Origin: Tepidicaulis marinus
Lineage (GTDB): Bacteria; Pseudomonadota; Alphaproteobacteria; Parvibaculales; Parvibaculaceae
DNA length: 64,000 nt
Reading direction: 5' to 3'
Assembly (NCBI RefSeq): GCF_000739695.1
Contig: NZ_BBIO01000006.1
Coordinates: 124,001 to 188,000, forward strand
A model generated the notes under the pieces. The model was given only the letters and a program-made list of their open reading frames with translations. It was not told the DNA's origin and did no database searches. Positions within the stretch are counted from its first letter, which is position 1. Each line of letters begins with the position of its first letter. The position numbers and the translations under genes were made by a program. This document shows positions 1 through 64,000 of this stretch, piece after piece.

Positions 1-196
1 CGCGTCCTTCTTCCGCGCTCCAGCCCAGCACTTTAGTGCCAAAGGCGCTCTTGCGGCTCAAAAGAGAAGGGAGCAGGCGGCAGACCCGCCCGGTGAAGGG
101 CGAGCCCAGCGCCTCGCAAGCCGCGGCCTGCTTGGCAAAATGTTCCGGCACGGAAAGGCGCTCTTTGTTTTTGTTGGTTTCCAAAGCCGTACTCAT
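1..196 (-). CDS. DUF2332-like protein, N-terminal part
   Basis: An open frame of 65 codons runs from an ATG at 196 off the left edge of the window. It begins MSTALETNKNKERLSV and continues with an AKQAAACEALGSP stretch, which resembles the start of DUF2332 proteins (typically FRRQA-x-ACxxLGSPLY). The ATG overlaps the TGA of the upstream citrate synthase gene as ATGA, so the two are probably translationally coupled. The biochemical role of DUF2332 proteins is not known to me. The family call rests only on the N-terminus and is inference; that it is a coding region is supported by the coupling and by the absence of stops. Confidence 0.55.
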   Translation of the reverse strand, partial: MSTALETNKNKERLSVPEHFAKQAAACEALGSPFTGRVCRLLPSLLSRKSAFGTKVLGWSAEEGR

Positions 197-1302
197 GCGG
201 CCTCCTCTGGTTCCCGGCCGGTGTAAAGCGAGGCGGGGCGGATGAGGCGGCCGATGCGCTGCTGCTCCATCGCATGGGCCGTCCAGCCGACGATCCGGCC
301 CATGGCAAAGAGGGGCGTGAAGGCGCTGCGCGGCATGGCAAGCCCGTCGAGCAGCATGGCCGTGTAGAACTCCACATTCGTTTCAAGCGGCCTGTCAGGC
401 TTGCGCGCTTTGAGGGCGGCAAGGGCGGCTTTTTCGACGGCCCGGGCGAGCGCCAGTTTCTCGCCCGATGGTTTGAGTTTTTCAAGCGCGGCTTTCAGCA
501 CATCGGCGCGCGGGTCGCGCACTTTATAGATGCGGTGGCCGAAGCCCATCAGCCGTCCGCCCTTGCCAAGGGCCTCCGCGATCCAGCTTTCCGCCCGCTC
601 CGGCGTGCCGATCGCATCGAGCATATTGAGAACGGGTTCGGGCGCCCCGCCGTGAAGCGGCCCGGTGAGCGCGGCATAAGCGCCGAGCGCGGCCCAGTCG
701 ATGCCGGCCTGTGTGGAGGCGATGACGCGGGCGGTGAAGGTCGAAGCATTCATGCCGTGATCCATCACCGTGACGAGATAGGTGGTGAGCGCTTCTTCTC
801 TCGCAGGCGCGGGTGTCTCCCCTGTCAGCATACGGAGGAAATCGGCGACATGGCCGCTACCCGCATCGGGGGCAAGCGGGGCTTTGCCTTCCTGCAGACG
901 CAAAGCGGCGGCAAGAATGACGGGCACCGCGCCGGTGACGGCAAGATGCGGCGCGCTCTTTTCGCTGCCTTTCATCGCGGCAAGGCCGAGGCGCAGCGCT
1001 TCAGAGGTGCTCAAGCCTTCAAAGGCGGGAAGGAACGGGGCAAGGCGCGTGAAAGCCTCCTCCCGCGCGCGTCCAAGCGCGGCGCGGACGGCTTCGGCGC
1101 TTTCCGCCGGGCGGGCCTGAGCCTCCCCCCAGAAAGTTGCTGCCGCGCTTTCGAATGTGTGGGCGGCGGTGAAATCCTTCAGATGCGCGCCGCAGAGAAT
1201 GAGCCGGCCCGCCTGGCCGTCGACGCGGCTCAGCGCCGTTTCGGCGGCGGGAATACCTTCAAGCCCGGTAAGGGGGGAGGCAGATGAGAGGTGCGTGTTC
1301 AT
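193..1302 (-). CDS. Citrate synthase paralogue (Glu at catalytic Asp position)
   Basis: Citrate synthase-fold protein of 369 residues, likely condensing acetyl-CoA (or propionyl-CoA) with oxaloacetate. The catalytic His motifs are visible: GPLHGG near residue 217 and GFGH near residue 255. The third catalytic residue, normally Asp in an NVDFY-type motif, is Glu here (NVEFY, about residue 310). The C-terminal GWTAHAMEQ and IRPASLYTG motifs that contact substrate are present. I chose the ATG at 1302 because GGAGGG lies 7 nt upstream; an in-frame start at 1398 lacks this. It is transcribed divergently from a second citrate synthase and followed by the overlapping DUF2332 gene. It could be a 2-methylcitrate synthase or a specialised paralogue; substrate cannot be read from sequence. 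Confidence 0.88.
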   Translation of the reverse strand: MNTHLSSASPLTGLEGIPAAETALSRVDGQAGRLILCGAHLKDFTAAHTFESAAATFWGEAQARPAESAEAVRAALGRAREEAFTRLAPFLPAFEGLSTSEALRLGLAAMKGSEKSAPHLAVTGAVPVILAAALRLQEGKAPLAPDAGSGHVADFLRMLTGETPAPAREEALTTYLVTVMDHGMNASTFTARVIASTQAGIDWAALGAYAALTGPLHGGAPEPVLNMLDAIGTPERAESWIAEALGKGGRLMGFGHRIYKVRDPRADVLKAALEKLKPSGEKLALARAVEKAALAALKARKPDRPLETNVEFYTAMLLDGLAMPRSAFTPLFAMGRIVGWTAHAMEQQRIGRLIRPASLYTGREPEEAA

Positions 1303-1388
1303 GAAACCCTCCATAAGTGGCGATGTGGCGAGGTGTTGGGGCGCCGGAAAGACCGGCCGCTTGCCATCGAATCTGGGAGGGTTTATGG

Positions 1389-1423
1389 GTATGATCAATC
1401 TTGATTAAGCTAATCAATATAAA
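1389..1423. promoter_or_regulatory. Divergent promoters with a shared perfect palindrome
   Basis: A perfect inverted repeat, TTGATTA-AGC-TAATCAA, occupies 1401-1417. On the plus strand it is followed directly by TATAAA (1418-1423), a good -10, so the palindrome fills the -35/-10 spacer of the HTH-citrate synthase promoter; the -35 (1395-1400) is weak. On the minus strand TTGATT inside the palindrome (1417-1412) is a -35 with TCATAC (1394-1389) as -10 at 17-bp spacing. One dimeric regulator bound here would touch both promoters. Palindrome in the spacer is the arrangement used by MerR-family regulators. Start sites are predicted by eye. Confidence 0.6.
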
Positions 1424-1433
1424 GATTTCTGCG

Positions 1434-2660
1434 ATGAGCGCTGACAGCTCGGAAGACTCGGTCCTTTATCTCTCTGCCCGCGAGGCGGCGGCGGAGCTCG
1501 GCGTCTCACCCGCCACGCTTTACGCTTATGTGAGCCGGGGGATGATCCGCTCCGAGCCCGTGCCCGGCGCCCGGGCGAAGCGCTACCGCGCCGAGGATGT
1601 GCGCGCCCTTGCCGAGCGGCGCGCCCCGCCCGGCAAGGCGGAAAAGCGCCCGCGCCATGTCACAGCTTTCTCCGCGGCCCAGCCGGTGCTCGCCTCCGAC
1701 ATTTCGCTCATCGCGGAAGGCGGGCTTTATTACCGGGGCGTCGATGCGGGCGAGCTTGCCCGCCATGCGAGCCTTGAAAGCGCGGCGGGCCTTCTCTGGC
1801 AGACAGCGGATTACGATGCTTTTGCCAAAGACAATCTGCCGCCGCAGGTGCCGGTGCTGAAGCTGCTGGCCGATGAAGCAAAAGACGCTCATCCCATCGA
1901 CCGCTGCATGGCGGTGCTGGCGCTGGCCGGCGCGGCGGATGAAGGGGCCTATAACCGCACCGACCAGGGTCTTGCCCTTGCCGCCGCCCGTATCACGCGG
2001 CTTATGGCGGCGCTTGTCTCGGGCGGGCCGCTTTCAGCGCGGCCCATTCACGATCAGTTCGGCGATGCCTGGGGGCTCGATGAAAAAGGCCGCGCGCTCG
2101 TGCGCATGGCGCTGGTGCTGCTCGCCGATCATGAGCTCAATGCTTCCACCTTCACGCTGCGCTGCGCGGTTTCCACGGGCGCGAGCCTTTATGACGGCAC
2201 CATTGCCGCGCTTGCCGCGCTCAAAGGCCCGCTGCATGGCGGGGCCTCGGCGCGCGCCGCGCTGCAATTGCAAAAGCTGATGAAGAGCGGCGAGGTCTTG
2301 AGCGAGATTCGCGAGCAGGCGGCGGCGGGCGAGCGCTTTGCCGGTTTCGGCCACACCATCTACCGGGGCTGGGACCCGCGCGCCAAAGTGCTGCTCGAGG
2401 CGGTGGAAGAAAAACTCGGCGAAACCTTCTTCACCCGCGAGGTGCCCGCTTACGTGCAAAAGGCCGTGGGTGTTGCGCCCAATATCGATTACGGCCTTGC
2501 CATCCTCACCCATCTTTTGAAACTGCCCGCTCTTGCCGGCATCGGCCTTTTCGCGGTGGGCCGCTCCATCGGCTGGGCCGCCCATGCGCGCGAGCAGATG
2601 CGCGAGCGCACCCTCATCCGCCCCCGCGCCCTTTACACCGGCCCCGCGCCGAAGGGGTGA
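1434..2660 (+). CDS. Citrate synthase with N-terminal MerR-like HTH domain
   Basis: A 408-residue fusion. Residues of about 10-60 form a MerR/excisionase-like winged helix (LSAREAAAELGVSPATLYAY, then RYRAEDVRAL). From about residue 75 there is a citrate synthase domain with all three catalytic residues: His in GPLHGG (about 268), His in GFGH (about 307) and Asp in NID (about 352), plus RPRALYTG at the end. The ATG at 1434 is preferred over a TTG at 1401 because the TTG lies inside the palindrome and upstream of the predicted transcription start; no Shine-Dalgarno is visible, so the transcript may be nearly leaderless. The architecture is known from other genomes, but I know of no characterised function. 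It may sense a metabolite through its enzyme domain and control transcription; that is inference. Confidence 0.85.
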   Translation: MSADSSEDSVLYLSAREAAAELGVSPATLYAYVSRGMIRSEPVPGARAKRYRAEDVRALAERRAPPGKAEKRPRHVTAFSAAQPVLASDISLIAEGGLYYRGVDAGELARHASLESAAGLLWQTADYDAFAKDNLPPQVPVLKLLADEAKDAHPIDRCMAVLALAGAADEGAYNRTDQGLALAAARITRLMAALVSGGPLSARPIHDQFGDAWGLDEKGRALVRMALVLLADHELNASTFTLRCAVSTGASLYDGTIAALAALKGPLHGGASARAALQLQKLMKSGEVLSEIREQAAAGERFAGFGHTIYRGWDPRAKVLLEAVEEKLGETFFTREVPAYVQKAVGVAPNIDYGLAILTHLLKLPALAGIGLFAVGRSIGWAAHAREQMRERTLIRPRALYTGPAPKG

Positions 2661-2664
2661 GCGT

Positions 2665-3381
2665 TCACGACGCCCCTTCCACCAGCTGCCAGACGGCGGT
2701 GTTTTTCACATCGAGGTCTTCTAGGCGCCGGTCGGTTTTGACCGCATAGGAAATGAGCTTTTCGATGTTTTCTTTGGGCAGGTACGTGCGGCCCGGATCG
2801 CCGATCAGGACCTGCTTGCCCTCGCGCATCAGCCCGCGCAGCCAGACCTCGATGCGCCCTGCAAGCGGCTGCTCGTAGCACATGTCGCCGACCAGCACTG
2901 TGTCCCAGTCCGCGCAGGGCGTGCCGACGAGATCTGCGCGAGTGGCGCTGAGCGTAACGCCGTTCGCTTTTGCATTAAGGCGGATCGCTTCATAGGCAAA
3001 GACGTCAATATCGGCGGCGAGCACCTCCGCCGCCCCCGCCTTCAGCGCGGCAATGGCGCAAAGGCCGGAGCCCGAGCCGAAATCGAGCACGCGCCTGCCG
3101 CGCACGGTTTCCGGATGATCGAGAATATAGCGCGAGACCGCTTGCCCGCCTGCCCAGGCGAAGGCCCAGAAGGGCGGCGGCAGGCCTTGTTCCAGCAGCT
3201 CTTCTTCCGTCAGTTCCCAAAGCGGCAGGCAGTCGCTTGCCAGATGCAGCGTGACTTCCGGGATCAGCGGCGGGGTGAGCAGTTCCGTCTCGCGTAAAAT
3301 AAAAGCGGCGGGATCGCCAATCCGTCCCGCCGCTTGTTCTGTGTCTTGTTCGGCCTCAATTGGCACTTGAAAATCCTTCAT
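2665..3381 (-). CDS. ETF-beta lysine methyltransferase-like protein
   Basis: Class I SAM-dependent methyltransferase of 238 residues resembling METTL20/ETFBKMT and its alphaproteobacterial homologues, which methylate lysines of the electron transfer flavoprotein beta subunit. Diagnostic stretches are PFWAFAWAGGQA before the SAM site, LDFGSGSG (motif I), LAADID, then VLVGDMCYEQ and VLIGDPGRTYL, which match METTL20 signature segments. The ATG at 3381 overlaps the end of the desaturase gene by 26 nt, so it is the third gene of a tetR-desaturase-methyltransferase operon. It converges with the HTH-citrate synthase with a 4-nt gap. A ribosomal protein L11 methyltransferase is a less likely alternative because it is usually larger. 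Confidence 0.75.
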   Translation of the reverse strand: MKDFQVPIEAEQDTEQAAGRIGDPAAFILRETELLTPPLIPEVTLHLASDCLPLWELTEEELLEQGLPPPFWAFAWAGGQAVSRYILDHPETVRGRRVLDFGSGSGLCAIAALKAGAAEVLAADIDVFAYEAIRLNAKANGVTLSATRADLVGTPCADWDTVLVGDMCYEQPLAGRIEVWLRGLMREGKQVLIGDPGRTYLPKENIEKLISYAVKTDRRLEDLDVKNTAVWQLVEGAS

Positions 3382-4387
3382 CGAACGTGCCGGCCACCCG
3401 GCGGCGCGCATTATGCACGAGTTTGCCCGGCCCGTCTTCGTCATCCGGGCGCGAGGTCGCCATGCGCAGCACGTCCAGGTAGTTCTTTTTGCTTTCCATC
3501 TTATCGCCATAGCCATTGGCGATGAGATAGGCGCGCGTCTTGGGCAGGTTGTAGCAGGGCACCCACATCAAAAGGTGATGCTCGACGTGGTAATTCACCC
3601 AGTAAGGCGCAATAAAGGCGCGCGCCAGGGGGCCTGCCAGCGTCGTGCGGGCCTGGCGGAAAGGATCGTCATTGTCCGGCACCATGGCGTGCTCGGCAAT
3701 GTTGCGCACCCGCGTGATTGCCATATGCCAGGTGAGAAGCGGCAAGACCCAGAGCGCGAAATAAAGATACCAGTGCCCGCTTGCCGCCAGAATGGCAAAG
3801 AGGATGACTTGAGCGAGCGTGGCGCGGCCGAGCTTGTTCCAATAGTGGAGGGCGCGTTCCTTGGCGCTCATCTCCTTGCCTTGGCCGCCGAGGGCGAGCG
3901 CATTCATGATTTGCGATTTGCGCTGCTGGTAGCCCGTCTGACCCGTCAGGTCACGGATCATTTTGCGCCGGAAGCTCTTCTTCGTGATGGGGAAGGGCGC
4001 GGAGAGAATGAGGTCCGGGTCGTTTTCCTGCTGCGTGTTCATATGGTGCTGCAGGTGATAGCGCCGGTAGGCCATGGTTTCCGCGCCCATGGGGTAAGCG
4101 CAGAGCCATTGGCTGAGAAACATGTTGAGCTTCGGGTTTTCCGTCAGGTTCCCGTGCGCCCCGTCATGCATGAGGATGGCAAGGCCGAGCTGGCGCGCGC
4201 CGATCAGCATCACCGCAAGGAGGAAGGTGAGGGGATTGGGCATCCAGACGAAAAGCGCCATGGAGCCGAAGATCACACCCCAGGCGTGAAGGACGAGCCA
4301 GATGCCGCGCAGGTTCGAGCGCTTGCGCACTTCGGCAAGCTGGGAGGGGCTCAGAAGCTCGCTTGTATTGATGCGTGCCGTGCTCAT
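3356..4387 (-). CDS. Membrane fatty acid desaturase
   Basis: Integral membrane di-iron desaturase of 343 residues. The three histidine boxes of the family are visible: HDGAH (about residue 74), HLQHH (about 110) and HVEHH (about 270). Hydrophobic segments precede the first box and lie between the second and third boxes. It probably introduces a double bond into acyl chains of membrane lipids; regiospecificity cannot be told. Its ATG overlaps the TGA of the upstream TetR gene (ATGA), and its end overlaps the methyltransferase start, giving a compact three-gene operon under the palindrome-bearing promoter upstream of tetR. A carotenoid or other small-molecule desaturase/hydroxylase is a less likely alternative. 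Confidence 0.88.
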   Translation of the reverse strand: MSTARINTSELLSPSQLAEVRKRSNLRGIWLVLHAWGVIFGSMALFVWMPNPLTFLLAVMLIGARQLGLAILMHDGAHGNLTENPKLNMFLSQWLCAYPMGAETMAYRRYHLQHHMNTQQENDPDLILSAPFPITKKSFRRKMIRDLTGQTGYQQRKSQIMNALALGGQGKEMSAKERALHYWNKLGRATLAQVILFAILAASGHWYLYFALWVLPLLTWHMAITRVRNIAEHAMVPDNDDPFRQARTTLAGPLARAFIAPYWVNYHVEHHLLMWVPCYNLPKTRAYLIANGYGDKMESKKNYLDVLRMATSRPDDEDGPGKLVHNARRRVAGTFDEGFSSAN

Positions 4388-5043
4388 GCTGTCACCCTTT
4401 GATCCTTGGCAAGACCCTGGCCGGTCATCTTGCCCTGATAGCCGACCGCCTGCAGGCAGAATTGTACGATAGCGTCGATAACGTGATCGCCGTTGCCGTC
4501 AAGCTCGTGGCTTTCAGGGGCGAGCGGGCCGATCAGTGCGGAGGGCACCGCGCCGGCAATGCAGGTTGCGGCAAGGCGCGCATCGGCCACTTCGAAGCTT
4601 CCCTCTTCCAGCCCGTCTTGTATCACACGGGTGAAAATATCGGCATGGGTGCGCCGGAAGCGCCAGCGCTCTTCGGCAATGGCATTGTCCACGGGCTCGG
4701 CGAGGAGCGCATAGGCAAGCCGGCGCCCGCGAATGGCGCGGGTGGCGAAAGTGCGCACCACTTGCTCAAGGCGCGTCGGGGCCGGGGCGGTTTTGGAGGC
4801 GATGGCGTTCAAAATGCTCATCTCGCGGGCAGAGACCTCGCGGAAGACCTGCAGGCAAAGCTCGTCCTTGGCGGAGAAATAGCGGTAGAGCGTGCCGGTG
4901 GCCAGGCCCGCCCGCTCGGCGACCGGCGCCATCTGGGCACTGGCAAAGCCGCCTTCCAGCACGAGTTCGCGGGCGGCATTGATGATCCGCCGCCGGTTTT
5001 CCGCAAGCCGCTGGGCGACCGCCTCGGTTCTGCGATAAGCCAA
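4384..5043 (-). CDS. TetR/AcrR family regulator of the desaturase operon
   Basis: Transcriptional repressor of 219 residues. The N-terminal HTH is typical of TetR: RRRIINAARELVLEGGF, then VAERAGLATGTLYRYFSAKDEL (in two parts). The C-terminal half is the ligand and dimerisation domain. The start is a TTG at 5043, chosen because GGAGG lies 7 nt upstream and the HTH begins at the normal distance; longer in-frame starts run into noncoding sequence. It is the first gene of the desaturase operon, and a 9-bp palindrome overlaps its promoter -10, so autorepression is expected. By analogy with TetR regulators of desaturases, the ligand may be an acyl-CoA or fatty acid, but nothing in the sequence shows this. 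Confidence 0.88.
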   Translation of the reverse strand: MAYRRTEAVAQRLAENRRRIINAARELVLEGGFASAQMAPVAERAGLATGTLYRYFSAKDELCLQVFREVSAREMSILNAIASKTAPAPTRLEQVVRTFATRAIRGRRLAYALLAEPVDNAIAEERWRFRRTHADIFTRVIQDGLEEGSFEVADARLAATCIAGAVPSALIGPLAPESHELDGNGDHVIDAIVQFCLQAVGYQGKMTGQGLAKDQRVTA

Positions 5044-5053
5044 GACTGAACCT

Positions 5054-5122
5054 CCATTCACCTGAAATCCGGTGAATGGTAGTTCGCTTGAATAAAAATG
5101 GCAATGAATGAAACAGCGTTCA
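5054..5122 (-). promoter_or_regulatory. tetR-desaturase promoter and operators
   Basis: On the minus strand TTGCCA (5104-5099) and TACCAT (5081-5076) form a promoter with a 17-bp spacer. A perfect 9-bp inverted repeat, CCATTCACC (5054-5062) and GGTGAATGG (5071-5079) with 8 bp between, overlaps the -10 and the predicted start. A second imperfect dyad, TGAATG-N6-CGTTCA (5105-5122), abuts the -35. These are good candidate operators for the TetR protein encoded immediately downstream. Assignment of the protein to these sites is inference. Confidence 0.65.
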
Positions 5123-5134
5123 CTGCCCGGGCAC

Positions 5135-5166
5135 GAAAAACCCCGGCTCAGATGTGAACCGGGGTT
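5135..5166 (-). terminator. Rho-independent terminator of the small gene
   Basis: AACCCCGG pairs with CCGGGGTT (8-bp stem, 12-nt loop), followed on the minus strand by TTTTTCG. It stops transcription coming from the small gene at 5214-5387 and insulates the tetR promoter. Confidence 0.75.
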
Positions 5167-5213
5167 CAGGATTATATGCCCATGGGGCGAAGGCAGCCCG
5201 GAAAGGGCAGCGA

Positions 5214-5387
5214 TCAGTCGGCGGCAAGGGCGGGGATAAACCCGGCCCCATCTTCGCGCTGGGGCGCTTCGGTTTTGCCTTTGGGCGCGGCGCCGCGGTC
5301 TTGGGTGTCCGCAGCGGCCTGCCAATAGGGAAGGCCGGCAAAGAACCCGGCGGCGATGGCGGCGCCATGGAGCCATTCTCTGAACAT
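5214..5387 (-). CDS. Small hypothetical protein, possibly membrane-anchored
   Basis: A 57-codon frame beginning MFREWLHGAAIAAGFFAGLPYW: a short hydrophobic N-terminal segment followed by a polar, Pro/Lys-rich tail (APKGKTEAPQRED). An AGAGAGG-type ribosome site lies 6-8 nt before the ATG at 5387. The frame is bracketed by a plausible promoter (5450-5478) and a strong terminator (5135-5166), so it appears to be its own transcription unit. I recognise no family. It could be a signal-anchored small protein, or the transcript could act as an RNA. Confidence 0.5.
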   Translation of the reverse strand: MFREWLHGAAIAAGFFAGLPYWQAAADTQDRGAAPKGKTEAPQREDGAGFIPALAAD

Positions 5388-5449
5388 GGCACACCTCTCT
5401 CTGTTTGATGTCTCTAAGCCGCTGGCTAGAGCGGCATGTTGCAATGCAG

Positions 5450-5478
5450 CATATAAGATGCGCCGCAACATACCGCAA
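5450..5478 (-). promoter_or_regulatory. Promoter of the small gene
   Basis: Minus-strand TTGCGG (5478-5473), 17-bp spacer, TATATG (5455-5450). It lies about 65 nt upstream of the start of the 57-codon gene, between it and ubiA. Confidence 0.45.
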
Positions 5479-5519
5479 GGGCGGGCGCCTGCGGCATTTT
5501 TGCCGGAATAGGCCGAGCG

Positions 5520-6503
5520 TCAAAGAAGCGGCGGGCCGAGACTGCCCGCGATAATGGCAACGAAAACGATGATGCCGAGATCGCGGTTGGAGCGGAAGAG
5601 CGCCAGGCAGCGCGCGCCGTTATTGATGTCGAGCCGGGTGATCTGGCGGAAGAGATGCCAGATGGCAAAGCCGATCACGAGATAAAAGCCGGCGCCGAGC
5701 CCGGCCAGAAGTCCCGCCCCGATGAAGGAAAGCGCGGTGATGCTGTAAAACAGCCAGAGCCAGGGTTTGGTGCGCGCGCCGAATTTCAGCGCGGTGGATT
5801 TCAGCCCGAGCAGCGCATCGTCCTCCCGGTCCTGATGCGCATAGATCGTGTCATAGCCGATGGTCCAGGCAATCGCCCCGGCAAAAAGCACGAGCGGGGC
5901 AAGGGCGAGCGAGCCCGTCACCGCCGCCCAGCCCATCAGCGCCCCCCAATTCATGGCGAGCCCCAGCACGATTTGCGGCCAATAGGTGATGCGCTTCATG
6001 AAGGGATAGACGGCAATAATGCCGAGCGAGGCGATGCCGAGGCCGATCGTGAAGGCATTGAACTGGATGAGTACGAGAAAGCCGATAAGGGAGAGAAGCA
6101 CCGCAAACATGAAGGCGGCTTTCGGGCTCACCGCGCCCGAAGGGATGGGCCGCGAGCGCGTGCGCGCCACCGAGCCATCAATGTCCCGGTCCACAAAGTC
6201 GTTATAGGTGCAACCCGCCCCGCGCATGACGATGGCGCCGAGGGCAAAGAGAAAGAGAAACCAGGGATCGGGAAAGGTGCCGAGCGGGCGCCCGTCCTGC
6301 AATTGGCCCGTCGCCTGCGTCGCCAGCGCCGCCGACCACCAGCAAGGCCACATCAGAAGCCAGGAGCCGATAGGCCGGTCCGCCCGCATCAGCCGCAAAT
6401 AGGGCCGGGCCGCGCGCGGCGCCCAGCGGTCTACCCAATTGGCGGGCATGGCATCGGCGACGGCCTGATCGGCGTTTCGGGAAGGCTCGGCATTCTGCGT
6501 CAT
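5520..6503 (-). CDS. ubiA: 4-hydroxybenzoate polyprenyltransferase UbiA
   Basis: Integral membrane prenyltransferase of 327 residues that joins the polyprenyl tail to 4-hydroxybenzoate in ubiquinone synthesis. The first Asp-rich motif is NDFVDRDIDGSVARTRSRP (about residues 103-121), the second is YDTIYAHQDREDD (about 223-235); both bind Mg2+-diphosphate. Several hydrophobic helices follow. The ATG at 6503 has AGGAAC upstream; the frame stays open much further upstream but that part lies opposite rsmE and is not coding. It is divergent from rsmE. The polyprenyl diphosphate donor is probably made by the synthase at 58061-59077. Confidence 0.93.
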   Translation of the reverse strand: MTQNAEPSRNADQAVADAMPANWVDRWAPRAARPYLRLMRADRPIGSWLLMWPCWWSAALATQATGQLQDGRPLGTFPDPWFLFLFALGAIVMRGAGCTYNDFVDRDIDGSVARTRSRPIPSGAVSPKAAFMFAVLLSLIGFLVLIQFNAFTIGLGIASLGIIAVYPFMKRITYWPQIVLGLAMNWGALMGWAAVTGSLALAPLVLFAGAIAWTIGYDTIYAHQDREDDALLGLKSTALKFGARTKPWLWLFYSITALSFIGAGLLAGLGAGFYLVIGFAIWHLFRQITRLDINNGARCLALFRSNRDLGIIVFVAIIAGSLGPPLL

Positions 6504-6614
6504 GGCGTGGGCAGGTTCCTGTCGTTGCAATGCGCCCCGATCTATAGCATGCCAGAGAAAAGAAACGAGTGTTGCGGGCCCGCCTGGAGGTTCTTTGGGC
6601 GCGGAAGGATGGCG

Positions 6615-7409
6615 ATGGAAAAAAGCGAAGGCATTGAGCGCGCGGCGGAGCGCTGCGCCACCGGTAAGACCCGGCTCTATGTGACCGCGGATCTGGCCGC
6701 AGGCGTGCCGGTCCAGCTCGGCCGCGATCAGGCCCATTACCTGTTGAATGTGCTGCGCCTCAAAGAAGGCGCGCCTATTCTCGCCTTTAACGGGCGGGAC
6801 GGGGAGTGGCTCTGCACGCTCTCGGAGGTGCGCAAGAAGGCGGCAAGCCTTCTGCCGGAACGGATGACCCGCGCCCAGGAAGGCCTGCCCGATATCTGGC
6901 TGCTTTTCGCGCCGGTGAAAAAAGCCCGGCTCGATTACATGGTCCAAAAGGCCGCCGAAATGGGCGCCGGTGTCATTCAGCCCGTCATGACCCGCTTCAC
7001 GAATGTGGCCCGGGTGAAAGAAGAACGCATCGAGGCCAATCTGATCGAGGCGGCCGAGCAATGCGGGCTGCTTACGGTGCCCGAATTCCGCGAGCCTCAA
7101 TCGCTTGAAAAACTGCTGGATGGCTGGAGCGGGCAGACCCCGGCGCGGCGCATTCTTTTTTGCGATGAAAGCGCGCCTCCCGGCAGCGCGCTGGCCCAGC
7201 TTGAAGGCGAGCGCGGCAAGGGACCCTTCGCGCTTCTCATCGGCCCGGAAGGCGGCTTTGCCCCGGAAGAGCGCGAACGGCTTCTGGCGCGGGACGATAC
7301 TTGCGCCCTCTCGCTCGGGCCGCGAATCATGCGGGCGGATACCGCCGCCGTCGCCGCTCTTGCCGCGGTGCAACTTGTCCTTGGCGACTGGCGCGGCGAT
7401 GATGGTTAG
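6615..7409 (+). CDS. rsmE: 16S rRNA m3U1498 methyltransferase RsmE
   Basis: SPOUT-class methyltransferase of 264 residues that methylates N3 of U1498 in 16S rRNA. Visible signatures: QAHYLLNVLRLKEGAPI in the N-terminal PUA-like part, KKARLDYMVQKAAEMG, then LIGPEGGFAPEE and SLGPRIMRADTA in the SAM-binding knot. ATGs at 6609 and 6615 are both in frame; I prefer 6615 because GGAAGG is 6 nt upstream of it and directly abuts the other. Divergent from ubiA. The same order ubiA/rsmE/gshA is common in Alphaproteobacteria, which supports the assignment. Confidence 0.93.
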   Translation: MEKSEGIERAAERCATGKTRLYVTADLAAGVPVQLGRDQAHYLLNVLRLKEGAPILAFNGRDGEWLCTLSEVRKKAASLLPERMTRAQEGLPDIWLLFAPVKKARLDYMVQKAAEMGAGVIQPVMTRFTNVARVKEERIEANLIEAAEQCGLLTVPEFREPQSLEKLLDGWSGQTPARRILFCDESAPPGSALAQLEGERGKGPFALLIGPEGGFAPEERERLLARDDTCALSLGPRIMRADTAAVAALAAVQLVLGDWRGDDG

Positions 7410-7472
7410 GGGCCGGCAGCACGCAGCGCTCACCGCAGGGTTCACAATTCCCCGAGGCCGGGCGATTTAACC

Positions 7473-7500
7473 TTGTTTCGTGTAGGGGCTGGCCTTACAT
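7473..7500 (+). promoter_or_regulatory. Possible gshA promoter
   Basis: TTGTTT (7473-7478), 16-bp spacer, TTACAT (7495-7500), about 64 nt before the gshA start. A 22-codon frame (7499-7567) starts inside the -10, so it would not be transcribed from this promoter. Confidence 0.4.
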
Positions 7501-7563
7501 GAGCGCAATTGGCCGGAAGGGGCAGAAAGACCCCGCGGCGCTTCACGGTGGAAGGGCGTTCAG

Positions 7564-8934
7564 ATGAGCATTTTGGTGGCAGGGCCCGAGCCCATTACAA
7601 GCCGTGATGATTTGGTGAATTACCTCGCCTCCGGCGAGAAGCCGAAAAGCGATTGGCGCATCGGCACCGAACACGAGAAATTTTCCTTCCGCCTGAAAGA
7701 TCATACAGCCGTGCCTTATGGCGGTCCGGACGGTATCCGCGCCATGCTGGAAGGCCTGCAGCGCTTCGGCTGGAAGCCGGTCATGGAGGGTGAGACGCTG
7801 ATCGGCCTCGTTTGCGAGGAAGGCTCGGGCGCCAATATCTCGCTGGAGCCCGGCGGCCAGTTCGAGCTTTCCGGCGCGCCGATGGAAGTGCTGCATCAGA
7901 CCTGCGGTGAAGTGCATGATCATCTCGCCCAGGTGAAGGAAGTCGGCGACGAGCTCGGCATCGGCTTTCTGGGCCTCGGCTTCACGCCCGACTGGTCCCG
8001 CGCCGACATTCCCCAAATGCCCAAGGGCCGCTACGGCATCATGACGCGCTATATGCAAAAGACCGGCAAGATGGGTCTCGACATGATGTACCGCTCCTGC
8101 ACGGTGCAAGTGAACCTCGATTTTTCCTCCGAAGCCGACATGGTCAAAAAGCTGCGCGTCTCGCTGGCGCTGCAGCCCATCGTCACTGCGATTTTCGCCA
8201 ATTCTCCGTTCACGGAAGGAAAGCCCAACGGCTTCCTTTCCATGCGCTCGGAGGTCTGGAAAGACACGGACCGCGACCGCACCGGCATGCTGCCTTTCGT
8301 TTTCGAAGACGGGTTCGGCTATGAGCGCTATGTCGATTACGCCCTCGATGTGCCGATGTATTTCGTCTACCGGGACGGCGCCTATCACGATGTGGCGGGG
8401 CTTTCCTTCCGCGATTTTCTGGACGGCAAGCTGAAAGGCTTTGAAGGCGAAGTGCCGACCATCGGCGATTGGTCGAACCATCTCACGACGATTTTCCCCG
8501 AAGCGCGCATCAAGAAATATATGGAAATGCGTGGCGCCGATGCCGGGCCCTGGAGCCGCATCTGCGCGCTGCCCGCGATCTGGGTAGGTGTGCTTTACGA
8601 TGGCGGCGTGCTCGATGCCGCCTGGGACATGGTGAAGGATTGGAGCGCGGAAGAACGCCAGCGCCTGCGCGATGAGGTGCCCAAGCTCGGTCTCAAAACC
8701 CCGTTCCGCGGCGGCACGGTGCAGGATCTTGCCCGCCAGATGCTCGATCTGGCGCAGGAAGGCCTCAAGCGGCGCGGCGCAGGGGACGGCACCGGCGCGG
8801 ATGAGCGCATCTTCCTGTCATCGATCGAAGAGATCGTCGAGAAGGGCAAGACGCCCGCGGAAGAATTGCTCGATCTTTATCACGGCCGCTGGAACGGCAC
8901 CGTCGCCCCCATCTATGATGAGTTCGCGTTTTAA
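7564..8934 (+). CDS. gshA: Glutamate-cysteine ligase
   Basis: First enzyme of glutathione synthesis: ATP-dependent ligation of glutamate and cysteine in the cytoplasm. At 456 residues it is the plant/alphaproteobacterial (GCS2-like) type rather than the E. coli GshA type. Supporting stretches are [11 protein letters not shown] near residue 38, [15 protein letters not shown] near residue 95, and [14 protein letters not shown] near residue 178, all in the active-site region of this class. GGAAGGG is 8 nt before the ATG. The gene is convergent with tldD with only 12 nt between stops. A possible promoter lies at 7473-7500. Confidence 0.93.
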
Positions 8935-8946
8935 GCGCAGGGGCGC

Positions 8947-10371
8947 TTAGCCCGCCGCTGTGCCGCCGACGGTCAGGCCGTTGAGGCGCAGGGTCGGCTG
9001 GCCGACGCCGACGGGCACGCCCTGGCCGGCCTTGCCGCAGGTGCCGATGCCGGGATCGAGTTTCATGTCGTTGCCGATCATGGAAACTTTCGTTAGGCAG
9101 TCCGGCCCGTTGCCGATGAGCGTTGCCCCTTTCACCGGCGCGCCGATCTTGCCGTTCTCGATGAGATAGGCCTCGGTGCAGGAGAAGACGAACTTGCCGC
9201 TCGTGATATCGACCTGCCCGCCGCCGAAGGAAACGGCATAAAGGCCTTTCTTCACGGAGCTAATGATTTCGCCCGGGTCCTTGTCGCCGCCCAGCATATA
9301 GGTGTTGGTCATGCGCGGCATGGGCTGGTGGGCGTAAGATTCGCGCCGCCCGTTCCCCGTCGCCGCCATGCCCATGAGGCGGGCATTCATACGGTCCTGC
9401 ATATAGCCTTTCAGGATGCCGTCTTCGATGAGCACGGTCTTGGAGGTGGGCGTGCCTTCATCGTCGATGGTAAGCGAGCCGCGCCGGTCCGAGATCGTGC
9501 CATCGTCGACAACCGTCACGCCGGGCGCTGCAACGCGCTCACCCAGCAGTCCGGCAAAGGCGGATGTCTTTTTGCGGTTGAAATCGCCCTCGAGCCCGTG
9601 GCCGATCGCTTCATGAAGGAGAATACCCGGCCAGCCCGCGCCCAGCACCACATCCATTTCGCCGGCGGGGGCGGGCACGCTCTCAAGATTGACGAGCGCC
9701 TGGCGCAGCGCCTCATCGACGTTGGCCTGCCAGCTTTCGGGCGCAAGATAGGCGGCATAGCCCGTGCGTCCGCCCACGCCGTAGGAGCCCGATTCCTGGC
9801 GGTCCCCGTCGCCCACGACGACGGAGACATTCATGCGCACGAGCGGGCGCACATCACGGATCGAGGTGCCGTCGGCGCGGATGATTTCCACCACCTGCCA
9901 TTCGCCGGCCAGCGAGCAGGAGACCTGGCGCACGCGCTTGTCCTTGGCGCGGGCATAGGCATCGACTTCCTGGAGGAGTTTCACTTTCTCCTCGAAGCTC
10001 TGTTCACCGAGCGGGTTGCCGTCGCCATAAAGTTTGACGTTGGTGGCTTTCGGCCCCTCGGCGAGCGTGCCGGTATAGCCGCGTTTGACCGCCTGCACGG
10101 CGTCGGCGGCGCGGGCAAGCGCGTCTTCTGAAAGATCGGCGGAATGGGCATAGCCCGTTGCCTCGCCCGCCACGGCGCGCAGGCCGAAGCCCTGATTGGT
10201 ATCGAAATTGGCGGTCTTGAGCCGCCCGTCATCGAAGCCCAGTGCCTCTGAGACTTTATATTCAAGGTAAAGCTCGCCGTCGTCGCTGCCCGCCAGCGCC
10301 TTGCCGACCGTGCTTTCCACTTTCGCGCGGTCGAGGCCGGTCTTCTGGAAGAAAAATTCACTGTCGGTCAT
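8947..10371 (-). CDS. tldD: Metalloprotease TldD
   Basis: TldD of the TldD/TldE(PmbA) pair, which processes peptides such as microcin precursors and antitoxins and is widely conserved. The 474-residue protein has the zinc site HEAIGHGLEGD near residue 255, in the expected centre of the chain, and the C-terminal half contains the glycine-rich region ending GGTAAG. A partner pmbA/tldE gene is not in this window. Upstream on the same strand is a 131-residue unknown gene, 49 nt away, which may be co-transcribed. Confidence 0.93.
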   Translation of the reverse strand: MTDSEFFFQKTGLDRAKVESTVGKALAGSDDGELYLEYKVSEALGFDDGRLKTANFDTNQGFGLRAVAGEATGYAHSADLSEDALARAADAVQAVKRGYTGTLAEGPKATNVKLYGDGNPLGEQSFEEKVKLLQEVDAYARAKDKRVRQVSCSLAGEWQVVEIIRADGTSIRDVRPLVRMNVSVVVGDGDRQESGSYGVGGRTGYAAYLAPESWQANVDEALRQALVNLESVPAPAGEMDVVLGAGWPGILLHEAIGHGLEGDFNRKKTSAFAGLLGERVAAPGVTVVDDGTISDRRGSLTIDDEGTPTSKTVLIEDGILKGYMQDRMNARLMGMAATGNGRRESYAHQPMPRMTNTYMLGGDKDPGEIISSVKKGLYAVSFGGGQVDITSGKFVFSCTEAYLIENGKIGAPVKGATLIGNGPDCLTKVSMIGNDMKLDPGIGTCGKAGQGVPVGVGQPTLRLNGLTVGGTAAG

Positions 10372-10420
10372 GGGGCGTCTCTTTAATTTGAAGGGGCGTT
10401 AAGGGGCACTTTGCGGGATA

Positions 10421-10816
10421 TCAGGCTTTCAGCCATTCTTCCACCGGCACCAAACGGCCGGGCAGGCCCGAAAGATCGCAGGGCACGATGAGCGGCGCGC
10501 AGCTGTAGAGCGGGTACTGCTTCACCTTGAGCGAGCGCAGATCGACGAGATAGACCCCGTTGATGCGCCCGAACCAATCGTCCCACTCACCGAATCCCCA
10601 ATTTTCCCAGCCGCGCGGCGGGGCATTGGTGATGTCGTCGACGGCTCCGGGATGGGCGCTGCAAAAGCCGACGACGCAGCGGCCGGGATGTTTCGGGTCG
10701 AGATATGGGGCAGCCTCGCTGACCAGATCCGGCGCCGCCGCCCCTTCATGGGCAAGATGCACCCCTGCCGAGATGTGGCGGCCATAATGAAAATGTATCA
10801 GCGCTTCGTCCCGCAT
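10421..10816 (-). CDS. Hypothetical protein (131 aa)
   Basis: I do not recognise this gene. The frame starts MRDEALIHFHYGRHISAGVH and is rich in Trp in the middle (GWENWGFGEWDDWFGRI) with several His and three Cys residues (CVVGFCSAHPG; YSCAP). No signal peptide or membrane segment is evident, so it is probably soluble. It lies just upstream of tldD on the same strand with a 49-nt gap and downstream of a strong terminator (10873-10902), so it probably has its own promoter in 10820-10870. Codon use looks like that of the neighbours. Confidence 0.6.
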   Translation of the reverse strand: MRDEALIHFHYGRHISAGVHLAHEGAAAPDLVSEAAPYLDPKHPGRCVVGFCSAHPGAVDDITNAPPRGWENWGFGEWDDWFGRINGVYLVDLRSLKVKQYPLYSCAPLIVPCDLSGLPGRLVPVEEWLKA

Positions 10817-10872
10817 GCCTGCCGCTCCGCTTGGCTCTTATCTGTTACGAATGAGTCTAGAACGGATCGGGG

Positions 10873-10902
10873 ATAAAAAAACCCCCGTTATTTTAGGGGT
10901 TT
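10873..10902 (-). terminator. Strong intrinsic terminator on the minus strand
   Basis: AAACCCC pairs with GGGGTTT (10879-10902, 10-nt loop), followed on the minus strand by seven T residues. No coding frame on that strand feeds it from 10903-11300, so it may end a small RNA or shield the gene at 10421-10816 from antisense transcription. Confidence 0.65.
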
Positions 10903-11300
10903 AGGGAGATGCAGGGTGAGCGTGCCGGTTCACGCCGGGCACAATTGTGGCAAAAGGTCGCGGTGGGCGGTGCCCGTGTCCTCTGTCTCTTTCAGCGGAC
11001 TATACTCCTCTCCGACTCAAGGGGTGCTATAAGCACGGGGAAGATGAGGCGTGCGGGCGGCCTGCCCGGGCGATATTTTCTGTCTCATGGCTTGCGGCGC
11101 GCCTCGGTTTGTGATTTTTGACGCATAAATGCGCCGTAATCCGGCGGCAGGTCCCTTTGGCAATGGCCGGGCGGACCCAGCCGGGGCAAACGGCGCACCC
11201 GCGCGGGAACCGGCGGCAGACCGGCAACTCGCGGCAGACGGGTGAGACGGGAATCGACTGTCCGCCCCCGTTCGCGGGGTGGGGCAAACAAGGAATGGGC
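10903..11300. other. Non-coding region upstream of coxB
   Basis: About 400 bp without a convincing gene. It must contain the cox operon promoter; candidates such as TATACT near 11000 and TATAAG near 11028 lack good -35 boxes. A short perfect hairpin, GTGC-TATAA-GCAC, lies at 11024-11036, and a GGGCAC...GTGCCC pairing is possible near 10937-10976. A GACTC site is at 11014-11018. A minus-strand small RNA ending at the terminator at 10873-10902 is possible but no promoter is clear. Confidence 0.4.
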
Positions 11301-12158
11301 ATGAGGATGCGGGTTTTAACTCTTCTCGGGGCACTTGTGGCAGGCGCGCTGGCACTGGTGGATATGGGGTCCATGGCGGCGTTCGCGGGTCAGCCCCATG
11401 AATGGCAGATGGGATTTCAGCAGTCGGCTACGCCGATCATGGATCAGCTGACCTGGTTCGATAACATGCTGCTCTACATCATCACCGCGATTTCGCTCTT
11501 CGTTCTGGCGCTTTTGCTGATCGTGATGGTGCGCTTCAACGCCAAAGCGAACCCGGAACCCTCCACGACGACGCATAACACGCTGATCGAAGTGGCTTGG
11601 ACGATCATTCCGGTGCTCATCCTCGTGACGATCGCCATTCCCTCTTTCCGCCTCCTTTACAACCAGGTGGTGGTGCCGGAAGCGGATGTGACGATCAAGG
11701 CGACGGGTTATCAGTGGTATTGGGGCTATGAGTACCCGGACCATGGCGGCATGATCTATGACGCGCTGATGGTGGAAGACGCCGATCTGAAGGAAGGCCA
11801 GCCGCGCCTTCTGGAAACCGATACCGAAGTCGTCGTGCCGGTGAACAAGGTCATCCGCCTGCAGGTGACGGCAGCGGACGTGATCCATGCCTGGACCATC
11901 CCGGCCTTCGGCGTGAAGATCGACGCGGTGCCCGGCCGCCTCAACGAAACCTGGTTCAAGGCGACGAAGACCGGCACCTATTACGGCCAGTGCTCGGAGC
12001 TTTGCGGTATCCGCCACGCTTTCATGCCCATCAAGGTGCGTGTGGTGACGGAAGAAGAATTCGCGTCCTGGACCGAATGGGCGCAGCAGGAATATGCAGG
12101 CGTGGACACGAACGTGTCCGTGGCGTCCGCAGAACAATCGTCGGACGCGCGGCGCTAA
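11301..12158 (+). CDS. coxB: Cytochrome c oxidase subunit II
   Basis: Subunit II of the aa3-type oxidase, 285 residues, carrying the periplasmic CuA site. A cleavable signal peptide (VLTLLGALVAGALALVDMG) is followed by two transmembrane helices (near 50-75 and 95-115), then YQWYWGYEYPD, HAWTIPAFG and the CuA motif CSELCGIRHAFM. The CuA motif marks it as a cytochrome c-accepting enzyme. I chose the ATG at 11301 because AAGGA is 7-8 nt upstream; the frame is open further 5' but that has no ribosome site. First gene of the cox operon. Confidence 0.95.
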   Translation: MRMRVLTLLGALVAGALALVDMGSMAAFAGQPHEWQMGFQQSATPIMDQLTWFDNMLLYIITAISLFVLALLLIVMVRFNAKANPEPSTTTHNTLIEVAWTIIPVLILVTIAIPSFRLLYNQVVVPEADVTIKATGYQWYWGYEYPDHGGMIYDALMVEDADLKEGQPRLLETDTEVVVPVNKVIRLQVTAADVIHAWTIPAFGVKIDAVPGRLNETWFKATKTGTYYGQCSELCGIRHAFMPIKVRVVTEEEFASWTEWAQQEYAGVDTNVSVASAEQSSDARR

Positions 12159-12187
12159 GCCCGGGCCCGGATAACATCAGTATTTGA

Positions 12188-13813
<1,626 letters not shown>

Positions 13814-13865
13814 CCCGCGGGGCTTGCCCCGAACCGGAACCTGAATTTTCAAAGCGACGGGATAT

Positions 13866-14819
13866 ATGTCGGATCTGTCTGTCACGAATGAACGTCTTGA
13901 GGCCGAAGCCCGCCATAATGGCGGCTCGGCCCGGGACTATTTCGAGCTCCTGAAACCGCGGGTGATGTCGCTCGTGATTTTCACCGGGCTTGTCGGCATC
14001 GTCGTGGCGCCGGGCACGATCCATCCCGTCATCGCTTTTACCGCGCTGCTGTGCATTGCGGTGGGGGCGGGCGCTTCGGGCGCTTTGAACATGTGGTACG
14101 ACGCCGATATCGATGCGCAAATGTCCCGCACCAGCTCGCGCCCGATCCCGCAAGGGCGGATCGAGCCGGGCGAGGCGCTGGGCTTCGGGGCGACGCTTTC
14201 CGTCGGCTCGGTGCTTGCCATGGGCGTCATGGTCAATTGGACCGCCGCCGCGCTTCTGGCGCTGACCATCGGCTTTTATCTGTTCGTCTATACGATGTGG
14301 CTGAAGCGCTCGACGCCTCAGAACATCGTCATCGGCGGGGCTGCGGGCGCCTTTCCGCCCATGATCGGCTGGGCCGCAGTGACGGGCTCCGTCTCGCTGG
14401 AATCGATCGCGCTCTTCCTCATCATCTTCATGTGGACGCCGCCCCATTTCTGGGCGCTCGCGCTTTACCGGGCAGGCGATTATGAAAAAGTTTCCGTTCC
14501 CATGCTCCCCGTTATCGCGGGCAAGCGGGAAACGCGCAAACAGATCCTGATTTATTCGGTGCTTCTGGTCGCAACGAGCCTGGCGCCTGTGGCGCTCGGC
14601 TTTGCCGGGCTCGTCTATGGCGCAGCCGCGCTTTGCGCCGGCATCTTCTTCCTCGTGCTCGCCGCCCGTATCTGGACGGAAGGGGACGGGGAGAAGGCCG
14701 ACGGGCGGGCCAAGGCGCTGTTCGGCTTTTCCATCCTTTATCTGTTCCTGCTTTTTGCAACCTTGCTTGTGGAACATGCGGCCGGTCTGAAGATCGCCGT
14801 TCCGGGCCTGGGGGCATAA
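13866..14819 (+). CDS. ctaB: Protoheme IX farnesyltransferase
   Basis: UbiA-superfamily membrane enzyme of 317 residues that converts heme b to heme O for the oxidase. It has the Asp-rich motif [21 protein letters not shown] near residue 75-95 (read in two parts: [12 protein letters not shown] and RTSSRP) and [20 protein letters not shown], both characteristic of CtaB/CyoE. DFY-type start [12 protein letters not shown] is preceded by GACGGGA. It lies between coxA and the small coxF-like gene, the usual alphaproteobacterial order. Confidence 0.95.
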
Positions 14820-14828
14820 GGGGGAGCA

Positions 14829-15029
14829 ATGGAAGGCGAAGAAAAGAAAAGCGAGGGGGAAACGAACCCAAGCGAGCGCCCGGATGCGTCCGGCTGGACG
14901 CCAGAGCTTTACGCCCGGCGCAAAGCGCGGGCAAAGGCCATGGCCTGGGTGCTTGTAGCGATGATCGCGCTTTTCTTTCTGGTGACGGTTGTCAAACTCG
15001 GCGGGAACATCGCCGAGCGGTCGATATGA
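14829..15029 (+). CDS. Small single-helix Cox-operon protein (CoxF-like)
   Basis: A 66-residue protein with a polar acidic N-terminus, the stretch WTPELYARRKARAKAMAW, and one transmembrane helix (VLVAMIALFFLVTVVKLGG). This size, topology and position between ctaB and ctaG match the CoxF-type small proteins of alphaproteobacterial cox operons. GGGGGAG lies just upstream of the ATG. Its TGA overlaps the ctaG ATG (ATGA). The exact function is not established; an assembly role is inferred from context. Confidence 0.75.
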   Translation: MEGEEKKSEGETNPSERPDASGWTPELYARRKARAKAMAWVLVAMIALFFLVTVVKLGGNIAERSI

Positions 15030-15601
15030 ACGGTGCGCAAGGTATGACGGCAGCGGCATATGAAAACAGAACCGGCGGCTTGAAGATCGCTTTGCTCTGC
15101 GCAGGCGTGGCAGCCGGCATGGTCGGCCTTTCTTATGCGGCCGTGCCGCTCTATCAGATTTTCTGTCAGGTAACGGGCTATGGCGGCACGACGAACCGGG
15201 CGGATACCGCTTCGGCCTCCGTGCTCGACCGGCAGATCACGATCCGCTTCGACGGCAATGTCTCGAAAGACATTCCCTGGGATTTCAAGCCGGTCAGCGA
15301 GCCGGTGACGCTGAAAGTGGGCGAGACGGGGCTGGCTTTCTACGAGGCTTACAACAATTCGGACAAGCCCATTGTCGGCACCGCGACCTTCAACGTGACG
15401 CCGCAGCAGGCAGGCTACTATTTCAACAAGATCGAATGCTTCTGCTTTACCGAGCAGCGGCTGGAGCCGGGCCAGCGGGTGGATATGCCCGTGACCTTCT
15501 TCATCGATCCGGAAATCGCGGACGATCCGCAGCTCGACAGCATCAAGACGATTACGCTGTCCTATACGTTTTTTCCGAAGAAAGAGGCTTCTTCGGAGTA
15601 A
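15026..15601 (+). CDS. ctaG: Cytochrome c oxidase assembly protein CtaG (Cox11)
   Basis: Copper chaperone that delivers Cu to the CuB site of subunit I. The 191-residue protein has one N-terminal transmembrane helix (IALLCAGVAAGMVGLSYAAV), the Cox11 stretch VPLYQIFCQVTGYGGT, and the copper-binding CFCF motif in KIECFCFTEQ, with the globular domain periplasmic. The ATG at 15026 overlaps the stop of the preceding small gene, which fixes the start. Confidence 0.95.
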   Translation: MNGAQGMTAAAYENRTGGLKIALLCAGVAAGMVGLSYAAVPLYQIFCQVTGYGGTTNRADTASASVLDRQITIRFDGNVSKDIPWDFKPVSEPVTLKVGETGLAFYEAYNNSDKPIVGTATFNVTPQQAGYYFNKIECFCFTEQRLEPGQRVDMPVTFFIDPEIADDPQLDSIKTITLSYTFFPKKEASSE

Positions 15602-15659
15602 ACTGGTTGGAACTTGAGAGAAAGAGCGGGCTAGCCCCGCGAGAACGGAGTGAGGGGAA

Positions 15660-16493
15660 ATGGCAGACGCCCACGCCAAACATCATGACTATCACTTGGT
15701 CAATCCAAGCCCGTGGCCCTTCGTGGGCTCGCTTGCCGCTTTCGTGCTCGCGGTCGGGGCCATCATGTATATGCATGGCGGCGCGCCCTGGGTCATGTTC
15801 ATCGGCTTTGCCGGCGTGATCTACACCATGATCGGCTGGTGGCGCGATGTGGTGAAGGAAGCCGAAGGCGGCGACCACACGCCCGTCGTGCAGCTTCACC
15901 TGCGCTACGGCATGATCATGTTCATCGCCTCGGAAGTGATGTTCTTCGTGGCCTGGTTCTGGGCGTTTTTCGACGCCAGCCTTTTCTCGAACGAGGCGGC
16001 GCAGTTCGCGCGTGTCGAGGCAACGGGCGGGCAGTGGCCGCCGGTGGGTATCGAAACGTTCGATCCCTGGCACCTGCCGCTGATCAACACGCTGATCCTG
16101 CTTACCTCCGGCACGACCGTCACCTGGGCGCACCATGCGCTGCAGCATGGCGACCGCAAGGGGCTGAAAATGGGCCTGGTGCTGACCGTGGTGCTTGGCA
16201 TGCTCTTCACCGCGCTGCAAGCTTATGAATACAGCCACGCCGCTTTCGGCTTCTCCGGCTCGATCTATGGCGCGACGTTCTTCATGGCAACGGGCTTCCA
16301 CGGCTTCCATGTGATCATCGGTACGGTCTTCCTGGCCGTGTGCCTGGGCCGTGCGATGGCCGGCCATTTTACGCCGCAGCATCATTTCGGTTTCGAAGCT
16401 GCTGCCTGGTACTGGCACTTCGTGGACGTTGTGTGGCTCTTCCTCTTCGCCTCCATCTATGTGTGGGCGGCAGGAACACCCGCCGCGCATTAA
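15660..16493 (+). CDS. coxC: Cytochrome c oxidase subunit III
   Basis: Subunit III, 277 residues, seven predicted transmembrane helices. Typical stretches include [17 protein letters not shown] at the N-terminus, [19 protein letters not shown], and [16 protein letters not shown]-like [15 protein letters not shown] at the C-terminus. The segment [15 protein letters not shown] is diagnostic. The ATG has GAGGGGAA immediately upstream. A terminator 25 nt after the stop suggests the main cox transcript ends or is attenuated here. Confidence 0.96.
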
Positions 16494-16517
16494 GCGCCCG
16501 GGGATCATGCATGCGGG

Positions 16518-16551
16518 GGGCGGCGCCATCTGGCAGCCGCCCTTTGCTTTT
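16518..16551 (+). terminator. Terminator after coxC
   Basis: GGGCGGC-GCC-ATCT-GGC-A-GCCGCCC hairpin followed by TTTGCTTTT. It probably ends or attenuates the cox transcript before the DUF983 gene. Confidence 0.7.
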
Positions 16552-16603
16552 CCGGCCATAGAGCCAGGGCCGGAAGGACAGAAAGAGCTGAAAGGAAAGA
16601 GCT

Positions 16604-16978
16604 ATGGATGAGCGTTATTTTCCCCCGCAAAGCTCGCTCGGGCTGGCGCTGCGGGGCAAGTGTCCGCGCTGCGGCCATGGCAAGCTCTACAAGAGCTATC
16701 TGAAGCTCGCCGATAAATGCGATTATTGCGGGCTCGATCTGGCCAAGATGGATAGCGGCGACGGCCCGGCGGTTTTCATCATCCTGATTGCCGGGTTCCT
16801 GATCGTCGGCGGGGCGCTCTTCGTCGAGGTGAGCTATCAGCCGCCTTACTGGGTGCATGGCGTGCTTTGGGGCACGCTCGGCATTCTTATTCCGCTCCTG
16901 CTGCTGCAACCCTTCAAGACCTGGCTGATTGCCCAGCAATATAAGCACAAGGCTCAAGAAGGCCGGCTGGACCGGTAA
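16604..16978 (+). CDS. DUF983 protein
   Basis: A 124-residue membrane protein. The N-terminus has two CxxC pairs (GKCPRCGHGKLY and KCDYCGLDL) that look like a zinc ribbon, followed by two hydrophobic helices. This is the DUF983 pattern, usually encoded beside cox and SURF1 genes in Alphaproteobacteria. The function is unknown; association with oxidase assembly is inferred from context. A GGAAAGAG ribosome site precedes the ATG. It is followed by SURF1 after 9 nt. Confidence 0.88.
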   Translation: MDERYFPPQSSLGLALRGKCPRCGHGKLYKSYLKLADKCDYCGLDLAKMDSGDGPAVFIILIAGFLIVGGALFVEVSYQPPYWVHGVLWGTLGILIPLLLLQPFKTWLIAQQYKHKAQEGRLDR

Positions 16979-16987
16979 GGAGGCGGC

Positions 16988-17719
16988 ATGTATTTCAGAC
17001 CTCTTTTATGGCCCACGGTTGCGTCCCTGATCGCGCTGGGCATTCTCCTTGCGCTCGGGCAATGGCAGCTCGAGCGGCGCGACTGGAAGCTCGATCTCAT
17101 TGCCCGCATGGAGGCCCGCCTTTCCGCCCCGACGATTTCCGTCAGCGATATCGAGGCTGCCCGCGCGCTCGATCTTACCTCCCACGAGTTTCGCCATGTG
17201 GAGGTCACGGGCACGTTCCTTCATGAGAAGGAGATGCACTGGTTCACGCAGGCTCCCGATATCGGCCCCGGCTATGACGTGATCACACCGCTGCGCCTTG
17301 CTGACGGTTCTTATGTGCTGGTCGATAGAGGCTTCGTTCCGGAGCGGCTGAAAGCGCAATCCGAGCGGCGCGAGGGATTGGTGGACGGCCGGGTGACGCT
17401 GTCGGGCATCGTGCGCGCGTCCCATCAGGCAGGTGCGCTCGATGCGGAGGACAATCCGGAAACCAACACCTGGTTCACGCGGGATGTGGAAAAAATGGCG
17501 GCTTACGCCGAAGTGGCGCCCGTTGCCCCCTTCCTTCTCATTCAGGACCGGGGCGAGGTGCCGGGCGGCTGGCCGAGGCCCGGGGCGTCCGTCGTGAAGC
17601 TCAAGAACGATCACCTGCAATATGCCCTGACCTGGTTCGGCCTTGCAGGCTGTCTGATTGCCGTTTACTTCGCTTATCACGTCTCCCAGGGCCGTTTGGG
17701 CTTTGGGAGACGGCGCTAA
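16988..17719 (+). CDS. SURF1-family oxidase assembly protein
   Basis: Inner-membrane assembly factor for cytochrome c oxidase, 243 residues. SURF1 topology is visible: an N-terminal transmembrane helix (near residues 5-23), a large periplasmic domain and a C-terminal helix (LTWFGLAGCLIAVYFAYHV). Family motifs include GQWQLERRDWKLDLI, GYDVITPLRL, VLVDRGFVP and NDHLQYALTWFGLA. An AGGAGG ribosome site is 4-5 nt upstream. In alphaproteobacteria Surf1 affects heme a insertion into aa3 oxidase. Confidence 0.93.
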   Translation: MYFRPLLWPTVASLIALGILLALGQWQLERRDWKLDLIARMEARLSAPTISVSDIEAARALDLTSHEFRHVEVTGTFLHEKEMHWFTQAPDIGPGYDVITPLRLADGSYVLVDRGFVPERLKAQSERREGLVDGRVTLSGIVRASHQAGALDAEDNPETNTWFTRDVEKMAAYAEVAPVAPFLLIQDRGEVPGGWPRPGASVVKLKNDHLQYALTWFGLAGCLIAVYFAYHVSQGRLGFGRRR

Positions 17720-17787
17720 GGGTGCTTTACCCCCCTTTGCCTTGGGATTAGGGTACGCCCCTTCACTTGAGCCGGGAGACAGAAGGC

Positions 17788-19191
17788 GTGAAATACGTCA
17801 GCACGCGGGGTACGGCCCCGGAACTTGGATTTGAAGAGGCGCTTTTGACCGGGCTTGCCCGGGACGGCGGCCTTTATGTGCCCGCCGAATGGCCCTCCTT
17901 CAGCGAGGCGGAAATCCGCGCGCTTTCCGGCGCAAGCTATGAAGAAACCGCCTTTGCAGTGATGAAGCCTTTTATCGGCGGGGCGGTGCCGGATGAAGAT
18001 TTGAAGGGCATGATCGAGGCGGCCTATGCCAGTTTCGGCCATAAATCCGTCGCCCCGCTTTCCCAAATCGGCCCCAATGACTGGCTGATGGAGCTTTATC
18101 ACGGGCCGACCCTTGCCTTTAAAGACGTGGCGATGCAGATCCTCGCCCGGCTTTTCGATTACGCGCTGGCGCGGCGCGGCGAGCGCATCACGATCGTGGG
18201 CGCAACCTCGGGGGATACCGGCTCGGCGGCGATCGAGGCCTTCAAAGGCCGGGAGACGACGGATATTTTTATCCTCCATCCCAAGGGCCGTGTCTCCGAC
18301 GTGCAGCGCCGCCAGATGACGACGGTGCTCGACGCTAACGTCCATAACATTGCCATCGAAGGCAGTTTCGACGATTGCCAGGCGCTGGTGAAAGCGCTCT
18401 TCAACGATCACGGCTTCCGTGACGAGATACGCCTTGCCGGTGTGAACTCGATCAACTGGGGCCGGGTGATGGCGCAGATCGTTTATTATTTCACCTCCGC
18501 GATTGCGCTGGGCGCGCCCGCGCGCACCATCTCCTTCTCCGTGCCGACGGGTAATTTCGGGGATATTTTTGCAGGCTATGTCGCCAAGCAAATGGGCCTG
18601 CCCATCGAGCAGCTCATCATCGCGACGAACCGCAACGACATCTTGAGCCGTGTCATGACGAGCGGGCGCTATGAAGTGGGCGAGGTGATGCCCACCATGA
18701 GCCCCTCGATGGACATTCAGGTATCGAGCAATTTCGAGCGGCTGCTTTTCGATATGTATGAGCGGGACGGGGCGAAGGTCGCCGGCCTGATGAATTCGCT
18801 TTCCCAGTCGGGCGGCTTTTCGGTCGATGAGGAACGCCTTGCCCTGACGCGCCGTCTTTTCGGCGCGGCGCGCGCAAGCGAGGAAGAAACCGCGGCGACC
18901 ATCGAGCGTATCTTTAAAGAAACGGGCCGCCTCATCGATCCGCATACCGCCGTCGGCGTGAAAGCTGCCGAAGAAAAGCGCCAGGGAAAAGACGTGCCGA
19001 TGGTTACGCTTTCGACCGCGCATCCGGCGAAGTTCCCGGCCCCGGTCGAAAAGGTGACGGGCCAGCACCCCGCCTTGCCCGCGCGCATGGAAGGGCTCTT
19101 CGAGCGGGAAGAGCGCTGCGCGACGCTGGCCAATGACGTGAAAGCGCTGAGCGCCTATATCCGTGAAAGGGCGCGGGTGGTTGCCGCATGA
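17788..19191 (+). CDS. thrC: Threonine synthase
   Basis: PLP enzyme of 467 residues making threonine from O-phosphohomoserine. MKYVSTRG at the start, GLARDGGLYVP, and the PLP-lysine segment GPTLAFKDVAMQ near residue 110 are characteristic of the long class; VGATSGDTGSAAIEAF and SVPTGNFGDIFAGY follow. The GTG at 17788 begins the conserved N-terminus and has GGGAGA about 8 nt upstream; a TTG at 17767 would add seven residues. Its stop overlaps the M16 peptidase ATG. thrB is elsewhere in the window (26709-27674). Confidence 0.95.
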   Translation: MKYVSTRGTAPELGFEEALLTGLARDGGLYVPAEWPSFSEAEIRALSGASYEETAFAVMKPFIGGAVPDEDLKGMIEAAYASFGHKSVAPLSQIGPNDWLMELYHGPTLAFKDVAMQILARLFDYALARRGERITIVGATSGDTGSAAIEAFKGRETTDIFILHPKGRVSDVQRRQMTTVLDANVHNIAIEGSFDDCQALVKALFNDHGFRDEIRLAGVNSINWGRVMAQIVYYFTSAIALGAPARTISFSVPTGNFGDIFAGYVAKQMGLPIEQLIIATNRNDILSRVMTSGRYEVGEVMPTMSPSMDIQVSSNFERLLFDMYERDGAKVAGLMNSLSQSGGFSVDEERLALTRRLFGAARASEEETAATIERIFKETGRLIDPHTAVGVKAAEEKRQGKDVPMVTLSTAHPAKFPAPVEKVTGQHPALPARMEGLFEREERCATLANDVKALSAYIRERARVVAA

Positions 19192-20453
19192 GCATGGACC
19201 CCAAGGTCACGCGGCTGGATAACGGGCTGACCGTCCTTTCCGACGAGATGAGCCATGTGGACAGTGTCTCCGTCGGCGTCTGGGTCGATGCAGGCGCGCG
19301 CCACGAAACGCCCGCCCGGCACGGCATTTCCCATATGCTCGAGCATATGGCGTTCAAAGGCACCGCCTCGCGCTCTGCCCAGCGCATTGCCGAGGAAATC
19401 GAGAATGTGGGCGGGCATATCAATGCCGCAACCTCACATGAGACGACGGCCTATTACGCCCGCGTCCTGAAAGAAGACACGCCCCTGGCGCTCGATATTC
19501 TGGCCGACATTCTTCAGCGCTCGGCCTTCGAGAGCGAGGAGCTGGAACGCGAGCGCGGCGTTATCCTGCAGGAGATCGGGCAGGCCGCCGACACGCCGGA
19601 CGATATCGTCTTCGATCATTTGATGAGCGTGTCTTATCCCGGCCAGGCGCTGGGCCGGCCCATCCTCGGCACGCCGGAGACGGTGGGCGGGTTTTCTTCC
19701 GGCGATCTGCGTGCCTATATGGCCGACCGTTATCACGCCCCCTCCATGGTTGTGGCGGCGGCAGGCGCCGTCGATCATGAGGCGCTTGTGGGCGAGGTGG
19801 CGGAGAAGTTTGCCGCGCTGCCCGCAGCCCGGCCGAACGAGCATGAGCGCGCGCGCTTTGAAGGGCGCGAGCTGCGCGATGATAAAGCGCTCGAACAGGC
19901 GCATGTGACGCTGGCCTTCGAAGGCGTGCCTTACGGGGACCCGGATTATTACACCGCGCAGGTTTTTGCCAGCGTGCTGGGCGGGGGCATGTCGTCGCGG
20001 CTTTTCCAGGAGGTGCGCGAGAAGCGCGGGCTTTGCTATTCGGTCTTTTCCTTCAACTGGTCTTTTGCCGATACCGGCCTTTTCGGCGTTTATGCGGGCA
20101 CCGCGCCTGAGGATTTAGCCGAACTGATGCCCGTCATGGCCGATGAGATCCAGCGTCTCGGGGAAGATGCGAGCGAGGAGGAAACCGCCCGCGCCCGCGC
20201 GCAGCTGAAAGCCGGGCTTCTGATGGGGCTCGAATCGTCCAGCGCCCGGGCCGAGCAAATGGCCCGTCAGATGATGGTTTTCGGCCGTTTGTTACCTACC
20301 GAACATGTGATCGGCGAAGTGGAGCGGGTGGATGCCGGGGCACTGAAAGCCTATGCAAAACGCCTGCTTGCCGGGCCCGCGCCCGCCCTTGCCGCTGTCG
20401 GCCCCCTTGGCGGACTTGAAAAGCAGGACCGGATCGCGGCAAGATTCGGCTAA
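19188..20453 (+). CDS. M16 family zinc peptidase (processing peptidase-like)
   Basis: Zinc metalloprotease of 421 residues related to the mitochondrial processing peptidase beta subunit. The inverted zinc motif HxxEH is in GISHMLEHMAFKGT (about residue 45), with the distal Glu ligand in a conserved ERGVILQEI region (about 120). The second-half motif LGGGMSSRLFQEVREKRGLCYSV is present (given here as GGGMSSRLFQEV and REKRGLCYSV). The ATGA overlap with thrC fixes the start. The thrC-M16-acetyltransferase order is common in Alphaproteobacteria. Its natural substrate is unknown. Confidence 0.92.
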   Translation: MSMDPKVTRLDNGLTVLSDEMSHVDSVSVGVWVDAGARHETPARHGISHMLEHMAFKGTASRSAQRIAEEIENVGGHINAATSHETTAYYARVLKEDTPLALDILADILQRSAFESEELERERGVILQEIGQAADTPDDIVFDHLMSVSYPGQALGRPILGTPETVGGFSSGDLRAYMADRYHAPSMVVAAAGAVDHEALVGEVAEKFAALPAARPNEHERARFEGRELRDDKALEQAHVTLAFEGVPYGDPDYYTAQVFASVLGGGMSSRLFQEVREKRGLCYSVFSFNWSFADTGLFGVYAGTAPEDLAELMPVMADEIQRLGEDASEEETARARAQLKAGLLMGLESSSARAEQMARQMMVFGRLLPTEHVIGEVERVDAGALKAYAKRLLAGPAPALAAVGPLGGLEKQDRIAARFG

Positions 20454-20498
20454 TGGCGCGCCCGGCCTTTACCGGGCCGGAACAAAAAACGGCAAGGT

Positions 20499-21083
20499 AT
20501 GGTCTTCCTGAAATCTATGACGCGCCCGGAGGTGGCGCCGCTTGTAAGGGGCAGGGGCGTTTATCTGCGCGGGCCGATGATGAGCGATTACGGCGAATGG
20601 GCGGAGCTGCGCACCCGCTCGCGCGCCTTTCTGACACCCTGGGAGCCGACCTGGCCGGCGGACGATCTGACCCGCGCCGCCTTCCGCCGCCGCCTGCGCC
20701 GTTATATGCGCGACGTGCGCGAGGATGCGGCCTATCCGTTTTTCATTTTCCGCGCCGAAGACGATGCCCTCGTTGGCGGCTGCACGATTTCCAATGTACA
20801 ACGGGGCGTGCAGCAATCTTGCGCGCTGGGCTATTGGGCGGGCGAGCCTTATGCGGGCAATGGCTATGTCACTGCGGCGGTCAAAGCCTTGATGCCTTTC
20901 GTCTTCGACGAGTTGCGCCTGCACCGGGTGCAGGCGGCCTGCCTGATCGATAATGAGCGCTCCAAGGCGGTGCTCAGAAAATGCGGCTTCAAGGAAGAGG
21001 GAATTGCGCGTGAATATCTCAAGATCAACGGCCAGTGGCACGACCATGCCGTCTTTGCGCTGTTGAGCGGCGATCCGCGCTGA
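20499..21083 (+). CDS. GNAT acetyltransferase, RimJ/RimL type
   Basis: N-acetyltransferase of 194 residues. RGDGVYLR-like RGRGVYLRGPMMSDY starts the GNAT fold; ALGYWAGEPYAGNGYVTAA (motif A, acetyl-CoA binding) and ACLIDNERSKAVLRKCGF (motif B) follow. These match RimJ/RimL proteins that acetylate N-termini of ribosomal or other proteins. The ATG at 20499 has AAGG only 1 nt upstream, a poor spacing, so the start is uncertain, but it gives the expected N-terminus. Its TGA overlaps the next gene as TGATG. Confidence 0.88.
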   Translation: MVFLKSMTRPEVAPLVRGRGVYLRGPMMSDYGEWAELRTRSRAFLTPWEPTWPADDLTRAAFRRRLRRYMRDVREDAAYPFFIFRAEDDALVGGCTISNVQRGVQQSCALGYWAGEPYAGNGYVTAAVKALMPFVFDELRLHRVQAACLIDNERSKAVLRKCGFKEEGIAREYLKINGQWHDHAVFALLSGDPR

Positions 21084-23968
21084 TGATTTTTTCTGTTTCC
21101 CTAATCCGCCGGGTTTTGGTTGTTTGCGGCCTCCTCCTGACAGGCGCTGCTCATGCGCCGGGCGCCTGGGCGCTGGACGCGATTGCCGTGGAAGAAGGCG
21201 CAGCGGTCACGGAGCTGACCGATTTTACCGAACGCTATGAAGCGGCAGGCCGGCGCCTTTCCATCGAGACGCCGGAAGGCGGACAGCTGGTTCTCTCTGC
21301 TGGCGAAGAGGCCGAAGGCGGCGGTGAATGGTGGCTGCTGGCGCTGCGCAACCGTTCGGATGCGCCTGTCGAGCGCGTTCTTCTCAACCGGCACGGGCTT
21401 TTGGCGGGCAGCGGACTTTTCTGGCCCACCCCTGCCTCGGGCCGTATTGAGCGGGCCGAGTTTGTCGGCGGCGGACCTTTCGGCATCGAAACCCGGCTTC
21501 ACAGCCAGCGCATTGCTCTTACCATCCCCCCGCAAACGACATTGACGCTGGCGCTGCATACGCAAGAGGACACGCCCGCCGATCTGCAGCTTTGGCACCC
21601 TGAGGCGCTTTTCTTGTTCGAACAGCGCCTTGCATTGCTCAACGGCGTCTTTCTTGGCATTGGCGGCGTGCTTTTCGTTTATCTCACCACCCTTTATCTG
21701 CTCACCGGGGCACCGCAAACGGCCCGCGCCGCGGCCCTTATGGCGGCGGGCGTTTTCACTCTTGCGGTGAGTTTCGGCTATCTTGGGTCCATTCTCGGGG
21801 TTTCGCCGGTGCTTGAAGGGCGCGTCAGGTTTTTCTCGCACGGACTGCTGCTGCTTACCGGGCTCTATTTCGGCCTCAATCAGCTCGCCCTCAAGCATCA
21901 TGCCCCGCGCCTTGAGCAGGCCGTGCGCTATGCCTGTTACGGGCTGGGCGCTGTGCTGCTTATGACGCTGGCCTGGCCGGAAGCGGGCGGCGGGTTCATC
22001 CGCGCCGGTTTTGCGCTGGCGTTGATCGGGGGAAGTCTTGCCGCCTTCCGTCTGGCCGAACACGGTGTGCGCGCCGCTCAGCTCTGGCTGCCGGGGCTTT
22101 TCTTTTTCGATTTGGCCGCGCTCCTTGCCGGGATAACGGCGCTCAGTTCCGCCATGAACGGGATGATGATGGAGCCCGTCATCGCCGGTCTCTTCATTAT
22201 TGGCGCGGCGCTTACCGCCTTTGCCATCGCCTACCAGGTGCAGACCCAGCGCCGGCGCACCGACCCGGTTATTTTGCAGGCCGAGCAGCGTCATGCGTTC
22301 GCATTGGCCGGCGCGCGCACCAGCGTCTGGGACTGGGATATTCTGGAAGACAGGCTTTATGTCTCCCCGCTTCTGGAGGCCGAGCTCGGTCTTGAAACGG
22401 GCGCGCTCTGCGGCTCGGAACTCATCTGGCGCGAGCGTATGCATGGGGAGGATAGGGAAACCTACCGCAACATGCTCAATACCTATATTGCGCAGGGAGA
22501 TGCGTTTTTCCGCATGGAATTCCGCTTGCGCAACGAAGCGGACGAGTACGGCTGGTTCGCGCTGCAGGCAACCTGCATTGCAGGCGAGGAAGGCTATGCC
22601 GTGCGCTGCACGGGCACCGTGGAAGATGTCACGATCCAGCATATGAGCGAGGACCGGCTGCTCTACGATGCCGTCCATGACAATCTGACGGGCCTGCCGA
22701 ACCGGGTGCTTTTTCTCGACCGTCTGTCCCGCGCCGTGCGCCGCACGGATGTGCTGGACCGCCCGCGCGCCGCATTGATCGTGATCGATCTCGACCGCTT
22801 CCGCTCGGTGAACAACGCTTTCGGGCACGGGGCAGGCGATATGATGCTCATCACCCTTGCCCGGCGCCTGGAGGCGCTGGTGGGCCCGGAAGACACGGTT
22901 GCACGCACCGAGGGTGATGAATTTTCCATCCTGCTGGTCGGCGACACGGCGCCTGAAGATGCCTATCAGCGGGCCGAGGCCATTTTGGATGTGTTGGGCC
23001 AGCCCATCGACATGCAGGGGCGGGAGGTCTTTCCGGCGGCCAGCGCCGGCATTGCGATTTGCGAGGACCGGCACGAGCGGCCCGAAGATGTGCTGAAGGA
23101 GGCGGAACTGGCGCTCTTTCACGCCAAACGGTCGGGCAAGGCGAATATCGAGCTTTTCACGCCGGAGCTGCGCGAGGAGTTGCGGGATCAGGTGCCCCTC
23201 GAACACGATCTGCGCCGCGCGCTCGAACGCAAAGAGCTGGAGGCCTATTACCAGCCGATCATGTGCTTGAGCGACGGGCGGGTGGCCGGTTTCGAGGCGC
23301 TGTTGCGCTGGCATCACCCTGCCTATGGGCTGCTCACGCCGGACGATTTCATTCCGCTGGCGGAGGAAACCGGCCTTATCGTGGAGATCGGGCGGTTCGT
23401 GCTGGGGCAGGCCGCGCACGACCTGGCAGGCTGGCAAAAGCTCTTTCCTTTGCAGCGTCCGCTTTTCGTCAGCGTCAATGTCTCCAGCCGGCAATTGCTG
23501 CGTCACGATCTCATTCAGGATCTGGAAGAGTTTCTCTCCAAAACCAGCATCGCGCCGGAAAGCCTGAAACTGGAAGTGACCGAGAGCCTGGTGATGGAAA
23601 ACCCGGAATTGGCCGCGCGCATGCTTCACCGGGTAAAGAAAAAGGGCGCAGGCCTCTCGCTCGACGATTTCGGTACCGGCTATTCCAGCCTTTCCTATCT
23701 GCAGCGCTTTCCCTTCGATACGCTGAAGATCGACCGCAGTTTCGTCTCCGAAAGCCTGCATAACGAGGAGACCATGGTCATTGTCAAAGCCATGGTGACA
23801 CTGGCCAAAGGGCTGGGGCTCGATGTCGTTGCCGAAGGGGTGGAGACGGACGAGCAGGCGGCGAAAATGATGTCGCTGCGCTGCGATTTCGCGCAAGGCT
23901 TCCGCTATGGCAAGGCGATGACGTCGAGCGAAGCGGTAAAGTTCATCGCCCATCACTGGCAGCATTAA
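21083..23968 (+). CDS. 7TM-receptor GGDEF-EAL cyclic-di-GMP protein
   Basis: Membrane signalling protein of 961 residues. Order: signal sequence (near 5-30), extracytoplasmic domain (about 35-185), seven hydrophobic helices (about 190-390, 7TM-DISM-like), a PAS-like segment (about 410-520), GGDEF (about 540-690) and EAL (about 705-955). The GGDEF motif reads EGDEF in RTEGDEFSIL. The EAL domain is intact: FEALLRWHHP, SVNVSSRQL, EVTESLV, LDDFGTGYSSL, LKIDRSFV and VAEGVET. It is therefore most likely a phosphodiesterase; the GGDEF domain may be weak or GTP-sensing. The ATG overlaps the preceding TGA. Confidence 0.93.
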   Translation: MIFSVSLIRRVLVVCGLLLTGAAHAPGAWALDAIAVEEGAAVTELTDFTERYEAAGRRLSIETPEGGQLVLSAGEEAEGGGEWWLLALRNRSDAPVERVLLNRHGLLAGSGLFWPTPASGRIERAEFVGGGPFGIETRLHSQRIALTIPPQTTLTLALHTQEDTPADLQLWHPEALFLFEQRLALLNGVFLGIGGVLFVYLTTLYLLTGAPQTARAAALMAAGVFTLAVSFGYLGSILGVSPVLEGRVRFFSHGLLLLTGLYFGLNQLALKHHAPRLEQAVRYACYGLGAVLLMTLAWPEAGGGFIRAGFALALIGGSLAAFRLAEHGVRAAQLWLPGLFFFDLAALLAGITALSSAMNGMMMEPVIAGLFIIGAALTAFAIAYQVQTQRRRTDPVILQAEQRHAFALAGARTSVWDWDILEDRLYVSPLLEAELGLETGALCGSELIWRERMHGEDRETYRNMLNTYIAQGDAFFRMEFRLRNEADEYGWFALQATCIAGEEGYAVRCTGTVEDVTIQHMSEDRLLYDAVHDNLTGLPNRVLFLDRLSRAVRRTDVLDRPRAALIVIDLDRFRSVNNAFGHGAGDMMLITLARRLEALVGPEDTVARTEGDEFSILLVGDTAPEDAYQRAEAILDVLGQPIDMQGREVFPAASAGIAICEDRHERPEDVLKEAELALFHAKRSGKANIELFTPELREELRDQVPLEHDLRRALERKELEAYYQPIMCLSDGRVAGFEALLRWHHPAYGLLTPDDFIPLAEETGLIVEIGRFVLGQAAHDLAGWQKLFPLQRPLFVSVNVSSRQLLRHDLIQDLEEFLSKTSIAPESLKLEVTESLVMENPELAARMLHRVKKKGAGLSLDDFGTGYSSLSYLQRFPFDTLKIDRSFVSESLHNEETMVIVKAMVTLAKGLGLDVVAEGVETDEQAAKMMSLRCDFAQGFRYGKAMTSSEAVKFIAHHWQH

Positions 23969-23971
23969 AGG

Positions 23972-24619
23972 TCAGGCGTGTCCCGCATCGCCCGACAATA
24001 AGGACAGATCGACGCCGAGCGTTGCCAGCGCGCGTTCATATTTCGTCTCGACATCGGCCCCGTAAAGCAGCTCTTCGTTCATGTCACAGATGAGCCAGCC
24101 GTTTTCCTGAATTTCCATTTCAAGTTGGCCGGGCCCCCAGCCGGCATAACCCAGCGCCACGATGGAGCGGGAAGGGCCAGTGCCGCGCACGATGGCGCGC
24201 AAAATATCGACCGTCGCGGTCATGGCCACATCGGGTGAAACGGCAAGACTGCTGTCCTTGGAAAGATAGTCCTGACTATGAAGCACGAAGCCGCGCCCCG
24301 GCTCCACCGGCCCGCCGAAGAGAATGGGGCGCTCTTCCGCCTCCAGCAAGGGAGACAGATTCTTGTTTTTTTCTTTGTCTTTTGCGGTTCCCGGCGCCGG
24401 GTCGATGCCGACCTGGGCCAAAAGCCCGTTGAAGGTGATGCCGGGGGCGGACTTGTTAACGATAAGCCCCATCGCGCCTTCTTCACTATGCGAGCAAATA
24501 TAAACAAGGGCGCGTTCGAAGCGCGGATCGCCCATCGTCGGCATGGCAATAAGAAACTGGCCCTGCAGATACCCTTCCACAGTCGGACCCGGCTTGCCCT
24601 TGGGAATACTCTGAACCAT
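23972..24619 (-). CDS. YqgE/AlgH family protein
   Basis: Cytoplasmic protein of about 215 residues of the UPF0301/AlgH family. Typical stretches: GQFLIAMPTMGDPRFERALVYIC (as QFLIAMPTM and RFERALVYIC), EGAMGLIVNK, LFGGPVEPGRGFVLHS and ALGYAGWGPGQLE. I used the ATG at 24619 (MVQSIPKG); a longer frame begins at 24697 but its first 26 residues look non-conserved, and neither has a good ribosome site. It is divergent from the DsbD-N gene. The molecular function is unresolved. Confidence 0.85.
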   Translation of the reverse strand: MVQSIPKGKPGPTVEGYLQGQFLIAMPTMGDPRFERALVYICSHSEEGAMGLIVNKSAPGITFNGLLAQVGIDPAPGTAKDKEKNKNLSPLLEAEERPILFGGPVEPGRGFVLHSQDYLSKDSSLAVSPDVAMTATVDILRAIVRGTGPSRSIVALGYAGWGPGQLEMEIQENGWLICDMNEELLYGADVETKYERALATLGVDLSLLSGDAGHA

Positions 24620-24725
24620 GATGAGATGGTAGCGGGTTCGGGGGCTGGGACTCAAGGAGAATGCGCTCACGTGCATTTGTTGGAGTGTTAGTTCCATACG
24701 GGAAATTTTATGCTGTTATGGGCGC

Positions 24726-25598
24726 ATGAGTGATCTTCGCAAAAATCCGTTCTTTCATCCGGTGACCGGCGGTTTGACGCTGGTGGCTGCCTTGGCCTTG
24801 CTGGGGGTGGGGGCGTTTGTGAATGCGCCTGAACCTGTTGCCGCGGCGCAGACCCCGGCGCAAAGCGCGGCGAGCGATTGGGTCGATCATGATTACGCGA
24901 AAGTCAGGCTGGTTTCGGCGCAAACGGAACTGGGCGATGGCAGCTTGATGCTGGGTGTCGAAATCGCGCTCGCCAAAGGCTGGAAAACCTATTGGCGTTA
25001 TCCGGGTGATTCCGGCCTGCCGCCGCGCTTCGACTGGTCGGGCTCGCAGAATTTGAAATCCGCCGAGCCGCTCTGGCCCGCGCCGGAGAAATTCACGAAA
25101 CCCGACACGACTTATGGCTATAAGCAGCATGTCATCCTGCCGCTCAAGGTCGAAGCGGCGGATGAGGATGAACCGCTTAACCTGTCGCTCACTTTCAATT
25201 ACGGGTTCTGCGATGATATTTGCGTGCCGGCGGAAGCTGTCTTTAACATGACGCTGGCGCCGGGGGAGGGCGAACGCAGCGTCGAGGCGGCGCAGATCGA
25301 AACGTTTGAGGCCCGTGTGCCCGAAGCGCTTTCCGCGCGCGGCAGCCGCGCTGCGGCCCGGCTTGAAAACGAAAACAAGCTGGAGCTGCTTTTGGAAGGC
25401 GGCGATGGCGCGCCGCCCGTCCTCATCGTCGATGGGCTGGAAGGGGTTTATTTTTCCGAAGCCGAGCTTGTGCATATCGGCGAACCTTCACGCTATGAAG
25501 TCGAGCTCGATGCGGGCCGCGACATTACCGGCGAAATGCTGAACCTCACCTTTCTTGCAGGCGGCAAAGCCTGGGAAGAGCGCGTCGAAATCCGCTAA
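24726..25598 (+). CDS. DsbD N-terminal domain protein
   Basis: Exported protein of 290 residues. A signal sequence (LTLVAALALLGVGAFVNA) precedes an immunoglobulin-like DsbD alpha/N domain. The family signature KGWKTYWRYPGDSGLPPRFDW (as KGWKTYWRYPGDSG) and the redox Cys pair in NYGFCDDICVPAEA are present. It lacks the membrane DsbD-beta domain, so it would accept or relay electrons in periplasmic thiol exchange with a separate partner. It precedes a peroxiredoxin gene in the same direction with a 136-nt gap. Confidence 0.85.
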   Translation: MSDLRKNPFFHPVTGGLTLVAALALLGVGAFVNAPEPVAAAQTPAQSAASDWVDHDYAKVRLVSAQTELGDGSLMLGVEIALAKGWKTYWRYPGDSGLPPRFDWSGSQNLKSAEPLWPAPEKFTKPDTTYGYKQHVILPLKVEAADEDEPLNLSLTFNYGFCDDICVPAEAVFNMTLAPGEGERSVEAAQIETFEARVPEALSARGSRAAARLENENKLELLLEGGDGAPPVLIVDGLEGVYFSEAELVHIGEPSRYEVELDAGRDITGEMLNLTFLAGGKAWEERVEIR

Positions 25599-25734
25599 GG
25601 GTTTCTCTTCCTTTGTTTTCGGTGTTCTCCTTGGCCTTGGCGGCGATAAAGGGTTAAATGGCGCATCGGAATTTTCCGGGCGCTGGCCCGATAAAGTTCA
25701 TACGCCCGAACACCACCTGAAAGGAGGCCCCTCT

Positions 25735-26220
25735 ATGACGATCGCAGTAGGAGAGAAGCTGCCCGACGTGACGCTGATGCAACTGACGGACAAAGGCCCT
25801 GCGCCGGTCAAAACCTCGGAGCTTTTCGCGGGCAAGAAAGTCGTGGTCTTCGCGCTTCCCGGCGCCTTCACGCCGACTTGTTCCAACCAGCACCTGCCCG
25901 GTTTCATCGAGAAGGCCGCGGATATCAAAGCCAAGGGCGTGGATACCATCGCCTGTCTTTCCGTCAATGACGCCTTCGTCATGGGCGCCTGGGGCAAGCA
26001 GCAGGGCGCGGGCGATGCGGTCCTGATGCTTGGCGACGGCAATGGCGATTTTGCTGCCAAGACCGGCCTAGATTTCGACGGTTCAGGCTTCGGTATGGGC
26101 CGACGCTCGCAGCGCTATTCCATGATCGTGGAAGACGGCGTGGTCAAGCAGCTGAATGTCGAGCCCAATCCGGGCGAGGCGAAAGTGTCGGGCGCCGACA
26201 CGATCCTCTCCCAGCTTTAA
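25735..26220 (+). CDS. Peroxiredoxin (Prx5/hybrid-Prx type)
   Basis: Thiol peroxidase of 161 residues. The peroxidatic Cys is in PGAFTPTCSNQHLPGF (about residue 48); ACLSVNDAFVMGAWGK and RRSQRYSMIVEDG are typical of the Prx5/AhpC-like subgroup using glutathione or glutaredoxin. No resolving Cys of the 2-Cys type is evident, consistent with external thiol recycling; glutathione made by GshA in this genome is a plausible partner. An AAGGAGG ribosome site precedes the ATG, and a bidirectional terminator follows. Confidence 0.93.
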   Translation: MTIAVGEKLPDVTLMQLTDKGPAPVKTSELFAGKKVVVFALPGAFTPTCSNQHLPGFIEKAADIKAKGVDTIACLSVNDAFVMGAWGKQQGAGDAVLMLGDGNGDFAAKTGLDFDGSGFGMGRRSQRYSMIVEDGVVKQLNVEPNPGEAKVSGADTILSQL

Positions 26221-26240
26221 GACGCAGCTTTGGAAAAAGC

Positions 26241-26270
26241 AAAAAGGCCGCCTTCCGGGGCGGCCTTTTT
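26241..26270. terminator. Bidirectional terminator
   Basis: AAAGGCCGCC and GGCGGCCTTT form a 10-bp stem with a 6-nt loop, T-rich on both strands. It serves the peroxiredoxin gene and the convergent rnhA gene. Confidence 0.85.
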
Positions 26271-26277
26271 CTTGGGG

Positions 26278-26712
26278 TCAGCGATAAGCCTCGATGCCGG
26301 AGCGGGCCAGCGCATCGGCGCGCTCGTTTTCCGGGTGCCCGTCATGGCCCTTCACCCAGTGCCATTCGATCTCGTGTGTGGCAAGGGCCGCATCGAGCCG
26401 CTTCCACAGGTCTTCGTTTTTGACCGGCTTTTTGGCGGCGTTCTTCCAGCCATTGCGTTTCCAATTATGGATCCATTTCGTGATGCCGTCGCGCACGTAA
26501 GTGGAATCCGTATAGAGCGCGACTTTCGAGGGGCGCTTCAAGGCTTCAAGCGCGCGGATCGCGGCCATCAGCTCCATGCGGTTATTCGTCGTCTCCGCCT
26601 CACCGCCGGAAAGTTCTTTTTCCGCGCCGTTATAGATCATCAACGCGCCCCAGCCGCCGGGGCCCGGATTGCCCGAGCAGGCGCCGTCCGTATAAATCTC
26701 GACTTTACTCAT
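26278..26712 (-). CDS. rnhA: Ribonuclease HI
   Basis: Endonuclease that cuts RNA in RNA-DNA hybrids, 144 residues. The four catalytic acidic residues are visible: D in [15 protein letters not shown] (about 9), E in [10 protein letters not shown] (about 47), D in YTDSTYV (about 69) and D in NERADALAR (about 134). It overlaps the end of thrB as ATGA, so it is translationally coupled. RNase HII (rnhB) is also in this window. Confidence 0.96.
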
Positions 26713-27674
26713 TCATCTATTCCGTAGGCGGCGGCGGATTTGACATCCCGGTGAAAGCGCAGCCGCTTCCAATAATCGCGCGGGTCCTTCGGCTTGACGA
26801 GCGCGCCGGGCGGCTGGTTCAGCCAGTCGTAAAGCCGGGTGAGCAGAAAACGTAACGCGCTGCCGCGCGCCAAAAGGGGGAGTGCTTTAAGTTCGGCGTC
26901 CGTCAAGGGGCGCACCTGTTGATAGGCCTGAAAGAGCGCGCGCGCCTTGGTGGCGTTGAAGGCGCCGTCCTTTTCAAAGCACCAGGCATTGAGGCAGATC
27001 GCCAAGTCATAGGCAAAGGCATCGGTGCAAGCGAAGTAGAAATCGATAAGGCCGGAGAGCTCGTCATGAATGAAAAAAACATTGTCGGGAAAGGCATCGG
27101 CATGAATGACGCCGCGCGGCAGATTCTGCGGCCAGATCTTTTCCAGCGCATCCAGTTCGGCTTCTATGTCGCGGGCAAGGCCTTTTTGCACTTCATCCGC
27201 GCGCCCCTCGCAGGAAAGATAAAGCGGGCGCCACTGATCGACGCTGAGGCTGTTGGCGCGGGTGAGGGGAAAGTCTTGGCCTGCCAGATGAAAGCGGGCC
27301 ATGGCCGCGCCAAGCTCGCGGCAATGTTTAGCTTGGGGCCTATGGACGGACATGCCCTCCAGAAAGGAAATGATGGCAGCAGGCCGCCCGGCAAGCGCGC
27401 CCAGAAATTCGCCGTCCTTGCGTTTGATGGGCACCGGGCATTTCAGACCCTTGGCGGCCAGGTGGTTCATGAGACCGAGAAAGAAAGGCAAATCTTCGGC
27501 ATGGACGCGCTTTTCGTAAAGCGTGAGGATGAAGCTGCCGCCATCGGTATGGAGCATGAAGTTGGAGTTCTCCACACCCTCCGCGATGCCCTTGCAGGAG
27601 AGAAGGCCGCCGATTTCATATTCCGCAAGGAACGCTTCGAGCGCTTCGTCGCTGACTTCCGTGTAAACCGCCAT
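26709..27674 (-). CDS. thrB: Homoserine kinase (ThrB, aminoglycoside-kinase fold)
   Basis: Phosphorylates homoserine in the threonine pathway. The 321-residue protein is of the APH/choline-kinase fold used in Alphaproteobacteria, not the GHMP kinase of E. coli. The catalytic loop is [13 protein letters not shown] (Asp about residue 192) and the metal Asp is in [10 protein letters not shown]. Start [12 protein letters not shown] matches family N-termini, with GGCAGGGG upstream. It lies in ispH-thrB-rnhA, a conserved alphaproteobacterial order. Confidence 0.94.
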
Positions 27675-27682
27675 GCCCCTGC

Positions 27683-28657
27683 CTATCCCATCAATGCGCG
27701 GGGCAGTTTAAAGCTCACATTCTCTTCCGTCACGGAGAGCGTTTCCACGGTGACGTCATAATGCGCGCGGAAAGCATCGATCACTTCCTCGACGAGGATT
27801 TCCGGCGCCGAGGCCCCGGCGGTGATGCCGACCCGGCTGGCGCCGGCAAGGCGCGGCCAGTCGATGTCGCCCGCCCGCTGCACCAGCATGGAGCGCGTGC
27901 AGCCGGCCCGTTCGGCAACTTCCACAAGGCGCATGGAGTTCGAAGAATTAGGGGCGCCGATGACGAGGAGCGCATCCGCGCGCCCGCCATCGCGCGCGGT
28001 CATGGCCTTGACCGCCGCCTGCCGGTTCGTCGTCGCGTAGCAGATGTCTTCCTTATGCGGCGCGGCGATCGCCGGGAAGCGGCGCTGCAGCACGGCGACG
28101 ATGGAGGCCGTATCATCGACGGAAAGCGTCGTTTGCGTGATGAAGGCGAGCTTGTCCGGGTTCTTGGGCTCGAAAGCTTCGGCATCCGCCACCGTTTCGA
28201 TCAGCGCCACGGCGCCGTCGGGGAGCTGGCCCATCGTGCCGATGACTTCCGGATGACCGGCATGGCCGATCAGCACGATCTCGCGTCCCGCCTCGAAATG
28301 GCGTTCGGCCTCCACATGCACTTTGGAGACGAGCGGGCAGGTGGCATCGAGATAAAAGAGATTGCGCGCCTCGGCCGTGGCCGGCACGGATTTCGGCACC
28401 CCGTGGGCGGAAAAGATCACGCGGGCATCGTCCGGGATCTCGTCGAGTTCCTCGACGAAGATCGCGCCCTTGCGCTCCAGGTCTTCCACCACATAGCGGT
28501 TATGCACGATTTCGTGGCGCACATAGACGGGCGGGCCGTATTTCACCAGCGCCTGCTCGACGATCTGGATCGCCCGGTCGACACCTGCGCAAAAGCCGCG
28601 CGGATTGGCGAGCAGCAGCGTGATTGGCGGGAGGTCGTTGGGGGCCTGATCCATCAT
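27683..28657 (-). CDS. ispH: 4-hydroxy-3-methylbut-2-enyl diphosphate reductase
   Basis: Last enzyme of the MEP isoprenoid pathway, a [4Fe-4S] protein of 324 residues. The three cluster Cys are in [13 protein letters not shown] (about residue 22), [11 protein letters not shown] (about 106) and [10 protein letters not shown] (about 206). [13 protein letters not shown] and [15 protein letters not shown] are C-terminal signatures. Two adjacent ATGs (28657, 28654) are equivalent. Downstream thrB follows after 8 nt. IspE for the same pathway is at 57162-58043. Confidence 0.96.
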
Positions 28658-28886
28658 CTAAGTTTCAATTCGCGTGAAGAGGGTTTCGGGTGCCGCCGGC
28701 ATGAAAAGCTTTCACCGCAGGGTGCCGCACCTTGTGGGGCCGCTGGCCCTTCGGTAAAGTGCACGGGCTTGGCCGCGCCGGCCGCCAACAGGCGAATCTG
28801 AGGGTAATAGAGGGCCGAGGCCTGATAAAGTCAAGGAACGAGCACGCGCCCGGCCGGGCAGGTGCCGCCAGCAAGAGAGAGCGGAT

Positions 28887-29474
28887 ATGGGAATGAGCGG
28901 TCTAGCGCCGATCCGGAAGCGTGAGAACACCCTGAAGGGCCGCCTGGCGGCATTTGCCGCGATGGGCGCGCTTGCCGCCGCTCTGGCAGGCTGCGCCTCC
29001 GAGGCGGAGCGGGAAAAGCTCGCAAGCCTTCCGTGCCCGAGCGTAGGCATTCTGGCCAATACCGAAACCCTTACCGTTTATGAGGGCAATGGCCGCGATA
29101 TTACCGATGTGGTGGTGAGCGCGGAGATCGAGGAGGCAGTGACAGCCTGCGAATACGATCTCGATGACGGTATTATCTATGTGGATATTGCCTTCCGCGG
29201 CACGGCGGATTTGGGGCCCGCGGCAACCTCGCGCCAGGTAAAGGTGCCGGTCTTCATTGCGCTGACCGAAACCTCCTCGCGGGTTTTGCGCAAGGAAGTG
29301 CGCGAGCTGACCCTCTCTTTCGGCGGAGCGAGCCGGAAAGTCGGTTTCGTCCATTCCATCGAGGAGACGAAAGTGCCCTATGTGCCGCCTTTCGACGGCT
29401 CGGCCTATGAGATGCTGGTGGGCTTTCAGCTGACGAAAGACCAGCTGGAGGCGAACCGGGCCGAGGGCCGCTAA
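28887..29474 (+). CDS. Hypothetical lipoprotein
   Basis: I do not recognise this gene beyond its being a lipoprotein. It encodes 195 residues with a cationic N-terminus, a hydrophobic segment and a lipobox ending LAGC (Cys about residue 36). The mature part contains regularly placed beta-like segments (DITDVVVSAEI, IYVDIAFRG, KVPVFIALTE) and no membrane helix, so it is probably a periplasmic beta-rich domain tethered to a membrane. GAGAGAGCGG precedes the ATG. Stand-alone position between ispH (divergent) and the gcv operon. Confidence 0.7.
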   Translation: MGMSGLAPIRKRENTLKGRLAAFAAMGALAAALAGCASEAEREKLASLPCPSVGILANTETLTVYEGNGRDITDVVVSAEIEEAVTACEYDLDDGIIYVDIAFRGTADLGPAATSRQVKVPVFIALTETSSRVLRKEVRELTLSFGGASRKVGFVHSIEETKVPYVPPFDGSAYEMLVGFQLTKDQLEANRAEGR

Positions 29475-29603
29475 AAGCCCCGGAAAGCCGCTTTTCGGAG
29501 CCGCTGACGCCGATTCGGGCCGCACGATGGTGCCTACAGCCTGGGCATTCCCCGCGGAATCTCAGGGGCTTTTGCAAGGCGCGCAGGCCCGGCCCGGAAG
29601 CAA

Positions 29604-29631
29604 TTGACTCCTGCCGCTTGCCGCCTATCAT
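29604..29631 (+). promoter_or_regulatory. Promoter of the gcv operon
   Basis: TTGACT (29604-29609), 16-bp spacer, TATCAT (29626-29631): a near-consensus sigma-70 promoter. The predicted start near 29638 lies just before the riboswitch. Confidence 0.75.
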
Positions 29632-29650
29632 CCCGGCACATACAGAAGAT

Positions 29651-29860
29651 CTCTGCGGGAGAGACCGGCCCTGCCCGAAAGGCAGCCCGGCGCCGAAGGA
29701 GCAACCGCCCCGGAAACTCTCAGGCAAAAGGACCGCAGAAGGATGGCACTCTGGAAAGCAGGCCGCGCCTTTTAAGCTGCGCGTGGGCCTCACCGAAGGA
29801 GTAAGCCCGGCGCGCCGCGTGAGCCGGGTCAAATCTCTCAGGTAGATGGGACAGAGGGGG
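29651..29860 (+). ncRNA. Tandem glycine riboswitch
   Basis: Two consecutive glycine aptamers. The first (about 29651-29740) contains GGGAGAGACC, GCCGAAGGAGCAA and AACTCTCAGGCAAAAGGAC. The second (about 29745-29860) contains ACTCTGGAAAGC, CACCGAAGGAGTAAG and AATCTCTCAGGTAGATGGGAC. The conserved CCGAAGGAG and CTCTCAGG cores are clear in both. It lies between the promoter and gcvT, the usual place, where glycine binding turns on glycine cleavage genes. No convincing terminator follows, so control may be at gcvT translation initiation. Confidence 0.93.
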
Positions 29861-29921
29861 CACTGCTTTAAGCCGCAAGGTTTGGGGCGGTCCCGCTCAA
29901 TTACCGTGAAAGGTGCGTCCC

Positions 29922-31094
29922 ATGGGTGAGAGTTCAGCCGCGGCAACTCCTGAAGATTTGAAGACATCAGATTTGAAGATGACGCCGCTGCATGGCCTGC
30001 ACCTGGAGCTGGGCGCGCGCATGGTGCCTTTCGCGGGCTATGACATGCCCGTACAATATCCCAAAGGCGTGCTCGCCGAACATGTGCACACGCGTGAGGC
30101 GGCCGGGCTTTTCGACGTTTCCCATATGGGCCAGGCGCGCCTGAAGGGCCCGGACCATGAAACCGTTGCCGCCGCGCTTGAAGCGCTGGCGCCGGGCAAT
30201 TTCAAAGGCTTGGGCGCGGGCCGCCAGGTCTATTCCCTGCTTTTGACGAACAAAGGCACGATCGTGGACGATTTCATGGTCGCCCGCCCGGCAGCGCCGG
30301 AAGAGGAAGGCTCGCTCCTTCTCGTCGTCAATGCCGCCTGTAAGGAAAAGGACTACGCCTATATCGCCGCCCGCCTGCCGGAAAACGTGACGCTGGAGCC
30401 GCTGGAAGATTTAGCCCTCCTCGCGCTGCAGGGCCCGCGCGCAGGCGAGGTGCTGGCTCGCCATGCGCGGCAAGCCGCCGAGATGATTTTCATGGATGCG
30501 CGGCGCGGCAGTTTTGACGGGATCGCCTGCCATCTGACCCGCGCCGGCTATACGGGCGAGGACGGGTTCGAGATTTCCGTTGCCGCCGATAAAGCCGAGG
30601 CGGTGGCCCGCGCACTGCTTGCCCACGACGAAGTTGAGCCCATCGGCCTTGGCGCCCGCGATTCGCTGCGCCTTGAAGCGGGACTCTGCCTTTACGGTCA
30701 TGACATCGATGAGGCAACGACGCCTGTCGAAGCGGCGCTGAATTGGGCGATCCCGAAGCGGCGGCGCGAGGAAGGCGGCTTTCCGGGCGCCGAAACCATT
30801 TTGGATCAGCTTAAAAACGGCGCGCCTTCAAAGCGCGTCGGCATTCTGCCCGACGGCAAGGCTCCGGCGCGCGAGGGGACGGAGATTTTCTCCACCACGG
30901 GCGAAAAGCTCGGTGTTGTAACGAGCGGGGGTTTTGGCCCCAGCGTCGGCGGGCCCATTGCCATGGGCTATGTGCAAACGGCGGCAAGTGACGTGAGTAC
31001 CGAAGTCGTGCTGATGGTGAGAGGCAAGGAGCGGCCCGCGCATATCGCGCCGCTTCCCTTCGTTGCCCAGCGCTATTACCGCGGAAAAAAGTAA
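29922..31094 (+). CDS. gcvT: Glycine cleavage system aminomethyltransferase (T protein)
   Basis: Tetrahydrofolate-dependent T protein, 390 residues. [27 protein letters not shown] is at the N-terminal part (seen as [18 protein letters not shown]), FDVSHMGQ follows, and [19 protein letters not shown] contains the conserved folate-contacting segment. The ATG at 29922 has AAAGG 8 nt upstream; it is placed 60 nt after the riboswitch. First gene of gcvT-gcvH-gcvPA-gcvPB. Confidence 0.95.
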
Positions 31095-31140
31095 GCAGAA
31101 ACGGCCTCATAGAGGCAGGACTAACAAGGGACTGAGGGCA

Positions 31141-31518
31141 ATGAGCGATATTCGCTTTACGAAAGATCACGAATGGGTGCTGGTCGACGGAGACACCGCC
31201 ACGATCGGTATTTCCGATTACGCGCAGGAGCAGCTCGGCGATGTCGTTTTCGTCGAATTGCCCGATATCGGCAAGACCCTGGAGCAGGGGGACGAGGCGG
31301 CGGTGGTCGAATCCGTCAAGGCGGCGAGCGAGGTCTATGCGCCCGTTTCCGGCGAAGTGATCGAGGTGAACGAAGAACTGGAAGCTGCCCCCGGCCGCGT
31401 CAATGAAGATGCAACGGGTGAGGGCTGGTTCGTCAAACTCAAGCTGACGGACGAAGACGAGCTTGACGATCTGATGGACGAAGCCGCTTACGCAAAATAC
31501 ATCAAAGAGCTGGACTGA
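31141..31518 (+). CDS. gcvH: Glycine cleavage system H protein
   Basis: Lipoyl carrier that shuttles the aminomethyl group, 125 residues. RFTKDHEWV starts the fold; the lipoyl Lys is in [19 protein letters not shown] (about residue 60). The ATG at 31141 has GAGGG close upstream; earlier in-frame codons are part of the gcvT-gcvH spacer. Confidence 0.96.
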
Positions 31519-31522
31519 TCAC

Positions 31523-32869
31523 ATGCGTTATCTCCCCCTGACGACGGACGACCGGGCGCAAATGCTCGCGGCTATCGGCGCCAAAAGCGTCGATGAGCTT
31601 TTCAAGGATGTGCCGGAGGCCGCGCGCCTGGACGGGCTGATCGATCTGCCGCGCCGTCAGGGCGAGATGGAAGTCGAGCGCCAGCTTGCCGCCATGGCGG
31701 GCAAAAACATTCCGGCAGGCCAGGTGCCGTTCTTCGTCGGCGCCGGCGCTTACAAGCACCATATCCCGGCGACGGTGGACCATCTTATTCAGCGCTCGGA
31801 GTTTTTGACCTCCTATACGCCTTATCAGCCGGAGATCACGCAAGGCACGCTGCAATATCTCTTCGAGTTCCAGACCCAGGTTTCGATGCTGACCGGCATG
31901 GAGGTGGCCAATGCCTCCATGTATGACGGTTCGACGGCCTGCGGCGAGGCGGTGCTGATGGCGCACCGCGTCACCAAGCGCAAGAAAGCCGTGCTCTCCG
32001 GCAATCTGCATCCGCACTACCAGGATGTGGTGGCAAACCTTTCCGATTTCGGCAGCTACAAGCTCGTCACCGAGCCGCCTTGCCCGAAAGGAACCGAGGG
32101 CCTTGCCGGTGAGATCGACGAGGAAACCTCCTGCGTCGTCGTGCAGAACCCGGATATCTTCGGCCATGTGCGCGATTTGAGCGCGCTTGCCGAGGCCGCC
32201 CATGCTAAGGGCGCGCTGATGATCGTCGTCGTGCCGGAAATCGTCTCGCTCGGCCTCATCACGCCGCCCGGTGAAATGGGCGCGGATATCGTGGTGGGCG
32301 AGGGCCAGTCGCTCGGCAACGGGCTGAATTTCGGCGGGCCTTATGTCGGGCTTTTCGCGGCGAAGCAGAAATTCGTGCGCCAGATGCCGGGCCGTCTGTG
32401 CGGGGAAACGGTGGATGCTGAAGGCAAGCGCGGCTTTGTGCTGACCCTTTCCACCCGCGAGCAGCATATCCGCCGCGAAAAAGCGACGAGCAATATCTGC
32501 ACGAATTCGGGCCTTTGCTGTTTGGCCTTTACGATCCATCTCTCGCTCCTTGGCGAGGAAGGCTATACGCGCCTGGCGCGGATCAACCATGCGAATGCCG
32601 TGAAACTGGCCGATGCGCTTGGCGCGGTGCCGGGCGTGAACGTGCTGAATGAGGCATTCTTCAACGAATTCACCATCGAAACGCCGAAACCGGGCGCCGA
32701 GGTGATCGACGCGCTGGTGGAAAAAGGCGTGCTCGGCGGCGTACCGCTTTCCCGCCTGATGCCCGGCAATGATGAGATGAAAAATCTGATCGCCGTTGCC
32801 TCGACCGAAGTGAACAGCGATCAGGACCGCGCCGCCTATGCGCGCGCGCTGAAGGAGGTGCTGGCATGA
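31523..32869 (+). CDS. gcvPA: Glycine dehydrogenase (decarboxylating) subunit 1
   Basis: N-terminal half of the split P protein, 448 residues. [10 protein letters not shown], then [21 protein letters not shown] (as [14 protein letters not shown]), [19 protein letters not shown] and the subunit-1 type [11 protein letters not shown]. It forms an alpha2beta2 enzyme with GcvPB. Its end overlaps gcvPB by 4 nt (ATGA). The split form is common outside enterobacteria. Confidence 0.95.
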
Positions 32870-34446
32870 GCAGCATGAATGCAAAAGGCCGGCCCACCGG
32901 CACGGGCGCGGAAACGGGCTTCGCGCCCCATGAAACCTTCACCGGCAATCGCGGCCTCGTGCAGGAAGAGCCGCTGATTTTCGAACTGGACAGTCCCGGT
33001 GCCTCTGGCGTCGATCTGGACGAGCCGGAAGAATTTGCGCCGCGCCTCGGCGGGGTGGCGCGGCAGGGCCGGATCGGCCTGCCCGGTCTCTCCGAGCCGG
33101 AAGTGATGCGCCATTATGTGCGTCTGTCCCAGAAGAACTACGCGATCGATAGCGGGCTTTATCCACTGGGCTCCTGCACCATGAAGCACAATCCGCGCCT
33201 CAATGAAAAAATGGCCCGCTTGCCGGGCTTCGGCGATGTGCACCCGCTTCAGCCGCAGCAGACGGTGCAGGGCGCATTGGAGCTCATCGACACGCTTGCC
33301 CATTGGCTGAAAGAGCTGACGGGCATGCCCGCCGTTGCCATGTCGCCCAAGGCCGGCGCACACGGCGAGCTATGCGGGATGATGGCGATCGATGCGGCGC
33401 TGCGCGCGCGCGGCGAGGAAGGCACGCGCAAACGCGTGCTGGTGCCCGAATCGGCCCATGGCACGAACCCGGCAACGGCGGCGCAGATCGGCTTTACCGT
33501 CGATTCCATTCCCGCCACCGAAGACGGGCATGTGGATGTGAAAGCCTTCAAGGCGAAGCTCGGCCCCGATGTTGCCGCGATCATGCTCACGAACCCCAAT
33601 ACATGCGGGCTTTTCGAGCGGGACATTATCGAGATTGCCGATGCGGTGCATGAGGCGGGTGGCTATTTCTATTGCGACGGTGCGAATTTCAACGCCATTG
33701 CAGGGCGCGTGCGCCCCGGCGATCTCGGCATCGATGCCATGCATATCAATCTGCACAAGACCTTCTCGACGCCCCATGGCGGGGGCGGGCCGGGGGCCGG
33801 GCCCGTCGTCTTCTCGCAAGCGCTGGCGCCCTTCGCGCCGCTGCCCTGGATCGTGCATGAAAAGGGCGCCTACCGCGCCATCGAGCATGAGGGTGAAAGC
33901 ACCGGCCAGCCTTTCGGCCGCATGACGGCCTTTCACGGCCAGATGGGCATGTTCGTGCGGGCGCTCGCCTATATGCTCTCGCATGGTGCGGACGGCATCC
34001 GCCAGGCATCGGAAGACGCCGTGCTTTCGGCCAATTACATCCTGGCATCGCTGAAAGACGTGATGAGCGCGCCTTATGAAGGCCCGTGCATGCATGAAGC
34101 GCTTTTCGATGACAGCTTCCTGAAAGGCACGGGCGTCGAGACGCTGGATTTTGCAAAAGCGATGATCGATGAGGGCTATCACCCCATGACTATGTATTTC
34201 CCGCTGGTCGTGCATGGGGCGATGCTGATCGAACCGACGGAATCGGAATCGAAAGACAGTCTCGATCTCTTCATCGCAACGCTGCGCGATCTTGCCGAAA
34301 GCGCCAAGCGCGGGGAGACGGAACGGTTTTCCGGCGCGCCTTATCTTGCCCCGCGCCGCCGCCTCGATGAAACGCTTGCGGCCCGCAAACCCATCCTGCG
34401 CTGGCAGCATGGGCGCAATGAACCGGCCTCGAAAGCGGCAGAGTAA
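32866..34446 (+). CDS. gcvPB: Glycine dehydrogenase (decarboxylating) subunit 2
   Basis: PLP-carrying half of the split P protein, 526 residues. [15 protein letters not shown] is near residue 98, [14 protein letters not shown] near 195, and the PLP Lys is in [17 protein letters not shown] (about 300). It releases CO2 from glycine and loads GcvH. ATGA overlap with gcvPA fixes the start; its TAA overlaps the next gene (TAATG). Confidence 0.95.
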
Positions 34447-35030
34447 TGGAGAAGGCGGAGTTCACGGCGGCTGTATGTCAGAACCCTGTGAACCGCGCCA
34501 TTCTCGAAAGACTGCCCGATTTGAAAGCGCCCGATGCCTGGCTGGTGTCGGGCGCTTTGTTTCAGACCTGCTGGAACGTTAAAACTGGGCGGCCCGTCGC
34601 TCATGGCATCAAGGACTACGACATTTTCTATTTTGATGATGCCGACCTTTCCTGGGAAGCGGAGGATGAGGTGATCCGCCGGGCAGAGGCGCTCTTTGCC
34701 GATCTTGGCGCCGAGATCGAGGTGAAAAACCAGGCGCGGGTTCACCTTTGGTATGAGGAGCGTTTCGGCCTGCCTTATGCGCCGCTCAAAAGCGCCTGCG
34801 AGGGCATCGACCGGTTTCTGGCAGTCGCTTGCAAGGTCGGATTGAAGCCGGACGGGGAAGGCGGGTTCGAGCTTTATGCGCCGGATGGGCTGAGCGACAT
34901 AGCGGATATGCTGATCCGCCCGAATGTCACGGCGAATTTCGGCGCCGCCGAATATGAGCGCAAAGCGGCGCGCTGGAAAGCGGCCTGGCCGGAGCTGACG
35001 GTCGAGCTGACGGTCGCCGCGCCCGGCTAA
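34446..35030 (+). CDS. Nucleotidyltransferase-fold protein (DUF925/NTP_transf_6)
   Basis: A 194-residue protein of the COG3575 / NTP_transf_6 type. Supporting stretches are LVSGALFQTCWNVKTGRP, GIKDYDIFYFDDADLSWEAED (as GIKDYDIFYFDDADLS) and ARVHLWYEERFG. The DYDIFYFDD acidic run is the probable metal site. Function of this family is not known to me. The ATG overlaps the gcvPB stop by one base, so it may be expressed with the glycine operon. A bidirectional terminator follows. Confidence 0.82.
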   Translation: MEKAEFTAAVCQNPVNRAILERLPDLKAPDAWLVSGALFQTCWNVKTGRPVAHGIKDYDIFYFDDADLSWEAEDEVIRRAEALFADLGAEIEVKNQARVHLWYEERFGLPYAPLKSACEGIDRFLAVACKVGLKPDGEGGFELYAPDGLSDIADMLIRPNVTANFGAAEYERKAARWKAAWPELTVELTVAAPG

Positions 35031-35086
35031 AGCGCGTCTCTACCGGCGTTTTCAGAGTATGTGCGTTTGGGCGCGGCCCCGAGAAA

Positions 35087-35120
35087 GAAAACCCCGCGGG
35101 GCCGGAGCCTCGCGGGGTTT
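35087..35120. terminator. Bidirectional terminator
   Basis: AAACCCCGCG and CGCGGGGTTT form a 10-bp stem with a 12-nt loop. It separates the gcv transcript from the converging atp transcript. Confidence 0.85.
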
Positions 35121-35142
35121 GATTTGTTTGAAGCTGTAAGGC

Positions 35143-35637
35143 TTAGTGAAGTTTGTCTTTAACCTCGGAAATCGCCTTATCGAGCTGCCGGGCGGCGCCG
35201 CCGCTGGCCAGTTTCGAGCCGATGACTTCCTGTGCGGCGCTGACGGCGATTTCCGCTGCCAGGGACTGCACTTCCTTGACGGCCTGCGCTTCGGCCTGAG
35301 CGATTTTGTCTTCCGCCATTTTCGTGCGCCGGGCGACCTGTTCCTGCAGCTTGCTGCGGGTTTCTTCGGCCAGACGTTTGGCTTCCGCTTCCGCTTGCTC
35401 GATAATCGCTTCGGCTTCCGCTTCCGCATCGCGCTGCTTGCGCTGATAGGAGGCCAGCAGCTGCTGGGCTTCCTCACGCAGGCGGCGGGCTTCCTCAAGC
35501 TCGCGCTTGATGTTCTCCGCACGCTCGTCGAGCTTCTCGCCGATCAGCTTGTGCACTTTCGCGCGGCCGATAATGACGAGGAAGATGACAAGGCCGACGG
35601 CAACCCAGAAAGAGGAATCAACGAGAAGAGCCTGCAT
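35143..35637 (-). CDS. atpF: ATP synthase F0 subunit b
   Basis: Peripheral stalk subunit of 164 residues: one N-terminal transmembrane helix (FWVAVGLVIFLVIIG) and a long charged coiled coil (ELEEARRLREEAQQLLASYQ and onward). Together with b' it forms a heterodimeric stalk. Last gene of the F0 operon, ending at the bidirectional terminator. Confidence 0.93.
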   Translation of the reverse strand: MQALLVDSSFWVAVGLVIFLVIIGRAKVHKLIGEKLDERAENIKRELEEARRLREEAQQLLASYQRKQRDAEAEAEAIIEQAEAEAKRLAEETRSKLQEQVARRTKMAEDKIAQAEAQAVKEVQSLAAEIAVSAAQEVIGSKLASGGAARQLDKAISEVKDKLH

Positions 35638-35649
35638 CTGTTGTCTCCC

Positions 35650-36228
35650 TTATCCGAGTTTGGCGTCGACGGCTTTTTCCACCGCCGCTTTGTCCGCATC
35701 TTCGCCCAGAAGCTGCGTGACGATGGAAGAAGCCACATCGGTCGCCACGCCGCGCACATGCGCAAGAGCGGCTTCCTTGGTGGCGGCAATCCGCGTTTCC
35801 GCATCCGCGATTTTCTTGTCCAACTCGTTTTCGAGTTTTTCGCGGTGCAAGTCCGTTTCGGCAGAGAGGCGGTCGCGCGTTTCCTGGGCGATGGCATGCG
35901 CCTTCGCCCGGGCTTCGGCAAGCGCGGTCTCATAGGACTGGATCGCGTCCTCGGTCTGGGCCTTGAACTGGCCGGCCTGATCGAGGTCGTCTGCAATCCG
36001 GTCCCGCCGTTCCTCGATCACATTCGCGATGCGCGGCAGCGCCACTTTCGACATCAGATAGTAGAGGATGCCGAAAGTGATGACGAGCCAGACGAGCTGC
36101 GCTTCAAACGTTTCCGTATTGAAGGGCGGAAACCCGCCTTCATGACCCGCCTCGGGAATTTGGACTTCGCTTTGCAGGCCGAGATTGTCTTGACCGATTA
36201 CAATCTCGTTTTGCGCGTTCTCGGGCAT
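35650..36228 (-). CDS. atpG: ATP synthase F0 subunit b'
   Basis: Second b-type stalk subunit, 192 residues. A polar N-terminal region of about 45 residues precedes the membrane helix (LVWLVITFGILYYLMSKVAL) and a long coiled coil. The start MPENAQNEIVIGQ has AGGAG upstream. Named AtpG or AtpF2 in different genomes; here the name means b', not the F1 gamma subunit. Paired b and b' is the alphaproteobacterial/cyanobacterial arrangement. Confidence 0.92.
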   Translation of the reverse strand: MPENAQNEIVIGQDNLGLQSEVQIPEAGHEGGFPPFNTETFEAQLVWLVITFGILYYLMSKVALPRIANVIEERRDRIADDLDQAGQFKAQTEDAIQSYETALAEARAKAHAIAQETRDRLSAETDLHREKLENELDKKIADAETRIAATKEAALAHVRGVATDVASSIVTQLLGEDADKAAVEKAVDAKLG

Positions 36229-36290
36229 TAAACCCTCCTGATCATATGCCGGCCACCGAAGCGGCCGGCCACGTCACACCTAAATGGAAC

Positions 36291-36515
36291 TTAGGCGAAC
36301 AGCAGGATCAGCGCGACGAGCAGCGAGAAGATGCCAAGTGCTTCCGTCACGGCGAAGCCGAAGATCAGGCGGCCGAACTGACCGTCCGCAGCCGACGGGT
36401 TGCGCAGAGCGCCCGCCAGGTAGTTGCCGAAAATGTGGCCGAGGCCGATGCCTGCACCGCCCATGCCGAGGCACGCGATACCGGCGCCGATGAATTTAGC
36501 TGCTTCCGCTTCCAT
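36291..36515 (-). CDS. atpE: ATP synthase F0 subunit c
   Basis: Proteolipid ring subunit of 74 residues with two transmembrane helices. The proton-binding Glu is in [13 protein letters not shown] (about residue 57). The ATG at 36515 ([12 protein letters not shown]) has AGGAG 9 nt upstream; a longer frame reading into the spacer is not credible for this family. Confidence 0.95.
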
Positions 36516-36639
36516 AGCCTTATGCTCCTTCTGCCTTAAAGTTCCTGACAGCCATAAATCGTTCGGTCCCCATGACCAACCGAAACTTGTTTCCATAGGG
36601 CGCGCCCCGGAAGGCGCGGGATAACTCGTTCAAGGGCGC

Positions 36640-37419
36640 TTAGTGGCCCGGATGCAGGGCGTCGCCCAGATACATGCAGGTCAGAACCGCAAACACATAG
36701 GCTTGCAGGGCGCAGACCAGGAATTCCAGCGCCGTGATGGCGACGATCATGGCAAGCGGCAGAACCGCGCCGAAGATGCCCGCAACGCCCGCGCTGCTCA
36801 GCGCGATCACGAAGCCGGCGAAAACCTTGAGCGTGATGTGACCGGCCAGCATATTCGCGAAAAGACGAACCGAGAGGCTGAGCGGACGGGAAAGATAGGA
36901 AATCACCTCGATCGCCACGACGAGCGGCAGGATCACGGCGGGCACGCCGGAGGGCACGAAAAGCCGCAGGAAGCCGAGGCCGTGCTTGGCGAAGCCGATA
37001 ACCGTCACGCCCAGGAAAACCAGCGCGGCAAGCGCGAAGGTCACGATGATGTGGCTGGTGACGGTGAAAGAATAGGGCAGCATGCTCAGGAAGTTGGCGA
37101 GCAGGATGAACATGAACAGCGAGAAGATGAAAGGGAAATAGCGCTGCCCGTCATTGCCGGCATTGTCCCGCACCATATTGGCGACGAACTCGTAGGACAT
37201 TTCGGCGATGGACTGCATCCGCCCGGGGACCATGTTGCGCCCGCGCACGGCAAAAACCGTCAGGAAGGTGACGGCGAAAACCGTCAGCACCATCCAGAGG
37301 CTGGAATTCGTGAAAGAGGCGTCGATACCGCCAATGTTCAAAGGAACCAGGGTGGTGATTTCGAATTGATGCAACGGATCGACTGGAAAACCGCCGTCCT
37401 GTCCATTTTGTGCTGCCAC
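36640..37419 (-). CDS. atpB: ATP synthase F0 subunit a
   Basis: Proton channel subunit of 259 residues, five to six helices. Key segments: [33 protein letters not shown] with the essential Arg (about residue 184), and [20 protein letters not shown]. The start is a GTG at 37419: GGCGGAAG lies 2-9 nt upstream, and the preceding atpI stop (37430-37432) is just before it. Longer frames overlap atpI. Confidence 0.94.
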
Positions 37420-37429
37420 AGCTTCCGCC

Positions 37430-37813
37430 TTACATCTTCGCGGGCGGCGAGCCGCCCTGATCATTTCCCTTATCCGCGCCCGCATTCGTGCTCAGCGCGT
37501 TTGCCGCGCGGATAATATTGACGACACCTGCCGCCGTCCCCAGCCCTAGAAAGATGATCAGGAAAAGCGGCATCGTCTCGAACCACTTATCCAGAAACCA
37601 CCCAAGACCCCCGCCGGCAATTACGCCCGCGATAAACTCCGTCGACATGCGGAGCGCCGGGCCCATATCGGAGGGGCGGCCAGAAGACGCCCGGTTTCCT
37701 TGGCTTTTGCTGCCCCCTTGCGCATGCTTCAATCGTTCCCCTAAGGATCGGAGCTGATCTAGATCGCTCTGATCCTTGGATCCCGATCGAGTTTTGCCGT
37801 CATCGTCCGTCAA
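37430..37813 (-). CDS. atpI: F0 operon protein AtpI
   Basis: Small membrane protein of 127 residues thought to help c-ring assembly. A polar N-terminus is followed by two transmembrane helices ([19 protein letters not shown], as part of the first; [20 protein letters not shown]). The start is a TTG at 37813 with GAAGGAG 8 nt upstream. The F1 genes (delta, alpha, gamma, beta, epsilon) are not here, as is usual in Alphaproteobacteria. Confidence 0.85.
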
Positions 37814-37879
37814 AACTCGTGCTCCTTCGCGCGGGAAATCCCGCAGGAAACTGCGGGAAAGCTGCCTCAAGCCGCGCGC

Positions 37880-37908
37880 ACCCTACTTCGGCCCCCATAG
37901 GCTGTCAA
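37880..37908 (-). promoter_or_regulatory. Promoter of the F0 operon
   Basis: Minus-strand TTGACA (37908-37903), 17-bp spacer, TAGGGT (37885-37880), about 67 nt before the atpI TTG. The consensus -35 makes this a confident promoter. The rest of 37871-38065 holds no gene. Confidence 0.65.
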
Positions 37909-38065
37909 GAACCTCTGAGCCAGTGTCAACTTATTGAAATAATTGAAAAATCTTGCGTTGAGGCAAGGTGCGGCAATTGGCCCCGGCAAGGGGGTGATTC
38001 CTCTTTGTCCGGGGGCTTGGCGATGATGTGTGAAATTGCGGGAAGATTCCCCGAGAATGCCTTGC

Positions 38066-41000
38066 TTAGCTGGCTTCGCGCAGCTGCTCGGCCGCCTCCA
38101 GATCCACCGACACCAGGGTCGAGACCCCCCGCTCCTGCATGGTCACGCCGAAAAGCCGGTGCATCCGGGCCATGGTGAGCGCGTGGTGCGTGATGATCAG
38201 GAAGCGGGTATCCGTCGTGCGGGCCATTTCTTCCATCAGATCGCAGAAACGCTCCACATTGGCATCATCGAGCGGCGCGTCCACCTCGTCCAGCACACAG
38301 ATGGGCGAGGGATTGGTGAGGAACACAGCGAAAATCAGCGAGGTGGCGGTCAGCGTCTGCTCGCCGCCCGAAAGCAGCGACATATTCTGCAGGCGCTTGC
38401 CGGGCGGGCGGGCCATGATTTCAAGGCCGGCTTCAAGCGGATCGTCTGATTCGGTAAGTTTGAGATGCGCTTCCCCGCCGCCGAAAAGATGCGTGAAGAG
38501 CTTGGCGAAATTCTCGTTCACCTGCTCGAAAGCGGCCAGCATGCGCTCGCGGCCTTCCCGGTTGAGGCTGGCAATGCCCTGGCGGAGTTTGGCGATCGCC
38601 GCTTCCAGATCCTCGCGCTCGGTCTGCATGGCGGTGAGCTGTTCTTCGATCTCCCGCGCTTCTTCATCGGCGCGCAAGTTGACACCGCCCAGATTCTCGC
38701 GCTCGCGCTTCAGCCGGTCGAGTTTCTGCTCGATGGCATCGACGGCGGGCAGTTCTTCGCCTTCTTTCAGTTCCGCTTTTGCCAGAGCTTCTTCGGCGGC
38801 GCAGTTCAGTTCCTCGCGGATGCGCGCTTCGGCCTCGGCCTTGCGCTCGCGGGCGCCGTCCACCAGCCCGTCGATGCGGGCGCGTTCCTCGCGCACCTGG
38901 GAAAGGGCGGATTGGGTTTCGCGGGCAAGCTTGTCGCATTCGGAAAGGTGGCGCTCGGCCTCGGCCAGCGCGTCGGCCGCTTCCCGCCGCTCCGTCTCGG
39001 CCTGCGAGATGAAGCTGAGCAGCGACTTGCGCTTTTCCTCGATGGCGCCAGGCACATCTTTCAGCTCTTCAAGCTCGGCTTCGGCTTCCTGCTTGCGCTG
39101 GCCCAGCGTTTCGATCTGCTTGCGGGCGTTTGCCGAGCGCAGCTCCCAGGCACTGCGCTCCTGGCCGATCACGGAAAGGCGGCGGGCACGGGCCTGCGCC
39201 TCGCGGTTGATGCTTTCAAGGGCGGCGCGCGCTTCGGAAAGTTCGATGCGCAGCGCGCCGACTTCCTCGCGTTTCGCGGCGACTTTTTCTTTCAGCTCGC
39301 CGTCCGGGCGCAGGCCCTCGAGCGAGGCCGTGCTTTCTTCATGGGTGCGGCGCGCTTCGGTCAGATCGCCGGAAAGACGTTCTTCGGCTTCCGCCAAAGC
39401 GGCAAGGCGCGAGAGCTGCGCGGACGCCTGGCGCTCGGCGGCGGTCAGCTCGGCCCGAAGCTGGCTTTCATGGGACTGAGCATCGCGCAGTGCGCGGCGC
39501 AGTTCCTGTTCTTTTACCTGAGCTTCCTGCGCGGCAAGGCGTGCGGCCTCAAACGTGTCGCGGGCGGCGCGGGCCAGCGCCTTTTGCTCGGCAATCTCTT
39601 CTTCCAGATCGGCAAGGCGGTTGCGCTGTTCGAGCCGCTTGGCGGCGGCGGTCGGCGCATCGGCTGCGGCGGTAAACCCGTCCCAGCGCCAAAGATCGCC
39701 TTCTTTCGTCACCAGCCGCTGGCCGGGTTTGAGCTGCTTTTGCAGCTCGCTGCCTTGGGCAGCTTCCACCAGACCGATATGCGAGAGGCGCCGGCCGAAG
39801 GCTGCCGGGCCGCGCACGAACTGAGAAAGCGGCAGGGCGCCATGGGGCAGGGGCGCGGGCGCTTCAAGCACCGGTAATTCGTCCCAATGGATGGGCGCGG
39901 CTGTGTCCGTCGGCACGGAAAGATCATCGCCAAGGGCTGCGCCGAGCGCCGTTTCATAACCCGGCTCCACCGTCACCGCGTCAATGAGCGGCGGCCAGAG
40001 ATCACCTTCGCCGATGGCGAGCATGTCGCCAAGCGCCTTGGCTTCGGCGAGCATGCGCTCGAGCTGCTTTTCGGCTGCGTTCATCGGCTCGCGCGCCTGG
40101 GCTTCGCTGGCGCGGGCGGCCTGCAACGTTTTTTCCGCTTCCTCGGCTGCTTCCGAAGCTTCGAGGACTTTGCCGACGGCGGTTTCAACTTCTTCGGTCT
40201 GCTGGGCGATGGCGACCTGTTTGGCCTCCGCATCGGCCAGCGTTTCGCGCTCATTCGCAATGGTTTGAAGCTGCTGGATCAGCTTTTCGATGCGCGCGGC
40301 GCTTTGTTCGATCGTGCGCTCAAGGCTCTGGCGCTGGGCGCTGAGCGCGGCAGCTTCATTTGCCAGCGTATCAAGCTCGCTCTCGCGCGCTTTCAAGGCG
40401 TCTTCCGCCCTTGCAACCCGGGCGCCCGCTTCTTCCTGGGCGGAGCCCTGGGCTTCGTTTTCGCTGTTAAGGGCGGCCTCTTCCTCGGCGAGCTTGGCAA
40501 TGGCTTCGTCCGTGTCGGCGATAAGGCCGCTTTCACGCTCAAGGTCGGAGGAAATTTGCGCCAGCCGCGCGGTCAGCCGCTCGGCCTGTTCGCGGGCGCG
40601 CTTTTCTTCCGCATCGAGATTTTCCCGTTCCACCGTCAGCCGGTGCAGTTTGGCGGCGGCAACGGCTTCCGCCTCGCGCAGCGCCGGGATTTTTTCCGAT
40701 GCCTCGGCCTGCGCGGTGGAGGCGACGGCGGCAGCTTCCGTATATTCGGCAACCCGCGTGTCGGTCTCGGCGAGGCGCTTTTCTTCCGCTTCCAAAAGCT
40801 CCTTGGCGTGGTTCCAGCGCAGGTGGAAGAACACCGCTTCCGCCTGCCGGATGAGGCCGGAAAGGTTGCGGTAGCGCGTTGCCTGGCGCGCCTGGCGCTT
40901 CAGGCTGGAAAGCTGGCTTTCAAGCTGGCCCACCACATCGTCGAGCCGCGTCAGGTTCGTTTCCGCGCCTTTCAGCCGGAGCTCGGCTTCATGGCGGCGG

Positions 41001-41524
41001 GTGTGAAGGCCGGTAATGCCGGCGGCTTCTTCCAGAATGCGGCGCCGGTTGATCGGCTTGGAATTAATGAGCTGCGTGATCTGGCCCTGCTTGACGAGAG
41101 CGGGCGAGTGCGAGCCGGTGGAGGCATCGGCAAAGAGCAGCTGCACGTCTTTCGCGCGCACTTCCTTGCCGTTGATGCGGTAGGTCGAGCCTTTGTCTTT
41201 TTCGATGCGGCGACCGACTTCCAGATGCTCGCTGTCATTATAGGCGGACGGCGCGGAGCGGTCCTGATTGTCCATATAGATCGTGACTTCCGCATGATTG
41301 CGGGCCGGGCGCATATTCGTGCCCGCAAAGATCACGTCTTCCATGCCCGAGCCGCGCATGGATTTGAAAGAGTTCTCGCCCATGGCCCAGCGCAGGCCTT
41401 CCAGCAGGTTCGACTTGCCGCAACCATTCGGCCCGACAATGCCGGTGAGGCCCGGTTCGATCAGAAGATCGGTCGGCTCCACGAAGGATTTGAAACCTGA
41501 AAGACGTAGGCGCGTGAACTTCAC
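38066..41524 (-). CDS. smc: Chromosome segregation ATPase SMC
   Basis: Chromosome condensin of 1152 residues. Walker A is GPNGCGKSN (about residue 32); two long coiled coils flank a hinge (about residues 490-640, containing PPLIDAVTVEPGYETALGAA); the ABC signature is LLSGGEQTLTATSLIFA and Walker B is ICVLDEVDAPLDD near the C-terminus. Head-hinge-head order and length are normal. The ScpA/ScpB partners are not in the window. It follows a DsbA-like gene on the same strand, with a 9-bp hairpin between. Confidence 0.96.
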   Translation of the reverse strand: MKFTRLRLSGFKSFVEPTDLLIEPGLTGIVGPNGCGKSNLLEGLRWAMGENSFKSMRGSGMEDVIFAGTNMRPARNHAEVTIYMDNQDRSAPSAYNDSEHLEVGRRIEKDKGSTYRINGKEVRAKDVQLLFADASTGSHSPALVKQGQITQLINSKPINRRRILEEAAGITGLHTRRHEAELRLKGAETNLTRLDDVVGQLESQLSSLKRQARQATRYRNLSGLIRQAEAVFFHLRWNHAKELLEAEEKRLAETDTRVAEYTEAAAVASTAQAEASEKIPALREAEAVAAAKLHRLTVERENLDAEEKRAREQAERLTARLAQISSDLERESGLIADTDEAIAKLAEEEAALNSENEAQGSAQEEAGARVARAEDALKARESELDTLANEAAALSAQRQSLERTIEQSAARIEKLIQQLQTIANERETLADAEAKQVAIAQQTEEVETAVGKVLEASEAAEEAEKTLQAARASEAQAREPMNAAEKQLERMLAEAKALGDMLAIGEGDLWPPLIDAVTVEPGYETALGAALGDDLSVPTDTAAPIHWDELPVLEAPAPLPHGALPLSQFVRGPAAFGRRLSHIGLVEAAQGSELQKQLKPGQRLVTKEGDLWRWDGFTAAADAPTAAAKRLEQRNRLADLEEEIAEQKALARAARDTFEAARLAAQEAQVKEQELRRALRDAQSHESQLRAELTAAERQASAQLSRLAALAEAEERLSGDLTEARRTHEESTASLEGLRPDGELKEKVAAKREEVGALRIELSEARAALESINREAQARARRLSVIGQERSAWELRSANARKQIETLGQRKQEAEAELEELKDVPGAIEEKRKSLLSFISQAETERREAADALAEAERHLSECDKLARETQSALSQVREERARIDGLVDGARERKAEAEARIREELNCAAEEALAKAELKEGEELPAVDAIEQKLDRLKRERENLGGVNLRADEEAREIEEQLTAMQTEREDLEAAIAKLRQGIASLNREGRERMLAAFEQVNENFAKLFTHLFGGGEAHLKLTESDDPLEAGLEIMARPPGKRLQNMSLLSGGEQTLTATSLIFAVFLTNPSPICVLDEVDAPLDDANVERFCDLMEEMARTTDTRFLIITHHALTMARMHRLFGVTMQERGVSTLVSVDLEAAEQLREAS

Positions 41525-41556
41525 GAGATAACACCGCTTTCTGTTGACTGACGATA

Positions 41557-41583
41557 CCGGCCTGCCCGTGCGGAGCAGGCCGG
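41557..41583. repeat. Perfect hairpin between dsbA-like gene and smc
   Basis: CCGGCCTGC and GCAGGCCGG form a 9-bp stem with a 9-nt loop. No T-run follows on either strand, so it is not a standard terminator; it may be an RNA processing or stability element. Confidence 0.4.
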
Positions 41584-41590
41584 CGTTAAA

Positions 41591-42265
41591 TCACGATTCG
41601 GACAGGTGCTTGAGGATAATTTTTTCAAAATCCTCGAAAGGCATGGCCCCTTCCACTTTTTCCCCGTTCACGAAGAACGTCGGCGTGGAGGCGATTTTCA
41701 GCTCCTCATAGGCCCGTTTTTGAACCTGGCGGATATGGTCGAGCAATTCGGGATCGGCGAGGCACTGCTCGAAGCTTTCATCCGAAAAGCCGCCCTGCTT
41801 GGCGATGGCTTTCAGCTTGTCGACCGGGTTTTCCTGAAAGGCCCATTCGTTCTGCTTGGCAAAGAGAATTTCCAGGAACTTGAAATAGCGCTCATCCCCC
41901 GCGCAGCGCGAAATCATGACCGCTGCCGTGGCGATGGGGTCGAGCGGGAAGGCGCGGGCCACGAAACGGACCTTGCCCGTGTCGATGTATTTTTCCTTCA
42001 GCTCCGGAAAGACCTGAGTGTGGAAGGCGGCGCAGTGATTGCAGGTCAGCGAGGCGTATTCGATGATCGTGACGGGCGCGTTTTCATCGCCCAGCGCCAG
42101 ATCGCCGAGCGGGCCCGGCGTAACGAGCGCTTCGGGCGCATCCGCCATGCCGTTCGGGGCTGTGCCGGCGCCATTGCCCTGGCTGCTGAAATAGAAAATG
42201 CCGGCGGCAATAAGCACGAGGGCAGCGACGGCAACGCCGGCGATGATGCTCTTATTTTGTCCCAC
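41591..42265 (-). CDS. Membrane-anchored DsbA-like thiol oxidoreductase
   Basis: Thioredoxin-fold protein of 224 residues. An N-terminal signal anchor (IIAGVAVAALVLIAAGIFYF) exports it; the redox motif is CNHC in YASLTCNHCAAFH (about residue 77), and the cis-Pro loop is in ASTPTFFVNGEKVEG. This is the DsbA/BdbD-like class that oxidises or isomerises periplasmic thiols. It is followed by smc on the same strand; the two are found together in other Alphaproteobacteria, as is the DUF721 gene upstream. Confidence 0.9.
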   Translation of the reverse strand: MGQNKSIIAGVAVAALVLIAAGIFYFSSQGNGAGTAPNGMADAPEALVTPGPLGDLALGDENAPVTIIEYASLTCNHCAAFHTQVFPELKEKYIDTGKVRFVARAFPLDPIATAAVMISRCAGDERYFKFLEILFAKQNEWAFQENPVDKLKAIAKQGGFSDESFEQCLADPELLDHIRQVQKRAYEELKIASTPTFFVNGEKVEGAMPFEDFEKIILKHLSES

Positions 42266-42360
42266 GGTCCTGGTTCCCTACTAAATATGGTTGGATTGTA
42301 GGCACGCCCTCCAGAGCCCCGCAACAGAACCTTTCTCTTGCAAGGCTTTCAGAATCGCTG

Positions 42361-42969
42361 TTAGGCGCGCGGTTTTATGGTGCCCATGACGAGCCGTCCA
42401 AGGTTGAGAAGTGACTCTCTAAGCTGCTGGTTTTCGACTGCTTTTACCTCTGCGTTCAGGCCTTGTTCTTCTTCCGGCGTGAGCCCCCGGAAGCTCTTGC
42501 GCCGTTTGCGCGGCGCCATAGGCAGCGGGCCTTGAACGAGTTTGAGGCGCTGTACCGCGCCGTAGCCGTAATAATTGTTGATGCGCTGGATAATCTGCGG
42601 TTCGAGATGCTGAAATTCCAGCGCCGCGGCGCCGTCGATTCGCACCGTGAGTATCGCCCCTTCCGGCCGCGCGCGCTTGCGCCCGTCCGAAGGTGCGCGC
42701 CCGCGCGGAAAAGTGAGCTTTTCCGGGGCGCTGAGCTCGGCCAGGCTGCGCCCGACGATTTCCGGCCAGTGCCGGAGAATATGCATATCGGCAAAACCCT
42801 GGCGTTTGAGCACCTCGCGCGTTGCCATGGAAAGCCGCGCCGACATGGGCGGCGGGCCTTTCTTGCGGCGGCGGGGCAGGGTCTGGATCATCGCGTGCCG
42901 ATCGTCTTCTTTGGGCCGGCTGGCGGCGGCTGAATGCGGGGTTTTTGCCGTGCGGCGCTTCAAAGGCAC
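42361..42969 (-). CDS. DUF721 protein (DciA-related)
   Basis: A 202-residue basic protein. The DUF721 core is ILRHWPEIVGRSLAELSAPEKL followed by GAILTVRIDGAAALEFQHLEPQII (as AILTVRIDGAAALEFQHLEP) and INNYYGYGAVQRLKL. Proteins of this group include DciA, the helicase loader, in bacteria lacking DnaC/DnaI. I chose the GTG at 42969 with AGG 9 nt upstream; a TTG at 43017 would add 16 residues. It is divergent from mutY. The assignment to helicase loading is inference. Confidence 0.8.
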   Translation of the reverse strand: MPLKRRTAKTPHSAAASRPKEDDRHAMIQTLPRRRKKGPPPMSARLSMATREVLKRQGFADMHILRHWPEIVGRSLAELSAPEKLTFPRGRAPSDGRKRARPEGAILTVRIDGAAALEFQHLEPQIIQRINNYYGYGAVQRLKLVQGPLPMAPRKRRKSFRGLTPEEEQGLNAEVKAVENQQLRESLLNLGRLVMGTIKPRA

Positions 42970-43087
42970 TTCTAGAAGCCTGGCCGCGGCGGCGTTCACG
43001 CCTATAGTGTCGCGCAAATAAGTTCAAGTTGCGAGCCGCGAGTTGGCCGTCCGCCCCATGGGTCCGTCATAAAAGAGTGAGAGCACT

Positions 43088-44188
43088 TTGCCTGCCGCCC
43101 CGTCAGTAATAAGGCCCGAAGCCCGAGCTCTGCTTGCCTGGTATGACCGCCATGCCCGGGTGCTGCCCTGGCGCGCGCGGCGGGGGGAGGTCCCGGACCC
43201 TTACCGGGTCTGGCTCTCGGAAATCATGCTTCAGCAAACCACCGTGGCGACGGTCGGGCCTTATTTCGAAGCTTTTCTGGCCCGCTGGCCGGATGTTGAG
43301 GCGCTGGCCAAAGCCGATCTCGATGAGGTGCTCCATGCCTGGGCGGGGCTTGGCTATTACAGCCGCGCGCGCAATCTTCATGCCTGCGCGGGCGCGGTCT
43401 GCGCGCGTCATGGCGGGGCCTTTCCGGCGGATGAAAAGGAGCTTCAGGCGCTGCCCGGCATCGGGCCTTACACGGCAGCGGCCATTGCCGCCATCGCCTT
43501 CGGCAAGCGGGCGGTGGTGGTGGACGGCAATATCGAGCGAGTCATCGCCCGTCTTTTTGCCATCGAAACGCCGCTGCCGGCCGCCAAGAAAGAGATCAAG
43601 GCGCGGATGGACGAGGTGACGCCGGAAAAGCGCGCCGGGGATTTTGCCCAGGCGATGATGGACCTGGGCGCGGCCATCTGCACGCCGCGCAGCCCCGCCT
43701 GCAACCGCTGTCCTTTTGAAAGCGCCTGCGCGGCGCGCGCCGCCGGGATTGCCGAGAGCCTGCCCCTCAAAGCGCCAAAGAAAGAAAAGCCGGTGCGCCG
43801 GGGCGCGGCCTTCTGGCTGGAAGGGCCGGGCGGCGAGGTGTTGCTGCGCAAGAGAGACGCAAAAGGGCTTTTGGGCGGGATGACGGAGATCCCCTCAAGC
43901 GAATGGACCGCCGAGCCGCGCGAGACGGATGCAATACTGGCCGAAGCCCCGCTCGATACCGAGTGGCAGAAACTGCCCGGCCTTGTGCGCCACACCTTCA
44001 CGCATTTTCATCTCGAGCTGGAAGTCTGGCAGGGAAAGGCGGGAGAACGCGCGGCGGTGGAGGGCATCTGGTGTGCGCCCGAAAGGCTGGGCGAACACGC
44101 GCTGCCCACCGTCATGAAAAAGATCGTCGCCCACGCCTTGCCGGAAGACGGCCCGCTCTTTGCCGCCACTCGGGGGAAGAGGGGATAA
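43088..44188 (+). CDS. mutY: A/G-specific adenine glycosylase
   Basis: Base-excision repair enzyme of 366 residues that removes adenine opposite 8-oxoG. Features in order: MLQQTTVATV (about 47), helix-hairpin-helix LPGIGPYTAAAIAA with catalytic Asp in VVVDGNIERVI (about 143), the [4Fe-4S] site C-x6-C-x2-C-x5-C (CTPRSPACNRCPFESAC), and a C-terminal NUDIX-like domain that reads 8-oxoG. Start is a TTG at 43088; no ATG exists before the catalytic core. Confidence 0.94.
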   Translation: MPAAPSVIRPEARALLAWYDRHARVLPWRARRGEVPDPYRVWLSEIMLQQTTVATVGPYFEAFLARWPDVEALAKADLDEVLHAWAGLGYYSRARNLHACAGAVCARHGGAFPADEKELQALPGIGPYTAAAIAAIAFGKRAVVVDGNIERVIARLFAIETPLPAAKKEIKARMDEVTPEKRAGDFAQAMMDLGAAICTPRSPACNRCPFESACAARAAGIAESLPLKAPKKEKPVRRGAAFWLEGPGGEVLLRKRDAKGLLGGMTEIPSSEWTAEPRETDAILAEAPLDTEWQKLPGLVRHTFTHFHLELEVWQGKAGERAAVEGIWCAPERLGEHALPTVMKKIVAHALPEDGPLFAATRGKRG

Positions 44189-44257
44189 CTTTCCTGGATG
44201 GCCCGGATAAACCGGGCCATGACAAGGAATGTAGGTGCAGAACGAGGAAAGGCGGCC

Positions 44258-45409
<1,152 letters not shown>

Positions 45410-45431
45410 TTACAGGTCAATTAATTTATTG

Positions 45432-45492
45432 GAATCAATGGGTTAGCGAGTCATCGCCTACTATATCGAGTCTCTCTTAGGAATCCGGACTC
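45432..45492. promoter_or_regulatory. GANTC cluster upstream of ccrM
   Basis: Five GANTC sites: GAATC 45432, GAGTC 45448, GAGTC 45468, GAATC 45481 and GACTC 45488. Random expectation in 61 bp is about 0.24. The last two lie in the final codons of rnhB. They may couple ccrM expression to its own methylation state. Confidence 0.7.
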
Positions 45493-46130
45493 AATATCTT
45501 GCGTATGGGAGCGAAGGAGCGGCGGTGGTGAATGGTGGGCCCGAGCGCTTCGAGTGCCGATTTATGCGCCGCCGTGCCATAGCCCATGTTGCGCGCCCAG
45601 CCGTAACCGGGATGCGCCGCATCGAGATCCAGCATCAGCCGGTCGCGCGTCACCTTGGCAAGAATGGAGGCGGCGGCGATGGAAAGCGAGCGCCCGTCGC
45701 CGCCGATCACCGCCTCGGCGGGGCAGGCGAGAGCAGGGGTAAACTTCCCGTCGATCAAAACATGATCGGGGGCGAGCGGCAGCGCTTCCACGGCGCGCTT
45801 CATGGTTTGCAAGGTGGCGTGATGGATGTTGAGCCGGTCGATCTCCTCGACCGCGCCGAGGGCGATGGCATAGCGGCTGGAGGCGCAAATTTCCTCGAAA
45901 AGCTTTTCGCGCTTTGCCGCGCTCAGCTTCTTGGAATCGTTGAGACCGTCGGGAATGGCGGCAGGATCGAGCAGCACCGCGGCGGCAACCACGGGGCCTG
46001 CCAAAGGCCCGCGCCCGGCTTCATCGACCCCGGCAACGCGCTTTGCCGGAAAGCCTGCTTTTTTCTCAAGCTCAAGCGTCGGGCCTTTGGTTGTTCCTTC
46101 GGGCACGGGCATCTTTTCGCGCGGCTCCAT
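45477..46130 (-). CDS. rnhB: Ribonuclease HII
   Basis: Removes ribonucleotides embedded in DNA; 217 residues. The catalytic motifs are [19 protein letters not shown] (Asp-Glu near the start), DSKKLS, and [28 protein letters not shown] follows. The ATG at 46130 (MEPREKM) has GGAAG 5 nt upstream; an upstream frame to 46253 has no support. It lies upstream of ccrM on the same strand, a neighbour pairing seen in other Alphaproteobacteria. Confidence 0.94.
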
Positions 46131-46198
46131 CTCAGCTTCCACCCTCTCTGGATAGGCTGTCGCGGCGCTTATGTACAGACGCTCCCCTGTCTGATCGC

Positions 46199-47377
46199 TT
46201 AGAAGAAGCTGAGCTGCTCGCCTTGTTGCGGGGGCGGCTTGAACTGGCTGCAATCGAGCTCGAAGCGCGGGCGGGTGAGGCCGTGTTTGCGGGCGGCGAT
46301 TTCAAACCGCCGCTTCAGCATCCAGGCGAAGGGCCCCTCGCCGCGCATGCGTTTTCCCCATTCAGCGTCATAATCCTTGCCGCCGCGCATTTGCCGCAGC
46401 ACCGAAAGCACATGCTTTGCTTTATCCGGCGCGTTTTCTTCCAGCCATTCCTTGAAAAGATCGCTGATCTCCAAAGGAAGGCGCAGTAGAATGTAATTGG
46501 CGGCCTTAACACCGGCGAGCGCCGCGCCCGTCATGATCTTTTCAAGCTCATGATCGTTGAGCGCGGGAATGACGGGCGCGATCATCACGGCGGTCGGAAT
46601 GCCCGCCGCCGAAAGCATTTCCAATGCCGCCATGCGCTTTGACGGGGTGGAGGCGCGCGGCTCCATCGCCCGGGCGAGCTTAGCATCGAGCGTGGTGACG
46701 GAGACGGCAACCTTGGCAAGACCGCGCTTTGCCATGGCCGAGAGAATATCGATATCCCGCGTCACCAGCGCCGATTTCGTGACGATCGAGACGGGATGGT
46801 TATAAGCCTCCAGCACTTCGAGCACCTGGCGCATGATCCGGAATTCCCGCTCGATGGGCTGATAAGGGTCCGTATTCGTGCCGATGGCGATGGGCTGGCA
46901 GCTGTAATTCTTCGCGCGCAGTTCCTTTTCCAGAAGCTGGGCGGCGTTCGGCTTCGCAAAGAGCCGGCTTTCGAAATCGAGCCCCGGCGACAGGCCCATA
47001 TAGGCATGGGTGGGCCGCGCAAAGCAGTAAACGCAGCCATGTTCGCAGCCCCGGTAAGGGTTGATGGACCGGTCGAAGGGAATGTCGGGCGAGGTGTTGC
47101 GCGTTAAAATCTTGCGCGGGCTTTCCGCCGTCACGCAGCTGCGCAGCGGCGGCAGGTCTTCCAGATTGTCCCAGCCGTCATCGACAGGCGCATAGGCAAG
47201 TTTTTCGAAGCGCCCGCTTTGATTGGAAAGCGCGCCCCGGCCGCGGCGGCCGTGCATCGGCATCTGGCGCAGGGGGGTGCCGGCCTCCAGATGCTGCGGG
47301 TGGGGATGCTGCGGCTGCCGCTCCGCCCGGGGGAAGGCGGGTGCAAGGCCGGGGCGTTTTCCAGGGTCCGTCGTCAT
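46199..47377 (-). CDS. Radical SAM protein, PA0069 family
   Basis: A 392-residue radical SAM enzyme. The cluster motif is [18 protein letters not shown] (CxxxCxxC, about residue 112-119), preceded by [13 protein letters not shown], typical of the PA0069 family; [16 protein letters not shown] resembles SplB-like proteins. Substrate is unknown. The ATG at 47377 has no ribosome site and lies about 7 nt after a -10 (TATATT), so the mRNA may be leaderless. A LexA box overlaps the -35, pointing to SOS control and perhaps a DNA-damage role. Confidence 0.9.
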
Positions 47378-47383
47378 AAAGAA

Positions 47384-47415
47384 AATATACACGGCAATAA
47401 GAACAAAACAAGAAC
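47384..47415 (-). promoter_or_regulatory. LexA-box promoter of the radical SAM gene
   Basis: Minus strand: GTTC-TTGTTTT-GTTC (47415-47401) matches the alphaproteobacterial LexA consensus GTTC-N7-GTTC exactly. TTGTTT within it (47411-47406) is the -35; TATATT (47389-47384) is the -10 at 16 bp. LexA bound here would block RNA polymerase. Confidence 0.75.
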
Positions 47416-47506
47416 ATTTTTCGAAGTAGGAACACACCTGAAAACCGCGTGATTTTCCGCGCCTTTCCCTCGAACTGTGGCAAGGCTTCCCGCTATAGTC
47501 CGCGCC

Positions 47507-48202
47507 ATGCTGAGTGTTGTCATACCCACTTTGAATGCCGAAAAGACGCTGACGCGCACCTTGAACTGCCTGATCGATGCGACGGTGCAGGGGCTCGTGC
47601 GCGAGGTGATCGTTGCCGATGGCGGCTCCACCGATAAGACGGAGGAGATTGCCGATGCGGCGGGCTGCCATTTCATCGCCGGGCCGCGCGGGCGCGGCAC
47701 GCAGCTTGCCGCGGGCGCAAGGGCGGCGCGCGCCGATTGGCTGCTCTTTCTGCACGCCGACACGGTTCTCACCCCCGGCTGGGAAGACGAGCTGCGCAAA
47801 TGGTTCGAGCATGTGGAGCGCGGGCGCTGGAAGGACGGGGAGGTTGCGGCGGCCTTCCGTTTTGCGCTCGATGATTTTTCCGGCAAGGCGCGTTTCATGG
47901 AAAAGATGGTGGCGCTGCGCTGCGCGCTGTTCCGCCTTCCTTTCGGCGATCAGGGCCTTGTCATTTCCAAGGCCTATTACAAGAAGCTCGGCGGCTTTAA
48001 GGAATTGCCGCTGATGGAAGATGTGGATCTGGTGCGCCGGATCGGGCGCAGTCGCCTCGTATTGCTGCGCTCACAGGCTGTGACGAGCCCCGAGCGCTAT
48101 GTGCGCAGCGGCTTTTTTCTGCGCGCCTTGCGCAATCTCGGCCTCCTCTCGCTTTATTATTTGCGCGTGCCGCCGCGCGTTCTTGCCCGCCTTTACGGGT
48201 AA
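47507..48202 (+). CDS. TIGR04283-type glycosyltransferase
   Basis: GT2-fold enzyme of 231 residues. MLSVVIPTLNAEKTL, IVADGGSTDKT and LLFLHADTVL (DxD-like HAD) are visible, then FGDQGLVISKAYYKKLGGF and ELPLMEDVDLVRR (catalytic ED). This matches the TIGR04283 family, named for arsenosugar clusters. No ribosome site is obvious; TATAGT ends 7 nt before the ATG, so it may be leaderless. Its partner family, TIGR04282, is encoded next. No arsenic genes (arsM, arsS, arsR) are nearby. Confidence 0.88.
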   Translation: MLSVVIPTLNAEKTLTRTLNCLIDATVQGLVREVIVADGGSTDKTEEIADAAGCHFIAGPRGRGTQLAAGARAARADWLLFLHADTVLTPGWEDELRKWFEHVERGRWKDGEVAAAFRFALDDFSGKARFMEKMVALRCALFRLPFGDQGLVISKAYYKKLGGFKELPLMEDVDLVRRIGRSRLVLLRSQAVTSPERYVRSGFFLRALRNLGLLSLYYLRVPPRVLARLYG

Positions 48203-48241
48203 GCGTGCAGAGCCCATGCGCAAGATCGGGATAGATAAAGA

Positions 48242-48838
48242 GTGACACCGCAACTCGTCATTATGTCCAAGCTGCCGCGGCTCGGGCAGGTCAAAACGCG
48301 CCTGGCGCGCGACATCGGCGCGGTGGAGGCGCTGCGTTTTTATAAAACCGCCTCCGCCGCGCTCATGCGCAAGCTGGGGCGGGACCCGCGCTGGCAAACG
48401 CTGCTCGCCGTTGCGCCAGACAGCGCGGTGGACGAGCCGGGCTTCTTCCCGCCCCATCTGCCGCTTGTGGCGCAAGGTGGCGGGGATCTAGGCGCGCGGA
48501 TGGGCCATCTCATGCGTTCCCTTGCGCCGGGACCCATCGTCATGATCGGCGGGGATATACCCGATATCGAAAGCCGGCACATTGCAGCGGCTTTCAAGGC
48601 GCTCGGCTCGCATGATGCGGTTTTCGGCCCGGCGGAAGATGGCGGCTATTGGCTCGTCGGCCTCAAGCGGTTTCCCCGCGTGCCGGAAATTTTCGGGCAG
48701 GTGCGCTGGTCGAGCGAGACGACGTTGAATGATACGCTCGCCAATCTGAAAGGCGCCCGCGTGGCACTGCTTGAAGCTTTGCCCGATATTGATACCGGCG
48801 CCGATTTTTACGCCTGGCGCGAGAAAGCGAAGCGATGA
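48242..48838 (+). CDS. TIGR04282-type glycosyltransferase (DUF2064)
   Basis: Nucleotidyltransferase-like enzyme of 198 residues. TPQLVIMSKLPRLGQVKTRLA opens the fold (as VIMSKLPRLGQVKTRLA), then GGDIPDI and DAVFGPAEDGGYWLVG. This is the DUF2064/TIGR04282 family usually paired with TIGR04283. GTG at 48242 gives the normal N-terminus. It lies 39 nt after the glycosyltransferase and overlaps the methyltransferase start (ATGA), so the three genes form one operon. Confidence 0.88.
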   Translation: MTPQLVIMSKLPRLGQVKTRLARDIGAVEALRFYKTASAALMRKLGRDPRWQTLLAVAPDSAVDEPGFFPPHLPLVAQGGGDLGARMGHLMRSLAPGPIVMIGGDIPDIESRHIAAAFKALGSHDAVFGPAEDGGYWLVGLKRFPRVPEIFGQVRWSSETTLNDTLANLKGARVALLEALPDIDTGADFYAWREKAKR

Positions 48839-49596
48839 GTGATCTCGATCCGTTCAAAGTCTTCATGGAAATCCAGCTCGGCCTGCCGCGCAACGGCCCG
48901 GGCTCGCGGGAGGCGACGCGCGCCGCTTTCAAGCTGCTGCCGCCTTTGCCAAGCGAGCCTGAAATTCTCGACCTTGGCGCAGGCCAGGGTGCAGCCACGC
49001 TGGAACTGCTACGCCTGACGGATGGGCGCGTTACCGCCGTCGACATCATGAAGCCGTTTCTCGATAGGCTGGAAGCCAATGCGGAAGGCGAAGGCGTACC
49101 AGAAACGAGGCTGCGCACGCTTTGCGCCGATTTTGAAGACCTGCATCTGCCCCAAGGCGTTTTCGATCTCATCTGGTCGGAAGGGGCGATCTACAATCTG
49201 GGCTTTGAAGAAGGGCTTGCCCTCTGGCGCCCGTTCCTTGCGCCGGGCCGCTATGCGGTGATCTCCGATTGCATTTGGAAAACGGATGAACCCTCGCTTG
49301 AAATCCGGCACTTCTGGGATGAAGCCTATCCTTCCATGGGAACGCTTGCTGAAAACGCGGCGCGGGCGCAGCGGGCCGGTTTCGAGGTGCTTGGCACGCA
49401 CTGGCTCACCGAAGATGATTGGTGGACGGAATATTATGGCCCCATGAAGGACCGTATCCGGGCACTGCTGCCCGATTATGCAGGGGCCCCCGAAGCGCTG
49501 GCCGTCTTCAAGGAAGAGGAAGAAGAGATGGAACTCTTCGAGCGCTTTCAGGATCAGTACGGCTACTGCTTTTTCGTCTTGCAGGCCAAGAGCTGA
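48835..49596 (+). CDS. Class I SAM-dependent methyltransferase
   Basis: A 253-residue methyltransferase. SAM motif I is ILDLGAGQGAATLEL (about residue 45); VTAVDIMKPFLDRLE and FDLIWSEGAIYNLGFEEGL follow. The N-terminal stretch EIQLGLPRNGPGS and the C-terminal WWTEYYGPM are typical of a widespread small-molecule methyltransferase group. I do not see the conserved Cys set of ArsM arsenite methyltransferase. Coupled by ATGA to the TIGR04282 gene. Substrate unknown. Confidence 0.85.
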   Translation: MSDLDPFKVFMEIQLGLPRNGPGSREATRAAFKLLPPLPSEPEILDLGAGQGAATLELLRLTDGRVTAVDIMKPFLDRLEANAEGEGVPETRLRTLCADFEDLHLPQGVFDLIWSEGAIYNLGFEEGLALWRPFLAPGRYAVISDCIWKTDEPSLEIRHFWDEAYPSMGTLAENAARAQRAGFEVLGTHWLTEDDWWTEYYGPMKDRIRALLPDYAGAPEALAVFKEEEEEMELFERFQDQYGYCFFVLQAKS

Positions 49597-49605
49597 GCGC
49601 GCCGC

Positions 49606-50145
49606 TTACTTCCGCCGGTGCTCTTCGAGGCGCGGCATGATCTCGACGAAATTGCAGGGCCGGTAGCGGTAATCGAGCTGGTATTTCAAAATCCCGTCCC
49701 AGCCGTCCTTGCAGGCGCCGGTGGAGCCGGGCAGGGCGAAAAGATAGGTGCCGTGGGAAACGCCTGCCGTTGCCCGCGACTGAATGGTCGAGGTGCCGAT
49801 CTTCTCATAGCTGATCTGATGGAAGAGTGCGGCAAAGCCTTCGATCTCTTTTTCATAGACCGAGTGAAAGGCTTCCGGTGTGACATCGCGCCCGGTCAGG
49901 CCCGTACCGCCGGTGGAGATGACGACATCCACATCCTTATCCGCGATCCATTTTTGCAGCTGGCTGGTAATGGCCGCCATGTCGTCTTTGACGATGGCGC
50001 GGTCCGCGAGAATGTGCCCGGCCTCCGTCAGCCGCGCCGCCAGCGTGTCGCCGGATTTGTCGTCCTCAAGGCCGCGCGTGTCCGAGACGGTCAAAACGGC
50101 AATGCGGACGGGAATGAACTCGCGGCTTTCATCGATACCGGGCAT
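49606..50145 (-). CDS. moaB: Molybdenum cofactor biosynthesis protein MoaB
   Basis: MoaB/MogA-fold protein of 179 residues that adenylates molybdopterin. VLTVSDTR, VVISTGGTGLTGRDVTPEA (GGTG motif, about residue 80) and FALPGSTGACKDGWD are conserved. AAGGAG lies 8 nt before the ATG. It is convergent with the methyltransferase and downstream of the lytic transglycosylase on the same strand; an 8-bp hairpin (50164-50186) lies between. Confidence 0.94.
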   Translation of the reverse strand: MPGIDESREFIPVRIAVLTVSDTRGLEDDKSGDTLAARLTEAGHILADRAIVKDDMAAITSQLQKWIADKDVDVVISTGGTGLTGRDVTPEAFHSVYEKEIEGFAALFHQISYEKIGTSTIQSRATAGVSHGTYLFALPGSTGACKDGWDGILKYQLDYRYRPCNFVEIMPRLEEHRRK

Positions 50146-50163
50146 GCGGGGGCTCCTTTGTTT

Positions 50164-50186
50164 CCGGCCCCGAATATAGGGGCCGG
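50164..50186. repeat. Perfect hairpin upstream of moaB
   Basis: CCGGCCCC and GGGGCCGG with a 7-nt A/T-rich loop. No T-run follows, so it is not a clear terminator. It lies 19-41 nt upstream of the moaB start. Confidence 0.35.
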
Positions 50187-50234
50187 GCCTGCCTCCTCAA
50201 AGGCCCCCGTCATCTCTATTGCGTGAGAGCGGTT

Positions 50235-52130
50235 TTAAGGCTGAAGGCTTGCCGAGCCGCGCGCGAGCTGTCCGCCCCGTTCCATCGGCTGATAAAGCGG
50301 CCAGGCGCCCGCCGCTACCGTGTCGAGCGAGGGGGAAAGCTGGCCGAGCCTGTCCCGGTACATCCAAAGATTGGTGATCACGCGTTCCACATAGCCGCGC
50401 GTTTCCGCCGCCGGAATGCTTTCAAGGAAAAGCAGCGGGTCTTCGCGGTAATCCACCTGCTTTAGCCAGCGGTTGAGATTGCCGGGTCCGCCATTATAAG
50501 CGGCGGCGAGCATGATGAGATTGCCATGGGGATCGCCCATATTCATCAGTTCCTGCAGATATTGCTGGCCGAGCGAGGCATTGAAGGAAGGCTCGAAAAG
50601 CTTGTCGCGGTTCGAGCGGCGCAAGGAGCGGTCCTGCGTAATGTGGCTGGCGGTGGCTGGCATGATCTGCATGAGCCCGCGCGCACCGGCATAGGATTTC
50701 GCCTGCGGCTGGAACTTGCTTTCCTGGCGCATGAAGGCAAAGAGCAGAGCGCGGTCGACGCGGAAGCCCTCGCTCGGCGCATAATCGGGTACGGGAAAAA
50801 GCCCCGCATTGACGACGAAGGCGCGGTGCCCGCTGCCGCTTTGCGCGGCGCGGTAAGAGGCGGGAATATGCGCGGCGCTTGCCACTTGCAGCTGCGTGGC
50901 GGGCAGTTTCAGCGCCTCGGCAAGCGCGATGAGCGCCGTATCGAGGCCTTCATCGACGCGGCCATGGGCGCGCATCAATTCTTCCTCGGCCATGTCGCGC
51001 CGGCCGATTTCGGTAAGCGCAATGGCGCGGCGCACGGCAGGTTCCGTGAGCAGCAATTTATAGCCTGCCTCATCGAGCGGCTGGCGCAGCCAGACGAATT
51101 CCACCTCATCGCCAAGCTGGCGGGCGGCGAGGATGCCGTAGAAGGTGGCGCCGGTGCCGGCGGCGATTTCCAGCATCTCGGCAACGTGCTCCGGCTGGCG
51201 GCTGGCAAGATAAGCCCGCGCCGCCCAGAAACCGCCCGCGGCCCGTGTCCAGTCGTTGACGTTTTGGGCGCGCGCCAGCACGGCGAAATAACCTGCCGCC
51301 TTTGCCGGTTCATCCATGCGCCAGGAGGCAAGACCTGCATACCAATAGGCAAGCGGTACGCCTTCGCCGGAGCGTTTAAGGGCGGTCAGTGCTTCTTCAT
51401 AGGCCCGGTCGTTGCGGTCCTCGATGAAATAGGACCCGGCGATGCGCGTCAGGATCGTGTCATATTCAAGCGCGCTCAAAGAGCCGCGTACCCGGTTGAG
51501 ATAGCCGAGCGCCTGGGTCGGGCGTTCGCGGCGCAAATAGCTGCGCACGCGGTAATTGGCTTTGCGGTAGCTGCTGGAGAAGCTGCGCTGGGTGGCGGCG
51601 ACGGAATAAGCCGTATCGTTGCGCTGCCGGTAAACGCGGCGCAGCGGCTGGGCCGGATAGGCCGCACCGCGCGGACGGCGCTTCATGGCAAGCTTGTAAA
51701 TCTTCGAGGCGCCCGGGTGGTCGTTGTAAAGATCGAGCCAGCTTTTCAGCTCGGAGAATTTGGAGCGGTAAGCGGTGGGGTGCATGTAGCGCTGGTAAAG
51801 CACATGGCCCATCAGCGCGCGTTCTTGCAGGTTGCCGATCAGCCGGTCCGCCTCGCCCCAGCGGCCTTGTTCCTGCAGCCGGAAAATCTGGCGGTAGCGG
51901 GCCTGATCTTGCTCGCTCAAAAGTGCCGGGGTGACGCCCGTCAACCCGCCCGCGCCATAGCTCCCGGCTTTGGCCGCACCGGTACCGAGCGCCAGAAACA
52001 GCGCCATTGCGATCAGAAAGAAGAATCCGGAGAAAAGCGCGGCCCGTTTTACGGTCTCCGCCTCGTTTCGCGCACAATATGCGCGTGCTGCGGCGGTTTT
52101 GGCCGCGGCGCCCTGCCTCATGCCCCTCAT
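50235..52130 (-). CDS. Soluble-type lytic murein transglycosylase
   Basis: Periplasmic peptidoglycan lyase of about 631 residues. After a membrane/signal segment (LFSGFFFLIAMALFLALGTG), a long helical U-shaped superhelix domain (about 60-440) precedes the SLT catalytic domain: MRQESKFQPQAKSYAGARGLMQIMP (catalytic Glu in RQESKF, about 486) and AAYNGGPGNLNRW. I chose 52130; starts at 52148 (TTG) or 52121 are also possible. Downstream moaB is 89 nt away. Confidence 0.92.
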   Translation of the reverse strand: MRGMRQGAAAKTAAARAYCARNEAETVKRAALFSGFFFLIAMALFLALGTGAAKAGSYGAGGLTGVTPALLSEQDQARYRQIFRLQEQGRWGEADRLIGNLQERALMGHVLYQRYMHPTAYRSKFSELKSWLDLYNDHPGASKIYKLAMKRRPRGAAYPAQPLRRVYRQRNDTAYSVAATQRSFSSSYRKANYRVRSYLRRERPTQALGYLNRVRGSLSALEYDTILTRIAGSYFIEDRNDRAYEEALTALKRSGEGVPLAYWYAGLASWRMDEPAKAAGYFAVLARAQNVNDWTRAAGGFWAARAYLASRQPEHVAEMLEIAAGTGATFYGILAARQLGDEVEFVWLRQPLDEAGYKLLLTEPAVRRAIALTEIGRRDMAEEELMRAHGRVDEGLDTALIALAEALKLPATQLQVASAAHIPASYRAAQSGSGHRAFVVNAGLFPVPDYAPSEGFRVDRALLFAFMRQESKFQPQAKSYAGARGLMQIMPATASHITQDRSLRRSNRDKLFEPSFNASLGQQYLQELMNMGDPHGNLIMLAAAYNGGPGNLNRWLKQVDYREDPLLFLESIPAAETRGYVERVITNLWMYRDRLGQLSPSLDTVAAGAWPLYQPMERGGQLARGSASLQP

Positions 52131-52277
52131 GTCGCAAGCGCCCCCCAAGCGCAGCTTTCGATACTCACGTTACTTTTCCCATCATGACAAGGCCGGCCCG
52201 CCGCCTCAAGAACGGTTTCGTGAAATGTTTAACGAACCGCGCAAAGCGGCGGAAAACCTAACTTTAGGGGGAAAAGA

Positions 52278-53156
52278 TTAAGCTTCCGGGAGGGAGGAGA
52301 GCTTTTCGCGCAGCTTCAAAAGGTCGCGCCAGGCCAGCTGTTTCTGGGCCGGCTGGCGCAGCAGATAGGCCGGGTGCAGGAGGGGCAGGGCCGGGACCTC
52401 GCGCCCGGCAATGCTGTAAACCGCCCATTTTCCGCGCAGCCGCATAATGCCCGTGGTGGTGCCCAGCATCTGCTTGGCCGAAACACCGCCCAGAAAGGCA
52501 ATGACATCCGGATTGACGAGCTCGATATGCCGCTCGATGAAGGGGCGGCACATGGCCAGTTCCCCATCCGTCGGGTTGCGGTTGCCGGGCGGGCGCCAAG
52601 GCAGGACATTGGCGATATAGGCGTTCTCGCGGCTATAGCCTATGGCACCCAGCATCCGGTCCAGCAATTGCCCGGAGCGGCCGACGAAAGGCTTGCCCTG
52701 AATATCTTCATCCCGCCCCGGCGCTTCGCCGACCAGCATCAGCCGTGCCTTCGGGTTGCCGTCGGAAAAGACGAGGTTCTTTGCGGTCTGTTTAAGGGCG
52801 CAGAGATCGAATCGCTCCAGCGCCTCGCGCAGTTCCTCGAGCGAAGCGCAGTTTGCGGCGATTTCCCGCGCCGTTTCCGCTTCCTGCAGCCCCTCGAGCG
52901 GAATGGCGGCGGGGGTGGAAATCGCGGGCTGGCTTTGGCTCTGGCGGGGCGGCAGGAGGCGTCCGCCCGTTGCAGGCGGTTCGCCGGGAGCGGCGCCCGG
53001 CTGCGCCGCCGCTTTGACGGTCTCGGGCAGGGAGTAATTGTCCACCGGCGTGTCCTGAACGAGCTCGCTCACCCCCGCCTCGGCGAAAAACTCCAGCAAA
53101 GCCAGGGCTTCTGCCGGATCAAGCGGGGTATCGGAAGAGGCGTTTTGCTCGTTCAT
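52278..53156 (-). CDS. Uracil-DNA glycosylase, family 4-like
   Basis: Removes uracil from DNA; 292 residues. Motif A is [19 protein letters not shown] and motif B is [13 protein letters not shown], typical of family 4/5 enzymes; [13 protein letters not shown] lies between. The N-terminal 120 residues are Pro/Gln-rich and low complexity. Only one Cys precedes motif A ([11 protein letters not shown]), so the classical CxxC half of the [4Fe-4S] site is not seen. ATG at 53156 or 53174 could be the start. Confidence 0.88.
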
Positions 53157-53174
53157 GGTCCAGTGGGTGTTCAT

Positions 53175-53500
53175 TGGCGGTCAAAGAGGCGCTGCCGGCA
53201 TGGCCTGCGCACTTCCATGCCCTAAATCATGGTCACGAACCATAGTCCTCCCCCGATTGTGACCCAAGGGTCTTGTCACAGGAAGGCAGGGCGGGACGTC
53301 ATTTTCTACGCGATTTCAGGCAGTTGTGGAAAAAAATGGGAGAATGAAGCAATGCGGAGAATGTTGACCTGAACGCGGCAACGCCTCATAAGAGGGCAAT
53401 TTTGTGCCCCCGCACCGGATTCTCCCTTTATGTAGAAGGGTTTTGACGGCCAAGCGGCCGGGCGAATGATTTACTTCCCCTGGTGGGATGAGGAGGAAGG
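53175..53500. other. Intergenic region upstream of ETF-QO
   Basis: No gene seen. A perfect TGTGAC-N11-GTCACA inverted repeat lies at 53258-53280. A promoter for the ETF-QO gene, TTGACC-N17-CATAAG, lies at 53364-53392. A small GGGCA...TGCCC hairpin lies in the leader around 53394-53410. The uracil-DNA glycosylase promoter must also be in this region. Confidence 0.5.
53364..53392 (+). promoter_or_regulatory. ETF-QO promoter
   Basis: TTGACC (53364-53369), 17-bp spacer, CATAAG (53387-53392), giving a leader of about 100 nt before the ETF-QO ATG. Confidence 0.5.
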
Positions 53501-55180
53501 ATGAGCGAAGACAATCCGGCGCTCGCCGAGCGCGAATACATGGACTATGACGTTGTGATCGTCGGCGGCGGCCCGGCAGGGCTTGCAGCCGCTATTCGCC
53601 TGCGTCAGCTGGCGATCGAGGAGGATTTCGATCTTTCCGTGACCGTGCTGGAAAAAGGCTCGGAAGTCGGCGCTCATATCCTCTCCGGCGCGGTGATCGA
53701 CCCGGTTGCGCTGAACGAGCTGATTCCCGACTGGAAAGAAAAAGGCGCGCCGATCGACACGCCCGTCACGGACGACCATTTCATCTATCTGGGCCCGTCG
53801 GGCGGGCTGCGGCTGCCGAATTTCTTCATGCCGCCGCTGATGAACAACCACGGCAATTACATTGTTTCTCTGGGCGAAGTGTGCCGCTGGCTCGCCGCTC
53901 AGGCCGAAGAACTGGGCGTGGAAATCTACCCCGGCTTTGCCGCCGCCGAGATACTTTACAATGAAGACGGCAGCGTGCGCGGCGTTGCGACGAACGATAT
54001 GGGCATCGGCAAGGACGGCCAGCCCAAGGACACGTTCATGCGCGGCATGGAACTGCGCGGCAAATACACGCTGATCGGCGAAGGGGTGCGCGGCTCGCTT
54101 TCCAAAGAGCTGATCCGCAAGTTCAATCTGGACGAAGGCCGCGAGCCGCAGAAATTCGGCATCGGCATCAAGGAGCTTTGGGAGGTCGATCCTTCCAAGC
54201 ATAAGAAGGGCCTTGTGCAGCACACGATGGGCTGGCCCCTCGACAACAAGACCGGCGGCGGTTCCTTCCTCTACCATTTCGGGGAAAACCTGGTGTCGGT
54301 GGGCTTCGTGGTGCATCTGAACTACCAGAACCCCTATCTTTCGCCCTTCGACGAGTTTCAGCGGATGAAGACGCATCCGGTGATCCGCGAGACGTTCGAA
54401 GGCGGGCGGCGCATTGCCTATGGCGCGCGCGCCATTACCGAGGGCGGTTTCCAGTCCGTGCCGAAGCTCACCTTCCCGGGCGGCGCGCTGATCGGCTGTT
54501 CGGCAGGCTTCGTCAACGTGCCCCGCATCAAGGGCTCGCACAACGCCATGGCCACCGGCATGATGGCGGCGGAAGCGGCCTTTGAAGCGGTGAAGGACGG
54601 GCGTCAGGGTGATGAGCTTGCCGCTTATCCCGCCGCTTATGAAAAGAGCCACGTCTATAAGGACCTGAAGCGCGTGCGGAACGTCAAACCGCTCTGGTCG
54701 CGCCTCGGCACTGTGCTCGGCGTCGGCCTTGGCGGCATCGACATGTGGATGAACCAGCTCGGTATTGGTCTTCCCTTCACCTTGAAGCACAAGAAGCCCG
54801 ACCATGCCTCGCTCAAGAAAGCGAGCGAGTGCAAGCCGATCGACTACCCGAAGCCCGACGGCAAGCTGACCTTCGACAAGCTGTCTTCCGTGTTCCTCTC
54901 CGCGACGAACCACGAAGAAGACCAGCCTGTGCATTTGAAACTGAAGGACGAGACGGTTCCGATCAATTTCAACCTGCCCACCTATGACGAACCGGCGCAG
55001 CGCTATTGCCCGGCCGGCGTTTACGAAGTGGTGCGGGACGATGACGGCTCCAATCCGCGCTTCCAGATCAATGCGCAAAACTGCGTCCATTGTAAAACCT
55101 GCGACATCAAGGACCCGACGCAGAACATCAACTGGACGGTGCCGGAAGGCGGCGGCGGGCCTAATTACCCGAATATGTAA
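53501..55180 (+). CDS. Electron transfer flavoprotein-ubiquinone oxidoreductase
   Basis: Membrane-peripheral flavoprotein of 559 residues passing electrons from ETF to ubiquinone. FAD-binding VVIVGGGPAGLAAAIRLRQ is near residue 13; EKGSEVGAHILSGAVIDP and AEGVRGSLSK-like GEGVRGSLSK follow; the C-terminal [4Fe-4S] domain has CPAGVYEV and NCVHCKTCDIKDPTQNI. GGAGGAAGG precedes the ATG. It would oxidise the ETF whose beta subunit may be methylated by the enzyme at 2665-3381. Confidence 0.95.
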   Translation: MSEDNPALAEREYMDYDVVIVGGGPAGLAAAIRLRQLAIEEDFDLSVTVLEKGSEVGAHILSGAVIDPVALNELIPDWKEKGAPIDTPVTDDHFIYLGPSGGLRLPNFFMPPLMNNHGNYIVSLGEVCRWLAAQAEELGVEIYPGFAAAEILYNEDGSVRGVATNDMGIGKDGQPKDTFMRGMELRGKYTLIGEGVRGSLSKELIRKFNLDEGREPQKFGIGIKELWEVDPSKHKKGLVQHTMGWPLDNKTGGGSFLYHFGENLVSVGFVVHLNYQNPYLSPFDEFQRMKTHPVIRETFEGGRRIAYGARAITEGGFQSVPKLTFPGGALIGCSAGFVNVPRIKGSHNAMATGMMAAEAAFEAVKDGRQGDELAAYPAAYEKSHVYKDLKRVRNVKPLWSRLGTVLGVGLGGIDMWMNQLGIGLPFTLKHKKPDHASLKKASECKPIDYPKPDGKLTFDKLSSVFLSATNHEEDQPVHLKLKDETVPINFNLPTYDEPAQRYCPAGVYEVVRDDDGSNPRFQINAQNCVHCKTCDIKDPTQNINWTVPEGGGGPNYPNM

Positions 55181-55348
55181 ACGGGTATCGCTGCCGGCGG
55201 CGGCTGGCGGGGCATCCGCGGGGCAATTGCAAGCTGGCGCGGGGCGGGCATTTCACTATGATGAAAATGCGCGCGCTGCCCGCCCGCGCCCCCGAAACCG
55301 GGAGTATTGCCGGGCCAAAGGCCTGAGTTCGCGAAGCCGGAGGAAAGC

Positions 55349-57157
55349 GTGGAAGTCCAGTCTTGCAGCGCCAGCCAATCGATGACTGTTAAAGGCGGGG
55401 CGGCCAAACGCTCTTTTGCCGCGGCTTTGGCCGTGACGGCGGCTCTGGCGCTGAGCGGCTGCGCGGGGCTGGGCAGTTCTTTCGGTCAATCCGCGCGCAA
55501 TACCGACACGCCGTTCGGTAATTATCTGGCGGGCCGCTATGCCGGCGCCGAGCGCGATCTCGATGCCGCGTCCAGCTTTCTCGGCAAGGCGATGGAACAG
55601 GACCCCGATAATTCGGTCCTGATCGAGCGCGCCTTTATCGTTGCCATTTCCGCAGGCGATATGGATGAGGCGGCGGCGCTTGCCGAAAAGTCCCTGGAGA
55701 CAGGCGGGGAAGAACGCCTCGCCCGTCTCGTTCTTGCACTCAGCGCGCTGAAATCGGGCGATTATGAGGATGCCGACCGGCATATCCGCGAGGCGGCGCC
55801 CGGGCCTTTTACCGCTCTGATCGGCACGCTCACCCGCGCCTGGGCCGCGGCGGGGCAAGGTGACGGCGATGCGGCAAACGCTATCCTCGACACGTTCAAG
55901 GGCCGTCCGGCTTTCGAGCTTTTCCGCGCCTATCATGCCGCGCTGATCGCGGAATATCTGGACCAGCCGGAAGCTGCCGATACCGCGTACCGGGAGGCGG
56001 TCTCTGCGTCTGCCGGCGCAAGCCTGCGGGTGGTGGAGGCCTATGGGCGCTTTTTGGAGCGCACGGGGCGGACCGATGAGGCTGCCAGTCTGTACCGCGA
56101 TTATGAAGCGCTTTCACCTGAGCATCCGCTAATGAAAGCCAATCTTGCGCGCATCGCCAAGGGCACAAAACCGGAGCCGCTCGTCACCCATCCGGCGGAA
56201 GGCGCAGCCGAAGCGCTTTATGGGCTGGGCAGCGCGCTTGCGCAGGAAAGCGGGCTCGATCTTTCCATCGTCTATTTGCAGCTCGGTCTTTATCTGCGCC
56301 CCGATTTCGATGTGGCGCGCATTCTGCTCGGCGATATTTACGAGCGCGCGCAGGACTGGAAGACGGCCATCACGACCTATGAAGGCGTCGACAGCTCATC
56401 GCCGCTGCGCCCCAATGCCGATATTCAGATCGCCATCAATTACGACCGGCTTGAAAAGACGGATGAGGCGGAAGCGCGTCTGCGCGACCTGCAGGAGCGG
56501 ATGCCCGGCAGCATCGATCCGGTGGTGGCGCTTGGCGATATTTTCCGCGCGCAGGAACTGTATGCGGAAGCGGCCAAGGAATATACGAAAGCCATCGGCA
56601 TTCTGGGCGAGGTCGGCCCGGAAAACTGGTCGGTGCTTTATGCCCGCGGCGTCTGCTATGAGCGGTTGAAGCGCTGGCCGGAGGCGGAAAAGGATTTGAA
56701 GCGCGCCCTTGTGCTCTCCGATGAACATCCGCTTGTGCTCAATTATCTCGGCTATTCCTGGGTCGATCAGAAGCTCAATCTCGACACGGCCATGGAAATG
56801 ATCCGCAAGGCCGTCGATCAGCGCCCGCAGGACGGGTTCATCGTCGACAGCCTTGGCTGGGCGCATTACCGGCTCGGCAATTACGAAGAAGCGGTCAAAC
56901 ATCTGGAGCGGGCGGTGGTGTTGCAGCCGGACGATCCGGTAATCAACGATCATCTGGGCGATGCGCTTTGGAAAGTCGGCCGTAAGATCGAGGCGCGCTT
57001 CCAGTGGCGCCATGCGCTCGAAATGAAGCCGGAAGAAGATCTCGTGCCGCAGATCGAAGCCAAGATCGAATACGGTCTTGAAGGGGCAGGCGCGCGCCAG
57101 CGCGGCGAGGCCGATTTGCCCGAGCCTGCAAACGGGACCGAAGACAAGGGCGCCTGA
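55349..57157 (+). CDS. Tetratricopeptide-repeat lipoprotein
   Basis: A 602-residue exported protein with a lipobox ending LSGC (Cys about residue 35) and many TPR units from about 50 to 580, for example FLGKAMEQDPDNSVLIERAF and AVKHLERAVVLQPDDPVINDHLGDALWK (given as HLERAVVLQPDDPVINDHLG). The C-terminal part YSWVDQKLNLDTAMEMI and DSLGWAHYRLGNY is common in alphaproteobacterial TPR lipoproteins. The GTG at 55349 has GGAGG 5 nt upstream; an ATG at 55382 would still leave a signal peptide. Partner proteins are unknown. ispE starts 4 nt after the stop. Confidence 0.85.
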   Translation: MEVQSCSASQSMTVKGGAAKRSFAAALAVTAALALSGCAGLGSSFGQSARNTDTPFGNYLAGRYAGAERDLDAASSFLGKAMEQDPDNSVLIERAFIVAISAGDMDEAAALAEKSLETGGEERLARLVLALSALKSGDYEDADRHIREAAPGPFTALIGTLTRAWAAAGQGDGDAANAILDTFKGRPAFELFRAYHAALIAEYLDQPEAADTAYREAVSASAGASLRVVEAYGRFLERTGRTDEAASLYRDYEALSPEHPLMKANLARIAKGTKPEPLVTHPAEGAAEALYGLGSALAQESGLDLSIVYLQLGLYLRPDFDVARILLGDIYERAQDWKTAITTYEGVDSSSPLRPNADIQIAINYDRLEKTDEAEARLRDLQERMPGSIDPVVALGDIFRAQELYAEAAKEYTKAIGILGEVGPENWSVLYARGVCYERLKRWPEAEKDLKRALVLSDEHPLVLNYLGYSWVDQKLNLDTAMEMIRKAVDQRPQDGFIVDSLGWAHYRLGNYEEAVKHLERAVVLQPDDPVINDHLGDALWKVGRKIEARFQWRHALEMKPEEDLVPQIEAKIEYGLEGAGARQRGEADLPEPANGTEDKGA

Positions 57158-57161
57158 TCTC

Positions 57162-58043
57162 ATGCCCGCTGCTGTGCCCGATCCCGCCGCGATAGAAGAA
57201 GCGGCACCTGCCAAGATCAACCTGACACTGGAAATCCTCGGCCGCCGCGCGGACGGCTATCACGAGCTCGCAAGCCTTGTGGTCTTTGCAGAGGCGGGCG
57301 ACCGGCTGTGGGCCGCGCCTGGCGAAGGCTTGAGGCTTGACGTGGAAGGCCCCTTCGCCCGCAGCTTATCCAGCGAAGACAATCTCGTTCTGAAAGCAGC
57401 AAAGCTGCTCCAGGAAAAAGCGGGGGTGAACACCGGCGCCGCGCTGAAGCTGGAAAAGAATCTGCCCGTCGCTTCCGGCATCGGTGGCGGCTCGGCGGAT
57501 GCGGCTGCCGCGCTGCGGGCGCTGAATAGGCTTTGGGCGCTTGGGCTGTCGGGAGACGAGCTGGCGGGGATCGGCACGGAGCTTGGCGCGGATGTGCCGG
57601 TCTGCATCGAAAGCCGCAGCGCTTTCATGACCGGTATCGGCGAGCGCCTTTCCCCGGTCACCCTGCCGGAAGGGCTGAATCTTCTTCTCGTCAATTGCCG
57701 CGCGCCGCTTGCAACGGGCGATGTGTTCAAAGCGCTTGGCGCGGGCGCTTATGACGGGCGCAGGCAAGAAGCGCCGGAGCCTTTCGACACGTTTCGTGAA
57801 TTTGCCGATTGGCTGGCCGAGCATGACAATGATCTGCAGGTGCCTGCGGTTTCCTTGCTGCCGGAACTGGAAGATGTGCTGGGCGCGATCCGCGTGCAGC
57901 CCGGCTGTCACCTTGCCCGCATGTCGGGATCGGGTGCGACATGTTTCGGCCTTTTCGATGATACGGGCCGGCTTGAAAAAGCGGTAGCGCGTCTTGCCGA
58001 TGCCCGGCCCAACTGGTGGTGCCGTGCGGCGTCCGTCCTTTAA
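57162..58043 (+). CDS. ispE: 4-diphosphocytidyl-2-C-methyl-D-erythritol kinase
   Basis: GHMP-family kinase of the MEP pathway, 293 residues. PAKINLTLEILGRRADGYHEL (as AKINLTLEILGRRADGYHEL) contains the catalytic Lys and signature; LPVASGIGGGSADAAAALRAL is the ATP loop (as VASGIGGGSADAAAAL), and ARMSGSGATCFGLF closes the fold. It follows the TPR lipoprotein gene after 4 nt and converges with the polyprenyl synthase gene. Confidence 0.95.
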   Translation: MPAAVPDPAAIEEAAPAKINLTLEILGRRADGYHELASLVVFAEAGDRLWAAPGEGLRLDVEGPFARSLSSEDNLVLKAAKLLQEKAGVNTGAALKLEKNLPVASGIGGGSADAAAALRALNRLWALGLSGDELAGIGTELGADVPVCIESRSAFMTGIGERLSPVTLPEGLNLLLVNCRAPLATGDVFKALGAGAYDGRRQEAPEPFDTFREFADWLAEHDNDLQVPAVSLLPELEDVLGAIRVQPGCHLARMSGSGATCFGLFDDTGRLEKAVARLADARPNWWCRAASVL

Positions 58044-58060
58044 GCGGTAAAGCTGCGCGC

Positions 58061-59077
58061 TTAATGCGCTCTCTCGATGCAGAAATCGATAAGGTCGGAA
58101 AGTGCCTGCTTGATGTTCCCGTCCGGAAAAATGCCGAGCGCATCCTGTGCCATTTCGCCGTAATGGCGGGCCCGTTTGACCGTATCCTCGATCGCCCGGT
58201 GCTTGGCGAGAAGGTGAAGCGCATGGGGCAGGTCTTCTTCGCGCTGATCGCCTTCCTGCAGGCAGCGCTGCCAGAAAGCGCGTTCTTCTTCGTCCCCGCG
58301 CCGGTAAGCGAGCACGATGGGAAGGGTGATCTTGCCTTCGCGGAAATCGTCACCGACATTCTTGCCGAGCTTGTCTTTTTCGCCCGAATAATCGAGCGCA
58401 TCGTCGATGAGCTGAAAAGCGATGCCGAGATTGCGCCCGTAAGATTCAAGCGCTGCGGCTTCCGCCCCGTCCTTGCCGGAAATCACCGCGCCGATTTCGG
58501 CAGCGGCGGCAAAAAGCGCAGCGGTCTTGGCGGCAATGACTTTGAGATAGGCGTCTTCCGTCGTTGCCGTGTTCTTGGCGGCGGCAAGCTGCATCACCTC
58601 GCCTTCGGCGATAACGGCGGCGGCGTTGGAGAGAATGTCCAGCGCCCTGAGCGAGCCCGTTTCCACCATCAGTTTGAAGGCGCGCCCGAGCAAGAAGTCG
58701 CCCACCAGCACCGAGGCCTGGTTGCCCCAAAGAAGACGGGCCGTCTTGCGCCCGCGCCGCAGATCGCTTTCATCCACCACATCGTCATGCAGCAGCGTGG
58801 CTGTATGCATGAACTCGACCGTGGCGGCGAGCTTAATGTGATCGGCGCCCTGATAGGCGCAAAGCTGGGCGGAGGCGAGAGTGAGCATGGGCCGCAGCCG
58901 CTTGCCGCCGGAATTGATCAGATGGCTGGCAAGCTCGGGGATCATCGGCACGTCGGACGCCATACGCGCGCGGATGAAATCGTTGACGTTTTCCATGTCT
59001 TCGGCCACCAGGGCCTGTAAAGTGGCGACAGCGTTTTGCTTGCCGCGCTCGCCCTCAAGTGGAACGACTATACCCAA
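58061..59077 (-). CDS. ispB: Polyprenyl (octa-/decaprenyl) diphosphate synthase
   Basis: Trans-prenyltransferase of 338 residues making the ubiquinone side chain. First Asp-rich motif LLHDDVVDESDLRRG (about residue 96), second QLIDDALDYSG (about 222). Start is TTG at 59077 with GGGGA 5-6 nt upstream. Product length cannot be read from sequence. Divergent from the DUF2007 gene and convergent with ispE. Works with UbiA at 5520-6503. Confidence 0.92.
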   Translation of the reverse strand: MGIVVPLEGERGKQNAVATLQALVAEDMENVNDFIRARMASDVPMIPELASHLINSGGKRLRPMLTLASAQLCAYQGADHIKLAATVEFMHTATLLHDDVVDESDLRRGRKTARLLWGNQASVLVGDFLLGRAFKLMVETGSLRALDILSNAAAVIAEGEVMQLAAAKNTATTEDAYLKVIAAKTAALFAAAAEIGAVISGKDGAEAAALESYGRNLGIAFQLIDDALDYSGEKDKLGKNVGDDFREGKITLPIVLAYRRGDEEERAFWQRCLQEGDQREEDLPHALHLLAKHRAIEDTVKRARHYGEMAQDALGIFPDGNIKQALSDLIDFCIERAH

Positions 59078-59238
59078 GGTAATCCCCAGCTCTTATTTCC
59101 CGTTTCCAGGCGTGAAATGCCAATAAACACAGAATAGGGTGCGGGAGACGGTGCGGCAAGTGCGGCGGATGCGCGCTCAACAAGCTGTGAGGCATGGAAA
59201 ACGGGGCCGCGCGTGGCAGTGAAGGACGGAAAGGCAGA

Positions 59239-59457
59239 ATGAAAGAGATATTACGCACCACCGATCCCGTTCTCCTGTCGGCGCTGGATGACGCGCTGCG
59301 CCAGGCGGGCATCGAGCCTTTGCAGTTCGATACGCATATGAGCATCGTGGAAGGCTCGCTCGGCGTCCTGCCGCGGCGCATGATGGTGGCCGATGAGGAT
59401 GCAGCCCAGGCTCTGCGCGTGCTCGAAGCGTTGCGCCGGGAGGCGGAGGAGAGCTGA
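59239..59457 (+). CDS. DUF2007 protein
   Basis: A 72-residue protein: KEILRTTDPVLLSALDDALRQAGIEPL then LPRRMMVADEDAAQALRVLEA. This matches DUF2007 (putative signal-transducing, PII-like ferredoxin fold). GGAAAGG lies 3-4 nt before the ATG at 59239. Its TGA overlaps the methyltransferase ATG (TGATG). Function unknown. Confidence 0.85.
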   Translation: MKEILRTTDPVLLSALDDALRQAGIEPLQFDTHMSIVEGSLGVLPRRMMVADEDAAQALRVLEALRREAEES

Positions 59458-60248
59458 TGGGCGAGGAGGCGCACGCAAAGCCTGCCGATGGCGATCTCAC
59501 CGATGACGGCTTTCTGGGCGAGCGGCTGAAAATATTGCAGCCTGCAAAGGGTCATCGCTCCGGCCTCGATGCGGTGATGCTGGCCGCTTCCATTCCCGCG
59601 ATCCATGGGGAGCGGGCGCTCGATGTGGGCTGCGGGGCGGGTGTTGCCGCGCTTTGCCTTGCCCGCCGCGTGCAGGGGCTCGAAGTGCGCGGTATCGACA
59701 TTCAAGCGGGTCTGGTCGCCCTTGCCGGTGAAAACGCGGCGCGTAACGGGCTGGAAGCGCGGGCCCGGTTCATCGAGGCGGATGTGGCCGCGCCCCGCGG
59801 CGCGCTTTCCGAAAAAGACTGCCCGCCCCATTCTTTCGATCATGTCATGGCCAACCCGCCTTTCTATGCGCCGGGCACCACCTGGACGCCTCCCGATGCC
59901 GCCAAATCCACGGCCCATATTGCGCAAGGCGCGAACCTCACCGTCTGGGTGGATTTTTGCTGCGCCATGGCGCGGCCCAAGGGCACGGTGAGTTTCATCC
60001 ACCGGGCCGATGCGCTCGGCGAACTTTTGGGCGCCATCGGCACGAAGCTGGGCGGGCTCGTTGTCTATCCGCTTTGGCCGGCGCCGGGAAAAGCGGCGCG
60101 GCGGCTTCTCGTGCAAGGGATCAAAGGCTCGCGCAGCCCCCTTGCCATGTTGCCCGGCCTCGTGCTGCATGGAGAGGAGGGCGGTTTTGAGCCGGAGGCC
60201 GAAGCCGTGCTCCGCCATGGCGAGGCGCTGGATTTTTCCATCTTCTGA
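59457..60248 (+). CDS. TrmN6-like tRNA adenine methyltransferase
   Basis: Class I methyltransferase of 263 residues, COG4123-like. SAM motif ALDVGCGAGVAALCLARR (about residue 53) and catalytic NPPFYAP (about 133) are typical of the tRNA1(Val) A37 N6-methyltransferase group. Coupled to the DUF2007 gene by TGATG. Some family members modify other targets, so the tRNA call is inference. Confidence 0.87.
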   Translation: MGEEAHAKPADGDLTDDGFLGERLKILQPAKGHRSGLDAVMLAASIPAIHGERALDVGCGAGVAALCLARRVQGLEVRGIDIQAGLVALAGENAARNGLEARARFIEADVAAPRGALSEKDCPPHSFDHVMANPPFYAPGTTWTPPDAAKSTAHIAQGANLTVWVDFCCAMARPKGTVSFIHRADALGELLGAIGTKLGGLVVYPLWPAPGKAARRLLVQGIKGSRSPLAMLPGLVLHGEEGGFEPEAEAVLRHGEALDFSIF

Positions 60249-60315
60249 GCGGGGGCTTGAGCCGCCGCCCCCGAATCTTACTTATTGAAGAACGCAGAAA
60301 AGATAGAGAGCGCAA

Positions 60316-61251
60316 TTGACCGAGAATACCGAGAAAACCGGCGAAGCCAATAACGAAGCCCCCAAGAAGAAGAAAAAGAGCCGCCGCAGAAAGCTGCTCT
60401 TCTGGAAAAAAGCTCCGCCGCTTGTCCCCGTTCTGCGCCTCACCGGCCCCATTGGCGCGGTCAGCCCGCTGCGCCAGGGGATGAGCCTTGCAAGCGTCGC
60501 CGATACGCTGGAGGCAGCGTTCACGGTGAAAGGCGCGCGCGCCGTTGCCATTCTCCTCAATTCGCCCGGCGGCTCGCCCGTGCAATCGGCGCTCATCTAC
60601 AAGCGTATCCGCGCGCTCGCCAAGGAGAACCACGTCAAGGTCTATGTCTTTGCCGAAGATGTGGCCGCTTCCGGCGGCTATATGATCGCCTGCGCGGGAG
60701 ATGAGATTTACGCCGATGAAAGCTCGGTCATCGGCTCGATCGGGGTGATCTCCGCGGGCTTCGGTTTCACCGGCCTCATCGAAAAGCTCGGCATCGAGCG
60801 GCGCGTGCATACAGCCGGCGAATCGAAAGCCATGCTCGACCCCTTCCAGCCGGAACGCGCCGAGGAAGTTGCCCGCCTCGAGGCATTGCAGCGCGAGGTG
60901 CATGAGCATTTCAAGGCGCTGGTCAAGGAAAGCCGGGGCAAGCGCCTAGCCGAGGAACCGGAGCTTTTCACCGGCGCCTTCTGGGCGGGGGAAAAGGCCA
61001 AGGAACTCGGCCTCATTGACGGACTCGGGGACTTGCGCTCGGTGATGCGCCATAAATTCGGCAAAAACGTGCAGTTAAAGAAGGTCGGCGGGACCCGGCC
61101 CTGGTGGCGCCGCGCTCAGGGCATCGGGATTGCCAGGAGCGGGGGAGAAGCGGATTTGCCGCAGATTTCCGCGCAAATTTCCGCGAGCTGGGCCGAGGAT
61201 TTGATGGCCGCGTTGGAGGCCCGTTCCCTTTGGTCCCGTTTTGGCCTTTAA
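60316..61251 (+). CDS. S49 family peptidase (SppA/SohB-like)
   Basis: Ser-Lys peptidase of 311 residues. The Ser is in VAASGGYMIACAGDEIYA (about residue 120), the Lys in TAGESKAMLDPF (about 172). The N-terminus is unusually basic (PKKKKKSRRRKLLFWKK) with no signal peptide or clear membrane helix, so it may be a cytoplasmic or membrane-surface enzyme. Start is TTG at 60316 with GAGAG upstream. It probably degrades signal-peptide remnants or membrane-protein fragments. Confidence 0.9.
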   Translation: MTENTEKTGEANNEAPKKKKKSRRRKLLFWKKAPPLVPVLRLTGPIGAVSPLRQGMSLASVADTLEAAFTVKGARAVAILLNSPGGSPVQSALIYKRIRALAKENHVKVYVFAEDVAASGGYMIACAGDEIYADESSVIGSIGVISAGFGFTGLIEKLGIERRVHTAGESKAMLDPFQPERAEEVARLEALQREVHEHFKALVKESRGKRLAEEPELFTGAFWAGEKAKELGLIDGLGDLRSVMRHKFGKNVQLKKVGGTRPWWRRAQGIGIARSGGEADLPQISAQISASWAEDLMAALEARSLWSRFGL

Positions 61252-61294
61252 TGGGGCGGTCCTTTTAAAGGGATGAAGAGACCCGGAGCGTCCA

Positions 61295-61504
61295 ATGAGC
61301 GATTTCGTGATGACCGGCATTGCCATGGCAGCGGCGGTCGCGGCCTATAAAATCTGGGACGGCATCAAAGCCGCGCGCAAAGCCCGCCTCAAGGCGCAGG
61401 CCGAGATGCGCCGCCAAAAAAGCAGCGCCGAGCCGCGCGATCTCGGCCGGCTAACCCGCGCCGAAGACGGTACCTATGTGCCTGAAAAGCGGCCCTCGAG
61501 CTAA
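61295..61504 (+). CDS. Small hypothetical membrane-associated protein
   Basis: A 69-residue protein: a short hydrophobic N-terminus (FVMTGIAMAAAVAAYKIW), a basic amphipathic middle (KAARKARLKAQAEMRRQK) and a polar tail ending TYVPEKRPSS. GGAG precedes the ATG. I do not recognise the family. It lies between the S49 peptidase and glyQ in the same direction. Confidence 0.7.
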   Translation: MSDFVMTGIAMAAAVAAYKIWDGIKAARKARLKAQAEMRRQKSSAEPRDLGRLTRAEDGTYVPEKRPSS

Positions 61505-61637
61505 GCGCCGCCACCCCCTCTCACTGCCTTGACCGCCCGCAGCCCCGCCGCTAACGTGCGCGGGCCTGAGGCGCGGGATTCTGCGCTTTTTTGGCTTTTG
61601 GGCGGTTCCGCCCCAGCACGAACGTCAAGAGAGCTTC

Positions 61638-62567
61638 ATGTCAGGTCAAGCCGGCCGCCCGCCCGCGAAGGATGTGTCCTTCCAAAACCTCATTCTCACC
61701 CTGCAGCGCTATTGGGCCGATTACGGCTGCGTGGTGCTGCAGCCTTATGACGTGGAAATGGGGGCGGGCACGTTCCACCCGGCAACCACGCTGCGCGCGC
61801 TCGGGCCGAAGCACTGGAAGGCGGCCTATGTGCAGCCCTCCCGCCGCCCGACCGACGGGCGCTACGGGGAAAACCCGAACCGCTTTCAGCACTATTATCA
61901 GTTTCAGGTGATCTTGAAGCCGTCGCCCGAAAACATTCAGGAGCTTTACCTGAACTCGCTTTACGAGCTCGGCATCGACCCCAAGAACCACGACATCCGC
62001 TTCGTGGAGGATGACTGGGAAAGCCCGACTCTCGGCGCCTGGGGGCTTGGCTGGGAAGTGTGGTGCGACGGGATGGAGGTTTCTCAGTTCACGTATTTCC
62101 AGCAGGTCGGCGGTTTCGACTGCAACCCGGTGGCGGGCGAGCTTACCTATGGGCTTGAGCGCCTCGCCATGTATATCCAGGGCGTCGATAATGGCTATGA
62201 GCTGAATTTCAACGGCAAGGACGGGGACGAGCGCGTGACCTATGGCGACGTCTTCAAACAGGCCGAGTTCGAATATTCCCATCACAATTTCAATGCGGCG
62301 AACACAGACATGCTCTTCCGCCATTTCAATGACGCGGAAGGCGAATGCATGGCGCTCCTGGAAAACGATCCGCCTTTGCCGCTGCCCGCTTACGACCAAT
62401 GCATCAAGGCAAGCCATGCTTTCAACCTGCTCGATGCGCGCGGCGTCATCTCCGTGACCGAGCGCCAGGCCTATATCGGCCGGGTGCGCACGCTCGCAAA
62501 AGCCTGCTGCACGGCCTATCTCGCGACGCCCCAAGGCGGCGGCATCAAAGTGGAAGAGGAGGCCTGA
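61638..62567 (+). CDS. glyQ: Glycine-tRNA ligase alpha subunit
   Basis: Alpha chain of the heterotetrameric glycyl-tRNA synthetase, 309 residues. [36 protein letters not shown] (as [19 protein letters not shown]) and [21 protein letters not shown] (as [18 protein letters not shown]) are class II active-site segments; [15 protein letters not shown] and [12 protein letters not shown] follow. AAGAGAG precedes the ATG. glyS follows 3 nt after the stop. Confidence 0.97.
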
Positions 62568-62570
62568 ACC

Positions 62571-64000
62571 ATGCCCGATCTTCTGCTGGAACTTTTCTCC
62601 GAGGAAATCCCCGCCCGCATGCAGGAAAAGGCATCGGGCGATCTGAAAAAACTCGTGACCGATGCGCTTGCCGAAAACGATGTCTTCGGCGAAGCCGCCG
62701 TTGCTTTTGCGACGCCGCGCCGGCTGACGCTTTCCATCACCGGCCTTCCTGCCGAGCAGCCGGACCGGCGCGAGGAGCGCAAGGGCCCGCGTGTCGGCGC
62801 GCCGGAAAAGGCGCTGGAAGGGTTTTTGAATTCCGTCGGCCTCAGCCTTGATGAGTGCGAAACGCGCTCCGATAAAAAGGGCGAGTATTACGTTGCCGTG
62901 ATCGAGAAGAGGGGCCAGCCGCTGCCCGGTCTCATCGGCGACATCGTGCCGCAGATCATCCGCACCTTCCCCTGGCCGAAGAGCATGCGCTGGGGCGAGG
63001 GGAGCCTGCGCTGGGTGCGCCCGCTGCACTCGATCCTCTGCACCTTCGACGGCGAAGTGGTGCCGTTCGAGGTGGATGGCATCAAGGCGGGCGATACGAC
63101 CTATGGCCACCGTTTCATGGGCCCCGCGCCCATCAAGGTGAAGCGCTTTGAGGATTACGAGAAAAAGCTACATGACGCCAAAGTCATGCTCGATCCCGCG
63201 CTGCGCGCCCGCACGATCTGGGAAGACGCAAAAAATCTCGCTCATGCCCAGAACCTCGAGCTTGTGGAAGACGAGGCGCTGCTGCGCGAGGTGGCAGGGC
63301 TCGTCGAATGGCCGGTCGTGCTGATGGGCAAGATCGACGAGCGCTTCATGGATGTGCCGGGCGAGGTGCTTTCCCTTTCCATGCGCGAGAACCAGAAATA
63401 TTTCACGCTGAAAAGCGCGGACGGCAAAATGGCGCCGCGCTTCATCCTCGCCTCCAACCTCATCGCCGAAGATGGCGGCGCTGCCATCGTCAACGGCAAT
63501 GAGCGCGTGCTGCGCGCCCGCTTCGCCGATGCCGAATTCCTCTGGCAGGAAGACAAGAAGAAGAGCCTCGAAAAAGATTTCCTGCCGAAGCTGAAAGACG
63601 TGGTCTTCCACGCCAAGCTCGGCACGGTGGGCGAAAAGGCGGTGCGGGTCTCGAAACTCGCAGGTGAGCTTTCCGCTTTCATCCCAGGCTGCGACAAGGC
63701 CAAGGCCGAAAAGGCGGGCCTGCTCGCGAAAGCCGATCTCGTGTCCGGCATGGTTTATGAGTTCCCGGAGCTGCAGGGTCAGATGGGCCGCTATTACGCG
63801 CTTGCCCAGGGCCTCGACGCCGGCATCGCCGATGCCATTGCCGAACATTACCGCCCCGCAGGCCCGGCGGATGATTTGCCCGAAGGCCCGGTCGCTCAGG
63901 CTGTCGCGCTGGCCGATAAGCTCGATACGCTTGTCGGGTTTTGGGGAATTGACGAAAAGCCGACCGGCTCCAAAGACCCATATGCGTTGCGTAGAGCGGC
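62571..64000 (+). CDS. glyS: Glycine-tRNA ligase beta subunit, N-terminal part
   Basis: The ATG at 62571 opens [18 protein letters not shown], the invariant GlyS start. The frame runs 476 codons to the edge of the window without a stop: [28 protein letters not shown], and [19 protein letters not shown] are beta-chain signatures. It binds tRNA-Gly and works with GlyQ. About two thirds of the normal chain (about 690 residues) is present. Confidence 0.95.

Follow-up and report, generated by a model that had tools for sequence, protein, structure and literature searches.

Results

Two divergent citrate synthase genes share a spacer with a palindrome

The stretch of DNA analysed here (the window) covers 64 kb of the 3.48-Mb genome of the alphaproteobacterium Tepidicaulis marinus. 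It carries two divergent genes: HTH-CS, which encodes a citrate synthase (CS) with an N-terminal winged HTH, and CS2, which encodes a CitA-type citrate synthase. The gap between them is 131 bp long and contains a palindrome. We refer to the conserved element around this palindrome as the operator. The features of the locus are as follows.

193–1302, minus strand: CS2 gene (P0002, 369 aa), ATG at 1302; CitA-type citrate synthase without HTH
1367–1395, plus strand: weak, tentative HTH-CS promoter candidate from a matrix scan, TCGAAT (1367–1372), 17-bp spacer, TATGAT (1390–1395)
About 1394–1421, plus strand: full conserved operator ATCAATCTTGATTAAGCTAATCAATATA, from a frequency table of 116 distinct sites
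1394–1398, 1401–1405 and 1413–1417: operator half-sites ATCAA, TTGAT and ATCAA, followed by a conserved TATA
1401–1417, no strand assigned: perfect 17-bp palindrome TTGATTA-AGC-TAATCAA, read directly; the operator core, conserved in orthologous loci
1434–2660, plus strand: HTH-CS gene (P0001, 408 aa), ATG at 1434; citrate synthase with N-terminal winged HTH
1467–1622, plus strand: winged HTH domain, residues 12–63 (Pfam HTH_17, E = 2.6e-07; MerR_1)
1623–1682, plus strand: linker, residues 64–83, predicted to be disordered (pLDDT below 50 at 68–84)
1683–2627, plus strand: citrate synthase domain, residues 84–398 (Pfam Citrate_synt, E = 5.5e-61)

A preliminary description of this DNA had pointed to an N-terminal HTH on a citrate synthase, a divergent citrate synthase paralogue and a perfect 17-bp palindrome, and all three stand: HTH_17/MerR_1 and Citrate_synt fall on separate parts of one protein, CS2 is 41% identical to HTH-CS over 191 aa, and the palindrome reads exactly at its position on the plus strand. 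CS2 scores above the NCBIfam PRK12350 cut-off, and its nearest solved structure is 2c6x ('citrate synthase 1'), which we take to be B. subtilis CitA. In the catalytic motif of CS2, NVEF, Glu replaces the catalytic Asp, as it does in 2c6x; the same Glu is found in 99 of 100 scored CS2 orthologues. A third citrate synthase, of housekeeping-enzyme length, is encoded elsewhere in the genome (G000:C43). In a search of 60 relatives, the HTH-CS gene was present throughout the family, mostly with a CS2 match nearby on the opposite strand.

The HTH domain is MerR-like but lacks the MerR architecture

The AlphaFold model of HTH-CS (mean pLDDT 91.7) comprises a confident winged HTH at residues ~11–63, a disordered linker and a CS fold. 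The HTH_17 match lies above its Pfam cut-off, and the MerR_1 score, 21.6 bits, lies exactly on it. A fold search of the PDB with the HTH returned BldC (6ama, the closest), phage Xis, SoxR and NmlR, all with modest E-values, and a profile search against PDB sequences returned SoxR alone (E = 0.03). The protein thus has a winged HTH of the MerR family, by its MerR_1 and HTH_17 matches and its SoxR and NmlR fold matches. As modelled, this HTH resembles BldC and phage Xis no less than classical MerR proteins. The coiled-coil dimerisation helix and the C-terminal effector domain of MerR regulators are absent, their place being taken by the disordered linker and the CS fold. Neither is the protein a short stand-alone HTH without effector domain like BldC, as the HTH is fused to the CS domain. 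BldC is a MerR-like protein that recognises direct repeats, oligomerising asymmetrically head to tail on sites whose length varies (PMC5859096). The preliminary description had reasoned from MerR-family regulators, which bind palindromes in the promoter spacer. Because the HTH is no closer to these than to BldC and Xis, this logic is not established.

The HTH is highly conserved where DNA recognition is expected. The motif SxATLYAYVSRG (residues 25–36) is nearly invariant, and residues 30, 32, 34 and 35 are identical in all 176 of the 176 members with an HTH domain. Among 40 diverse members, mean pairwise identity is 0.79 in the recognition region (26–38), compared with 0.43 in the CS domain and 0.67 in its active-site stretch.

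The palindrome is the core of a three-half-site operator

Within the 64 kb of the window, the palindrome is the sole match to itself at up to three mismatches, against a chance expectation of 0.54. The conserved element extends beyond it, to about 1394–1421. Its consensus, (G/A)TCAATcTTGATTaannTaATCAATAT, contains three half-sites with the palindrome as the core; in full, the position-frequency table of 116 distinct sites gives (G/A)TCAAT(C/A)TTGATTAANNTAATCAATAT, with near-invariant TCAAT, TTGAT and ATCAA blocks. The window copy (1395–1417) matches the consensus with zero mismatches. The layout ATCAA-N2-TTGAT-N7-ATCAA forms two overlapping inverted pairs, and the same site reads equally well as two ATCAAT copies in direct orientation, 19 bp apart. 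The operator is therefore a three-half-site element, beyond the simple dyad of the preliminary description.

That description had also placed the palindrome in the −35/−10 spacer of one promoter and over the −35 of the other, for which the scans gave no confirmation. A sigma-70 consensus scan of 1200–1700 found no promoter, and the weak candidate for HTH-CS abuts the left edge of the operator instead of surrounding it. For the arrangement of MerR regulators, a dyad centred in a 19–20 bp spacer, the scan offers no consensus promoter here, and the best matrix-scan positions differ between orthologues. Consensus and matrix scans gave no common −35/−10 placement and hence no support for a fixed promoter geometry.

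The operator is conserved across several phyla

Of the 40 family genomes, 36 contain the short pattern TTGATTNNNNNAATCAA, mostly as a single copy, whereas its reversed control was found just once in the whole set of 40. In every genome in which both were located (33/33), a copy of the pattern lies just upstream of HTH-CS. When 15 fixed positions were scored within about 250 bp upstream, allowing up to three mismatches, the operator was found before 127 of 132 HTH-CS genes (101 exact). Of 2710 equal-sized windows drawn from these loci as controls, 8 had it; relatedness inflates such counts within genera. The operator is absent upstream of HTH-CS in L129, L164, L167, L179 and L181. Two Pseudovibrio loci, L111 and L116, keep the left operator half alone (GATCAATGTTGATCATG); in L111, a TRAP DctP gene lies upstream in the same orientation.

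A class-wide search together with 80 named loci found the same element in Bradyrhizobium, Mesorhizobium, Reyranella and Pseudovibrio (half site only), and also in Burkholderia, Pandoraea, Pseudomonas, Calidithermus, Gemmatimonadetes and Bryobacterales. In Deinococcota, Actinomycetota, Acidobacteriota and Chloroflexota, sampled by genomes drawn from the phyla of four distant loci, 35 of 40 loci carry the operator with its last spacer shortened (mostly 6, 5, 4 or 3 bp, versus 7), compared with 1 of about 1,018 control scans. Conservation thus spans these four phyla, the Alpha-, Beta- and Gammaproteobacteria, and Gemmatimonadota, the last represented by one locus (L105). The preliminary description had made its reading depend on the palindrome being conserved in orthologous loci; this was checked, and the palindrome is conserved across several phyla. 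In some actinobacteria (L162, L163, L165), the TTGAT-ATCAA spacer is 3 bp and not 7, and the related L164 and L167 are among the loci without operator; the binding mode may therefore differ in this group.

The operator tracks the HTH-CS gene and not its neighbour

CS2 is not the constant companion of the operator. Among the 28 loci with enough flank and no CS2 nearby, 25 keep the operator with at most one mismatch. The neighbours in such loci include CoA-transferase family III, DUF2332, methyltransferase, CitMHS citrate transporter, MFS and PEP-mutase/isocitrate-lyase family genes. The CoA-transferase III neighbours, eight of them Pfam-checked, come from Burkholderia, Pseudomonas, Rhizobium, Azospirillaceae-like and other genomes. 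Calidithermus has an HMGL-like neighbour together with a shorter operator spacer, and in L105 an isocitrate/isopropylmalate dehydrogenase gene lies between HTH-CS and CS2. A CitMHS citrate transporter gene also adjoins the second HTH-CS gene of Bradyrhizobium sp. NAS80.1 (L115). Since the operator persists whatever the neighbour, it tracks the HTH-CS gene.

The same association appears when the operator is taken as the query. In a class-wide scan that allowed up to one mismatch, 19 exact sites were among the matches listed; 17 are at HTH-CS genes and two lie inside unrelated coding sequence, an ftsA-like and a PQQ-repeat lipoprotein-like gene (named from their translations). No wider regulon was seen among these exact matches. 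Every non-coding match examined outside the known loci turned out to mark another HTH-CS gene: the 5' half of a gene split between contigs (G171:C19), a second copy in Bradyrhizobium (G338:C21), and a diverged Pandoraea paralogue, 30% identical to P0001, which the operator precedes (G335:C7; L188, 252700–255700). The motif therefore predicted family members outside its defining set; the Pandoraea paralogue was found solely through its operator. An apparent exception, L050, is an HTH-CS gene split over two contigs, with the operator at the other half (L135).

An exact match is also present at ATU_RS25365/ATU_RS25370 of Agrobacterium fabrum C58. ATU_RS25370 (L141:4887-6164) is annotated as starting at 4887, which puts its start upstream of the operator (4948–4970) and in overlap with that of the divergent gene; the true start is probably downstream of the operator. 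One element shared by several phyla beside differing neighbours is hard to explain, on these comparisons, without selection by a factor tied to the HTH-CS gene.

Several members have lost catalytic residues but keep the HTH and the operator

The window copy of HTH-CS has H233, H268, H307, D352, R316, R377 and R396. With the catalytic His/His/Asp (H268, H307, D352) in place, it belongs to the citrate synthase family (PF00285), and the earlier statement that it is catalytically complete holds at the residue level, for all seven residues. HTH-CS falls below every NCBIfam citrate synthase equivalog cut-off. Corresponding motifs in the pig and E. coli citrate synthases lead us to take R316, R377 and R396 as the residues that bind the oxaloacetate carboxylates. 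In 177 aligned sequences, these arginines are kept wherever they are covered.

The great majority of members have H268, H307 and D352 unaltered. In six of the 177 sequences, H307 is Asn or Gln; L147 has H233N, H268Y and D352S; and the second HTH-CS of Bradyrhizobium sp. NAS80.1 (L115:2525-3721), which has its own operator, combines H307Q with D352H. These catalytically broken members (L115, L031, L146–L150) retain the HTH, the operator and R316/R377/R396. Likewise, H233, H268 and apparently the Asp are gone from the Pandoraea paralogue, which keeps its HTH motif, its operator and two arginine motifs, RPRA and GR(S)AGW. Broken catalysis combined with a retained HTH, operator and arginines suggests ligand sensors derived from an enzyme, and the L115 protein is a candidate for a pure citrate sensor.

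A study of Caulobacter crescentus describes two adjacent extra citrate synthases, CitB and CitC (CCNA_03757/03758): CitB is a working enzyme similar to B. subtilis CitA, whereas an E. coli gltA mutant is not complemented by CitC (PMC7083601). In that study, the cell-cycle role falls to the housekeeping CitA and not to CitC (PMC7083601). CitB/CitC is probably the same pair as CS2/HTH-CS, with CitC as the putative HTH-CS orthologue; in both cases, two extra citrate synthase genes lie side by side in an alphaproteobacterial genome. The description of HTH-CS as a metabolic enzyme may accordingly hold in part: the window copy is complete in its residues, but some members are catalytically broken and CitC, the probable orthologue, failed to replace GltA. 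Most members keep a complete active site, so catalysis may be their chief function, with regulation as a local feedback.

Discussion

Our comparisons make it very probable that HTH-CS is a one-component transcription factor with citrate synthase as its sensor, which would bind the operator and control itself and, usually, the divergent gene. This supports the earlier suggestion of an autoregulator: the palindrome is conserved, it tracks the HTH-CS gene irrespective of the neighbour, and matches off the locus lead to HTH-CS genes. The broader reading, somewhat less secure but still likely, is that of an old, phylum-spanning family of one-component factors that would sense oxaloacetate, acyl-CoA or citrate through a whole citrate synthase; several lineages, their catalytic residues lost, would now be pure sensors controlling unrelated neighbours (CoA-transferases, a citrate transporter and others) by way of the near-invariant operator.

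The operator might instead be owned by a separate, unlinked regulator, for instance of the LysR or MarR type, leaving the HTH of HTH-CS with some other task. Palindromes of this size fit many regulator families, and B. subtilis offers a precedent: there the LysR-type regulator CitR, divergent from citA and with the operator between the two genes, controls this CitA-type citrate synthase, whose product is the nearest solved relative of CS2. The present locus resembles that arrangement, with a regulator-like gene divergent from a CitA-type citrate synthase and an operator in between, except that the partner is itself a citrate synthase, with an HTH of the MerR/BldC type and not a LysR protein. 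No other regulator gene stands constantly beside the operator, however, since the neighbour varies, and the operator occurs about once per genome and follows HTH-CS even to its second copy and its diverged paralogue. An unlinked factor with a single target over about six phyla would be unparsimonious, and we regard it as unlikely.

Less likely still, HTH-CS could be an ordinary synthase, auxiliary or of the 2-methylcitrate type, with an HTH that serves only oligomerisation or localisation, and the conserved DNA a core promoter. The active site is indeed intact in most members, and some species have likely promoter hexamers that overlap the element. But the element is much longer and far more specific than a core promoter would be, was not seen at other promoters, and its conserved letters give no fixed −35/−10 arrangement. 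In addition, the recognition region of the HTH is better conserved than the CS domain, and members with broken catalysis keep both HTH and operator. That the palindrome acts at the RNA level, forming a hairpin or a riboswitch-like element in the leader of HTH-CS, is rejected as scarcely credible: although many species have it between the likely start regions and the start codon, and its arms could pair, the arms are invariant and do not covary, the stem would be short and A/U-rich, the region has no Rfam match, and in several species the operator directly abuts the start codon.

We therefore return to HTH-CS as the regulator. Its winged HTH would bind the operator at about 1394–1421 and regulate HTH-CS and, here, CS2, which is a probable second target. 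A dimeric or higher-order HTH-CS could set several HTHs on the three half-sites, where it would occlude or activate the divergent promoters. The CS domain would bind oxaloacetate, acetyl- or propionyl-CoA, or citrate, and ligand-driven closure or dimer geometry, passed on through the flexible linker, may alter HTH spacing and operator occupancy. The expectation of a ligand among oxaloacetate, acyl-CoA and citrate fits the neighbours in C4–C6 acid and acyl-CoA metabolism. Our guess is that regulation is by repression, because the operator lies on or beside the HTH-CS start region. We infer the physical binding of HTH-CS to the operator, its ligand and any residual catalysis of the window copy from sequence comparison.

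Trigger enzymes such as PutA, NadR and BirA join a metabolite-binding enzyme fold to a DNA-binding domain and control their own or related genes; to our knowledge, none of these three uses citrate synthase. HTH-CS resembles them in combining, in one protein, such an enzyme fold with a predicted DNA-binding domain, and in having a conserved DNA site at its own promoter. It differs in being built on citrate synthase, and in that some members have lost catalysis but kept the ligand-binding residues. With classical MerR regulators, SoxR among them, HTH-CS shares the winged HTH but not the dimerisation coiled coil or the effector domain. It is like BldC in its closest HTH fold, in the absence of the MerR coiled coil and in a variable operator spacer, which suggests BldC-like site lengths. 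BldC, however, is a protein of 68 residues with no sensor domain; the operator of HTH-CS mixes inverted and direct half-sites. In the literature searched, largely outside subscription journals, we found no description of a regulator that fuses citrate synthase to an HTH.

Citrate synthase is the enzyme through which carbon enters the citric acid cycle. Regulation by HTH-CS is readily testable, given the operator, the ligand-binding residues and tractable hosts such as A. fabrum C58, and the system could provide a natural biosensor for central carbon metabolites. If our reading is correct, many genes annotated as 'citrate synthase family protein' would be regulators, and cells would read their oxaloacetate, acetyl-CoA or citrate status directly at a promoter.

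Follow-up and report, generated by a model that had tools for sequence, protein, structure and literature searches.

The 64-kb window (the whole stretch of DNA that was analysed) carries on its minus strand a gene for a radical SAM protein of the PA0069 family, which is preceded by a predicted LexA operator and ends in a peptide resembling those that bind the sliding clamp. Its features are the following, with the basis of each assignment in brackets:

46199..47377, minus strand: PA0069-family radical SAM gene, 392 aa (profile matches and alignments).
Residues 111/115/118 of the radical SAM protein: CX3CX2C cluster (alignments).
46202..46216, minus strand: C-terminal peptide QLSFF, a variant of the beta-clamp consensus QL[S/D]LF / QxxLF.
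47375..47377, minus strand: ATG start codon, the probable transcription start being at or adjacent to its A (geometry).
47384..47389, minus strand: -10 element TATATT (sequence reading; position common in homologues).
47401..47415, minus strand: predicted LexA operator GTTCTTGTTTTGTTC (GTTC-N7-GTTC), with the -35 region within it (pattern, conservation, weight matrix).

The affiliation to the PA0069 family, already proposed in the first-pass annotation of this DNA, is confirmed by a whole-model match to NF033668 (554.9 bits against a cut-off of 360, residues 45-392 on model positions 1-348), which makes the protein a full member. This model is of the type “hypothetical equivalog” and its name carries no function. 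The protein also matches the radical SAM profile PF04055 (71.8 bits against a cut-off of 29.5), whereas its score with the Rv2578c family (NF038135), 222.9 bits, lies under the cut-off of 430, indicating a related family but not the same one. Alignments of family members show a conserved radical SAM core, including the three CX3CX2C cysteines (kept in 30/30 and 51/51 aligned members), and a variable linker. The gene occurs above the family cut-off in 131 of the 241 genomes of the class searched. Among mobile elements, 12 records of a phage collection matched by tblastn, each with less than 60% identity and none spanning 80% of the query, and ten loci matched in viral contigs, five of them with a stretch reaching the contig end. 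In a plasmid collection, where 86 records gave some match, Azospirillum, Paracoccus, Sinorhizobium, Shinella and Methylobacterium have PA0069-family-like copies on a large plasmid or chromid, and the phylum-wide search found second, partial or stop-interrupted copies in four places (G503:C8, G500:C1, G538:C7 and G277:C65). PA0069 reportedly stands in the SOS list that Cirz drew up for P. aeruginosa in 2006, and Rv2578c is said to be in the mycobacterial SOS list of Davis from 2002.

Downstream of the radical SAM gene and on the same strand (44258-46199) lie a gene for RNase HII (rnhB), with its ATG at ~46127 by reading, and then one for a CcrM-like adenine methyltransferase (650.9 bits, under the cut-off of 830). 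In the own family, 28 of 30 loci have an rnhB motif downstream in the same orientation (flank of up to 1500 nt); for other loci of the class, the figure is 18 of 54 within 900 nt. Since rnhB is on the same strand and no terminator-like site was found between the two genes, SOS read-through into rnhB is possible. On the other side, the profiles TIGR04283 and TIGR04282, whose names both denote glycosyltransferases of arsenosugar biosynthesis, match two divergent genes (47507-48838, plus strand); the frame that comes next, at 48835, resembles a methyltransferase by eye.

Read along the minus strand, the upstream region consists of GTTCTTGTTTTGTTC, 11 nt, TATATT, 6 nt and the ATG (47377), with 23 nt from operator to start codon. 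The candidate -35 (TTGTTT or CTTGTT), 16-17 nt upstream of TATATT, falls inside the box, and no Shine-Dalgarno-like sequence was seen by eye before the ATG; an automatic promoter scan of 44000-47700 returned no site. An exact GTTC-N7-GTTC overlapping the -35, and a -10 about 6 nt before the ATG without a ribosome site, had both been noted in the first-pass annotation and stand as described. The bare pattern GTTCN7GTTC is not enriched, either in the window (2 matches against 1.4 expected) or in the own genome (63 against 113 for the reversed control pattern), and we therefore used conservation and the spacer as evidence. A weight matrix built from 138 sites of the same class, all outside the own family, scores the box at 35.0 bits, whereas no other window position on either strand exceeds 11.8. 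The only other exact copy of GTTCTTGTTTTGTTC in the own genome (locus L188, G000:C40:71609-71623), near which no gene was identified, is a possible further SOS site.

The earlier proposal of an SOS gene candidate came with a check, conservation of the box upstream of homologues, and this conservation is what we observe. GTTCN7GTTC is present on the gene strand upstream of 175 of the 193 parsed loci of the class, compared with 2 for the opposite strand and 7 for the permuted control CTTGN7CTTG. In a first set of 183 loci, searched over 410 nt upstream, the box was found in 166 (opposite strand 2, CTTGN7CTTG 6), divided into 28/29 for the own family, 109/125 for the class and 29/29 for further loci of the class, the latter being the best-scoring ones of the phylum search; ten later loci gave 9/10 (opposite strand 0, control 1). 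The exact box is absent in 18 of the 193 loci, and 11 of the 17 misses of the 183-locus set have a box with one mismatch somewhere in the searched stretch. A set of named genomes, made up of the 80 best matches out of at least 595 and possibly overlapping the other loci, includes 78 loci whose upstream region is long enough; 73 of these have the box (opposite strand 1, control 0), Rhizobium, Agrobacterium and Bradyrhizobium being represented among them, and the Sinorhizobium meliloti homologue has the box GTTCTTGCTTTGTTC upstream. As the loci share descent, these counts are not independent, but many genera and families are represented. This conservation excludes a chance match, and the gene is almost certainly under LexA (SOS) control, as far as sequence can tell.

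These counts cover the following samples. For the own family, 37 genomes matched, of which 30 provided loci, 6 were added later and one (G008) was left out; one locus with a short upstream region (L052) and one unparsed locus (L392) were not counted. For the class, all 132 places over the cut-off were obtained, one (L130) having too short an upstream region. The phylum search yielded 95 genomes of the same class over the cut-off, from which 29 new loci and then 3 more, from an SPL-carrying genus (SPL, spore photoproduct lyase), were counted, the remaining genomes being counted only via the class search.

The promoter geometry is common among the homologues as well. The first in-frame ATG lies 20-28 nt after the box in 118 of 166 loci, most commonly at 23-25 nt, and in these 118 the distance from the end of TANNNT to the ATG is 6 nt in 60 and 7 nt in 16, with SD-like tetramers in 17, which we estimate to be about chance level. 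The nucleotides between the GTTC halves are constrained to T-T-G-W-T-W-T, as would be the case for a spacer that contains the -35. The geometry in the homologues implies that a leaderless SOS promoter would be a common arrangement of the PA0069-family gene.

Outside the class, but within the same phylum, the motif is a different one. There, CTGTN8ACAG, which we take to be the gamma/beta LexA motif, lies upstream of 31 of 47 parsed loci (27/37, then 4/10, in two sets processed with slightly different parsers), compared with 0-2 for eight permuted controls in the first 37 loci; GTTCN7GTTC was found in none of the 47. All 49 genomes over the cut-off were fetched, two loci (L263 and L387) being left out of the parsed set. 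The exact CTGTN8ACAG is absent in 16 of the 47 loci, among them all five of one family (f158). In actinobacterial relatives, GAACN4GTTC was found upstream in two of four, a small sample and an unspecific motif, since an unrelated SPL gene of the class (L363) has it upstream too. With the alpha box in the class and CTGTN8ACAG outside it, the control appears to persist in many lineages while its DNA code differs.

The own genome has the components of such a circuit. It encodes LexA (PF01726 match, 61 bits), with GTTCTAGTTTGGTTC located 44 nt before the lexA ATG on the other strand, and GTTCN7GTTC also lies upstream of UvrA-like and ComM-like genes (names by eye); the match upstream of recA is on the opposite strand and has an atypical spacer. 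A further sequence, GTTCTATTTATGTTC (locus L007, G000:C23:754-768), is situated 190 nt upstream of a MraZ-like gene (name by eye) and, if functional, would connect SOS with cell-wall and division control.

SOS control is not new as such, given the published assignments. LexA control of a gene called “splB” has been predicted in alpha- and beta-proteobacteria (PMC3323433), COG1533 SplB has been called SOS-regulated in several species (PMC8565304), a radical SAM protein is listed in Gram-positive and Balneolaeota SOS regulons (PMC7739468), and a radical SAM gene, vnz_31145, is among those tabulated for the LexA regulon in Streptomyces venezuelae (PMC9380542). Genuine SPL genes are rare in the phylum, with PF20903 exceeding its cut-off in 4 of 199 genomes, and, because of this rarity, the “splB” of PMC3323433 probably belongs to the same family as the PA0069 genes. 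The Caulobacter LexA consensus contains TGTTC N6 TGTTC (PMC13384398), SplB-like genes lie beside ImuB-C genes (PMC3765255), and exposure to a tea compound upregulates a “SplB” gene in Pseudomonas fluorescens (PMC5435343). In the literature that we searched, PA0069 is mentioned as a place used as tag site, and no report brings it together with LexA.

The second conserved trait is the C-terminus of the protein. QL[S/D]LF or QxxLF is the common clamp-binding motif, QLSLPL is a tight clamp binder, and motif position 4, occupied by F in the QLSFF of the window protein, is key for clamp binding in E. coli (PMC12309361). The glutamine, Q388, is invariant in 30/30 and 51/51 aligned members. A tail pattern looser than this consensus, Q..[LF][FLIMW] within the last 12 residues, is present in 180 of 190 loci of the class (172/182 and 8/8) and in 46 of 47 outside it (36/37 and 10/10), the later sets (8/8 and 10/10) having been counted by eye and two open ends (L378 and L393) left out; its background is 0.1-0.2% in interior segments and 5-6% in shuffled tails. 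Eight of the 11 tails that miss the pentapeptide resemble the hexapeptide form QLxLxL/F (e.g. QLTLGL, QLSLGF), and in the named genomes (the best 80 of at least 595 matches) all 80 proteins have one or the other type of tail. Four actinobacterial relatives also end in Q-x-x-L-[FL] (QLTLL, QESLF, QLRLL and QEPLF). The stricter pattern Q[LMFI]xL[FLI] in the last 12 residues was met in none of the 271 stop-to-stop frames of at least 100 codons in the window, and the radical SAM gene itself fails it because its tail is QLSFF. In the predicted model of the protein, this tail has low confidence. The conservation of the peptide makes clamp binding by the PA0069 family probable; for the window copy, with its QLSFF, we are less sure. 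The literature searched, including the accessible text of PMC3765255, PMC13384398, PMC4549789 and PMC5435343, contained no report of a clamp-type tail on such radical SAM proteins. The association of at least two different LexA motifs with the usual clamp-binding consensus implies that the enzyme is very probably part of DNA-damage handling.

The predicted model of the window protein (mean pLDDT 75) has SPL as its closest solved fold (PF20903; PDB 4fhc and mutants), with Z 19.8, 264 aligned residues, 3.1 A and 14% identity, the next match being NifB (Z 15.1); Foldseek gave E 3.2e-9 between the model and SPL. Fold comparison alone found this relationship, as sequence and profile searches of solved structures did not list SPL, and in a profile comparison the alignment with SPL was confined to residues 210-311 (83% probability). 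The “SplB-like” character claimed in the first-pass annotation holds for the overall fold and fails for the family itself, as the protein has neither an SPL-family match nor the extra cysteine of SPL.

On balance, we favour the view that the gene is SOS-induced and probably leaderless, and that it encodes a radical SAM enzyme which is tethered to the clamp and acts on damaged DNA. In the uninduced cell, LexA bound to GTTC-N7-GTTC would cover the -35 of the leaderless promoter and keep the gene low. Upon DNA damage, RecA-stimulated cleavage of LexA would free the promoter, giving an mRNA that would start at or next to the ATG. The product would be a radical SAM enzyme with the SPL fold but without the extra conserved cysteine of SPL; its C-terminal QLSLF-type peptide would dock it on the DnaN sliding clamp, where the 5'-deoxyadenosyl radical might attack a crosslink or a damaged base close to replication forks or repair patches. 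From features read in or predicted from sequence (the operator and its conservation, the layout of the promoter, the clamp-like tail and the fold), we infer that LexA binds and that damage induces the gene, that the protein binds the clamp and that it acts on DNA; for this last step, DNA as the target is our best guess and a reasonably likely one. That the enzyme belongs to a clamp-tethered direct-reversal repair pathway, in parallel with an archaeal link between SplB-like proteins, NreB and PCNA, is a tentative and rather doubtful extension.

The most serious alternative is that the gene is SOS-induced but its product has a non-DNA substrate (RNA, protein or cofactor), the tail being a docking tag that resembles the clamp motif. 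Radical SAM substrates are very diverse, many enzymes that do not act on DNA reach Z 13-15 against the model, and the extra conserved cysteine of SPL is missing. Yet the fold clearly matches best with SPL, which acts on DNA, well ahead of the next match, and the resemblance of most deviating tails to QLxLxL/F, the second form of clamp motif, would not be predicted for a random tag. Moreover, LexA targets are mostly DNA-repair genes. We consequently hold a non-DNA substrate to be unlikely, while giving it some weight.

A different possibility is that the protein is a true SplB ortholog that repairs 5-thyminyl-5,6-dihydrothymine, as earlier SOS surveys assumed by naming the gene “splB”, the name that it bears in the predicted regulon of PMC3323433. 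Apart from this label, the likeness consists of the overall fold and the CX3CX2C cluster. Nevertheless, a search of the own genome with PF20903 at E 0.001 found nothing, the profile is absent from the Pfam matches of the protein, and three genomes of the class with a full-length PF20903 match (G274, G401 and G412) each carry a separate PA0069-family gene besides; these three and G395 also have a second, weaker PF20903 match. A search over 700 nt found no GTTCN7GTTC for the SPL genes of the three genomes (L361-L363), and their products lack a clamp-type tail, in contrast to the PA0069-family genes of G401 and G412, which have both box and tail, and that of G274, which has the tail (QLSLL) and no exact box. 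In the same-class SPLs, in turn, one further cysteine is invariant (SCYTDP or SCYADP), and C140 mutants are named in the titles of SPL PDB entries. This extra conserved cysteine of SPL acts as a hydrogen donor. Where SPL has it, the PA0069 family has G-x-N-T-D: the position holds T/S/A/G/V/I/M, and no Cys, in 30/30 members, pairing with T167 of the window protein in two of three alignment modes (the third differs), and a cysteine outside the cluster occurs at no column in more than 12 of the 30. In view of the missing PF20903 match and cysteine, we rejected true SPL identity for the window protein, and SplB orthology is accordingly very improbable.

That the box acts on the divergently transcribed glycosyltransferase gene (47507-48202, plus strand), or is a chance T-rich match, as its position in an intergenic stretch between divergent genes might suggest, is scarcely credible, considering that its distance to the ATG of the radical SAM gene falls within the commonest spacing, that homologues keep it on the strand of this gene, and that it scores 23 bits above other window sites.

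An SOS-induced enzyme that would be held at the clamp and act on damaged DNA is the reading that we retain. With it, a “hypothetical radical SAM protein” gains specific questions: its induction, its binding to the clamp and its action on DNA lesions. It also calls for caution with the label “splB” in SOS surveys, which should not be taken to mean spore photoproduct repair.

Several known systems resemble this one in part. The “splB” of PMC3323433 likewise encodes a radical SAM protein homologous to SPL and has LexA sites predicted for it; in the available text on it, neither a leaderless promoter nor a tail of the clamp type is mentioned, nor is the absence of the SPL cysteine. The four actinobacterial relatives, one of them annotated to the related Rv2578c family, also end in a clamp-type tail. 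Compared with SPL, the window protein has a clamp-type tail (in the variant form QLSFF) and a predicted LexA box that are lacking in the three full-length SPLs of the class. Archaeal SplB-like genes adjoin nreB, whose product has a possible PCNA (PIP) motif, and crosslink repair has been speculated for them (PMC4929162). This is an independent parallel to the tail described here: in archaea the link to the clamp (PCNA) runs via a neighbouring gene, whereas in the PA0069 family the peptide is on the radical SAM protein itself.
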